DNA from: Gemmatimonadaceae bacterium
GTDB taxonomy: Bacteria > Gemmatimonadota > Gemmatimonadetes > Gemmatimonadales > Gemmatimonadaceae
Assembly (NCBI GenBank): GCA_036003045.1
Contig: DASYSS010000092.1
Location: 1 to 36,501 of the forward strand
DNA: 36,501 nucleotides
Direction of reading: 5' to 3'
Shown here: positions 1 to 36,501 of the stretch, piece by piece
Position numbering within the stretch: position 1 is the first letter of the stretch
Layout: each line of letters begins with the position of its first letter
Notes under the pieces: generated by a model
What the model saw: the letters and a program-made list of their open reading frames with translations, nothing else
Told to the model about the DNA's origin: nothing
Database searches by the model: none
Position numbers and translations under genes: made by a program

Positions 1-185
1 TGGCACCGTATCTCGCGCCGGAAATCGTCCTGCTGTACAAGGCCAAATCGTTGACGCCAAAAGACACCGCCGACTTTGAGGCCGTGGTGCCGCGCCTCGA
101 CCCCGGCCAAAGCGCTTGGCTTCGGCGCGCGCTGGCGCAGACGACTGTCGGCCATCCCTGGCTAACGTCTCCGCACCTGTTATAG
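1..185 (+). CDS. Nucleotidyltransferase-family protein, C-terminal end (partial at window edge)
   Basis: Only the last 60 or so codons are present; the reading frame enters at base 3 and ends at a TAG. The visible residues contain YLAPEIVLLYKAK, then a K-D-x-x-D-F segment, then a leucine- and arginine-rich helix ending GHPWL. This is the C-terminal signature I associate with the aminoglycoside 2''-adenylyltransferase-like nucleotidyltransferases (PF10706 type), many of which are not proven resistance enzymes. The catalytic N-terminal part lies outside the window, so neither activity nor substrate can be judged. A small exported protein follows on the same strand about 50 bases later. Confidence 0.65.
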   Translation, partial: APYLAPEIVLLYKAKSLTPKDTADFEAVVPRLDPGQSAWLRRALAQTTVGHPWLTSPHLL

Positions 186-236
186 AATACCATTGCCGCT
201 TGGCTAATGAATCAGAGAGCAACAGCCTGGGAGACG

Positions 237-674
237 ATGAAGCCCTCAAAAAGGGTCGCCTTTGCTCGACTCACGCTGATTGCGTCGTTCGCCATTGCCG
301 GGCCGCTGTCGGCGCAACAGCCGGCCGGGATCACGCGGCAGTCTCATCGCGACGGACATGCGGTTGCACTATCGCCCTCCACGGACCAGCTAGTCCTCGA
401 CGTTGCGAGCGCGTTGCGCTCCGCGCGAGCCGATTCAAACAAGGACGAGTCTCGGCGGCTCAAATATGCCGGGGTCGGCGCGGCTCTCGGCGCGCTGGTG
501 GGAGCGGTGCTCGGCCATCAGTACGCGCAAGCGCACAAGCCGGCGTGCGTGAACGTGCCGGCGGGGCCGCCCTGTCGATATCTCGATCCCGACAACTCGA
601 GCAGCTACCTCGCGGCTGGTATTGGCTTAGGCACGGGACTCGGGTTGCTCATCGGCGTCCTGCTCTCACGGTAG
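237..674 (+). CDS. Small exported protein with glycine-zipper membrane segments
   Basis: The product is 145 residues. I chose the ATG preceded by GGGAGAC at good spacing, not the ATG 30 bases upstream, because it starts directly on a basic n-region and a hydrophobic core ending in LSAQQ, a likely signal peptidase site. Two glycine-rich hydrophobic stretches follow: one with alternating G and A at about residues 80-95, and one at the C-terminus (AAGIGLGTGLGLLIGVLLSR). A short loop between them holds two cysteines. The pattern resembles glycine-zipper outer-membrane or periplasmic proteins. The function is unknown. An AT-rich stretch about 50 bases upstream (TTATAGAATA) could be its -10 region. 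Confidence 0.7.
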   Translation: MKPSKRVAFARLTLIASFAIAGPLSAQQPAGITRQSHRDGHAVALSPSTDQLVLDVASALRSARADSNKDESRRLKYAGVGAALGALVGAVLGHQYAQAHKPACVNVPAGPPCRYLDPDNSSSYLAAGIGLGTGLGLLIGVLLSR

Positions 675-713
675 ACGCGCGCATCGACATTCGCGAGACT
701 CCACGACCGATCC

Positions 714-932
714 ATGCAATCCGGATTTATCCTGAGAGGCGCGCGCGCCGACGACGCCGAGGCAATCGGGCGTCTGGCCGCCGAATTCGTCGCGTATCTC
801 GCCGGCCTCGGCGACCCGAATCCGCGCGGCATCACGGCGGCCGAGTACCTGCGCGACGGCTTCGGCGATCGCGCCGCGTTCCAGGGGCTCGTCGCCGAGG
901 ATGGTACTGGCGTCGTCGGCTACCTGCTCTAG
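714..932 (+). pseudogene. Truncated GNAT acetyltransferase
   Basis: The 72-residue frame begins with a typical GNAT N-terminus: the strand ILRGARADDAEAI, then helices with EFVAYLAGLGDP and the strand FQGLVAEDGTGVVGYLL. It then hits a TAG exactly where the core strand and the acetyl-CoA-binding loop (R/Q-x-x-G-x-G/A) should follow. Family members are usually 150-170 residues. The following 140 bases do not resume the fold in any frame I could read. The enzyme therefore lacks its cofactor site and is almost certainly inactive. A very short intact N-terminal domain protein is possible but unlikely. Confidence 0.6.
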
Positions 933-1071
933 AGGCTGTAAGCGAGCACTGAAATTGAAAAAGAGGCCGACATGAGGCGACTCACTGGCGTGGGGCGGCA
1001 CGGCGTTCACTTGGACCGACTCGGATGACAAACCCAAACAAGGTCGAGCTCTGGCAGCCGCCCGCGGGACG

Positions 1072-1506
1072 ATGAAACCCGCCGACGCGTCGAATGAATC
1101 AACGCTTTCTTCGCTCATCCGGTCGGTGCAGCGGCGGGGGGACGAGCCGCCTCCAGTCATCTCCAAGCTCGGGTGGCGCTATCATCACATTGGAATTCCC
1201 ACCGACCAGCCACACCCGAACGAGAAGAACCTGGAAGCATTCGGCGTCCACGTTTCCGGCTTCTCGACCAGCCCGTTCGGCATCGAGTGGATGCGGTACT
1301 CGGCGAGCAGCCCGCTCCACCCGGCGATCAAGACTCTGCCCCACGTGGCGTTCGAGGTCGACGATCTCGATGCGGCGCTCGAAGGACAAGAAGTGATCTA
1401 CCCACCGGGATCGCCATCCGAAGGCGTGCGCGCCGCGATGATCCTCGTCGACGGAGCTCCGGTGGAGCTCATCTGGTTCAGTAAAGATCGCCACGCGGAC
1501 GCGTGA
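1072..1506 (+). CDS. VOC-superfamily protein (glyoxalase/dioxygenase fold)
   Basis: The protein is 144 residues. After about 32 poorly conserved residues comes WRYHHIGIPTDQP, the first beta strand of a vicinal-oxygen-chelate half-domain, followed by FGIEWMRY, LPHVAFEVDDLDAAL and a terminal strand ending in PVELIWF. The HHIGIP histidine and the glutamate of PVELIWF sit at usual metal-ligand positions of the fold. The substrate is unknown. The start is uncertain: the frame stays open upstream to about base 975 and the chosen ATG has only a weak GCGGGAC in front. It stands alone between a broken acetyltransferase and a reductase-like gene on the same strand. Confidence 0.75.
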   Translation: MKPADASNESTLSSLIRSVQRRGDEPPPVISKLGWRYHHIGIPTDQPHPNEKNLEAFGVHVSGFSTSPFGIEWMRYSASSPLHPAIKTLPHVAFEVDDLDAALEGQEVIYPPGSPSEGVRAAMILVDGAPVELIWFSKDRHADA

Positions 1507-1537
1507 GCCGCGTCGCCGTTGTCGGGAGTCACGAACG

Positions 1538-2401
1538 TTGAAGCCCATTCTCGTGATCGGCGCCACCGGTCGAACCGGGCGTCATCTGGTCGACGAATTG
1601 GCTCGGCTCGGCGCGCCGGTCCGCGCGCTCACGCGTCGGCCGACCGAGTCGGACTTTCCAGCCGGCGTCGAGGTCGTGACGGGCGACTTGACGGCGCCCG
1701 ATTCGCTCGACGCGGCGTTCCATCGCATTGGACCGGCATTTTTTGTTTGGACCGAAGGGCTAGAGGCCGCCGCGGCCGTGATCGACCGACTCGCGGCCGC
1801 AGCGCCGTCGCGCATCGTTCACCTCTCGTCGCCACATCGGACGCCGCATCCCTTCTTTCAGCAGCCGAACGCGTTGCGCGCCGTGCACGCTGAAATCGAG
1901 CGCCTACTCGAGGGCGGCGGCGTGCCGACGACGATGCTCCGGCCCGGCATGATCTCGTCGAACGCGCTCTATTGGTGGGCGCCGCAAACTCGCGTGGGCG
2001 ACATCGTGCGTTGGCCGTACGCCGCGGCGGCAACAGCGCCGATCGACGAGCGTGACATCGCCACCGTCGCCGCGCGCGCACTGCTCGACGATCGTCACGC
2101 GGGAGCGGACTACGTTCTCACCGGCCCCGAAGCGTTGACGCACGAGCAGCAAGTACACGCCATCGGCGAAGCGATAGGACGGCCGCTCCGTTTCGAGGAA
2201 CTTTCGCCGGACCAGTTTCGGCGAGAGACGGCGGGCACCTGGCCGCCGCAGGTCGTCGAGATGTTGCTGGCGGCGTGGGGTGCCGCGCTCGGTCACCCGG
2301 CCTTCGTCACGTCCACCGTGGCGGAAGTCACGGGCATGCCGGCGCGCACGTTCGCCAACTGGGCCATTGATAACGCGGCGGCCTTCAACCGCTCGGCCTG
2401 A
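1538..2401 (+). CDS. NAD(P)-binding atypical short-chain dehydrogenase (NmrA-like)
   Basis: The product is 287 residues and starts at a TTG preceded by GGGAGT. Residues 4-13 (ILVIGATGRTGR) form the first Rossmann strand with a GxTGxxG dinucleotide loop. RALTRRP at about 29-35 suggests a preference for NADP(H), because basic residues follow the second strand. VVTGDLT is the adenine-contacting strand. The catalytic tyrosine/lysine pair of classical SDRs is absent, as expected for NmrA/atypical SDRs that act as redox sensors or quinone reductases. The C-terminal half (VLTGPEALTHEQQVHAIGEAIGR) matches the usual second domain. It likely acts in the cytoplasm; the substrate is unknown. Confidence 0.85.
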   Translation: MKPILVIGATGRTGRHLVDELARLGAPVRALTRRPTESDFPAGVEVVTGDLTAPDSLDAAFHRIGPAFFVWTEGLEAAAAVIDRLAAAAPSRIVHLSSPHRTPHPFFQQPNALRAVHAEIERLLEGGGVPTTMLRPGMISSNALYWWAPQTRVGDIVRWPYAAAATAPIDERDIATVAARALLDDRHAGADYVLTGPEALTHEQQVHAIGEAIGRPLRFEELSPDQFRRETAGTWPPQVVEMLLAAWGAALGHPAFVTSTVAEVTGMPARTFANWAIDNAAAFNRSA

Positions 2402-2435
2402 CAGAAAGACACTTTCGCCGAACCACCGCGTAGGG

Positions 2436-2748
2436 TCATCGTCCGCATTCTGCTCATTCGCCACGGACCGAGGCGCATTCGCTCCCCGCGTGGCTTCCTC
2501 TGAATCACTCGGCATTGGAGCGATGGCGCAGCGACTATGATGCCGCCGGCATCTTGGAAGACGCCTCGGCGAGTTGGTGCGAGCAGGCGTGTCGCGCCCG
2601 CGCGACGTCCTCGGTCGTCGCCGTCGTCACCCATGGTGTGTTTCGCCGCGAGTTGGCTCGCGCGCTCAAGGCGAGAGGATGGAAGATCAGTGGACGGCGG
2701 AGCTATGCTCCATGGAGTATTTGGGAGTTGGTGGGTCAATCCGCGTAG
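2436..2748 (+). pseudogene. Broken histidine phosphatase (phosphoglycerate-mutase superfamily)
   Basis: The phosphatase hallmark LLIRHGP is encoded near base 2450 in one frame, with no normal start codon in front. Within about 10 bases the similarity moves to another frame (TEAHSLPAWLPLNHSALE), continues to YDAAGI, and then jumps directly to a C-terminal part containing VVAVVTHGVFRRELA, which carries the second catalytic histidine, and RSYAPWSIWEL. The central 70-90 residues expected in this family, including the conserved acidic residue region, are missing. The gene therefore has a frameshift, an internal deletion and probably a lost start. A sequencing error could explain the shift but not the deletion. 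Confidence 0.65.
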
Positions 2749-2864
2749 TCTTCGAATGATGCCGGAGCTCAGCCTGCTGTTCTCGAGTTTCGGTGAACGG
2801 TACCCCGGCCGCAGCGAACGGCTATCACGTTGCGGGGCTCGATACCGGGCTGTAGCGTGCCCGC

Positions 2865-3977
2865 GTGCAGACGCCATCGATACGCCCGCCACCGTGGATC
2901 GTCGTCTCCACGATCTGGATTCTCCCCGCGGTACTCGGCTCGCTCGACTCGCTCGCCCAACAAGGTCTGTTCGGCGAGACGATTCGCTATCGCCAGGTGC
3001 TGTTCAACGGGCTCGATTGGCTGCTCTACGGCGTGCTCACGCCGTTCGTCATCGTGCTGTCGCGGCGATTTCCCCTCGCGCATCCGATCAGGGCGCGCAA
3101 CGTGGCCATTCATGTCGCGTTCGCGCTGCTTTTTTGTCTCGCGTGGGCGGGAGGCGGCACGCTTCTCAGGATGGCGCTGCTGCCGAATTCGTTCGACGGC
3201 AGCATCGGCCGATTTTACCTGAGCTGGGTGTTCACGACGTTTCCCTTCGGCGCCGGGGTCTACTTTTCGATCGTCGGCGTGGAACACGCGCTCCGCTATT
3301 TCGCCGAGGCGCGCGATCGTGAGGCGCAGGTCTCGCGGCTGTCGAACCAATTGACCGGCGCGCGTCTCGCCGCGCTCGAGGCGCGGCTCAACCCGCACTT
3401 TTTGTTCAACAGCCTCAACACCGTCAACGTTCTGGTGCGCGACGGCGAGAACGTCGCGGCAACTCGCGTGATCGAGCAGCTCTCGGACGTGCTCCGGACG
3501 ACGCTCGACCGCTCGCGCGCGAGCGAAGTGTCGCTCGAGGACGAGCTCGCGTTGCTCCGCCAGTACCTCGCCGTCGAGCAGGCCCGTTTCTCCGATCGAT
3601 TGCGGCCGACCATCGACGTTCCGCCCGAACTGTTGTCCGCCGCGGTGCCGAGCTTCGCGCTTCAGCACCTCGTCGAGAATGCGGTGAGGCACGGCATCGC
3701 TCGGCGATCGGCGGCCGGGCGAATCGCGGTGTCGGCGCGGCGGGATGGGGCCATGCTCGAGCTGACGGTGCGCGACGACGGCGGCGGACTCACGGGAACA
3801 CCGCAACAGGCGGGCGGACATGGCATCGAAAACACCCGCGAACGCCTGCGCACTCTATACGGCGATGCGGCGACCGTGGAGCTCGTCCCCGCTCCGGACC
3901 AGGGCGCGATCGCGCGGCTGCGGATTCCGTATCGTGACATTGTCGTCGACGAAGGTCGGACCGATGACACGCAATAG
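2865..3977 (+). CDS. LytS/YehU-type sensor histidine kinase
   Basis: The protein is 370 residues from a GTG start. Four hydrophobic segments occupy about residues 11-30, 50-66, 80-98 and 118-140. A short coiled linker follows, then the His_kinase (PF06580) motif NPHFLFNSLN with phospho-acceptor H178. The HATPase module shows an N box (HLVENAVRHG, about 269-278), DDGGG (304-308) and GGHGIEN (317-323), so all ATP-binding motifs are present. There is no recognised extracellular sensor domain; the membrane part itself is the presumed sensor. The stop codon lies 14 bases inside the following response regulator gene, which indicates translational coupling and a cognate pair. Confidence 0.93.
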   Translation: MQTPSIRPPPWIVVSTIWILPAVLGSLDSLAQQGLFGETIRYRQVLFNGLDWLLYGVLTPFVIVLSRRFPLAHPIRARNVAIHVAFALLFCLAWAGGGTLLRMALLPNSFDGSIGRFYLSWVFTTFPFGAGVYFSIVGVEHALRYFAEARDREAQVSRLSNQLTGARLAALEARLNPHFLFNSLNTVNVLVRDGENVAATRVIEQLSDVLRTTLDRSRASEVSLEDELALLRQYLAVEQARFSDRLRPTIDVPPELLSAAVPSFALQHLVENAVRHGIARRSAAGRIAVSARRDGAMLELTVRDDGGGLTGTPQQAGGHGIENTRERLRTLYGDAATVELVPAPDQGAIARLRIPYRDIVVDEGRTDDTQ

Positions 3978-4689
3978 TTGGCGCGTGCTGATCGCCGACG
4001 ACGAGCCCGCGGCGCGCCGAGGCGTGCGGCAATTGCTGGCGCCGTATCCTCGATACGCGGTCGTGGGTGAATGCCGCGACGGACGAGAGGTCCTCGCGGC
4101 TTTGGACTCGGTGAGTCCGGACCTGCTCTTTCTCGACGTTCAGATGCCCGAGATCGGCGGGTTCGAAGTGATTCAGCGGCGCGGCGTCGAACGCATGCCG
4201 GTCGTCGTGTTCCTCACGGCGTACGACCAGTTCGCCATCCGCGCGTTCGACGCCGAGGCGTTGGATTATCTCGTGAAGCCGGTGAGTGAGACGCGATTCG
4301 CGGCCACGATCAAGCGCGTCGAAAAACGGCTCGCCGGCGGCCGGGCGGAGCGCGATCCGCGCATCGTCGTCACGACCTCTCGCGGCGTCGTCGTGGTTCC
4401 GCTACACGAAATCGATTGGATCGAGGCCGCGGACTACTACGCGCGTGTCTGGGTCGGCGCCAAAAGTTATCTGCTGCGCGAGTCGTTGCTGCATCTCGAG
4501 CGCCGAATCGCGACGCACGGATTCGTCCGCGCGCATCGCCAGGCGCTCATTCGAGTCGACGGTGTGCGCGCGCTCGCGACGAACGGCTCCGGCGACTTGA
4601 CCGCGGTGCTCGCCAGCGGCGCGAAGGTGCCGGTATCTCGCCGCCGGCGCGCCGCGGTCGCCGCCGCGGTCCGCAAGCGCTCGCGTTAG
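3964..4689 (+). CDS. LytTR-family response regulator
   Basis: The 241-residue protein starts at the ATG overlapping the kinase gene. The receiver domain (about 5-120) has the acidic pair D12-D13, phospho-acceptor D58 (LLFLDVQMP), a threonine in FLTAYD and K105 in YLVKP, so it should be phosphorylatable. The LytTR DNA-binding domain (about 135-235) shows VVVPLHEIDWIEAADYYARV and the arginine-rich FVRAHRQALI. Such regulators bind direct repeats upstream of targets. I could not identify such repeats here, so the regulon is unknown. It ends immediately next to a convergent gene with no spacer. Confidence 0.93.
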   Translation: MTRNSWRVLIADDEPAARRGVRQLLAPYPRYAVVGECRDGREVLAALDSVSPDLLFLDVQMPEIGGFEVIQRRGVERMPVVVFLTAYDQFAIRAFDAEALDYLVKPVSETRFAATIKRVEKRLAGGRAERDPRIVVTTSRGVVVVPLHEIDWIEAADYYARVWVGAKSYLLRESLLHLERRIATHGFVRAHRQALIRVDGVRALATNGSGDLTAVLASGAKVPVSRRRRAAVAAAVRKRSR

Positions 4690-5310
4690 CTACTGCGAGA
4701 TCCGCTTCGCTTCCATAGTACCGGCGTCGCGCATCCACGTCTTGCCGCCGTCCACGCTTCGATCCGAACGCCAGAGGAACTTGTTTTTGTCGATCCGCAG
4801 GTAGCGAATGCGAGAGAGGCCGTTCTTGCTATGCTGAATCGCGAAGCGCGAAACGCCGTCCGACCACGTGAGCCCCGGTTCGATCTCTCCGCTCCCAGGC
4901 CACGTCCCGTACATCTGCCAGACCTTCCGTTCTTCGTCGAAGATCCGATACGTGTACAGCGTCTGGCCCATCGGCGCCGACGGATTGTCGGGGCGCCAGC
5001 GATCTTCGACTAATCCGCCGCCGGGCTTCTTCTCGAACGTCCAATGCCCGACGAACGGAGGCCCGAAGCGTCCCTGGCCGTCGCGGTTCTGAAACCGAAA
5101 TTCCCACGTCCCGACAAGCGCGTCGTAGTCGGCGGTCGTGCCGGATTTGTTGACGCTGTCGCCGATCGAGAAGTTTGCGCCGAGCGTGTCGGGCATCTGG
5201 ATGGCCCGTTCTCCTTCGGCGCCCGATGCGATCCACGCGATCGCCGTCGGCGATGTGGTCGCGGCGCCGGCAACGAGGGCGAGCGCGAGCAGCGAGTGAC
5301 GGAGTCTCAT
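4690..5310 (-). CDS. Exported protein of unknown function (DUF1579-like fold suggested)
   Basis: The product is 206 residues and begins with a clear signal peptide (MRLRHSLLALALVAGAATTS and on to about residue 25). The mature part has ALVGTWEFRFQ, then a run of beta strands with WTFEKK, VEDRWRPDNP, TYRIFDEERKVWQMYGTWP and a C-terminal DGGKTWMRDAGTMEAKR. The layout of short strands ending with a description of a 'sample' mass-like pattern resembles DUF1579 lipocalin-like proteins, but this is by eye only. No catalytic motif is seen. It converges on the LytTR regulator with no gap, so the two share a 3' boundary. Confidence 0.75.
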   Translation of the reverse strand: MRLRHSLLALALVAGAATTSPTAIAWIASGAEGERAIQMPDTLGANFSIGDSVNKSGTTADYDALVGTWEFRFQNRDGQGRFGPPFVGHWTFEKKPGGGLVEDRWRPDNPSAPMGQTLYTYRIFDEERKVWQMYGTWPGSGEIEPGLTWSDGVSRFAIQHSKNGLSRIRYLRIDKNKFLWRSDRSVDGGKTWMRDAGTMEAKRISQ

Positions 5311-5398
5311 GGCCGCACGCTGCGCCCGAGCGCGCCGCGCCGCCAGCGTTAGTCAGGAATCGGTGCTCGGTGTGCCGCGAACGGTAGCGGCGGGCGGG

Positions 5399-5421
5399 CG
5401 CCGGAGGGACATTCTCCGGCG
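5399..5421. repeat. Perfect 8-bp inverted repeat ahead of the Tat-exported protein gene
   Basis: CGCCGGAG and CTCCGGCG are exact reverse complements separated by seven bases, 26 bases in front of the downstream ATG. The hairpin has no T tract, so a classical terminator is unlikely. It could be an operator in the divergent intergenic space or a 5'-leader hairpin. Confidence 0.45.
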
Positions 5422-5447
5422 GTTCCTTCATCCCAACTCGAGTCACC

Positions 5448-6128
5448 ATGAGCTCTCCGCTTCAGGGCGCCGTCGTTCGGCGTTCCTTCCTTTCTCGACT
5501 GGCCGCGGCGAGTGCCGCGCTCGCCGGCGCCGCCGCCATTCCGTCCACTGCTGACGCGCAACCCGCGCAACCCGCGCAACCCGCGCAACCCGCGCGTTCG
5601 CGCGGACCGACGCATCCGGCCGACGCGTGGCTCGACGAACTCACCGGCCAACACAAGAACATCTACGACTGTACGAGCGTCGAGAACGGGCCGATGGGCT
5701 GGGCGTTTTCGCGCAACTTTCTCTCGGCGAACACGGGACCGATTTATCAGCTCAAGGATGCCGACGTCAACGTGATCGTGTGCGTGCGGCACCTCGCGAC
5801 CGTCTTCGGATTCAACGACGCGATGTGGGCCAAATACAAATTGGGCGAGTCGCAGAAAGTGAACGACGGCGGCGCGTCCGCCGTGCGGAATCCGCAAGCG
5901 AGCACCGCGACCGATCTCGCGAAGCGCGGCGTGATCGTCGCCGTCTGTGGGTTGGCGACGGGACGGCTCGCGCGAGCGGTCGCGTCCGAAGCCGGGCTCA
6001 CCGCGGCGGACGTCGAGGCGGATCTTCGTGCGAATCTCGTGACGCCCAACGCGCGAGTGGTCGCGGCCGGAGTGATCGTCACGAATCGCGCGCAGGAGAA
6101 GGGCTTCACCTACACGTACGTCGGCTGA
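5448..6128 (+). CDS. Tat-exported DsrE-like protein
   Basis: The protein is 226 residues. The N-terminus carries a twin-arginine signal (VRRSFLSRLAAASAALAGAA), suggesting folded export. An AQP repeat linker follows. The mature domain has NIYDCTS, VIVCVRHLATVFGF, RGVIVAVCGLATG and, at the end, ARVVAAGVIVTNRAQEKGFTYTYVG. The strand order and the AVCG cysteine followed by a terminal raQ-x-x-G-F/Y segment fit DsrE/DsrF-like (sulfur-relay fold) proteins that occur as secreted stand-alone domains. Three cysteines are present. Partner and chemistry are unknown. It diverges from the preceding exported protein gene and converges, three bases apart, with the next one. Confidence 0.75.
   Translation: MSSPLQGAVVRRSFLSRLAAASAALAGAAAIPSTADAQPAQPAQPAQPARSRGPTHPADAWLDELTGQHKNIYDCTSVENGPMGWAFSRNFLSANTGPIYQLKDADVNVIVCVRHLATVFGFNDAMWAKYKLGESQKVNDGGASAVRNPQASTATDLAKRGVIVAVCGLATGRLARAVASEAGLTAADVEADLRANLVTPNARVVAAGVIVTNRAQEKGFTYTYVG
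5556..5591 (+). repeat. Four tandem copies of a 9-bp unit inside a coding region
   Basis: The unit GCGCAACCC is repeated exactly four times and encodes Ala-Gln-Pro in each copy, forming a flexible linker just after the Tat signal cleavage region. Unit length is a multiple of three, so copy-number change alters linker length without breaking the frame. Confidence 0.85.
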
Positions 6129-6131
6129 TCG

Positions 6132-6869
6132 CTACTTCTTCACCTGGAACGCGAAGCGCCAGCCGAAATCCGCGTCGTAGAGCGCGGTGGTCGGCATCGT
6201 CGCGACTCCTAACTCGGAGAACAGCGTCGTTCCCGTCGTCAGCACCGCGGCGGACGCCTGGTATCGACGCATCCATTCCGGACCGCTGAATTCCGACACG
6301 CGGCTCGGGTCGGTTCCCGATAGCCGGCTGTCGAGCGATCGCACGGTCGAGCTGTCGGAGGGAATCGCCGTGCCGTCGATAAGTCCGCCCGGCGTCACGA
6401 CGGCGAAACTCGCGCGATGCGGCAACGCCGCGGAATCGACGGCGAGCGTGACGGACGCCGCGCGAACGACAAACGCATTACTGCGAAACAACTCCGGGAT
6501 TGGCGCTCCCGTTTCACCGAACACCAATGGCACGACCGGCGCGCGCGGGCCGCCGGGAGCGTCGGCTCGCGACTCGACGGCGAGGATGACGGCCGCGATC
6601 GTCGCTGGGCCGATGCGACGATCGCCCACCGCGCTCTTCGGGCATCGCGTGACGAAGAGCGACGCCGCTGCCGTCCCGTCCTTCGACGGCACGACGCGCC
6701 AGCGCGGTCCGACCAGCGCTTGCAACTTCGCGGCGTTGGCGTTGACCGAAACAGTGACCCCGACGCAAGGCGCCGTGGAATCGGTGGCCCAGACCACGGC
6801 CGGGTTCTGCGCCTCGGCGGCCAACGGTGCGGCGACGGAGACGACGATCGCTAGCAGAGTGTCGCGCAT
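6132..6869 (-). CDS. Exported protein of unknown function
   Basis: The product is 245 residues, with a signal peptide (MRDTLLAIVVSVAAPLAAEA) followed by a beta-rich mature region. Two cysteines (APCVGV and VTRCPK) may form a disulfide. Later segments (PLVFGETGAPIPELFRSNAF, TLAVDSAALPHRASFAVVTP and a closing WRFAFQVKK) look like an all-beta periplasmic or outer-membrane-associated domain. I do not recognise the family. GAGGAAC lies about 10 bases upstream of the ATG. It converges with the DsrE-like gene, with only three bases between the stops. Confidence 0.65.
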   Translation of the reverse strand: MRDTLLAIVVSVAAPLAAEAQNPAVVWATDSTAPCVGVTVSVNANAAKLQALVGPRWRVVPSKDGTAAASLFVTRCPKSAVGDRRIGPATIAAVILAVESRADAPGGPRAPVVPLVFGETGAPIPELFRSNAFVVRAASVTLAVDSAALPHRASFAVVTPGGLIDGTAIPSDSSTVRSLDSRLSGTDPSRVSEFSGPEWMRRYQASAAVLTTGTTLFSELGVATMPTTALYDADFGWRFAFQVKK

Positions 6870-6944
6870 GGAGCTCGAGTTCCTCGCAGGTGTGCCGCCA
6901 ATGATGCGGCCTCCTGACTGAGAATCAAGCGCGCCGGTCAGGCG

Positions 6945-7196
6945 TCACGCCGCACTGGCGGCGATGAAAACGCCCGCGCCCTGCCGGATCTCGACAATCC
7001 GTTTCGCCTCGAGGTGAGCCAACGCCTCCCGCACCGTCGCCGGCGCGACGCGGAACGACCGCGCCATCCCGGTAATCGGAGGGAGTTGATCGCCCGGCCG
7101 AAGCCGCCCCGCCGCGATCGATCCCATGATCCGGTCGGCCAGCTCTTCCGACAGCCGGCGGCGTCGCACCGGAATGAAGTCGATATTGTCACTCAT
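6945..7196 (-). CDS. Minimal GntR-type winged-helix regulator
   Basis: Only 83 residues are encoded, essentially a single GntR DNA-binding domain. LSEELADRIMGSIAAGRL leads into the helix-turn-helix LPPITGMARSFRVAPATVREAL, and the wing reads RIVEIRQGAGVFIAA. The C-terminal effector-binding domain of FadR/HutC/YtrA types is missing and the stop comes directly after the wing. In YtrA-like proteins a short dimerisation helix pair usually follows, and even that is absent. It is the last gene of a leftward unit, starting 10 bases after the ADOP permease stop, and may act on this operon. A truncated remnant of a longer GntR protein is the alternative. Confidence 0.8.
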   Translation of the reverse strand: MSDNIDFIPVRRRRLSEELADRIMGSIAAGRLRPGDQLPPITGMARSFRVAPATVREALAHLEAKRIVEIRQGAGVFIAASAA

Positions 7197-7206
7197 GAGT
7201 CTTCTC

Positions 7207-9915
7207 TCATCCTCCGCGAAGCGCCTCGACGGCTGGAATCCCGGCCGCGCGCCGCGCCGGGACCCAGCTCGCGGCGACGACCGCAATCGCCAACAGAACG
7301 ACGATCCCCACGAGCGTGACGGGATCCGTCGGTTCGACGCCGTAGAGCTGGGCGCGAATGAGGCGCACTGCGGCCGACGCTCCGACCAAACCCACAGCGC
7401 CGCCCGCCGCCGCCAACACGAGCCCGCGCCCGACGACGAGACGCGTGAGATCGCGCGGTGTCGCCCCCAAAGCGATGCGAACGCCCATCTCCCGCGTGCG
7501 TTGGGCGACGGCGTACGAGATCGTGCCGTAGGTGCCGATCGTCGCCAGCACGAGCGCAAGCACGGCGAACAGCGACAACAACTGCGCCAAGAACCGCGAC
7601 CCGGCCAGCACCGAACCGATACGCGTCTCCATCGACGCCACGTCGTAGACGGGGAAACCGGGTGCCACTTCGCGCAGCGCGCGGCGAGCCGGCTCGGCGA
7701 CCACCGCGGGGTCGCCGGCCGTGAGCATGTGGACCATCATCCGAAAGCTCATCGGAAACTGATAGTACGAGATGTAGATGTCCGGCCGTGGCGGCTGTTG
7801 AACGCCGTAGAACCGAACGTCGCCCACGACGCCGACCACGCGCGCCGTGTCGTGGGCGTGGAGAATCAGGCGCTTGCCGATCGCGTCGTCGCTCGGCCAG
7901 AACTCACGAGCGGCGCTTTGGCTCACGACCACGACAAGGGGCGCGCCGATCGCGTCCGACCTCTCGATCGACCGTCCGCGCACCAGAGGTACGTGGAGCA
8001 CGTCGGTCCAGCTGGGCGTGATCCAATGCAGGCCGGTTCCGATCCGCTGCGGCCCCGTCGCGCGGTCGAGCACATCGACGTTCTCGACACTACACCCTCC
8101 GCTCTGCGGCGAACAATCGGCGATCGCGACCTCCTTCACGCCGGGAAGCGATCGAAGTCGATCGACGGCTACGTCGTAGAACCGTGAAATGGAATCCCGT
8201 GACCACGCCGCAGCGCGGTTCACTCGCATCGTAAGCACGCGCTGCGGGTCGAAACCGGGGCGAATGGCCACCAGTTGAACGAGACTGCGCACGAGAACTC
8301 CGGAACCCGCCAGCAATACGACGGCGAGCGCGATCTCGAAGGCCGTGATGGCGTCGCGCATCGAAAGGCGGCGCGAGATCGCCGAGCGCGACGCTACGCC
8401 GGTCTCGGTTTTCAACGATTCCGTCAACTCGGGCCGCGTCGACTGCATCGCGGGAACGAGGCCGAAGACCAGCCCGGTGGCGAGCGCGATCGCGGCGGTG
8501 AACGCGAACGCCGCGATGTTCAGATGGATCTGGTCCGTGAACACCGTGCCGACGCCGCTATCGCTCTGCGAGCTCCAGAGCCCCGGGCGGACCTCCGAGA
8601 TGATTCCCACGCCGACCCACGCGACGGCGAGGCTCGCCACTCCGCCGGCGATCGCGAGCAGTACGCTTTCCACGAGGAGTTGGCGGATCAGGCGAGCGCG
8701 CGACGCACCGATCGCCAGCCGCACCGCGATCTCGCGGCGCCGGCCCGCGGCGCGCACGAGAAACAGATTCGCCACGTTGGCGCAGGCGACGAGCAGCACC
8801 ATGCCGACGGCGCTGAACAACAGAAAGAGGGTGCGACGGTCGTCGTCCCTGATACGCGTCGCGTCGAGTGTCCGCGCGGCGATCCCCCAATGACGCGAAT
8901 GCGGGCCGGTCTCGGGAAAACGCGCGTCGATCCGGGGGCCCAGCTCGCGCGAGATCGCCGCGGCGCGGTCAGGCGTCACGCCGGGCGCCAGCCGACCGAT
9001 CACAAAGAAGGAGTGATTGTACGGGTCGCGAAACAGCGCGTTGTCCCAGACGGGCGGGTCGCTCAGAAACGGCAGCCAGAGCTTGGCTTTGCCGCTCACT
9101 CCGGCGAAGCCCGGTGGCGCGACGCCGATGATGGTCAACGTCGCGATGTCGACGTCGATCCGCTTGCCGATGACGGACGGATCGGCGTTGAACCCGGCGC
9201 GCCACAGCTCGTCGGAGATCACGACGACAGCCGGACCGCCGACGCGGTTCTCCGTCGGAAGCATCGCGCGGCCAAGGGCAGGCACGATGCCCAACGTCGC
9301 GAAGTAGTGCGAGTCTACGAACTCGCCCGAGAGACGCAGCGCGTCGTCGCCCACGCGCACCGTGTTCTGGGTGCTGAACCAGGCGGTGAGATCGCTGAAG
9401 ACGTTCTGACTCTCCCGAAACGCCTCGACCTTCGGATACGACCAGACGAGATCGTCGCGCGCGCGGCTCGCGCTGGTCGCCGGAACCGTGAGGGCGACGT
9501 TCATGAGACGGTCGGGCGCCTTGAACGGCAGCGGCGTGAGGAGCAGCGTGTCGACGGCGCTGAAAATCGCCGTGTTCGCGCCGATCCCGATGGCGAGCGT
9601 CGCGACGGCGACCGCGGTGAACACCGGCGTTCGCGCGAACGTGCGGAGCGCGAATGCCGCATCCTGCCCCAGCGTGTCGATGACGTCGAGTCCGGAGATT
9701 CGCCGTGCTTCTTCGCGATAGTACGTCGCGTTGCCGAAGCGCCGCCGCGCGCCGTCTCGCGCCGCTTTCGCCGAGACGTCGCCGCGAGCCGCGTGCTCTC
9801 GTTGGCGCGCTTCGGCGTTCACGAAAAATTCCATCTCTTCGGCCAGCTCCTGCTCGTGCTGGCGCGACCGCGTGAACACCCGCAGCCGGTATCGGACCGA
9901 ATCGAGGAGTGACAT
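7207..9915 (-). CDS. ADOP-type ABC transporter permease (duplicated MacB/FtsX)
   Basis: The protein is 902 residues, the usual length for the Acidobacterial Duplicated Orphan Permease family. The order is: cytoplasmic N-terminal helix region (1-80, rich in E and R), a first TM at about 100-122, a first MacB-type periplasmic domain (about 125-350), a first FtsX block (about 362-495, including VGMVLLVACANVANLFLVRA), then the repeat: TM at about 523-545, a second periplasmic domain (about 550-770) and a second FtsX block (about 778-895). Each FtsX block has the RE-I/M-x-V-R-x-A-L/I-GA signature. No ATPase gene is present in the window. The substrate is unknown. It lies between padR and a small GntR gene. 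Confidence 0.93.
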   Translation of the reverse strand: MSLLDSVRYRLRVFTRSRQHEQELAEEMEFFVNAEARQREHAARGDVSAKAARDGARRRFGNATYYREEARRISGLDVIDTLGQDAAFALRTFARTPVFTAVAVATLAIGIGANTAIFSAVDTLLLTPLPFKAPDRLMNVALTVPATSASRARDDLVWSYPKVEAFRESQNVFSDLTAWFSTQNTVRVGDDALRLSGEFVDSHYFATLGIVPALGRAMLPTENRVGGPAVVVISDELWRAGFNADPSVIGKRIDVDIATLTIIGVAPPGFAGVSGKAKLWLPFLSDPPVWDNALFRDPYNHSFFVIGRLAPGVTPDRAAAISRELGPRIDARFPETGPHSRHWGIAARTLDATRIRDDDRRTLFLLFSAVGMVLLVACANVANLFLVRAAGRRREIAVRLAIGASRARLIRQLLVESVLLAIAGGVASLAVAWVGVGIISEVRPGLWSSQSDSGVGTVFTDQIHLNIAAFAFTAAIALATGLVFGLVPAMQSTRPELTESLKTETGVASRSAISRRLSMRDAITAFEIALAVVLLAGSGVLVRSLVQLVAIRPGFDPQRVLTMRVNRAAAWSRDSISRFYDVAVDRLRSLPGVKEVAIADCSPQSGGCSVENVDVLDRATGPQRIGTGLHWITPSWTDVLHVPLVRGRSIERSDAIGAPLVVVVSQSAAREFWPSDDAIGKRLILHAHDTARVVGVVGDVRFYGVQQPPRPDIYISYYQFPMSFRMMVHMLTAGDPAVVAEPARRALREVAPGFPVYDVASMETRIGSVLAGSRFLAQLLSLFAVLALVLATIGTYGTISYAVAQRTREMGVRIALGATPRDLTRLVVGRGLVLAAAGGAVGLVGASAAVRLIRAQLYGVEPTDPVTLVGIVVLLAIAVVAASWVPARRAAGIPAVEALRGG

Positions 9916-9930
9916 GACTCTCTCGCGGCC

Positions 9931-10272
9931 TCAGGCGCGCCGCAGCACGCGGTTGATCGCGACGAGCATGGCGTCGAAGCTCGAGATCTCGTTGCCCAGT
10001 TGCCGGCGGCCCGCGGCGGTGAGCGTGTAGTAGCGCGCGCGGCGTCCGGTCGGCGACTCGCCCCACCGCGACGTGATCCAGCCCTTCTTTTGCAGGCGCT
10101 CGAGCGCGGGATAGAGCGAGCCCTGCTCGACGCGCAGCGCGTCCTCGGACAATGCCTCGATCTGCTGCGCGATGCCGTACCCGTGCAGCGGCCGGACGCT
10201 CAGCGTCTGCAGGACGAGCATGTCGAGCGTGCCCTTGAGCAGCTCGTTCTTCTTCGAGTCGAGACCGGCCAT
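9931..10272 (-). CDS. PadR-family transcriptional regulator
   Basis: The product is 113 residues starting at MAGLDSKKNELLKG. The PadR winged helix follows: TLDMLVLQTLSVRPLHGYGIAQQIEAL, then LRVEQGSLYPALERLQKKGWI, the conserved recognition segment, and the wing with GRRARYYTLTAAGRRQL. The upstream in-frame extension is poorly conserved and was left out, although the chosen ATG follows a run of C with no clear ribosome site. The gene is first in a leftward unit with the ADOP permease 15 bases downstream, a standard arrangement in which PadR represses the operon. A perfect inverted repeat lies about 35 bases in front of it. Confidence 0.92.
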   Translation of the reverse strand: MAGLDSKKNELLKGTLDMLVLQTLSVRPLHGYGIAQQIEALSEDALRVEQGSLYPALERLQKKGWITSRWGESPTGRRARYYTLTAAGRRQLGNEISSFDAMLVAINRVLRRA

Positions 10273-10302
10273 GGGGGGGGCGCGCGAGGGTCCGGGTTGA
10301 TA

Positions 10303-10340
10303 TGTAGAACTCCTATTGATCCACAAGTAGGAGTTCGACA
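10303..10340. promoter_or_regulatory. Inverted-repeat operator, probable PadR binding site
   Basis: GAACTCCTA at 10307-10315 and TAGGAGTTC at 10328-10336 are exact reverse complements spaced by 12 bases. The similarity extends outward to TGT on the left and ACA on the right, giving 12 of 13 paired positions. It lies about 31 bases upstream of padR. PadR autoregulation through dyads of this size is established for the family; assigning this dyad to this PadR is inference. A weak leftward -35/-10 (TTGTGG and ACATAT) would overlap the dyad. Confidence 0.65.
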
Positions 10341-10564
10341 CGTCTGCTGTCAAGCGCCGAGCGGCCACTCGGCACGCCCGTGATGCCGAACGGCTCGGCA
10401 CGAGACCGGACCGGCCTCGCGACGCCCTGGCAATTCTGGCGCATGGCGCTTGCCAGCACGCGCTCGTCGTGCTGCGATGGCTCGGACGTTCGCCGGCCGG
10501 GTTCGTCTACGCGGCGGAGTGGTAAACCATCGGAACCGTTGACGCCGCGTCGCCGGCATTTCTA

Positions 10565-10579
10565 CTTTACGGCGTAAAG
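10565..10579. promoter_or_regulatory. Perfect 6-bp palindrome CTTTAC-GGC-GTAAAG before a membrane protein gene
   Basis: Both arms match exactly around a three-base centre, in an AT-richer patch 26 bases ahead of the GTG start of the next gene. The size and position suit a repressor site over the promoter or early leader. The cognate regulator is not known. Confidence 0.45.
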
Positions 10580-10604
10580 CGACTTCGAGTTTGGGGGACG
10601 AGTT

Positions 10605-11123
10605 GTGCCGCGATGGTTGAGAGTCGTTCGTGGGATGATCGGAACGGGATTGACGTTCGCCGTCGGCATCGGCGCGGTCACGACGGCCGTTGGCGCGTTC
10701 GCGTGGCTCCGCGGCCGAGCCTCGGTCGTGGAAGTGCTTCGAGTCGCCGGCAGGTTTTCGGTCGCGTCGTTTCTGTTGGGGGTGGCGTTTGCCGGCGTCC
10801 TGGCGCTCACCGCGCGCGGCCGGCGATTCAACAAGCTCTCGCTGCCTCTCGTCGGTTCCCTCGGCGCCGGGGCCGGTTTCCTTTACTGGCTTTTTCTCGC
10901 GTCGACGGGCGGAAGAGCCTGGTCGCCGCGATTGGCGATCATCAATTTCGGGCTGCTCACCGTCATGGGCGCCGGCTCGGCGATCGCGACGCTGCTCATA
11001 GCCCGGCGAGCCCGTTCCGGTGCCAGGCTGGCATCGGCCGACGACTTGCACAGCCTTGGCGTCGGCGACGAGGAGATCGCTCCAATCCGGCGTCGGTCCA
11101 AGGCCGACATTCCCGGACCGTGA
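10605..11123 (+). CDS. Four-helix integral membrane protein, function unknown
   Basis: The 172-residue protein starts at a GTG preceded by a strong GGGGGACG. Hydrophobic helices lie at about residues 12-35, 50-70, 82-100 and 110-132, with basic residues in the connecting loops (ARGRRFNK). A charged cytoplasmic tail of about 40 residues follows (DDLHSLGVGDEEIAPIRRRSK). No family was recognised. The next gene starts 20 bases later on the same strand, so the two are probably cotranscribed. Confidence 0.75.
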   Translation: MPRWLRVVRGMIGTGLTFAVGIGAVTTAVGAFAWLRGRASVVEVLRVAGRFSVASFLLGVAFAGVLALTARGRRFNKLSLPLVGSLGAGAGFLYWLFLASTGGRAWSPRLAIINFGLLTVMGAGSAIATLLIARRARSGARLASADDLHSLGVGDEEIAPIRRRSKADIPGP

Positions 11124-11142
11124 TGCATTGACCGAGGCACGA

Positions 11143-11433
11143 ATGAACGACGAGGAATTGTCGCCGGACCAACGGTGGAACATCGAAGCATTCATGGCCG
11201 ATCTCGAGGCCCAGATGGCGCGCGTGGGTGTGGATTTGAGAGCGGCCATGCAGGACATCAACGAGATCGAAGCCCCGCGCACAAGCGAGGTCGCGGACGA
11301 CGGATCGTTTACCGAGTCGCACACGATCGACCTGACCGGTATTCTCAAGACGCTGCGCGGGCTACCTGACGGCGCGGGGACGTCGGCGTTCGTCACGGCA
11401 TACAACCGCACGCACTCGGATTGGCGCAACTGA
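11143..11433 (+). CDS. Small acidic protein of unknown function
   Basis: The product is 96 residues from an ATG with CGAGG about 7 bases upstream. It has an N-terminal amphipathic helix (QRWNIEAFMADLEAQMARVG), a middle strongly acidic region and the segment HTIDLTGILKTLRGLPDG. There is no signal peptide and no membrane segment, so it is probably cytoplasmic. It may be a partner of the membrane protein just upstream. No homologous family was recognised. Confidence 0.6.
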   Translation: MNDEELSPDQRWNIEAFMADLEAQMARVGVDLRAAMQDINEIEAPRTSEVADDGSFTESHTIDLTGILKTLRGLPDGAGTSAFVTAYNRTHSDWRN

Positions 11434-11491
11434 TGACGCACCCGTGGCGATCGTCATTCGTCGCTTCGGCTCACAACTGGAGGCACAGCCG

Positions 11492-11890
11492 ATGGAGCTT
11501 TCGCTCATCACAGCGCCGCGACTCACGTCGCTGGCTCCCCAATTGTTGGTCGAGGATTTGGATCGCTCGATCGCGTTTTATCAAAAGCTCGGCTTCACGT
11601 TCGGCGATCCGTGGGAGGGCTTCTACGCGATCGGCCATCTCGACGGTCTCGAGCTTCACCTGAAGGAATCGCCGAAGAGCGATACCTATCGACGGGAACG
11701 ACGCGAGCACGAGCACCTCGACGCGGCGGCTGGTGTGGACGGCATCGAGGCGTTCTACGAGCGGTGTGTCGCAAACGGCATCACGATTTCCCAGCCGCTC
11801 CAGGCGACGGACTGGGGGACGAAAGACTTCTATATCGAGGACCCCGACGGCAACGTCGTCTCGTTCGGAGGGCGACCGGCCGCGGGATAG
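11492..11890 (+). CDS. VOC-superfamily protein (glyoxalase/bleomycin-resistance type)
   Basis: The protein is 132 residues. I chose the ATG following TGGAGG, not the GTG 48 bases upstream. The fold signature is complete: LAPQLLVEDLDRSIAFYQKLGF, a middle strand GLELHLKES with a histidine at a usual ligand position, and the closing FYIEDPDGNVVSFGG. The second half has GIEAFYERCVANG. Length and EDPDGN fit a single-module VOC protein that dimerises. The substrate is unknown. Confidence 0.88.
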   Translation: MELSLITAPRLTSLAPQLLVEDLDRSIAFYQKLGFTFGDPWEGFYAIGHLDGLELHLKESPKSDTYRRERREHEHLDAAAGVDGIEAFYERCVANGITISQPLQATDWGTKDFYIEDPDGNVVSFGGRPAAG

Positions 11891-11927
11891 TGCGTATGTT
11901 GTATTCGACCGCTGCTAGGAGATCCGG

Positions 11928-12302
11928 ATGCGCGCTTTCATTCTGCGATCAGTCATTGCCGCCGCCGCAGTCGCCGCCTGCCAGCGATCGACCAATGTGG
12001 AGCTGCGCAAGGACGCGGCTCGAATCTGCCGAGACGGACAATCGCTGGTCGTGGTACGGCAGTCGGGCGAGAGGCAGTACCATTTCTTGCACGCCGCGCT
12101 CGACAGCGCGGATCTCCTGCGGACGATTCAGACGATTCTCCCGCCGCGCCCGAACAAAGTCGTCCTCGTCGACGTCGAGCCGGGCCACACGCAGGCGCCG
12201 CGATGGCTCGTCGCCGCGATCCAAGAGGCCGGCGGCGACGCGTTCGAACCGGACAGCGCGTGTCTCCTCCCGGCGTTCCGAATCGGCACGCACGCTCACT
12301 GA
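11928..12302 (+). CDS. Lipoprotein with an ExbD/TolR-like periplasmic domain
   Basis: The product is 124 residues, preceded by AGGAGAT. The N-terminus is a short signal with lipobox AAVAAC at about residues 14-18. The mature part (LVVVRQSGERQYHF, LLRTIQTILPPRPNKVVLVDV, WLVAAIQEAGGDAF) lines up along its length with the periplasmic domain of the ExbD encoded 1.4 kb away: an LL-x-x-L/I helix, RP-x-K followed by a hydrophobic strand, then an AA-helix ending in G. This suggests a TolR/ExbD periplasmic fold anchored by lipid instead of the usual N-terminal helix. The alignment is by eye and the identity is low. Confidence 0.6.
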   Translation: MRAFILRSVIAAAAVAACQRSTNVELRKDAARICRDGQSLVVVRQSGERQYHFLHAALDSADLLRTIQTILPPRPNKVVLVDVEPGHTQAPRWLVAAIQEAGGDAFEPDSACLLPAFRIGTHAH

Positions 12303-12317
12303 CTTCGCTGACGCGCG

Positions 12318-12752
12318 ATGCCGTGCATCTTCTGTGAGATCGTCGCCGAGCGCGCGCCGGCGAGCTTCGTCTATCGCGACGATTTGGTGTCGGCGTTCAT
12401 GACATTGCAGCCGACGGCGCCCGGGGAATGCCTCATCATCCCCAACACCCATGTCGATCACTTCAGCGACGTTCCCGAATCCGTGGCGGCGCACATCATG
12501 ACCGTCGCGCAGCGCATAGGGCGCCGAATGCGCGCCGTCTTTCCTCTTCAGCGGGTCGGCTATTTGGTTCACGGCTACGGCGTCGCGCACGCGCATTTTA
12601 TCATCGTCCCGCAGCAAGGCCCGCATCATCTGACCTCGGACCGCTTCGCCCGCATCGTCGACGGCGAGATCGTCTTCGACTTGAGTCGCGTGCCCGAGGC
12701 GGACAGGCAGACGCTCGACGCTCACGCGCGTTTGCTGGCGCAGGCGGAGTGA
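12318..12752 (+). CDS. HIT-family protein with variant HxHxI motif
   Basis: The protein is 144 residues and opens with CIFCEIVAERAPA, the usual HIT N-terminus with its CxxC. YRDDLVSAFM and GECLIIPNTHVDHF follow, then the signature GVAHAHFIIVPQ. In the classical HxHxHxx motif the second histidine is the nucleophile and is present here, but the third is isoleucine. The fold is clear. Nucleotide hydrolase or transferase activity is likely, though the lost histidine may change it. It follows the ExbD-like lipoprotein by 15 bases. Confidence 0.9.
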   Translation: MPCIFCEIVAERAPASFVYRDDLVSAFMTLQPTAPGECLIIPNTHVDHFSDVPESVAAHIMTVAQRIGRRMRAVFPLQRVGYLVHGYGVAHAHFIIVPQQGPHHLTSDRFARIVDGEIVFDLSRVPEADRQTLDAHARLLAQAE

Positions 12753-12792
12753 TTGAAGAGGGGTGGCCTGGGGAGATCGCCGGCGTCGATGC

Positions 12793-12915
12793 GTGCACCG
12801 CGTCGTAATGCTGGGTCCGCCGAACGCGGGGAGCGAGCTGGCCGACCAATTGCCGCGTTGGCCGGTCTTCGGCCCGGTGTATCGTAAATTCACTGGACCG
12901 GCAGGTTTGCAATGG
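12793..12915 (+). pseudogene. Internal fragment of an alpha/beta hydrolase (lipase-like)
   Basis: One frame encodes HRVVMLGPPNAGSELADQ and RWPVFGPVY with a downstream TGPAGLQW. This matches the region after the nucleophile elbow in bacterial triacylglycerol lipase/alpha-beta hydrolase proteins (typically VMLGPPN-x-GSE ... NGPAG-x-QL). No N-terminal GxSxG half and no C-terminal histidine region are found on either side. Only about 40 residues remain, so it is a gene relic between the HIT gene and the NTF2-like gene. Confidence 0.5.
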
Positions 12916-12985
12916 CATCCGCTGCTCATGGTGCCCAGACGGTTCACGCGCTCATCCTTCGTTTTCTCGAGACGGGAAAGTTTTC

Positions 12986-13408
12986 GTGACTTCGACGCCG
13001 GCCGACCTGACGTTGCTGAATGCGGCCCTCGTCGGCGCGCCCGATCCGGAGATCGTGGCACTGGAGACTCGGCTGCGGGCCGCGCAGCTCGCCGCGGATG
13101 TCGCGACGCTGGATGAGCTCATCGGGGAAGATCTTCTGTTCGTCGGGCCGAACGGGCAACTGTCGACGAAGAGGCAGGATCTCGACGCGCACGCGACCGG
13201 CGTCGTGCGATTTCGTGAGCACGTTCCAGAAGAGCTCCGAGTGCGGCGCGTCGGGGCTCGGGTGGCCATAGCCAGCTTGCGAACACGGCTCGTCGTCGAC
13301 ATGGCCGGCATGCTCGATCGCGGCACGTATCAATACACCCGCGTGTGGGCCCGCGATGAAGGCGGCGATTGGCGCGTCGTCGGCGGGCACGTGAGCGCGG
13401 TGAAATGA
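12986..13408 (+). CDS. NTF2-like (DUF4440/SnoaL-type) protein
   Basis: The 140-residue protein starts at GTG after GGGAAAG. It has an N-terminal helix (VALETRLRAAQLAADVATLDELIGEDLLFVGPNG), a conserved K-x-x-x-L/D segment, and later strands TYQYTRVWARDEGG and WRVVGGHVSAV, the usual cone-shaped NTF2 end. Proteins of this type are small cytoplasmic enzymes or ligand-binding domains. No catalytic pair can be named. Its stop overlaps the start of the next gene (ATGA), so the two are translationally coupled. Confidence 0.85.
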   Translation: MTSTPADLTLLNAALVGAPDPEIVALETRLRAAQLAADVATLDELIGEDLLFVGPNGQLSTKRQDLDAHATGVVRFREHVPEELRVRRVGARVAIASLRTRLVVDMAGMLDRGTYQYTRVWARDEGGDWRVVGGHVSAVK

Positions 13409-13656
13409 GCCGTCTCGAAGGCGCGGTCCCCCGCGGATTTCCTCGCCCGGAGATCGCTTGCCCCGGATGCGGGTTTTCGCCCTCGGTCGGAATGACCTGG
13501 GTGTGCGCCCCCGATGGATGCGGCGCCGCATTCGACACCTTTGCATCGCAGGGACAGTGTCCGTCGTGCGAGGCACGATTCTCTTGGACACAGTGCCCGC
13601 GGTGCAACCACGCCTCCCCTCATCGGGCGTGGTACAAGGCAGGCGGGTTGAGCTAA
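13405..13656 (+). CDS. Small cysteine-rich zinc-ribbon protein
   Basis: The product is 83 residues starting at the ATGA overlap with the preceding NTF2-like gene. Cysteines are arranged as CPGC, then C with a nearby GC, then CPSC and CPRC, giving enough ligands for two zinc sites in a double zinc ribbon. HASPHRAWY follows at the C-terminus. There is no signal peptide or membrane helix. Function is unknown; it could be a nucleic-acid or protein-binding accessory factor. Confidence 0.75.
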   Translation: MSRLEGAVPRGFPRPEIACPGCGFSPSVGMTWVCAPDGCGAAFDTFASQGQCPSCEARFSWTQCPRCNHASPHRAWYKAGGLS

Positions 13657-13688
13657 CCAGCGGGTACGCCACGCGCCGATTGGCAGCG

Positions 13689-14096
13689 TCACCTGTCGGC
13701 TGACAGTGCCTTCGGCGCTATGCCGATCACACGCACCCCCGCCGACTTCGCGACGTCCATCGCCGCGATGATGTCGTCGTAGCGAACGCGTGGATCTCCG
13801 GCGACATGAATGATCTTCTCCGGCCGTGACGCGTAGACGCGGTTCAACTCGGGCAAGAGCTCATGCTCGGAGATTGGCCGCTTGTTGATGCGATAACTCG
13901 GCCCGGGCAACACCTCGAGGACGACCTGTGCCGAGGCCCCACAAGCGCCCACGCACGGACTGGGCAACACTGCGTCGATCGTATGGCGCACTCGAACCAT
14001 CGCGACCATGAATACGATGATTACGACCAGCAGCACGTCGATCATCGGCGTCACGTTGGGCTCCGCGGATAGAACGGATTGCGTTTTGGCCGTCAT
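13689..14096 (-). CDS. exbD: Solitary ExbD/TolR-family biopolymer transport protein
   Basis: The protein is 135 residues, beginning after a strong AGGGGAG ribosome site. EPNVTPMIDVLLVVIIVFMV is the hallmark N-terminal segment: it carries the aspartate (PMIDV) needed for proton use within the single TM helix. The periplasmic domain follows, with YRINKRPISEHELLPEL and RPEKIIHVAGDPRVRYDDII. ExbD normally forms a motor with ExbB and TonB, but no exbB or tonB is present nearby. A second, lipid-anchored ExbD-like domain is encoded 1.4 kb to the left. The gene diverges from a methyltransferase gene. Confidence 0.92.
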   Translation of the reverse strand: MTAKTQSVLSAEPNVTPMIDVLLVVIIVFMVAMVRVRHTIDAVLPSPCVGACGASAQVVLEVLPGPSYRINKRPISEHELLPELNRVYASRPEKIIHVAGDPRVRYDDIIAAMDVAKSAGVRVIGIAPKALSADR

Positions 14097-14223
14097 CGCT
14101 CCCCTCGCAGGTTGGTGAGGCCCATGGTAGTACATCCGGGTTAGCCGCTCGTTGGGAGGAGGTGACGGCTCGATGGCCAATTGATTACGGTTTCATGATC
14201 CAATCGCGGGAGCGTGGCCTTCG

Positions 14224-14769
14224 ATGGAGATTGAAGAAGCGATCGATCTGCTTCGCGACGCCGTCGGTAAACGCCAAGGCGTCTGGGCCGACCTTGGCGC
14301 GGGGACCGGCACGTTCACTCGCGCGTTGGCCGCGCTTCTCGGTCCCGGCAGCACCATCTACGCGGTCGACGATGATGTGACTGCCGTGCGTGCGCTCGCG
14401 GACCTGCCGGGCGACAGCGACGTGCGCATCGTGCCCGTGCGCGCGAACTTCACGCGCCCGCTCGAGCTGCCCGGTCTGGGAACGGGAACCATGCCACTCG
14501 ACGGAATTCTTTTCGCGAATGCGTTGCACTTCGTTCGCGACGCAACCGGGACGCTGACGCGTCTCGCTCAGACCCTGCGCGGCGGAGGGCGAGTCATCGT
14601 CGTCGAGTACGACCGGCGGCTGCCGAGCCCGTGGGTCCCGCATCCGATTCCCGTCGCGCGATGGCCGAAGATGGCCGCCGCGGCGGGGCTGGTCGAAGCG
14701 ACCGTCACGGCGACGCGTCCGTCGATGTATTCAGGAATTCTCTACGTCGGCGCCGCCACGCGACCGTAG
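14224..14769 (+). CDS. Class I SAM-dependent methyltransferase
   Basis: The protein is 181 residues. ADLGAGTGTFTRALA (about residues 22-36) is motif I of the Rossmann-like SAM-binding fold. IYAVDDDV provides the acidic residue after strand 2. LDGILFANALHFV is motif post-II/IV and GGGRVIVVEYDRR the strand-5 region. The protein is short and ends soon after strand 7, without a substrate-binding insertion. The substrate is unknown. It diverges from exbD, leaving 127 bases for both promoters. Confidence 0.88.
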   Translation: MEIEEAIDLLRDAVGKRQGVWADLGAGTGTFTRALAALLGPGSTIYAVDDDVTAVRALADLPGDSDVRIVPVRANFTRPLELPGLGTGTMPLDGILFANALHFVRDATGTLTRLAQTLRGGGRVIVVEYDRRLPSPWVPHPIPVARWPKMAAAAGLVEATVTATRPSMYSGILYVGAATRP

Positions 14770-14879
14770 CCGTCGCGCCAAAATAGACCGGGTTCAGCCC
14801 AGGCCGCTTTGAAGCGCCGCCAGGTTCGCTTTCAGCTGATGCCCGCCCTTACTTGATAGTTGAGAAGGAGGTGGTCTCG

Positions 14880-15308
14880 GTGGCGAGTTGCGAGTGGTAT
14901 CCGGCGTGGCGGTCCGAGCTCCGAGGGTGGATCCACGAGCATCCGGAAAAGCTCCCGCTGAACTGGAGTGATCTGGGCCGTTTCCCGATGGTGGTCCGGC
15001 GTGTGCTCGTCAACGAAGTCCGGCCCGAGCTTCGGATTCAGCTCTGGCGGGAACACCTCGAGTCTTTTCTTCTGCCGGAGGCTGGGCTCACGCAGGCACA
15101 ACGCGACATGATCGTGGCGGCGATTCCGGAGCTGCCCAAGCTGTTGTCGGCTCACGCGCCCAACCCCGCAATGGTCGAGTTCGAACAGCGCATCGCGACA
15201 GTCTTCTCGCGACCGGAGGCCGGGCGAATTTTCGGCCACGTAGGACCGCCCGTGCCGCCCCGGGGAGTTCCGTTTCCGCCAGACGTTCCGCGCCCGCCGT
15301 CGGCGTGA
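14880..15308 (+). CDS. Fulvocin C-related protein
   Basis: The product is 142 residues. I chose the GTG eight bases after a near-perfect AAGGAGGT. The helical core reads LWREHLESFLLPEAGLTQAQR, then IPELPKLL and EFEQRIATVFSRPEAGRIFGHVG, followed by a proline-rich tail. The pattern (W-R-x-H-L-x-x-F, L-T-x-x-Q, then E-x-x-x-x-x-x-F) resembles proteins annotated as related to fulvocin C, a myxobacterial bacteriocin. No signal peptide is seen and no immunity gene is obvious. Antibacterial function is not shown by the sequence; it may be an unrelated cellular role. Confidence 0.6.
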   Translation: MASCEWYPAWRSELRGWIHEHPEKLPLNWSDLGRFPMVVRRVLVNEVRPELRIQLWREHLESFLLPEAGLTQAQRDMIVAAIPELPKLLSAHAPNPAMVEFEQRIATVFSRPEAGRIFGHVGPPVPPRGVPFPPDVPRPPSA

Positions 15309-15336
15309 CGCGACCGATCCGACGAGGCATATCACC

Positions 15337-15741
15337 ATGGCCAGTGTTCAAGTCCGCTACATCGTCGACGACGTCGACGAGGCGATTCCGTTCTACGTCG
15401 AGCAGTTGGGCTTCGAGCTTCAAATGCATCCGGCCCCCGCGTTCGCGATGCTCACGCGCGGCGAGCTGCGTCTCGTGCTCAGCGCACCCAATCCGTCCGC
15501 CGGCGGCGGTCAACCGATGCCCGACGGTACCACGCAGCAACCCGGCGGGTGGAATCGTTTCGCGATCGAGGTCGCGGATTTGCCGGCGACGATCGAGCGG
15601 TTGAACAACGCCGGCGTCCATTTCCGGAACAGCTTGGTGACTGGTGTCGGCGGCAAGCAGGTCATCGTCGACGACCCTTCGGGGAATCCGGTGGAACTCT
15701 TCGAGCCGACGATGGCGTCGGCGCGCATGTCGAACGGCTGA
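15337..15741 (+). CDS. VOC-superfamily protein
   Basis: The protein is 134 residues with GAGG upstream of the ATG. It has VQVRYIVDDVDEAIPFYVEQLGFEL, then TRGELRLVLSAPN, NRFAIEVADLPATIERLNNAG and the closing VIVDDPSGNPVELFEP. The last glutamate is the usual metal ligand. It is a single VOC module, probably a dimer. The substrate is unknown. It lies 28 bases after the fulvocin C-like gene. Confidence 0.9.
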   Translation: MASVQVRYIVDDVDEAIPFYVEQLGFELQMHPAPAFAMLTRGELRLVLSAPNPSAGGGQPMPDGTTQQPGGWNRFAIEVADLPATIERLNNAGVHFRNSLVTGVGGKQVIVDDPSGNPVELFEPTMASARMSNG

Positions 15742-15796
15742 TCCTTTCCGCCGCGGGGGGGAGTGACGCGGCGACGCAAAGCTCGGTTCAGTCGAT

Positions 15797-16141
15797 ATGC
15801 GATACTTCCTGCTCGCGGCGCTCGCCTTCACTGGCTGCAGCGAAGAGCCGTGCATTCTGCCGCCGTGCGCCGCGCCGATCGCGCTCGAGATTGCGATCGC
15901 CTCGTCGACCGGCGGCCCGGTGACGGCGACCGTCGCCGTTTCCGGAGCCGTGGTCAGGTCCTTTTCATGCAGCTCCACGTGCCCGGTTACAGGATCGGGT
16001 GGGACGTACTCGGTGGACGTCACCGCGACCGGTTTTACGCCGGTCCATGAGTCGATTCAGGTGACGAGCACGCCGCGGCCGTGCAGCTGTGAGATCGTGC
16101 ACACGCAGGACGTGCAGATTACGCTCGTCCCCACCGCATAG
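15797..16141 (+). CDS. Small lipoprotein with a beta-sandwich domain
   Basis: The product is 114 residues. MRYFLLAALAFTGC is a compact lipoprotein signal with lipobox AFTGC at residues 10-14. The mature part has three further cysteine pairs and a GGPVTATVAVSGAV ... GGTYSVDVTATGFTPVHESI pattern typical of PEGA or carboxypeptidase-regulatory-like beta-sandwich domains. The domain closes with VQITLVPTA. It is probably outer-membrane or periplasmic, with an unknown partner. It converges with the GT4 gene, with 20 bases between. Confidence 0.75.
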   Translation: MRYFLLAALAFTGCSEEPCILPPCAAPIALEIAIASSTGGPVTATVAVSGAVVRSFSCSSTCPVTGSGGTYSVDVTATGFTPVHESIQVTSTPRPCSCEIVHTQDVQITLVPTA

Positions 16142-16161
16142 GTGCGGACGGCCGAGCGGCG

Positions 16162-17499
16162 CTAGGACACCTCGCCCTTCATGCTTGCCGGAATTCGCTG
16201 ACGCTCGTGTGACGCCGGCGCTCGATTGTGCGAACGGCGGGCCGCTCGCCGGAGCGCGGACTCCCAGACGTCGGTCACGCGATCCCACGTGTACCGCGAC
16301 AGTACTTTGGTGCGGCCGCGCTCGCCGAATCCCGCGCGCTTCGCGGGATCGGCGAGTAGGTCGAGAATCCGATCCGCGAGATCGGTTGCGTCGAACGGTT
16401 TGGCGGTCCAGCCGTCGACACCGTGGTCGATGATGCAGCGTGTGCTCGCGATGTCGGCGCCGATCACCGGTTTGCCGCACATCCACGCTTCGATCATCAC
16501 GAGGCCGAACGACTCCTCGACCGACGGCAACACGAGCAGATCACAGGCGTCCATGATCGACGCCGCGTCTCGCTGGTCGAAATCGTCGATCAGCACGACG
16601 CGGGCGCGATTCTCCTCGGTGAGCTCGTCGAGCATCTCGGAGACTCTCTCTCCGCGGTGCGCGCTTTGGCCGGCGAGTAGAAGCACCGAGTCGGGGAAGC
16701 GCCGCCACACGTTGCGCATGGCTTCGATGAGCGTTGGGACGCCCTTATTCGTGTCCTGTCGACCGACGAAGCCGACGACCGCGCGGTCGCCGATGCCGTA
16801 GCGAGCTCTGATCGCGGCACCGTCTCGACGAATGAAGTGACCGGGGTCTACACCGGCGCCCGAGACCGCGATCGTGTGACCGCCGCGCGCCCGAACAAAA
16901 TCGCGTTCGGCCTCGGTGCACACGATGACGCCGTCGCAGTCGCGAAACATCCGCGGGTAGATCGGGTTGTGCGCCCACTCTCGCTCGATGTGCAGAATCG
17001 GAAACGCGACTCGCGGTGTGCTGCGGAGGTGCCGCGGGCGGCACACCCAGTACGACATTCCGAAATGCCAATTCGCCGACACGACGACGTCGGCTTTCAT
17101 GCGCGCGAGCGGTAAGACGAGACCGAGACCGCTCGGCGGGCGAAGCGGCCAAACGTTGTCGCTGAACAACCATGCCGAAGTCCGCCAGCCACCGCGCTGC
17201 TTCAACCACCACTGGTGCCATCTCTGGAACCGAGGGCTCGCGGGACCGACTCGCGTCACCCGCACTCCGTTGATCGTTTCGCTCGGCGTCAGCCCGGCGC
17301 CGCGCGGCGAGTCGAAGTCCGGCAGGGCCGCGCAATCGAACGTGAGCACGCTGACGTCGTGACCGCGTTCGACGAGCCGCTCCGAAACCGATTGCAGCAT
17401 GCGTTCCGCGCCGCCGACGAGTGGAGCGTACGCCGGCGACACCTGCACGATGCGCAACGACCGCAGTTGGCTCGACGTTTTCGCTACGCGGAGAGGCAC
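16162..17499 (-). CDS. Glycosyltransferase family 4 (GT-B fold)
   Basis: The protein is 445 residues. RIVQVSPAYAPLVGGAERML (about residues 16-35) is the glycine-rich acceptor-side loop. The second Rossmann domain shows VVGFVGRQDTNKGVPTLIEAM and VLLLAGQS. The donor-binding EX7E motif is E329 to E337 within EESFGLVMIE, followed by GKPVIGADI. It acts at the cytoplasmic face of the membrane. The sugar donor and product are unknown. It begins three bases after the preceding glycosyltransferase stop, so the two are cotranscribed and probably build one glycan. Confidence 0.92.
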   Translation of the reverse strand: MPLRVAKTSSQLRSLRIVQVSPAYAPLVGGAERMLQSVSERLVERGHDVSVLTFDCAALPDFDSPRGAGLTPSETINGVRVTRVGPASPRFQRWHQWWLKQRGGWRTSAWLFSDNVWPLRPPSGLGLVLPLARMKADVVVSANWHFGMSYWVCRPRHLRSTPRVAFPILHIEREWAHNPIYPRMFRDCDGVIVCTEAERDFVRARGGHTIAVSGAGVDPGHFIRRDGAAIRARYGIGDRAVVGFVGRQDTNKGVPTLIEAMRNVWRRFPDSVLLLAGQSAHRGERVSEMLDELTEENRARVVLIDDFDQRDAASIMDACDLLVLPSVEESFGLVMIEAWMCGKPVIGADIASTRCIIDHGVDGWTAKPFDATDLADRILDLLADPAKRAGFGERGRTKVLSRYTWDRVTDVWESALRRAARRSHNRAPASHERQRIPASMKGEVS

Positions 17500-17501
17500 G
17501 A

Positions 17502-18380
17502 CTATCGAAGTCGCGCGGGACTGCGGCCGGGACCGGCGACGATTCCGGCCACTTCACCCGCCGCGTGACAACAGGACAACAGGAACATCAACGGGAGGCT
17601 TTCTCGAACGGCCCGAGTTGCACGCGCCTCCGGACTCATCGCGCGCAGCGACCCGCGAAGGAGATTCCATGGCAATTGACGGCGAGTGAGCGAAACGGGA
17701 TGCAATCCCGTGGTCGAGCGGCCGTTGTCAAAATGCGCTCGCAGCGTGAGCCAGAAACCATGGGACTGCACGTGAGTCACCGTGATTCCGTCGTGAACGT
17801 GAAACAAACCCTGCCCAAAGAGTTGCGGGCCGAGTTCGAGCTCGATGTGGCCTGCAGGAATTGGTCCCGGCCCTATCGCCGCCCGTCGAAAGGCGACGTT
17901 GGCCGGAGGCGGACACCGCGAGCATTGCGTCTTGCTCACGGGCGGAATGCAGCTCGCGAAGGAATGTAGGAAGTTGGCCTGATCGATCCGGCGATCCGTC
18001 GATCCATTGAGCACCGGGCCCGTCACGCCCATCGCGTTCGGATGCCTCGCGAACACATTCAGGATTTGCTCGCACCAATCGCGGCCGACGAGGCAATGAT
18101 CTTCGGTGAGGGCGATGATTTCGCCGCGAGCTCGTTCGACGGCTCGCGCGCGCAACTCGAACACCGACGCTCCGGGAATCCGGACCCATGACACACCCCT
18201 CGAGCCCGCGGCGCCGGTTGCATCCAACGCGGCACCGTGCCCGTCACCGACGATGATTTCCCCGCCAACGGCAGCCACTTGGGGTGCCAGAACCTCCAGG
18301 CAGTTCGCGAGGTCGGGCCATGGGGGGGGCTCGATGGTGGCGAGGATGACGGAGATCGGAAGTCGGCCGGGGAAGGTCAC
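17502..18380 (-). CDS. Glycosyltransferase family 2-like protein
   Basis: The product is 292 residues from GTG. PISVILATIEPPPWPDLANCLE is the GT-A N-terminal strand and helix, and GGEIIVGDGHG the second strand. ARGEIIALTEDHCLVGRDWCE holds a TED in place of the usual DxD, as in several GT2 subfamilies. NVAFRRAAI and HIELELGPQLF follow as the acceptor region. A hydrophobic C-terminal segment (LMFLLSCCHAAGEVAGIVAG) may touch the membrane. It is the first gene of the leftward glycosyltransferase pair. Confidence 0.85.
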   Translation of the reverse strand: MTFPGRLPISVILATIEPPPWPDLANCLEVLAPQVAAVGGEIIVGDGHGAALDATGAAGSRGVSWVRIPGASVFELRARAVERARGEIIALTEDHCLVGRDWCEQILNVFARHPNAMGVTGPVLNGSTDRRIDQANFLHSFASCIPPVSKTQCSRCPPPANVAFRRAAIGPGPIPAGHIELELGPQLFGQGLFHVHDGITVTHVQSHGFWLTLRAHFDNGRSTTGLHPVSLTRRQLPWNLLRGSLRAMSPEARATRAVRESLPLMFLLSCCHAAGEVAGIVAGPGRSPARLR

Positions 18381-18427
18381 GCAGTGGTCATATTAGCAAA
18401 CGGTCACACGTGCAAGACGGCCGCCGG

Positions 18428-18438
18428 TGCGTATTGTT
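18428..18438 (+). promoter_or_regulatory. Possible promoter -10 element TGCGTATTGTT
   Basis: This element lies about 47 bases ahead of the PH-domain protein gene. The identical 11-mer occurs on the opposite strand in front of the MFS transporter gene. No clear TTGACA-like -35 accompanies it, so the assignment rests on recurrence and position. Confidence 0.3.
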
Positions 18439-18483
18439 AAGCTCTCCACCGACAAAGCCACCTTCATTAGTAGGGTGTCCTGC

Positions 18484-19098
18484 ATGTCATACGTAGACTC
18501 GCAGCTGCTGCCGGGCGAAACGATTCGCTATCGCGCCCGGCTACACAAAGGAATCTTCACGACGGCCTCGATTGTCGGCGCGCTCACGGTTGCCGCGTTG
18601 ATCATCGCGATCGCCGCAGGGCACTGGTGGTGGGTCCTGGTCGCGGTCACGGGGGCGATCGCGGCCTACACGTTTGGTCGAGCCTGGCTGACCTATGCGA
18701 CGTCGGAGTTCGCCGTCACCGACAAGCGAGTCGTGATAAAGGTGGGCTGGATTCGCCGTCGGACGCTGGAGACGATGCTCTCGAAGGTCGAAGGGGTCGG
18801 CGTCGACCAGAGCCTGACAGGCCGCATGCTCGGCTACGGCTCGATCGAGGTCACCGGCACCGGTGGAACGAGAGAGGAGTTCACGCGAATCGCCGACCCG
18901 CTCGAGTTTCGACGCCAGGTGCAGGCGGCGATCAGCGCCGCCGACGAAGCACGCGCCGCCGTGTCCGCGCCGCCGGGCGGCTACCTGCCCGACGAACGCC
19001 AGGAACGCGAGTGCCCGTATTGCGCCGAGCGAATTCTCGTGAAGGCGAAGGTGTGCCGGTTCTGCGGCCGCGACGTGAGCGCCGTCGCGCCGACCTGA
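18484..19098 (+). CDS. Membrane protein with bacterial PH domain and C-terminal zinc ribbon
   Basis: The protein is 204 residues, taken from MSYVDSQLLPGE, the usual start of this family. Two TM helices (about 24-43 and 48-64) are followed by a bPH/DUF304 domain: YATSEFAVTDKRVVIKVGWIRR, with LETMLSKVEGVGVDQSL and YGSIEVTGTGG as the core. The C-terminus adds a zinc ribbon with CPYC and CRFC. It is expected at the inner membrane with the PH domain in the cytoplasm. The function of this family is unclear. It is divergent from the glycosyltransferase pair. Confidence 0.88.
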   Translation: MSYVDSQLLPGETIRYRARLHKGIFTTASIVGALTVAALIIAIAAGHWWWVLVAVTGAIAAYTFGRAWLTYATSEFAVTDKRVVIKVGWIRRRTLETMLSKVEGVGVDQSLTGRMLGYGSIEVTGTGGTREEFTRIADPLEFRRQVQAAISAADEARAAVSAPPGGYLPDERQERECPYCAERILVKAKVCRFCGRDVSAVAPT

Positions 19099-19111
19099 GC
19101 CTGGACGGCAT

Positions 19112-19339
19112 TCAACTACGCTCGAGCGGCTTGGCGTCCTTGTCGCTGCGCGTCGAGATTCGCAGCAGGAAGTAGATCACCGACCAGCCGGTCAGTGCTG
19201 AAATGAACAGGATGACCGAGATGCCGCCGACGATAGCGCCGGCAGTGCCGTCGTGCGCGGCGACGAAGAATAGAATAGCCAAAGCTCCGCCGAGCAGCAT
19301 CCGGATCGTTCGATCCGCGTCACCCATGTTTTGTTTCAT
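19112..19339 (-). CDS. DUF2892 (YgaP-type) small membrane protein
   Basis: The product is 75 residues and begins KQNMGDADRTIRMLLGG, the DUF2892 hallmark NMG-x-x-DR-x-x-R. Two TM helices follow (about 15-33 and 38-58), then a charged tail. Its ATG shares one base with the TGA of the DUF4062 gene (TGATG), so translation is coupled. It is an inner-membrane protein of unknown role. It is the last gene of the MFS/DUF4062/DUF2892 unit. Confidence 0.88.
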   Translation of the reverse strand: MKQNMGDADRTIRMLLGGALAILFFVAAHDGTAGAIVGGISVILFISALTGWSVIYFLLRISTRSDKDAKPLERS

Positions 19340-20193
19340 CACGATACCGGTTTCTGAGAGTCGGTCTTCGCCGCGTCGGCGGCGGCGAATCCGTCGCGCG
19401 TCAACTCGAACACCTCGCGCGCGGCGCTCGTCGCCCTGAGCAGCCCACTCTTCTCGAGCTCTTCGATCGCGCCTTCCCACCGCGCGAGCGTGCGCGGACT
19501 CGAGTCTTCATTGAAGACCTTGTCGTTCGAGCTGATCTCGGCGCCGCCGCCGAATCGCTCGAAGAGGACCACCCCCGACCCGTCCGCGCTCGCGGCAGAA
19601 AGCAGCATGAGCGCGTCGGGAGAGAGTGAGGCCCCGGCGACCCCCGAAGTCGTCTTCGGCCGCGCCATGGCGTCGGCCGACGCGACGCCGTCGGCGTTCA
19701 TGACGATCTGCAGATCCTTGGAGAACTGTCGCCGGAAGTCCTCGACGTCGGCGTAGCTCGCGTAAAGTCCTCGCGACCGGCACGAATCCTTGAACGTCTT
19801 GAGCGCTTGATACTGCGCCGGATCGACCGCGTCGAGCGGGGCGGGCGCCGACGAGAAGTAGAGCATCGCCGGCTTGCGCGCCTTGAGGTGCACCTCGATC
19901 TCTTCGACCGCTCCGCTCGCGTACGACGCCGTCGGCGTGCCGAGGCGCGTCCAGAAGATCCCGACGAGAAGGTCGGCGTCCGTGAGGATTCTCTTGTCGA
20001 TGATGCTCTGCGGTGCGTCGCCCATCTCGGGGGCGACATCCGTTTCCCAACCGACGGCCAGCAACATGACGTTGCGATGCGAGCCGTTGGTCGAGTTCCA
20101 CTCGCCGACGACTTCGCGGACCACGGCGCGCTCCTTCGGAACGTCGCCGGGCGAGGCGATCATCACGCGGAGAACGGTTGCGCTGAACGGCAT
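19339..20193 (-). CDS. DUF4062-domain protein with C-terminal winged-helix-like region
   Basis: The protein is 284 residues. The N-terminal domain (about 5-165) shows VLRVMIASPGDVPKERAVV, then SIIDKRILTDADLLVGIFWT, RLGTPT, ASGAVEEIEVHLKARKPAML and YFS. This is the DUF4062 pattern, a Rossmann-like fold related to TIR and nucleoside deoxyribosyltransferase-like domains. In such folds an acidic residue like E97/E98 can be catalytic, but that is inference here. The C-terminal part (about 190-270) has SPDALMLLSAAS and IEELEKSGLLRATSAAREVFELTRDGF, resembling a winged helix. DUF4062 often sits at the N-terminus of STAND NTPases; here it is free-standing. Confidence 0.85.
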   Translation of the reverse strand: MPFSATVLRVMIASPGDVPKERAVVREVVGEWNSTNGSHRNVMLLAVGWETDVAPEMGDAPQSIIDKRILTDADLLVGIFWTRLGTPTASYASGAVEEIEVHLKARKPAMLYFSSAPAPLDAVDPAQYQALKTFKDSCRSRGLYASYADVEDFRRQFSKDLQIVMNADGVASADAMARPKTTSGVAGASLSPDALMLLSAASADGSGVVLFERFGGGAEISSNDKVFNEDSSPRTLARWEGAIEELEKSGLLRATSAAREVFELTRDGFAAADAAKTDSQKPVS

Positions 20194-20202
20194 GCGTCGA
20201 AA

Positions 20203-21627
20203 TTACTCCAACAGCGGCCCGCCCGTCGCTCCCGCCGGCTGCAGCGTCCCCCCCGTCGGCGTACCCTGACTGCCCAGCGCCTTCCAGTCGCGCGGCGCAT
20301 CGGTGACGCGGCGTAGGATCAGGAACGCCACGATCACCATCACGAGCAGCGACAGGATCGCGAACGCCTCGCCGGTGAGAACGGGCATGCCGCTCCGCTC
20401 GACGATCAGCCAGGTCGTCCCGCCCCATACGAGCGGCCCGACGACCGCCGAGAAGCGTCCCACCATGCCGTACAATCCGTAGAACTCACCGACTCTGTCC
20501 GGAGGCGTGAGGCGCAGCATCAGCGGACGGTCCGACGCCCACGTGCCGCCGAGGCAGATGCCCGCCGCGCAGGCGACGACGAACAGCCAGCCGATGGTGA
20601 GGTGCAAAAAGCCGATCGAGGCGGCGCCAACGAAGGTGAGCATCCACCCCGTGAGCACGATATTGAGCGTTCGCTTCGGACCGATTCGGTCGACGATGAA
20701 GCCCCAGAGGATGCCGCCGACGATCGCCGCGCTGATGGCGACCATGAGCACGAGCTTGGCCTTCGCCTCGCCGTCCTGCTTGGTGAGCCCCGTCGAGATG
20801 GCGACGTTCACCGTGTAGAGGGACATGAACAAGATCACGGTGTTGATCGCGTCGGTGTAGAACGCGCGGCCAATGAGGAAGCGCAGCAGCCCGGGGAAAC
20901 GATGTCCCGACTTGAGTGTCTGAACGGTCTGACGCGTCGACTCGGTCACCGCCTGCGGAGTGAAGATCGGACGCGGATGAGCGTTGATGCGCTCGCGCAC
21001 GAACAGGAAGCACGGTGTGGCGAACGCCAGGAACGCGACGCCGATGAACAGGAAATAGTTGGCGAACGGGAACTCTTGCGTCTTGGAATCCATCAGCATG
21101 CTGACACCGACCGCGATGTACGAGCCGATGTACCCGATTCCGATGGCGATGCCGTTGATACGGCCGCGATTTTGTTCGGTGGTCACTTCGGGCAGCAGCG
21201 AGTCGTAGAATTGCACGCCTGCTTGATACCCGCCGTTGGCGACCACGAATGCCAACATGCTCAGCCAGAACGGTCCCCGGGCGATGAGGGCGGTCATCGC
21301 GCAGCAGATGATTGTCGCCCACATCAGGAACGGCATCCGGCGGCGCGCGCGGTCGGTCATCGCGCCAAGCAACGGCGAAATGCAGAACATGATGCCCATC
21401 GACACCGCGCTGATCCGACCGACGAGGCTGTCCGCTCGCTCGGATCCGACAACGGACCGGACGAAGAGCGAGAAGTTCAGCGACGTCACGCCCATCGAGA
21501 AGATGACGTTGGCCAGATCGTAGGTGATCCAGCTGACGACCGCCTTCCGCGGGATGACCCTGGTCGGCTCAGCCGTTCGCGCGGGGGCGGGGGCGGGGGC
21601 GGGAACAGGCCTAGAGGCGGAGGACAT
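20203..21627 (-). CDS. MFS transporter, UMF1/Atg22-like
   Basis: The protein is about 474 residues. The chosen ATG begins SSASRP, followed by a PAPAPAP linker. The transporter part starts with VVSWITYDLANVIFSMGVTS, the YD-x-A-N signature of UMF1/Atg22-like carriers. ISPLLGAMTDRARRRMPFL is the loop 2-3 MFS motif, and there are 12 likely helices, including a central cytoplasmic loop at about residues 205-245. The substrate is unknown; Atg22 relatives export amino acids. Its stop is nine bases from the DUF4062 start, giving an operon of three. Confidence 0.88.
   Translation of the reverse strand: MSSASRPVPAPAPAPARTAEPTRVIPRKAVVSWITYDLANVIFSMGVTSLNFSLFVRSVVGSERADSLVGRISAVSMGIMFCISPLLGAMTDRARRRMPFLMWATIICCAMTALIARGPFWLSMLAFVVANGGYQAGVQFYDSLLPEVTTEQNRGRINGIAIGIGYIGSYIAVGVSMLMDSKTQEFPFANYFLFIGVAFLAFATPCFLFVRERINAHPRPIFTPQAVTESTRQTVQTLKSGHRFPGLLRFLIGRAFYTDAINTVILFMSLYTVNVAISTGLTKQDGEAKAKLVLMVAISAAIVGGILWGFIVDRIGPKRTLNIVLTGWMLTFVGAASIGFLHLTIGWLFVVACAAGICLGGTWASDRPLMLRLTPPDRVGEFYGLYGMVGRFSAVVGPLVWGGTTWLIVERSGMPVLTGEAFAILSLLVMVIVAFLILRRVTDAPRDWKALGSQGTPTGGTLQPAGATGGPLLE
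21581..21604. repeat. Hexanucleotide tandem repeat coding for Pro-Ala
   Basis: Three exact GCGGGG units and one GCGGGA unit encode the PAPAPAP stretch at the N-terminus of the MFS transporter. The unit is in frame, so slippage would only change the length of the tail. Confidence 0.8.
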
Positions 21628-21685
21628 CGTTCTGCGCCGATCCTCGGAAAGGTGTAACCGAACGATGCGGGTCTGCGGACCGGGG

Positions 21686-21696
21686 AACAATACGCA
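21686..21696 (-). promoter_or_regulatory. Possible promoter -10 element of the MFS operon
   Basis: Read leftward this is TGCGTATTGTT, the same 11-mer found before the PH-domain gene. It lies about 60 bases upstream of the MFS start and within the 203-base gap after the sigma factor gene, where an operon promoter is needed. No good -35 is visible. Confidence 0.3.
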
Positions 21697-21830
21697 GGAC
21701 GACGTAGACACGGACAGGCTCGGTACGGAGCCGATGCATTTGACCCTCTCTCCGTTGTATTGTGCGTGCCGGCCGGCGGGCCGAGCGAAGTGTCAGGTGA
21801 GGACCGCGGCGGCGTAGGCGGCCTGCTACG

Positions 21831-23132
21831 TCACATCTGACGGACGTTCTTCACCGGTGATGAAGTGTCGCTGAGGGTACGAGCAACGCCGAGCGCCTTG
21901 CCCGTGAGATAGTCCCGCTCCGGTTCGCTCGCCGTGCGTTCAGCGGCACGCCGATAGTGCTCTACTGCACGCGTGAGGTCGCCCAGGCGCTCGTAGAGAT
22001 GCCCGCGAACGGCGTCCAACCGATAGTGCCCGGCGATCCGCGAGTCGGCGTCGAGCGTATCGATGATCGCGAGGGCCGCTGATGGACCTTCCACCATCGC
22101 GACGGCGATCGCGCGGTTCAACGCGACCATCGGGTTGTCGGATATCCGCAGCAGCATGTCGTACAGCGACTCGATCTCGCGCCAGTTCGTCGTGTCTGTG
22201 CTCTCCGCCCGATCGTGCGCGGCGGCGATGGCGGCTTGAATCTGATACGCGCCGACCGTGCCTCGAGAAAATGCCGCCGAGAGCAATCGCAGACCCTCGG
22301 CGATCTCGTCGCGGACCCAGAGCGATCGATCCTGTTCGTCGAGCGGAATGAGCTCGCCGTGCGGACCCGAGCGCGCCCTGCGACGCGCGTCGGTCAACAG
22401 CAGTAATGCGAGCAGACCGGCGACCTCGCCGTCTTTGGGAAGGAGCGCGTACAACAGGCGCGCGAGCCGGATGGCTTCGTTCGAGAGGTCCGTGCGCTGG
22501 AGCGTCCCGCCGCTCGAGGACGCGTAGCCTTCGTTGTACATCAGATAGAGAACGTGCAACACCGCCGCGAGGCGCTGCGCGCGTTCCGACTCGCCCGGCA
22601 GCTCGAAGGGCACGTTCGATCCTGTGATGCTCGCTTTGGCGCGGCTGATTCGCTGCGCCATCGTCGCCTCGGGCATCAGGAAAGCGCTCGCGATCTCCGC
22701 CGTCGAGAGTCCGCCCACCGCACGCAACGTCAGCGCGATCGCGCTGGGTGTCGTGAGCGACGGGTGGCAACACATGAAGAGCAGTGCGAGCGTGTCGTCG
22801 TTGTCCACGTCGACCTCCGTCGTCGGCGGCGGCACGAACGCCCACTCCGCCCAGACCTCGTTCGCGACGGCCTCCTCGCGCCGCTGGCGCGCGATCTCAC
22901 TCCGCACGTGATCGGCGAGACGACGAAGGGCGGCATGATACAGCCATCCACGCGGATTCTTCGGAACGCCTTGCACGGGCCATTGCGCCGCCGCGGCGAT
23001 CAATGCCTCCTGCACGGCGTCCTCCGCCGCGGAGAAGTCGCCGTGGCGCCGAGCGACGACGCCGAGCACCTGCGGCGCGAGGTCGCGGAGCAGATGCTCG
23101 ATCGTCGGATCGGGCTCGAGCTGTGTCGTCAA
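21831..23132 (-). CDS. ECF42-type RNA polymerase sigma factor (SigJ-like, DUF6596)
   Basis: The protein is 433 residues. The sigma-2 region (about 10-75) includes GDFSAAEDAVQEALIAAA and NPRGWLYHAALRRLADHVRS. The sigma-4 region (about 110-165) has LTLRAVGGLSTAEIASAFLM and MAQRISRAKASI. The long C-terminal extension (DUF6596 plus TPR-like helices: VLYLMYNEGYASSSGG, NRAIAVAMVEGP, HLYERLGDLTRAVEHYRRAA) replaces a separate anti-sigma factor in this group. I take the TTG that overlaps the upstream DGPF gene stop (TTGA) as the start; it precedes the conserved TTQLEPDPTIE. Confidence 0.92.
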   Translation of the reverse strand: MTTQLEPDPTIEHLLRDLAPQVLGVVARRHGDFSAAEDAVQEALIAAAAQWPVQGVPKNPRGWLYHAALRRLADHVRSEIARQRREEAVANEVWAEWAFVPPPTTEVDVDNDDTLALLFMCCHPSLTTPSAIALTLRAVGGLSTAEIASAFLMPEATMAQRISRAKASITGSNVPFELPGESERAQRLAAVLHVLYLMYNEGYASSSGGTLQRTDLSNEAIRLARLLYALLPKDGEVAGLLALLLLTDARRRARSGPHGELIPLDEQDRSLWVRDEIAEGLRLLSAAFSRGTVGAYQIQAAIAAAHDRAESTDTTNWREIESLYDMLLRISDNPMVALNRAIAVAMVEGPSAALAIIDTLDADSRIAGHYRLDAVRGHLYERLGDLTRAVEHYRRAAERTASEPERDYLTGKALGVARTLSDTSSPVKNVRQM

Positions 23133-23527
23133 ACGTCGACGGGCGGTGCGCTCATCACCTGGCGCACCTCGATCGGCATGTTGAGCGGCTCGCCTCCCTT
23201 CCCCGGCGCCGCCGAGGCTTCCGCCGCGATCTGGTACGCGCGATCGGGACGATCCACCTCGACGATCCAGTAGCCGGCGAGGAATTCCTTCGCTTCGGCG
23301 AACGGACCATCGGTCACGGTGGGTGCGCCGTTCGTTCCGGCGCGAACGACTCGCGCTTCGCCCGGAGGGGCCAGCCCTTCGGCGCCGACCAACTCGCCGG
23401 CCTTGCTCAGCTTGGTGCCGAAGTCCTTCATGAACGTGATGTGTGCCTTGAGGTCCTCGGGCGACCACTTCATGACGCCCCAGTCTCCGGTGCCTCGCGG
23501 GGCGTGCATCATCAGCATGTAGCGCAT
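23129..23527 (-). CDS. YCII/DGPF-domain protein
   Basis: The product is 132 residues. MRYMLMMHAPRG opens the YCII-like fold. ELVGAEGLAPP and VTDGPFAEAKEFLAGYWIVEVD contain the DGPF motif and the following conserved EAKE. The C-terminus includes IEVRQVM. DGPF proteins are the standard genomic partner of ECF42 sigma factors, and here the two overlap by four bases and lie in one operon, so it is probably part of the same regulatory unit. Biochemical function is not established. Confidence 0.93.
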   Translation of the reverse strand: MRYMLMMHAPRGTGDWGVMKWSPEDLKAHITFMKDFGTKLSKAGELVGAEGLAPPGEARVVRAGTNGAPTVTDGPFAEAKEFLAGYWIVEVDRPDRAYQIAAEASAAPGKGGEPLNMPIEVRQVMSAPPVDV

Positions 23528-23722
23528 CGTCTATCTCCTGTGGTTTGGGCGCCCCTCTTTAAGGCGCCTTCACCTATAAGTCGGAGCCGACTGGCCGTTC
23601 TCGACATCGTCAGGATGGGCCGTCTTCAGAATCGGCGCCAGCCGGCCGGGGGGGGCCGACCGCCGCGCTTGCCTGCCTCGCCTTTCGGAGCGCAGCTTGA
23701 TCGCGAAGACCCCGGAGGGCCA

Positions 23723-24091
23723 ATGCCGAATGAAGGTCCAGAACCCATTCTCCCGGCGCAGGATGTACACCGGACGCGCCAGTTCTACGAGTCGCTGGGT
23801 TTCAGGGCGGGATACAACGACGACCGCTATGACATCCTCCGGCGCGGAAGTCTCGTGGTGCATCTCGAGCGTCACGGCGATCTGGCGCCCGACGCGAATC
23901 ATACGAGCTGCTACTGGCGCGTGGCGGACGCGGACGCGCTGCACCGCGAGTTCTCAGCGCTCGGCTTGCCGAGTGAGGGCGCCCCAAGTCTCACCGAACC
24001 GTGTGATGAGCGTTGGGGAATGCGTGAATTCACACTGAAGGATCCCGCGGGCAACCTGATTCGCGTCGGGCACGAGTTGACGGATCCGTAA
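23723..24091 (+). CDS. Bleomycin-resistance-like VOC protein
   Basis: The protein is 122 residues, with a strong CGGAGGG in front of the ATG. EPILPAQDVHRTRQFYESLGF, RYDILRRGSLVVHLERHGDLAP, CYWRVADADALHREF, WGMREFTLKDPAGNLIRVGHEL follow the order of Ble-type drug-binding proteins. Whether it binds bleomycin-like molecules is not known. It diverges from the DGPF gene. Confidence 0.88.
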   Translation: MPNEGPEPILPAQDVHRTRQFYESLGFRAGYNDDRYDILRRGSLVVHLERHGDLAPDANHTSCYWRVADADALHREFSALGLPSEGAPSLTEPCDERWGMREFTLKDPAGNLIRVGHELTDP

Positions 24092-24186
24092 GAGTCTTGC
24101 CGGGCGCGTGTACTTCTCGCGCGCTACGACCGGTCACATTCGTTGGTCGCGCTTCGGACACCGGATTCGATGATGTCGGCCGGCGT

Positions 24187-24441
24187 CTATGGACGCGTGG
24201 GGCCGGCGAGGCCGAAACGAACTTCGGCGCACCGCAGATCCACTCCGCGTCGCGCCGGATCCTGATATGACAAGAAGTCGGCGGAAAGCGTGTCGTTGTG
24301 GGTGCGGGCCTCGCGGTACGCTCGCATACACGCCGCCGCGTCGTGCACGCCGTGAATCGGGGCGTGCATCAAACGATGGGTCAGCAGGGCGAGCGCGATC
24401 AGCACGGCCGATGCGAGTCCGTACCGCAGGAAGCGTGGCAT
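24187..24441 (-). CDS. Small single-span membrane or exported protein
   Basis: The product is 84 residues. It starts MPRFLRYGLASAVLIALALL, a signal anchor or signal peptide, followed by THRLMHAPIHGVHDAAACM and a hydrophilic region with two cysteines in the mature part (AACM and RCAE). GGAGACG lies ahead of a TTG three codons upstream, so the true start may be that TTG. No family was recognised. Support is moderate: hydrophobic start, plausible ribosome site, and no competing frame. Confidence 0.45.
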   Translation of the reverse strand: MPRFLRYGLASAVLIALALLTHRLMHAPIHGVHDAAACMRAYREARTHNDTLSADFLSYQDPARRGVDLRCAEVRFGLAGPTRP

Positions 24442-24527
24442 CGTCGACAATGTCTCGTCTCCGACCGGCGCCGGCAAGCGAGGCACGGGTCCTGACCAAT
24501 CGCGGAATTCGTCGTAGAATCCGCGAC

Positions 24528-24680
24528 ATGGCGGAACCGATTTTGGTCCCCAATGTGCGGCGGCCTCGCGGCCGCGTCGTGCTTGCGCTGGCGTTCGCGA
24601 TCCTCGGCGGCGGTGCATGGGCGCAAGCAGTCATCAATCTCTTCAGCAAAGAGCCGCGCGCGCTTGGCGTCCGGCGAATT
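24528..24680 (+). pseudogene. 5' remnant of a small membrane protein gene
   Basis: From ATG the frame encodes MAEPILVPNVRRPRGRVVL, a hydrophobic helix (ALAFAILGGGAWAQAVI) and NLFSKEPRALGV. That is the start of a 2-3 helix membrane protein in which a second helix normally follows directly. After about residue 50 the frame runs into low-complexity sequence opposite the 3' end of the amidohydrolase gene. The gene seems cut off by a rearrangement that placed the amidohydrolase beside it. Confidence 0.45.
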
Positions 24681-24692
24681 CGTAGCGTCGCT

Positions 24693-25943
24693 CTATTTGC
24701 GTTTGGCGCCGGCCCACTTGTAGACCACGCCGCCTCGCATCACGAACACGACGCGCCGAACGGCGGTGAGATCGGTGAGCGGATCGCCATCGAGCGCGAT
24801 GATGTCGGCGTCGTAGCCGGGCGCGAGCAATCCGATCTGATCGCTCATGCCCATCGCCTCCGCGGCGAGCGAGTTCGCCGACACGAGCGTGGCCATCGGC
24901 GTCTGCCCGCAATGCTGCACTCGGCCGAGGAATTCGTCGGCGTTCCGGCCGTGCGCGCCGGCGGTGGCGTCCGTCGAGAAGACGACCTTCGCGCCGGTCG
25001 TGTGAACGGCGATCGCGCAGATCTCGAAGTCGCGCGGCAGGTCGCGCTCCATGATCGCCATTCCTTCGTCGGTGAAACCGCCGGTGCCGACGTAGCGCGC
25101 GCGGTTCTCGAGATAATTCTGAACGACGAGCCCGACCTGGGGGCTGATGTACGCGCCGGCCTTCACGGCGTCGTCGATGTCCGCCTGCGTCGAGTACGTC
25201 GCGTGCTCGAGCTCGCGGCATCCGGCCCGCGCGGCGGCGCCGGTCTGCGAGCGATACGCGTGCACCATGCTCCGAAGCCCGACCGCCTTGGCTTCGTCGC
25301 AGAGCGCGTGCAGCTGCTCTTCGGTGATCGTCGGGCCCGCGCCGACGCGTTCGCTCTTGGACGCGAAGATCTTGATGAGATCCGCGCCCTGCGCTTTGCG
25401 TCGGCGCACCAGAGCGCGCAACGAGTCCAATGGAACGGAGGAATCGGGTGAGATCGGGGAGAGCGACGTGAGCACACGCGGACCGGGAAATCCGCGATCG
25501 CGAATCATGTCACGGAGCGGCGCCTCCGACGGCGCGCCGACCGACTGTACCGTCGTGAAACCCGCCATGAGCGTGACCCACGCGTTGTCGGCGATCGCGA
25601 GCGCCGCTTCGGCCGGCGATTCGCCGCGCGTCGCGATGCGTCCCGTGCGATCGAAGTGCGAGTCGAGGTGCACGTGCGTGTCGATCCAACCCGGGAGCAC
25701 CGTGTAGCCGCGCAGATCGATCGTCGCGGACGGCTCGGTCGATGCCGGCGCAGAGAGCGACGTGATCTTCCCCTGCGAAACGCCGATGCGCGCGTCTCGC
25801 AAGACGCCCCCGCGCCCGTCGAGCGCACGATCGCTGAGTATGGTGACGGGACCAGGCGGCGACGGCGCCGTGACCGGGCCGACCTGCGCGCCGAGCGCCG
25901 ACGCCAATGGGATGAACGGAATCAGCGCGAGGCGAGTTCTCAT
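24693..25943 (-). CDS. Exported metal-dependent amidohydrolase (imidazolonepropionase/prolidase-like)
   Basis: The protein is 416 residues with a signal peptide (MRTRLALIPFIPLASALGAQ). GWIDTHVHLD gives the H90-x-H92 metal pair. K191 in LIKIFAS is the likely carboxylated bridging lysine. H228 (VHAY), H247 (ELEHATY) and D325 (FSTDA) complete the binuclear site of PF01979 enzymes. The fold closes with GLLAPGYDADIIALDGDPL. Members of this group cleave dipeptides or cyclic amides outside the cytoplasm. The exact substrate is not determinable. It diverges from the zinc-ribbon/SH3 gene. Confidence 0.93.
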   Translation of the reverse strand: MRTRLALIPFIPLASALGAQVGPVTAPSPPGPVTILSDRALDGRGGVLRDARIGVSQGKITSLSAPASTEPSATIDLRGYTVLPGWIDTHVHLDSHFDRTGRIATRGESPAEAALAIADNAWVTLMAGFTTVQSVGAPSEAPLRDMIRDRGFPGPRVLTSLSPISPDSSVPLDSLRALVRRRKAQGADLIKIFASKSERVGAGPTITEEQLHALCDEAKAVGLRSMVHAYRSQTGAAARAGCRELEHATYSTQADIDDAVKAGAYISPQVGLVVQNYLENRARYVGTGGFTDEGMAIMERDLPRDFEICAIAVHTTGAKVVFSTDATAGAHGRNADEFLGRVQHCGQTPMATLVSANSLAAEAMGMSDQIGLLAPGYDADIIALDGDPLTDLTAVRRVVFVMRGGVVYKWAGAKRK

Positions 25944-26250
25944 CGTCGTTCGTGAGTTAATGCCGCATGTGCCACCGAAATGACGAGACGAACGCTGCGG
26001 CTACCGGTGCCTCGCGACAAGAGTCAACGGGATTTTTTGATGCCGAGTCCGCCAAACGATACGGCGGCGGAAGTATCGGACCAAAGGTGTAGTTGGCTGG
26101 CGAACTTCCGTGCGATGCGGCACAATCTCCGGGTACGGCGGTATCACCATCCCCCGCGCACGACGACGGTGTCCAATCGTAGTGCGCTGCGCTCGACGCT
26201 GGGCGTGACGCTTCGGGATCGCACCTCTATCAAAGAAGGTGGTTTCCAAC
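25944..26250. other. Divergent intergenic region without recognisable gene
   Basis: The 307 bases separate two divergent genes. Short open frames on both strands lack motifs and normal codon bias. One six-base inverted repeat (TCCGCC at 26048, GGCGGA at 26066) is visible. The last 20 bases hold the AAGGTGG ribosome site of the rightward gene. No sigma-70 promoter was convincing. Confidence 0.5.
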
Positions 26251-27252
26251 ATGCGCTCCGTGCGATGCGAAGTGTGCGGCACCAAGGCGCTCATGGCGGC
26301 GTCTCAATGCCCCAAGTGCAGCCACCTGTTCGAAATGCGAGACGGCTTCGGTGAGCTGCTGCCGCTCGCGTTCTGCTCGAGCTGCCAATCGTACTATCCC
26401 GCGCACGTCGGCTCGTGTAAGTGGTGCGGCACTTTACCCGAGCCAGTTCGCAAGCCGCTTCCGTGGACTCACATCAGCCTTGGTGGTTTCATCGCGATGG
26501 CGTTGCTCGGCGGAGTTTTGCTGCGCGATCCTCAGGGCAAGACACACGCGCGGAAAGCGGCGCAAACGCGAGCACGAGCGCAATCGAAGAAGGCAGCGGC
26601 TGACGATACCGTGATTCAAGTCGTCGCGAGCGCGGCCGCGGACACCGCCGTCACTCATGACACGATCGCTGCGTGGACCAACATCGATCCGCCTGCACCC
26701 GCTCCTGCATCGGCGCCTGCGGCCGCATCCGACGTCCCGACGGCAATGCCGCCCGAACCGGTCGTACAGTCCGGCGCGCGCATTGGACGTTCGGTGAGGG
26801 AGACGACGTCGCCTATCGGTGCACCGCTTGTCTCGCAGCCGGCCGTCGCGGTCAGTCCGCAGTCGGTCGCGCCGCCGACGGCGTACCCTTCGGCACCGAG
26901 CACGCGCCGGTCGACGCCGACCGTGTACGCGCCGGCGCCGAGGACCTATCCGGCCGCGCCGATCATGTCGCGCTCGCAGCCGTACGTTCCGCAGACGAAG
27001 TCGCGCATGCCGGCGAGCGCGCGGTCGCCGAGCTTCGTCGCGAAGAACTGGATCATCGTGCGCGCGGGTGCGAGTCCGGACGCGCACATCGTGGCCTCGA
27101 TCGGTCCCGAGTCGCGCGTTCAGCTCGGCGAGGTGCGAGGGACGTGGCGGCGTATTCGCTCGCGCGACATCGTCGGCTGGGTGGATCTCCGACGCGCCTG
27201 GTTCGCCGAGGCGCGAGGCTCGAATCGCTCGGGCGGCATCGCGTCGCGCTAG
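26251..27252 (+). CDS. Membrane protein with N-terminal zinc ribbons and C-terminal SH3 domain
   Basis: The protein is 333 residues, starting at the ATG eight bases after GAAGGTGG. Four cysteine pairs occur within the first 60 residues (CEVC, CPKC, CSSC, CKWC), giving two zinc ribbons. A single TM helix (about 73-91) is followed by a long Pro/Ala/Ser-rich linker (about 110-245). The C-terminal domain (NWIIVRAGASPDAHIVASIG, then WRRIRSRDIVGWVDLRRAW) is a bacterial SH3 fold. The likely topology is zinc ribbons in the cytoplasm and the SH3 domain outside, possibly touching cell wall. It is a candidate transmembrane sensor or scaffold of unknown role. Confidence 0.85.
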   Translation: MRSVRCEVCGTKALMAASQCPKCSHLFEMRDGFGELLPLAFCSSCQSYYPAHVGSCKWCGTLPEPVRKPLPWTHISLGGFIAMALLGGVLLRDPQGKTHARKAAQTRARAQSKKAAADDTVIQVVASAAADTAVTHDTIAAWTNIDPPAPAPASAPAAASDVPTAMPPEPVVQSGARIGRSVRETTSPIGAPLVSQPAVAVSPQSVAPPTAYPSAPSTRRSTPTVYAPAPRTYPAAPIMSRSQPYVPQTKSRMPASARSPSFVAKNWIIVRAGASPDAHIVASIGPESRVQLGEVRGTWRRIRSRDIVGWVDLRRAWFAEARGSNRSGGIASR

Positions 27253-27257
27253 CGACC

Positions 27258-27292
27258 GCGAGACCGGATCACAGCACGTGCTCCGGTCTCGC
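27258..27292. terminator. 11-bp perfect inverted repeat between convergent genes
   Basis: GCGAGACCGGA and TCCGGTCTCGC are exact reverse complements around 13 bases that themselves contain the palindrome AGCACGTGCT. It lies between the stops of the zinc-ribbon/SH3 gene and the DinB gene, where a bidirectional terminator is expected. There is no long T tract on either side, so termination may depend on the stem alone or on Rho. Confidence 0.65.
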
Positions 27293-27309
27293 GCACAAAC
27301 ACAGAAACG

Positions 27310-27900
27310 CTAGTTGCCGCCGCGTCCGGGACGTGGCAGCGCCGACGGCGGCGTGATGCCGTTCAAGCGCATGTAGTTCGCCAACTGGCTGTAATGATCG
27401 GATTGATCGAGCGCGTGGCCGAGCACCATCGACGCGCGAGTCGTCGGCCGCGCCGGGCCGTTGCCAAACTGTACGGTGACCGCCTCGGCGAGCTTCGCGT
27501 CGTCGACCTGCGCGATCGCGTCGTCGCAGAACTTGATCGATTCTTTGAGCTTGGAGACGAGCTTGTCTTTCGGCCACTTCGCCTTGACACTGTCGGCGGT
27601 CGCCGTGTCCTCGACGGCCAGCGTCGGCTGGAGCGTGCCGAATCTGGTGCAGAAGAGATAATTATCGCTCGCCACGTGCTGCGCGATGTAGCCGATGGTG
27701 AGCTGCGCCGGCGTCGGCTTGTAGCCGAACTTCGACTCGGGAATCGAGTCGAATGCCTGCGCGATGTTGCGATGCAAACCGGTGATGCGCTGCTTGAACG
27801 CCGTTGTGATCGGGTTCGCCGGGGGTCCAGCCGGTGGCTGTTGCGCAGCAAGGCCCAGGGGAAGAACCAGAGCGAGCAATGTCGCATACGAGATCTTCAT
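27310..27900 (-). CDS. Exported DinB-superfamily protein
   Basis: The product is 196 residues, with GGGAG five bases before the ATG and a signal peptide MKISYATLLALVLPLGLAAQ. The four-helix DinB fold shows AFDSIPESKFGYKPTPAQLTIG, the first metal-ligand helix YIAQHVASDNY (H75) and the C-terminal GHALDQSDHYSQLANYMR, in which H162/D165 and H169 can supply the other ligands. DinB proteins of this kind bind divalent metal and are often thiol-dependent enzymes. This one is periplasmic or secreted and ends with a glycine-rich tail. Function is unknown. Confidence 0.88.
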   Translation of the reverse strand: MKISYATLLALVLPLGLAAQQPPAGPPANPITTAFKQRITGLHRNIAQAFDSIPESKFGYKPTPAQLTIGYIAQHVASDNYLFCTRFGTLQPTLAVEDTATADSVKAKWPKDKLVSKLKESIKFCDDAIAQVDDAKLAEAVTVQFGNGPARPTTRASMVLGHALDQSDHYSQLANYMRLNGITPPSALPRPGRGGN

Positions 27901-28089
27901 ACGTGCTCCCATGGAGGTGATGCGGGTGGGGGGAACGGTCTGTGATTCTGAATCGCTGGGCAGATTTGCGCAACGGTCCCCAGCGTCACACGTTGTTCGT
28001 ATTGTCCGCGACGATTTACACTCTCCTGACATTCGGCGCCCAGTCGTGCGGTTTGCGATCGGGCGCCGGCGCGCCCAATGGAGGCCGCC

Positions 28090-28509
28090 GTGCAAGTAAG
28101 CGTGTATCTCAGCTTCAACGGAGATTGTGAGGCGGCATTCCAGTTGTATGAACGATGCCTTGGCGCTCACATCGGACAAGTTTTTCGGTATTCGGGCATG
28201 CCGCTGGCCGACCGGGTTCCCGCCGACTGGTCGGAGAAGGTCATGCACGGCAGCATCACGATCGGCGAGCACATTCTGATGGGCGCCGACGTCGTCCCCG
28301 GTCAATACGAGCCGCCAAAAGGGATGTCGCTGTCGCTCCACCCGGACGGCGTCGAGGAGACCGAGCGCATGTTCGCCGGCCTCGCCGAGGGGGGCCGCGT
28401 GCTGGCCCCGCTCGAGAAGACGTTCTGGGCCGAACGGTTCGGCATGGTCGTCGACCGCTTCGGCATCCCGTGGATGGTGAACTGCGCGGCCGCGGTTCCA
28501 TCGTCGTGA
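28090..28509 (+). CDS. PhnB/YjdN-type VOC protein
   Basis: The protein is 139 residues. I chose the GTG following GGAGG at five to six bases; the ATG 12 bases earlier overlaps that ribosome site. VSVYLSFNGDCEAAFQLYERC, LGAHIGQVFRYSGMP, KVMHGSITIGEHILMGAD and FGMVVDRFGIPWMVNC give the full PhnB (3-demethylubiquinone methyltransferase-like) pattern. The family is not a methyltransferase by structure; its ligand is unclear. A TATTGT element sits about 85 bases upstream. Confidence 0.92.
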   Translation: MQVSVYLSFNGDCEAAFQLYERCLGAHIGQVFRYSGMPLADRVPADWSEKVMHGSITIGEHILMGADVVPGQYEPPKGMSLSLHPDGVEETERMFAGLAEGGRVLAPLEKTFWAERFGMVVDRFGIPWMVNCAAAVPSS

Positions 28510-28538
28510 CCGCCGGGACAACTCGGACCGGGCGAGAC

Positions 28539-28583
28539 TCCGTCGTCGGCTGACGACGGACAGCGCGGCCCACACCGGCCGCG
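28539..28583 (+). terminator. Two successive GC-rich hairpins after the PhnB-type gene
   Basis: TCCGTCGTC/GACGACGGA forms a nine-pair stem with loop GGCT, followed at once by CGCGGCC/GGCCGCG with a six-base loop. They start 30 bases after the stop codon. No T tract follows, so a Rho-independent terminator is only probable. Confidence 0.45.
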
Positions 28584-28699
28584 AACAGCCGACGCACTGG
28601 AGATTCGCTTACCGCACAGCGGCGCGCGCCATTAACGCGCGGGTAAACCATCGTGTCATTCAAGAGGACGAATGAGAAGATCTAGAACTTGGAGACACG

Positions 28700-29092
28700 A
28701 TGATGTCCGCCAGCGTGTTCGTCACGACGACAATCCTTGTCGCGCTCACCACGGCGTGCACGCGGCCGCCCGCGGGCTTTGCCGCGCCCGCGCCCGCCGT
28801 CTCGTCAAACTCGATCCTTCGCGCCGACCGGTTGCAGAAGATGCCGGGCGCGTCGGCGCTCGACGCGCTCGAGACGTTGCCGGCCTACTTCGGACGCACG
28901 ACGCGCGTGCCGGCGCCGCGCTTCGTGCTCATCCTCGATGGCACGCGCACCTCGAGCCTGGAAATGCTGAGAAGCATTCAGGCTAGCGAAGTGTTCGAGA
29001 TCCACGTGATTGGTGAAAGCCAGTCGATCGACCGTCAGGGCGAGGTCGAGGTCATCGTGACGACGCTCGCCTCGCACCCGAGAATCGGCTGA
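28700..29092 (+). CDS. Lipoprotein consisting of a TonB-receptor plug-like domain
   Basis: The protein is 130 residues with GGAG upstream of the ATG. The lipobox ALTTAC ends at about residue 20. The mature part (LRADRLQKMPGASALDALETL, RFVLILDGTRTSSLEMLRSI, FEIHVIGE and EVEVIVTT) follows the TonB plug order: a helix, the strand with a -LDG-R- turn, a short helix, then the final strand. No barrel follows. I associate this family with Gemmatimonadota, where it occurs in several copies; this is recollection, not a search. Its partner is unknown. It converges with the beta-propeller gene, 11 bases apart. Confidence 0.75.
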   Translation: MMSASVFVTTTILVALTTACTRPPAGFAAPAPAVSSNSILRADRLQKMPGASALDALETLPAYFGRTTRVPAPRFVLILDGTRTSSLEMLRSIQASEVFEIHVIGESQSIDRQGEVEVIVTTLASHPRIG

Positions 29093-29103
29093 CGCGGCGG
29101 CGG

Positions 29104-30567
29104 CTAGGGAAGCCGGAAGATGTTGAGTGTTCCGCCGGTCGCGTGACTGTTCGAGTTGCCGTCTGGAATCGCGATCATGCCGTCTACGATGATCGGGCTG
29201 TTCCAGTGCCCCCCGCCGCACTCGAGCGTCGTCACGAGCACGCCGCTCTCGGGCTGGTACACGCGCAGTCCGCCGTTCGCGTCGAATACATATAGAAGGC
29301 CTCCGGCGAGGACGGGACTCGTGCCGCGGTTCGAATTCTTCCACGCCTGGTGGAGTTGGCCGCCGCTCACCGTCCACGCCGCGGTGCCTCCACCGTCGCC
29401 GGCGAACATCCACGTCGTGCCACTCGGCGCGTGCCATACCGCCGGAGCGGTGAACAACGCGCTGCTCGACGGCGTCGGAACCGTCTGCGCCTCGCCTCCG
29501 CGGTGTGAACCCGATTGCCGAACGGCATCGGCGCCGAGCACGCGAATGGTGCCGTCCTTTCCGCCCTGCGCGACGACGCCGTTGCCGAGCAGCACCGGCG
29601 ACGTCGACCCGACATCCACGTCGCCCGCGTTGAGCTGGTCGGTGTTGGACGGCGTGTAATTCCCGACGATGTGCGTGGCGGTCGGATCGAGCTCGATCAC
29701 CGCGTCGCCCCAGTACGTTTGGCCGTCCCACTTGGCGTTGCCCGTCGCGACGAAAATGTCGCCCGTCGCCGGATCGACGACGGCGCCCGCGCGCCCCCAG
29801 ATCGCCGCGTCGCTCTCCGGGCACGAGCTCGGATCGATGAGACCGGTGCGATCGCTACACAGCGCGTTCCAGACGCTGACCAGATTGCCGGTGGCCGCGT
29901 CGATGAGCGCGACGTGCCCCTGATAGGGCGGGGCGTCCCCGATGTAGCCGCCGGTCGTCGCGATCACGTGGCCGCGATCGAAGTTGAGCGCCGACGCGAT
30001 CTTCTCCCGATCCGGGCGCTTGGTGATCGACGTCGTCCACACGACGCGACCGTCGGCCAGCGCGAGCTTGCGAATGTTGCCGTCCGGCGACGCGGCGTAC
30101 ACCGACTGCCGATCCGGGTCGGCGACGGGCGTCGCAGTGGTAACCAGGTTCGAGCCCGCGACCCCGTTGTAGCCGTCGGGCGTGAACTTCCACAGGATCG
30201 AGCCGTCGTTGGCGTCGATCGCGTACGTCTTTCCGTACGTCGACGTGACGACGAACACGTCGTGCGCCGCGCCGTTCACTTGAACGCCGTGCAGGTAGAT
30301 CGGCGACGCGTCGATGGTGCCGTCGAGCAGCACCTCCTGGCGCTTCAGCGTCTTGACGTTCGTCGAGTCGATGCCGGTAGGGTCGGTCGACGCGTTGGAG
30401 CGCGCCGCGTCCCAGCCGAAACGCGTCCAGTCGTGCGAGCTGCTCCCGCTCGGCGGCTGTCCGTTCGGCGGCTGCGTCGAATCGTGGCTCGCCCCCGCGG
30501 GGGCGGCCTCCGAGCACGAGATTCCGCCGAATGCCACGGCGACGATCGCGATCAGTACACTACGCAT
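29104..30567 (-). CDS. PQQ-type beta-propeller lipoprotein
   Basis: The protein is 487 residues. The lipobox FGGISC places the lipidated cysteine at residue 18, followed by a Ser/Pro/Gly linker. Blades then recur with DWTRFGWDAARSNAS, SPIYLHGVQVNG, TYAIDANDGSILWKF, VYAASPDGNIRKLALADGRV, TGDIFVATGNAKWDG and TSPVLAGGLLYVFDANGGL. The W-like AxDxxxGxxxW repeats are the quinoprotein signature, but the aspartate/cysteine ring of PQQ dehydrogenases is not evident, so it may be only a structural propeller like BamB. It is probably anchored in the outer membrane. Confidence 0.88.
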   Translation of the reverse strand: MRSVLIAIVAVAFGGISCSEAAPAGASHDSTQPPNGQPPSGSSSHDWTRFGWDAARSNASTDPTGIDSTNVKTLKRQEVLLDGTIDASPIYLHGVQVNGAAHDVFVVTSTYGKTYAIDANDGSILWKFTPDGYNGVAGSNLVTTATPVADPDRQSVYAASPDGNIRKLALADGRVVWTTSITKRPDREKIASALNFDRGHVIATTGGYIGDAPPYQGHVALIDAATGNLVSVWNALCSDRTGLIDPSSCPESDAAIWGRAGAVVDPATGDIFVATGNAKWDGQTYWGDAVIELDPTATHIVGNYTPSNTDQLNAGDVDVGSTSPVLLGNGVVAQGGKDGTIRVLGADAVRQSGSHRGGEAQTVPTPSSSALFTAPAVWHAPSGTTWMFAGDGGGTAAWTVSGGQLHQAWKNSNRGTSPVLAGGLLYVFDANGGLRVYQPESGVLVTTLECGGGHWNSPIIVDGMIAIPDGNSNSHATGGTLNIFRLP

Positions 30568-30683
30568 TATTGAGCTCCCGTTTTCACTCGTTGCTGCGTC
30601 GCAAGATACCGGAGACCGTGGCCACTCTTTCGGGAACTTCCGATCCAGGTGTCTGGTAATCGGATGCGGTTCAGCGTAGTCTC

Positions 30684-31331
30684 ATGCCGTCCGCCTCAAT
30701 CCCCGACGCAGACATGGACCGCGCATTGCGCCCACCCGTCTCCGCAAACAGTTCGGACGATGTACTGCGAGCACTGGGCCACCGCATTCGTCGCGGCGAC
30801 ATGGGCGCGTTCGAACAGCTATTTCGCGCCATGCACGCGCCGCTCTGCGAAGTCGTCGACGCGTACGTTCACTCGCAAGATCTCGCCGAGGACATCGTCC
30901 AAGACCTCTTTCTGGCGATCTGGATCACGAAAGAGGAATTGCCGTGGAAGGAATCGCCCCGCGGCTATCTGTTTACCGCGGCGCGCAATCGAGCGTTCCA
31001 TCATCTTCGCCACGCGGCGTTGGTTCGGCGCACTGCGGCCGAGTCGGCTTCCGACGCCCGTGTGACCGGAACCGGAGTGCCGGCGCCTCTCCCGGACCGT
31101 GAGCTCGAAACGGCCGAGTCCGGCCGACGGATTCGCCAAGCGATCGACGCGATGCCACCTCGCGCGCGGCTCGCGACTGTGCTGCGATGGGAGCACGAGA
31201 TGTCGCACAAGGACATCGCCGTGGCCATGGGGATCTCGGCGAAAGGCGTCGAGAAGCTGCTTCGAACGGCCAAGTCGAGGCTTCGCGAAGAGTTGGGTGA
31301 ACAGGTAGATCGCGAAATAGCGATCGACTGA
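30684..31331 (+). CDS. ECF RNA polymerase sigma factor (FecI-like)
   Basis: The product is 215 residues. Sigma-2 (about 40-105) contains GAFEQLFRAMHAPLCEVVDAY, DLAEDIVQDLFLAIW and YLFTAARNRAFHHLRH. Sigma-4 (about 145-205) contains QAIDAMPPRARLATVLRWEH and MSHKDIAVAMGISAKGVEKLL with a clear helix-turn-helix. The following gene is a FecR anti-sigma factor and then a TonB receptor, the classic cell-surface signalling order. A GGAACTT element at about 30632 with GTCTGG 12 bases later may be its own ECF-type promoter, but the spacing is short. Confidence 0.92.
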   Translation: MPSASIPDADMDRALRPPVSANSSDDVLRALGHRIRRGDMGAFEQLFRAMHAPLCEVVDAYVHSQDLAEDIVQDLFLAIWITKEELPWKESPRGYLFTAARNRAFHHLRHAALVRRTAAESASDARVTGTGVPAPLPDRELETAESGRRIRQAIDAMPPRARLATVLRWEHEMSHKDIAVAMGISAKGVEKLLRTAKSRLREELGEQVDREIAID

Positions 31332-31384
31332 CCGCCAAGCGCGGCATGAGGTAGGGATTTCTCGGCTTCGTGGGTCGTATCGGC

Positions 31385-32266
31385 ATGACCGACCCGACGA
31401 CTCCACCTTCGCCCGATTCGCGGGAGCGCCGAGCGTGGCGCACCGACCACGAGTGGTCGCGGCTCTCGGCGCGCATCGCCGCGCAACCGACGCTCTCGAG
31501 AAAGCGCTCGCCGATCGCCTGGTGGGCTGCGGCAGCCGTCGTCATCGCGGCCGCCGGCATCGTCACGATCAACCGGCGCGCGGGTCACGCGCCGGCGATT
31601 CGGGCGCCGAGCGACGAGATAACGGGAACCGCCGCGACAACAGCGGGCCGGCGCACGGTCGTTCTACTTCCGGACAGTTCCGTCGTGACGCTCGGACCCG
31701 CGTCGACGATCAGATACTCGTTCGGCCGCGGCGCGCGCGACGTCGCTCTCGACGGAATGGCCGAGTTTCGCGTGACGCACGACTCGCTGCGGCGATTTTC
31801 GGTGCACGCGCGCAACGCGGTCGTCACGGACATCGGCACCGAGTTCGTCGTGCGCGCGTACGCGAGCGATTCGAGCGTGCGCGTGGCCGTGGCGAGCGGC
31901 ATCGTCTCACTCGCCGATTCCACTCTGGCAAACGAGAGAATCCTCCTTCGCGCGAACGAAGTCGGCGGATTGGCGCTCGGCGGCAAACCGGCGATCGTCC
32001 GTACGGCGGACGCATCGCGCTATACCGATTGGGTGGGCGGACGCCTCGCCTTCGAGGATGAATCGCTCGCGCGGGTGGCCGTCGAGTTGGGCCGTTGGTT
32101 CGGCGTGAACGTCCGGGTCGCATCGCCGGCGCTCGCGAAGCGGCGCGTGAGCGGTACATACGCGCAACCGACGTTGAGCCACGTGCTCGACGCGATCGTC
32201 GCCTCGCTCGGCGCCACGTACACGAAGTCGGGCAATGAAGTCGTGATTGAGGCACGCCCCCGATGA
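31385..32266 (+). CDS. FecR-type anti-sigma factor
   Basis: The protein is 293 residues. A short cytoplasmic N-terminus (DHEWSRLSARIAAQ) would bind the sigma factor. One TM helix lies at about 44-62. The FecR domain spans about 85-185, with VVLLPDSSVVTLGPASTIRY, VALDGMAEFRV, VVTDIGTEFVVRAY and VRVAVASGIVSL. The C-terminal DUF4974/STN-like domain (about 215-290) has GRLAFEDESLARVAVELGRW and VSGTYAQPTLSHVLDAIV. It should pass the receptor signal to the sigma factor. Its last four bases overlap the start of the receptor gene (ATGA). Confidence 0.92.
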   Translation: MTDPTTPPSPDSRERRAWRTDHEWSRLSARIAAQPTLSRKRSPIAWWAAAAVVIAAAGIVTINRRAGHAPAIRAPSDEITGTAATTAGRRTVVLLPDSSVVTLGPASTIRYSFGRGARDVALDGMAEFRVTHDSLRRFSVHARNAVVTDIGTEFVVRAYASDSSVRVAVASGIVSLADSTLANERILLRANEVGGLALGGKPAIVRTADASRYTDWVGGRLAFEDESLARVAVELGRWFGVNVRVASPALAKRRVSGTYAQPTLSHVLDAIVASLGATYTKSGNEVVIEARPR

Positions 32267-34620
32267 TCGCACGCGCGACGTCACTTCTCCTCGCGGTCGT
32301 CGCCACGGCGATCGCGAGTGTCGCGGGGGCGCAAGCCGCCGATCGTTTCGTGGATCTCGACTCCGCGGGCAATCAGATCGCCGCGCTGCATACGACGATC
32401 CGCGTCGGCTTCCCATATTCGACCGCGCGCGCCGCGCTCGCGGACATCGCGGCCGCGGCGCATCTCGATCTCACGTTCGACGCGAAGCTTCCGGGACTCA
32501 CGACGCCGATTTCCGTCGCGCCGCACGAGCGAACGATCGCGGTGGCGCTCCTCGAGGTCGCCGACGCGAGCAACCTGCGGGTTCGCGTGGGAGCGGGCGG
32601 CGCGCTCGTCGTCGTCGCCCGGCCTCGCGAGGCGGATCGGCGCATCGCGTCGCACGACACGGCAATGGCGGTCACGCTTCCCGGCGTTCGCACCGAGGTC
32701 CCGCGCGTCGAGCGGAACGACTTCGAGTCGCGGGCGACGGTGGGCGAGATCAACGTCACGGCGCGCGACCTCCGCGCGGCGCCGGTGTTCGTCGAGCCGG
32801 ACGTGTTGCGCTCGGCGCAATCGCTTCCGGGCATCGGCGCGCGCAGCGACTACACGGCCGGCTTCAATGTGCGCGGCGGCGAAGCCGATCAAAACCTCGT
32901 GTTGCTCGACGGGTATCCGATCTACAGTCCGTTCCACGCCGGCGGATTGTTCAGCGCGTTTATCGATCCGACGGTGAGCCGAGTGGATCTACGAACGGGT
33001 TCACTGCCGGTGCAATTCGGCGGGCGGCTGTCGAGCGTCGTCGACGTGCGTTCCGTCGAACACGCCGCGGGCGGTTTGACCGGCTCGGCGAACGTGTCGC
33101 TCCTCTCGTCGCTCGCCTCGCTCGGCGATTCGTTCGACGAGGGACACGGCTCGTGGAACGTCGGCGTGCGCCGCACCTACGCCGACGTCATGTCGCGTTT
33201 GCTGGGGTACGGAAATCTTCCCTACTACTTCCAGGATGAGCACGCTCACGTGCGCTGGCGACTCGGCGGCGTCACACTCTCGGCCACGGCGTACCACGGG
33301 TCCGACGTCATCGACACTGCCACGCACAACGACGCGCTCGGCCACTGGGGCAACGGGATGCTCGGGGCGACGATCGCCAAGCATATCAAGAGTCCTCACC
33401 TCTTCGGCCGGTCGCTCGGCGACAGCGCCACGCTCGAGCAACGAATTTCGACGACGACGTTCGACACGAAGCTCAACGAGTCGCCGGGCTTGTTTGGGCT
33501 CGCGAACACCGCCGAGGATCGTCGCCTCGCGGGGTCGATGTCGTTCTTCAATGGAAACGCGACGCACCAGATCGGGTACGAGCTCTCGCGGCAGCGCTTT
33601 TCCTACGTGGCCACGGCCGGATTCGGGCTCAGCGGCCTCATTCCGTTCGATTCAGCGTCGCAGCGCCAACACGCCGCGTCGTTCTACGCCGACGAACTGT
33701 GGCGAGCAAAGCCTTCGCTGCTCCTCGACGTCGGCGCGCGGACCGACGCGTTCGACCGTAGGTCCGCGATTGTTTCGCCGCGCGTCGCCGTCAAGTTCTG
33801 GATCGATTCGAACACCGCGCTGACCGCGGCGACGGCCGCGTATGCGCAGGCTGAACATTCGGTCGGACGCGAAGAAGAGCCGATCGAGCCTATCCAGCTC
33901 TGGGTCGGAACGGATCGGTCGCTCCCCGTCTCTCGCGCGCGCGACTACACGCTGGGGTTCGAGCACTGGCTCGGCGAGTCCCGGTTGCTGCATGTCGAGA
34001 CGTTTCGCAAGCAGTACGGAAATCTCCTGCTGCCGAACGAAGCGAGCGATCCAACCGTCCAAGGCGACGAATTCACGGTGGTTCGCGGATCGTCGTACGG
34101 CGCCGAGTTGCTGCTGCGTCAGTTCGAGCGCGACGGCTTCGGCGGCTGGCTGTCGTACGCGTACACGCGGAGCGTGCGCGTGGGGAACGATGGCGTGGCG
34201 TACTCACCGGCGCAGGATCGACGGCACAACCTGAACGCGGTCGGCAGCTGGCACAACGGCAACTACGTCCTCTCACTGCGAGTGAACCTCGCCTCCGGCC
34301 TTCCATATACGCCCGTTTTGGGCGAGTTCTTGCGCGAACAGTACGATCCGGTGGCCGGAAAGTACGTCGCGACCGCCCGGCAGCCGATCGTCGCCCCGTT
34401 CAACAGCGGCCGGATGCCGATGTACCAGCGCATCGATCTGAGCGCGACGCACGAGGGCCGAGTCGGGAATGCGCCGGTCGCGTGGTACTTGAGCGTCGTG
34501 AACGCGCTCAACTCGCATAACGTGGCGGCGTACGGGTACGAGTATTCCAGTACGCCGCAGCGCTGGTCGTTTCCCAACCTGCCGTTCTTGCCTACGTTTG
34601 GGGTGCGAATTGGTTATTGA
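32263..34620 (+). CDS. TonB-dependent outer-membrane receptor with N-terminal STN domain
   Basis: The protein is 785 residues. The signal peptide ends near SVAGAQA. An STN domain (about 45-120: STARAALADIAAAAHLDLTF, then ISVAPHERTIAVALLEVADA) is the signalling module used by FecA-like receptors. A plug (about 160-265) has SLPGIGARSDYTAGFNVRGG, QNLVLLDGYPIYSPFHAGGL and LPVQFGGRLSSVVDVRS. The barrel continues to an aromatic end (GVRIGY). No carboxypeptidase-like domain is present. The ligand is unknown. It is translationally coupled to the FecR gene. Confidence 0.93.
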   Translation: MIARATSLLLAVVATAIASVAGAQAADRFVDLDSAGNQIAALHTTIRVGFPYSTARAALADIAAAAHLDLTFDAKLPGLTTPISVAPHERTIAVALLEVADASNLRVRVGAGGALVVVARPREADRRIASHDTAMAVTLPGVRTEVPRVERNDFESRATVGEINVTARDLRAAPVFVEPDVLRSAQSLPGIGARSDYTAGFNVRGGEADQNLVLLDGYPIYSPFHAGGLFSAFIDPTVSRVDLRTGSLPVQFGGRLSSVVDVRSVEHAAGGLTGSANVSLLSSLASLGDSFDEGHGSWNVGVRRTYADVMSRLLGYGNLPYYFQDEHAHVRWRLGGVTLSATAYHGSDVIDTATHNDALGHWGNGMLGATIAKHIKSPHLFGRSLGDSATLEQRISTTTFDTKLNESPGLFGLANTAEDRRLAGSMSFFNGNATHQIGYELSRQRFSYVATAGFGLSGLIPFDSASQRQHAASFYADELWRAKPSLLLDVGARTDAFDRRSAIVSPRVAVKFWIDSNTALTAATAAYAQAEHSVGREEEPIEPIQLWVGTDRSLPVSRARDYTLGFEHWLGESRLLHVETFRKQYGNLLLPNEASDPTVQGDEFTVVRGSSYGAELLLRQFERDGFGGWLSYAYTRSVRVGNDGVAYSPAQDRRHNLNAVGSWHNGNYVLSLRVNLASGLPYTPVLGEFLREQYDPVAGKYVATARQPIVAPFNSGRMPMYQRIDLSATHEGRVGNAPVAWYLSVVNALNSHNVAAYGYEYSSTPQRWSFPNLPFLPTFGVRIGY

Positions 34621-35428
34621 TTGCTGCCGACGCGGGCGGCTGGTGAACGCGGCACTGGCCGCGCTCTGTGCCGTGGGTTGCTCCGACGTCATCTCGGTGA
34701 AGCCGACGGCGCACGACCTCGTGGTACAGTCGGTTCTCGACGCCGGCTCGCGCGATCAGTGGGTGATCGTCCAGTCCACCGATGGGTCGTACGTCGGTCA
34801 GATTCCGGTCACGGGCGCGACGGTCACGATGACGCTCCCCGGCGGAGCAACGATCACCGCGGTCGAAAGAGCCGACAGCACCATCGCGCAGGCATTCTCC
34901 ACGCAGCCGTCCGTCTCGGTTGTGTACCACTTCTCGCTCACGCAGCTCGGGGGGGGCGTTTCACTCGTCCCGGGCGGCACGTATCGACTGCGCGTCGTCG
35001 TTCCGGATGGACGCGTGGTCACGGGACAGACGACGATTCCGTTCGCGACCGCGGCGCTGTTCGGCAGCGACACGACCGTCTTCGATCTGCGACGCGACAC
35101 GCTCACGGCGAGCCTCGCGCGGGTCGCGGGCGCGGCGCGGTACGAGACGGAGATCGCCTTCGTCGGCGGGACCAGCTTGTACCGCGCTTTTACGGACACG
35201 GCCTTGTCGCTGCCGGGAAGCCTGCCGGTGTTCACGACGGTGGCGCGAGCGGGTCCCGGCGCGTCGGCTCGCGTCGTGATCAGCGCGGTCGACGCGGCCT
35301 ACTACGAGTACTACCGTCGCTCCGGCGACCCGTTGTCGGGGATTGGAATCGGTGGAAATCTCACGGGCGCGCTGGGCGTTTTCGGTTCGATCGTGCCGGT
35401 GAAGCGCTTCGCGTTGATCGTGCACTGA
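34610..35428 (+). CDS. DUF4249-like lipoprotein
   Basis: The product is about 272 residues. I start at the TTG following GGGGTG, which overlaps the receptor stop; a GTG 33 bases later is possible. The n-region CCRRGRLVNAALAALCAVGC ends in a lipobox. The mature domain has VVQSVLDAGSRDQWVIVQST, VTGATVTMTLPGG, then PGGTYRLRVVVPDGRVVTGQ followed by TTIP, the DUF4249 pattern, and a late beta-rich region. DUF4249 proteins lie next to TonB receptors in surface-signalling operons. It is probably a surface or periplasmic partner of the receptor. The start is uncertain. Confidence 0.8.
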   Translation: MVIDCCRRGRLVNAALAALCAVGCSDVISVKPTAHDLVVQSVLDAGSRDQWVIVQSTDGSYVGQIPVTGATVTMTLPGGATITAVERADSTIAQAFSTQPSVSVVYHFSLTQLGGGVSLVPGGTYRLRVVVPDGRVVTGQTTIPFATAALFGSDTTVFDLRRDTLTASLARVAGAARYETEIAFVGGTSLYRAFTDTALSLPGSLPVFTTVARAGPGASARVVISAVDAAYYEYYRRSGDPLSGIGIGGNLTGALGVFGSIVPVKRFALIVH

Positions 35429-35497
35429 GCTCGCGCCGCCGGCCCGCGGGCTCTCAGGCGTTCGACACTTTCGAACGCCAGGCGACGCAAGTCCAGC

Positions 35498-36492
35498 GTG
35501 ATGACGACTCGCCGCCGGCTATCTGCCGTGCTACTCACGCTCGGCGTTGTCGCTTGCAAGAGACGATCGGACGATCGCGCGCGCGGGCCGATCGCGGTTT
35601 ACGTGGACAGCGGGTGGCGGCGATCGTCGCCGAGTCGGAATCGCTGCGCCGGCATTTTGACGTGCCGGGCGCGTCGCTGGTGATCGTGTCCGGCGACAGC
35701 GTGACTCTGAGCCGCGGGTTTGGGTTTCGCGACGCGGCCCAGCGGCTTCCGGTGACTCCGAGCACGCGCTTCGTGATCGGCTCGTGCACCAAGCCGTTCG
35801 CGGCGCTTTCCGCGGCGATCGGGGTGGATCGCCGGCTCTTGTCGCTCGACGATTCGCCACGCCGCTTTCTTCCATACTTCCATTCGCACGATCCCGCGGT
35901 TTTCGCCGCACGTTCAACTACAACAACTACAAGTTTCTCGCAGCGGGCGAGGCGGTCGCGGCGGCGAACCACGACACATACGAGAACGTGATTCAGCACC
36001 AGATCTTCGACCGCTGGGGATGCGCTCGAGCGGAATGTTTTTGAGCGAGATGGAGGCGTCGCCCGATTTCGCGTTCGGTTAAGACGGCGAGGGATATCCG
36101 CCCGGAAAGGACTCGCCGCTCACGGCGGTGAGGCTGACGGGTCTCTTTTAGAACGTCGCCATCGCGCCGGCGGCGAGATCAACAGCACCGCGGACGACAT
36201 GGGGAAGTGGATCCCGATGCTCGTCTCGCGCGGCGCCGTGAACGGCCGGAGCGCTCGCCGAGCGGGCTCCTCACGCCGGCCGTCACGAGAGGTTAGTGGG
36301 TTGTATGCGCTCGGGTGGTTCGTCGAGTCGTGGCATGGGCTGACGCTGTACTCGCGCCCGGGTGGGGTGAAGGGGGATGGGACGAGGTGCGAGTTTCTGC
36401 CGGAACAGAGGTTGGGGTGGGTGGTGTCGACAAACGTCGATGATCAGCGGCTTCCGAAGGGATTCGAGAGTCGGTGGTTGAACATCTGTTGA
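35498..36492 (+). pseudogene. Decayed class C beta-lactamase-like serine hydrolase
   Basis: The signal region (RRRLSAVLLTLGVVAC) is in one frame and then ends early. The frame carrying VAAIVAESESLRRHF and the catalytic SxxK, FVIGSCTKPFAALSAA, is another. FNYNNYKFLAAGEAVAAA (the Y-x-N motif) is in a third, after a missing segment. MRSSGMFLSEMEASPDFAFG returns to the first, where it meets TAA near 36081 and TAG at 36149. A further one-base shift near 36172 leads to DDMGKWIPML and LGWFVESWHG, ending PEQRLGWVVSTNVDD. At least four shifts, two stops and one deletion make this a clear pseudogene. Confidence 0.85.
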
Positions 36493-36501
36493 AATGAGCG
36501 C

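What the first reader, a model, noticed from the sequence alone, without database searches (positions are those of the whole stretch)
19112..21700. MFS transporter, free-standing DUF4062 protein and DUF2892 peptide in one tightly coupled operon
The MFS stop is nine bases from the DUF4062 start, and the DUF4062 stop shares a base with the DUF2892 start. DUF4062 is a TIR/deoxyribosyltransferase-like domain often fused to STAND ATPases in signalling or defence proteins. Here it is free, has a winged-helix-like C-terminus, and is packaged between two membrane proteins. A sensor or effector unit with its own exporter and small membrane partner would be new to me. Antiphage or stress function is a guess.
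Basis: partly seen in the sequence, partly recalled or inferred. Interest (0 to 1): 0.6.

Follow-up and report, generated by a model that had tools for sequence, protein, structure and literature searches.

The report
Lone TIR-like NADase-type phage-defence gene
The middle gene is very probably a stand-alone bacterial anti-phage protein of a recently described kind (a TIR-like enzyme that would destroy NAD+ when a sensor domain detects a virus), and the two membrane-protein genes beside it look like accidental neighbours rather than partners.

Summary
The three-gene unit is not conserved. Thirteen distinct loci with full-length homologues (28-51% identity) show neither an MFS orthologue nor DUF2892 in the flank held. 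Three loci with MFS orthologues (53-78%) carry neither partner, and congeners lack all three genes. The middle protein has a TIR/nucleoside-deoxyribosyltransferase fold at residues 5-169, an almost invariant pocket with Glu97-Glu98, and a predicted winged-helix C-terminus. Glu98 aligns with the catalytic Glu97 of KpSwz, the DUF4062 NADase of the Swarozyc anti-phage system (PMC13174449, May 2026 preprint). It belongs to a separate, uncharacterised DUF4062 clade found in E. coli, cyanobacteria, plasmids and prophage-bearing contigs, often beside defence genes. Best explanation: a horizontally acquired, single-gene abortive-infection NADase with a C-terminal phage sensor, now sitting in an ordinary chromosomal operon. 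It is a new member of a known kind. No activity or phage trigger has been tested.

The parts
19339..20193 (-). DUF4062-like protein, 284 aa: TIR/NDT-fold domain (aa 5-169), linker (aa 168-190), predicted winged-helix C-terminal domain (aa 190-278)
19897..19917 (-). catalytic motif S93-G94-A95-V96-E97-E98-I99; E98 aligns with the catalytic Glu97 of KpSwz
20203..21711 (-). MFS transporter of UMF1/Atg22 type, upstream neighbour; probable true start ATG at 21627; not part of the proposed defence function
19112..19339 (-). 75-aa YgaP-like_TM (DUF2892) membrane protein, downstream neighbour overlapping by one base; not part of the proposed defence function

Best explanation
The gene at 19339-20193 encodes a single-protein anti-phage effector that works like Swarozyc. 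An N-terminal TIR-like domain (shown: fold and conserved pocket) is kept inactive until the C-terminal winged-helix domain binds an infection-specific ligand such as a phage structural protein (inferred from KpSwz). Binding assembles the protein into oligomers, and the TIR-like domain then hydrolyses NAD+ using Glu98 (inferred), stopping growth before phage are released. The gene was gained horizontally (inferred from patchy occurrence and the tree). It is probably co-transcribed with an unrelated UMF1-type MFS transporter and a small YgaP-like membrane protein, which are not functional partners.
For: AF2 model residues 5-169 align with DNPH1 (Z 12.7) and with TIR domains of SPARTA (10.9), AbTir (10.3) and SARM1 (9.9). 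S14, D17, E21, D74, S93 and G85 are invariant and W49, W81, R83, E97 and E98 near-invariant in distant relatives. hhalign to KpSwz-type proteins gives P 2e-6 with E98 on the catalytic Glu. PADLOC candidate-defence profile PDC-S60 matches at 1.8e-31. Homologues sit beside defence genes: ThsB_TIR + 8xMP (L053), a TIR protein similar to PDC-S66 (L047), type I R-M (L039), a DUF3696 AAA ATPase matching NsnB (L091) and another DUF3696 ATPase (L056). Some lie on plasmids and prophage-bearing contigs. Only 4 of 179 family genomes carry one, and tree neighbours mix phyla. DUF4062 NADase and defence: PMC13174449.
Against: No assay exists for this clade. The best structural matches are DNPH1/NDT nucleotide hydrolases, so the substrate may not be NAD+. 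Identity to KpSwz-type proteins is about 18%, and the winged-helix domain shows no sequence similarity to the KpSwz AUX domain. The window itself holds no other convincing defence gene or mobile element.
Confidence: 0.72

Rival explanations
1. The three genes form one functional module: the DUF4062 enzyme makes or senses a small molecule that the MFS protein exports or imports, with the YgaP-like protein as membrane partner.
For: 9-nt spacing and a one-base overlap imply co-transcription and possible translational coupling.
Against: None of 13 distinct full-length homologue loci has an orthologue of either partner in the flank held; none of 3 MFS-orthologue loci has the other two; congeners lack all three. 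L038 has an unrelated MFS_1 protein about 0.8 kb downstream, with an opposite-strand ORF between.
Confidence: 0.05
2. The TIR/NDT-fold domain hydrolyses a nucleotide other than NAD+ (a DNPH1-like N-glycosidase acting on nucleoside monophosphates), still as a phage-triggered effector.
For: The closest structural matches are DNPH1/Rcl structures, Z about 12-12.7; viral matches are mostly nucleoside deoxyribosyltransferases.
Against: TIR domains score nearly as well (Z about 10-11). The only DUF4062 domains assayed with activity, KpSwz and TEP1, are NAD(P)ases (PMC13174449), and the Glu aligns with theirs.
Confidence: 0.15
3. A housekeeping or regulatory protein: the winged helix is a DNA-binding domain and the TIR-like domain a nucleotide sensor controlling the MFS operon.
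For: Winged-helix topology in the model, weak HTH_45 matches (2 of 11 members) and a weak match to an HxlR-type regulator.
Against: No conserved target operon; occurrence is patchy and mobile; the KpSwz AUX winged domain binds a phage portal, not DNA (PMC13174449).
Confidence: 0.07

Closest known systems
Swarozyc (KpSwz; PDB 10wc, 11cq, 11cv; PMC13174449)
   Same: Single protein of N-terminal DUF4062 TIR-like domain with a catalytic Glu at the same position, plus a C-terminal domain of HTH/winged type; patchy, mobile, near defence genes.
   Different: About 18% identity to KpSwz-type homologues, a long, fully supported branch apart in the tree, IASPGD instead of VSST N-terminal motif, a different C-terminal sequence, and trigger unknown.
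PDC-S60 (PADLOC candidate defence protein, 906 aa)
   Same: N-terminal 165 residues match at E 1.8e-31.
   Different: The PDC-S60 profile is 906 aa and only its N-terminus matches; here the protein is 284 aa with a winged-helix domain instead.
TIR-domain NADases (SARM1, AbTir, SPARTA TIR-APAZ)
   Same: Fold and likely chemistry (Z about 10-11).
   Different: No detectable sequence similarity; different C-terminal module.
DNPH1/Rcl and nucleoside 2-deoxyribosyltransferases
   Same: Best structural match (Z 12.7).
   Different: No winged-helix domain, and a metabolic rather than defence role (own knowledge).

Membership tests
DUF4062 (PF13271) | Profile match at or above the Pfam gathering score | tested here: inconclusive
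   16.2 bits against 24.7, E 0.012, near-complete profile coverage. Homologues 42-46% identical over their length carry the DUF4062 label from NCBI. Treated as a divergent DUF4062-like clade.
DUF4062 / TIR-like NADase | TIR-like five-stranded alpha/beta fold | tested here: met
   AF2 model: beta-alpha repeats over aa 6-167; TIR and NDT structures at Z 10-12.7
DUF4062 / TIR-like NADase | Conserved catalytic Glu in the S-x-T-x-x-E motif | tested here: met
   S93-G-A-V-E-E98; conserved in all relatives aligned except L037; aligns with the KpSwz E97 position
DUF4062 / TIR-like NADase | NAD+ hydrolysis | not testable with these tools
   no biochemistry available
Swarozyc | C-terminal AUX domain homologous to the KpSwz winged/HTH portal-binding domain | tested here: inconclusive
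   Predicted winged helix, but no sequence match of the C-terminal profile to the KpSwz chain; hhalign aligns only aa 7-204
Swarozyc | Same DUF4062 clade as KpSwz | tested here: not met
   KpSwz-type sequences form a separate clade, 100/100 support, branch 4.29
Swarozyc | Activation by phage portal and phage protection | not testable with these tools
   needs plaque and NADase assays
Three-gene MFS-DUF4062-DUF2892 module | Conserved gene neighbourhood | tested here: not met
   0 of 13 homologue loci and 0 of 3 MFS-orthologue loci; congeners lack the genes

The most novel reading that the evidence does not exclude
The compact 'IASPGD' DUF4062-winged-helix clade is a second, widespread class of single-gene anti-phage system, distinct from Swarozyc, with its own phage trigger read by an unrelated winged-helix sensor and possibly a nucleotide substrate other than NAD+.
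Probability: 0.3. Interest if true: 0.5.

Novelty: new member of a known kind. Interest (0 to 1): 0.27.

Why it matters
If right, it turns a puzzling operon into a simple, testable prediction: a ready-made single-gene abortive-infection enzyme with a known chemistry and an unknown viral trigger. Its clade is uncharacterised, small (about 280 aa) and present in E. coli (WP_054627070.1, 46% identical), so trigger and substrate can be found in a standard laboratory host. It also shows that tight operon spacing alone is a poor guide to function for mobile defence genes.

Tried and rejected
Empty-site reconstruction in congeners was not possible: the nearest bPH_2 orthologue (G002, 68%) sits in different surroundings, so the local gene order is not conserved even within the genus. 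The C-terminal domain folded alone gave a poor model (pLDDT 54) and was not used. The C-terminal profile against PDB sequences gave only weak hits, an HxlR-type regulator at E 0.08. PHROGs and NCBIfam gave nothing for the DUF4062-like protein, and the phage genome collection had no match. KpSwz was not among the fold-search rows; that library holds entries released up to April 2026. A defence island in the window was rejected: neighbours are glycosyltransferases, a bPH_2 protein, an ECF sigma factor, YCII and an amidohydrolase; the only PADLOC match, a methyltransferase-like ORF (mad2, 2e-7), is weak. Promoter and terminator scans gave nothing above chance.

Full report
Observation. The three ORFs, strands, the 9-nt gap and the one-base TGATG overlap are exactly as stated. 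The middle protein matches Pfam DUF4062 only below the curated cut-off (16.2 against 24.7 bits). Its 41-46% identical homologues in Synechococcus plasmids and E. coli are annotated as DUF4062, and the N-terminal 160 residues match the PADLOC candidate-defence profile PDC-S60 at 1.8e-31.

Is it a module? In the window's genus (6 genomes) only the window genome has the DUF4062-like gene. No congener has an MFS orthologue (best 36%), and the only congener match to the 75-aa protein is weak (33%, E 1e-4). The orthologous MFS genes of three related genera (53-78% identity) have neither gene beside them. Thirteen distinct loci with full-length DUF4062-winged-helix homologues have neither an MFS orthologue nor a DUF2892 protein in the flank held: L037, L038, L039, L047, L048, L049 (identical protein in L050), L051-L056 and L091 (identical locus L092). 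Flanks differ in length; some viral contigs end close to the gene. L038 has an unrelated MFS_1 protein about 0.8 kb downstream across an opposite-strand ORF, and an HGSNAT-type membrane acyltransferase upstream, which shows how easily membrane neighbours arise.

What the protein is. Alignments over distant relatives keep S14, D17, E21, D74, G85 and S93 invariant and W49, W81, R83, E97 and E98 near-invariant. The AF2 model (mean pLDDT 75) shows a beta/alpha repeat domain at residues 6-167, a disordered linker, and an alpha-beta-beta-alpha-beta-beta-alpha C-terminal domain, i.e. winged-helix-like; two of eleven C-terminal relatives hit HTH_45 weakly. Residues 5-169 align with DNPH1 at Z 12.7 and with the TIR domains of SPARTA, AbTir and SARM1 at Z 10-11.

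Link to a known system. A May 2026 preprint (PMC13174449) shows that DUF4062 domains are TIR-like NADases. KpSwz of Klebsiella pneumoniae protects E. coli from phage by abortive infection, needs E97, and senses the phage portal through a C-terminal HTH/winged domain. The PDB sequence collection holds KpSwz (10wc, 11cq, 11cv). Its chain reads SFTEKAFDYA where a Vibrio homologue reads SYTEKEFDYA. Because the preprint's structure is of the E97A mutant, I infer that this Ala marks E97. MAFFT and hhalign both place window E98 on that position (hhalign P 2.4e-6).

Not the same clade. In a tree of the N-terminal domains the KpSwz-type proteins stand apart on a branch of 4.29 changes per column with 100/100 support. 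The window protein sits in a 14-row clade (96/96) of proteins with the same compact architecture; two members carry C-terminal extensions (L047, L056). Within that clade phyla mix: G095, from the window's own family, groups with E. coli and a viral contig, and G050 groups with another viral contig. With 4 of 179 family genomes carrying any homologue, this points to horizontal transfer. I therefore describe it as working like Swarozyc, not as a member of it.

Defence context elsewhere. L053 lies directly downstream of a ThsB_TIR gene and an 8xMP gene. In L047 the gene abuts a TIR protein similar to PDC-S66. L039 lies about 3 kb from a type I R-M locus. In E. coli (L091) it sits in a mobile element with a MobQ relaxase, next to a DUF3696 AAA ATPase that matches NsnB; L056 also has a DUF3696 ATPase nearby. 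A Salmonella copy of the domain sits next to a phage terminase and is cut short before an IS3 element. I did not measure the enrichment against a matched background. The window's own surroundings are ordinary chromosomal genes.

Mechanism, shown and inferred. Shown: fold, conserved pocket, architecture, distribution, lack of conserved partners. Inferred: NAD+ as substrate, E98 as catalyst, ligand-induced oligomerisation, winged helix as sensor, abortive infection, horizontal gain. The main open points are the substrate (NAD+ or another nucleotide, given the DNPH1 similarity) and the trigger.

Verdict. A real gene with a satisfying and now largely known explanation. The operon claim is ordinary. 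The remaining interest is an untested clade of a newly described defence family.

Noticed in passing
L037:3874-4686: Verrucomicrobial homologue with the same two-domain layout but the SGTVEEI motif changed to SDTMAQI and the region around W81/R83 lost: possibly a catalytically dead relative.
   Followed up: partly
L047:4642-7578: Caulobacter plasmid pCB4: a TIR_2 protein (452 aa, similar to PDC-S66) directly abutting a 525-aa DUF4062-winged-helix protein with a long C-terminal extension; looks like a two-gene defence operon.
   Followed up: partly
L091:8968-12460 and L056:6001-10170: DUF4062-winged-helix genes near DUF3696 AAA ATPases (NsnB match in L091) in two unrelated contigs; a possible recurring pair.
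   Followed up: partly
L053:3717-5731: ThsB_TIR gene, 8xMP membrane protein and DUF4062-winged-helix gene in a row on a viral contig.
   Followed up: partly
L087:4001-4573: Salmonella prophage copy of the DUF4062 domain next to the terminase gene, truncated before an IS3 transposase.
   Followed up: no
window 18427-19098: bPH_2 domain protein with a C-terminal zinc ribbon, convergent with the cluster; orthologue (68%) in only one of five congeners, in different surroundings.
   Followed up: partly
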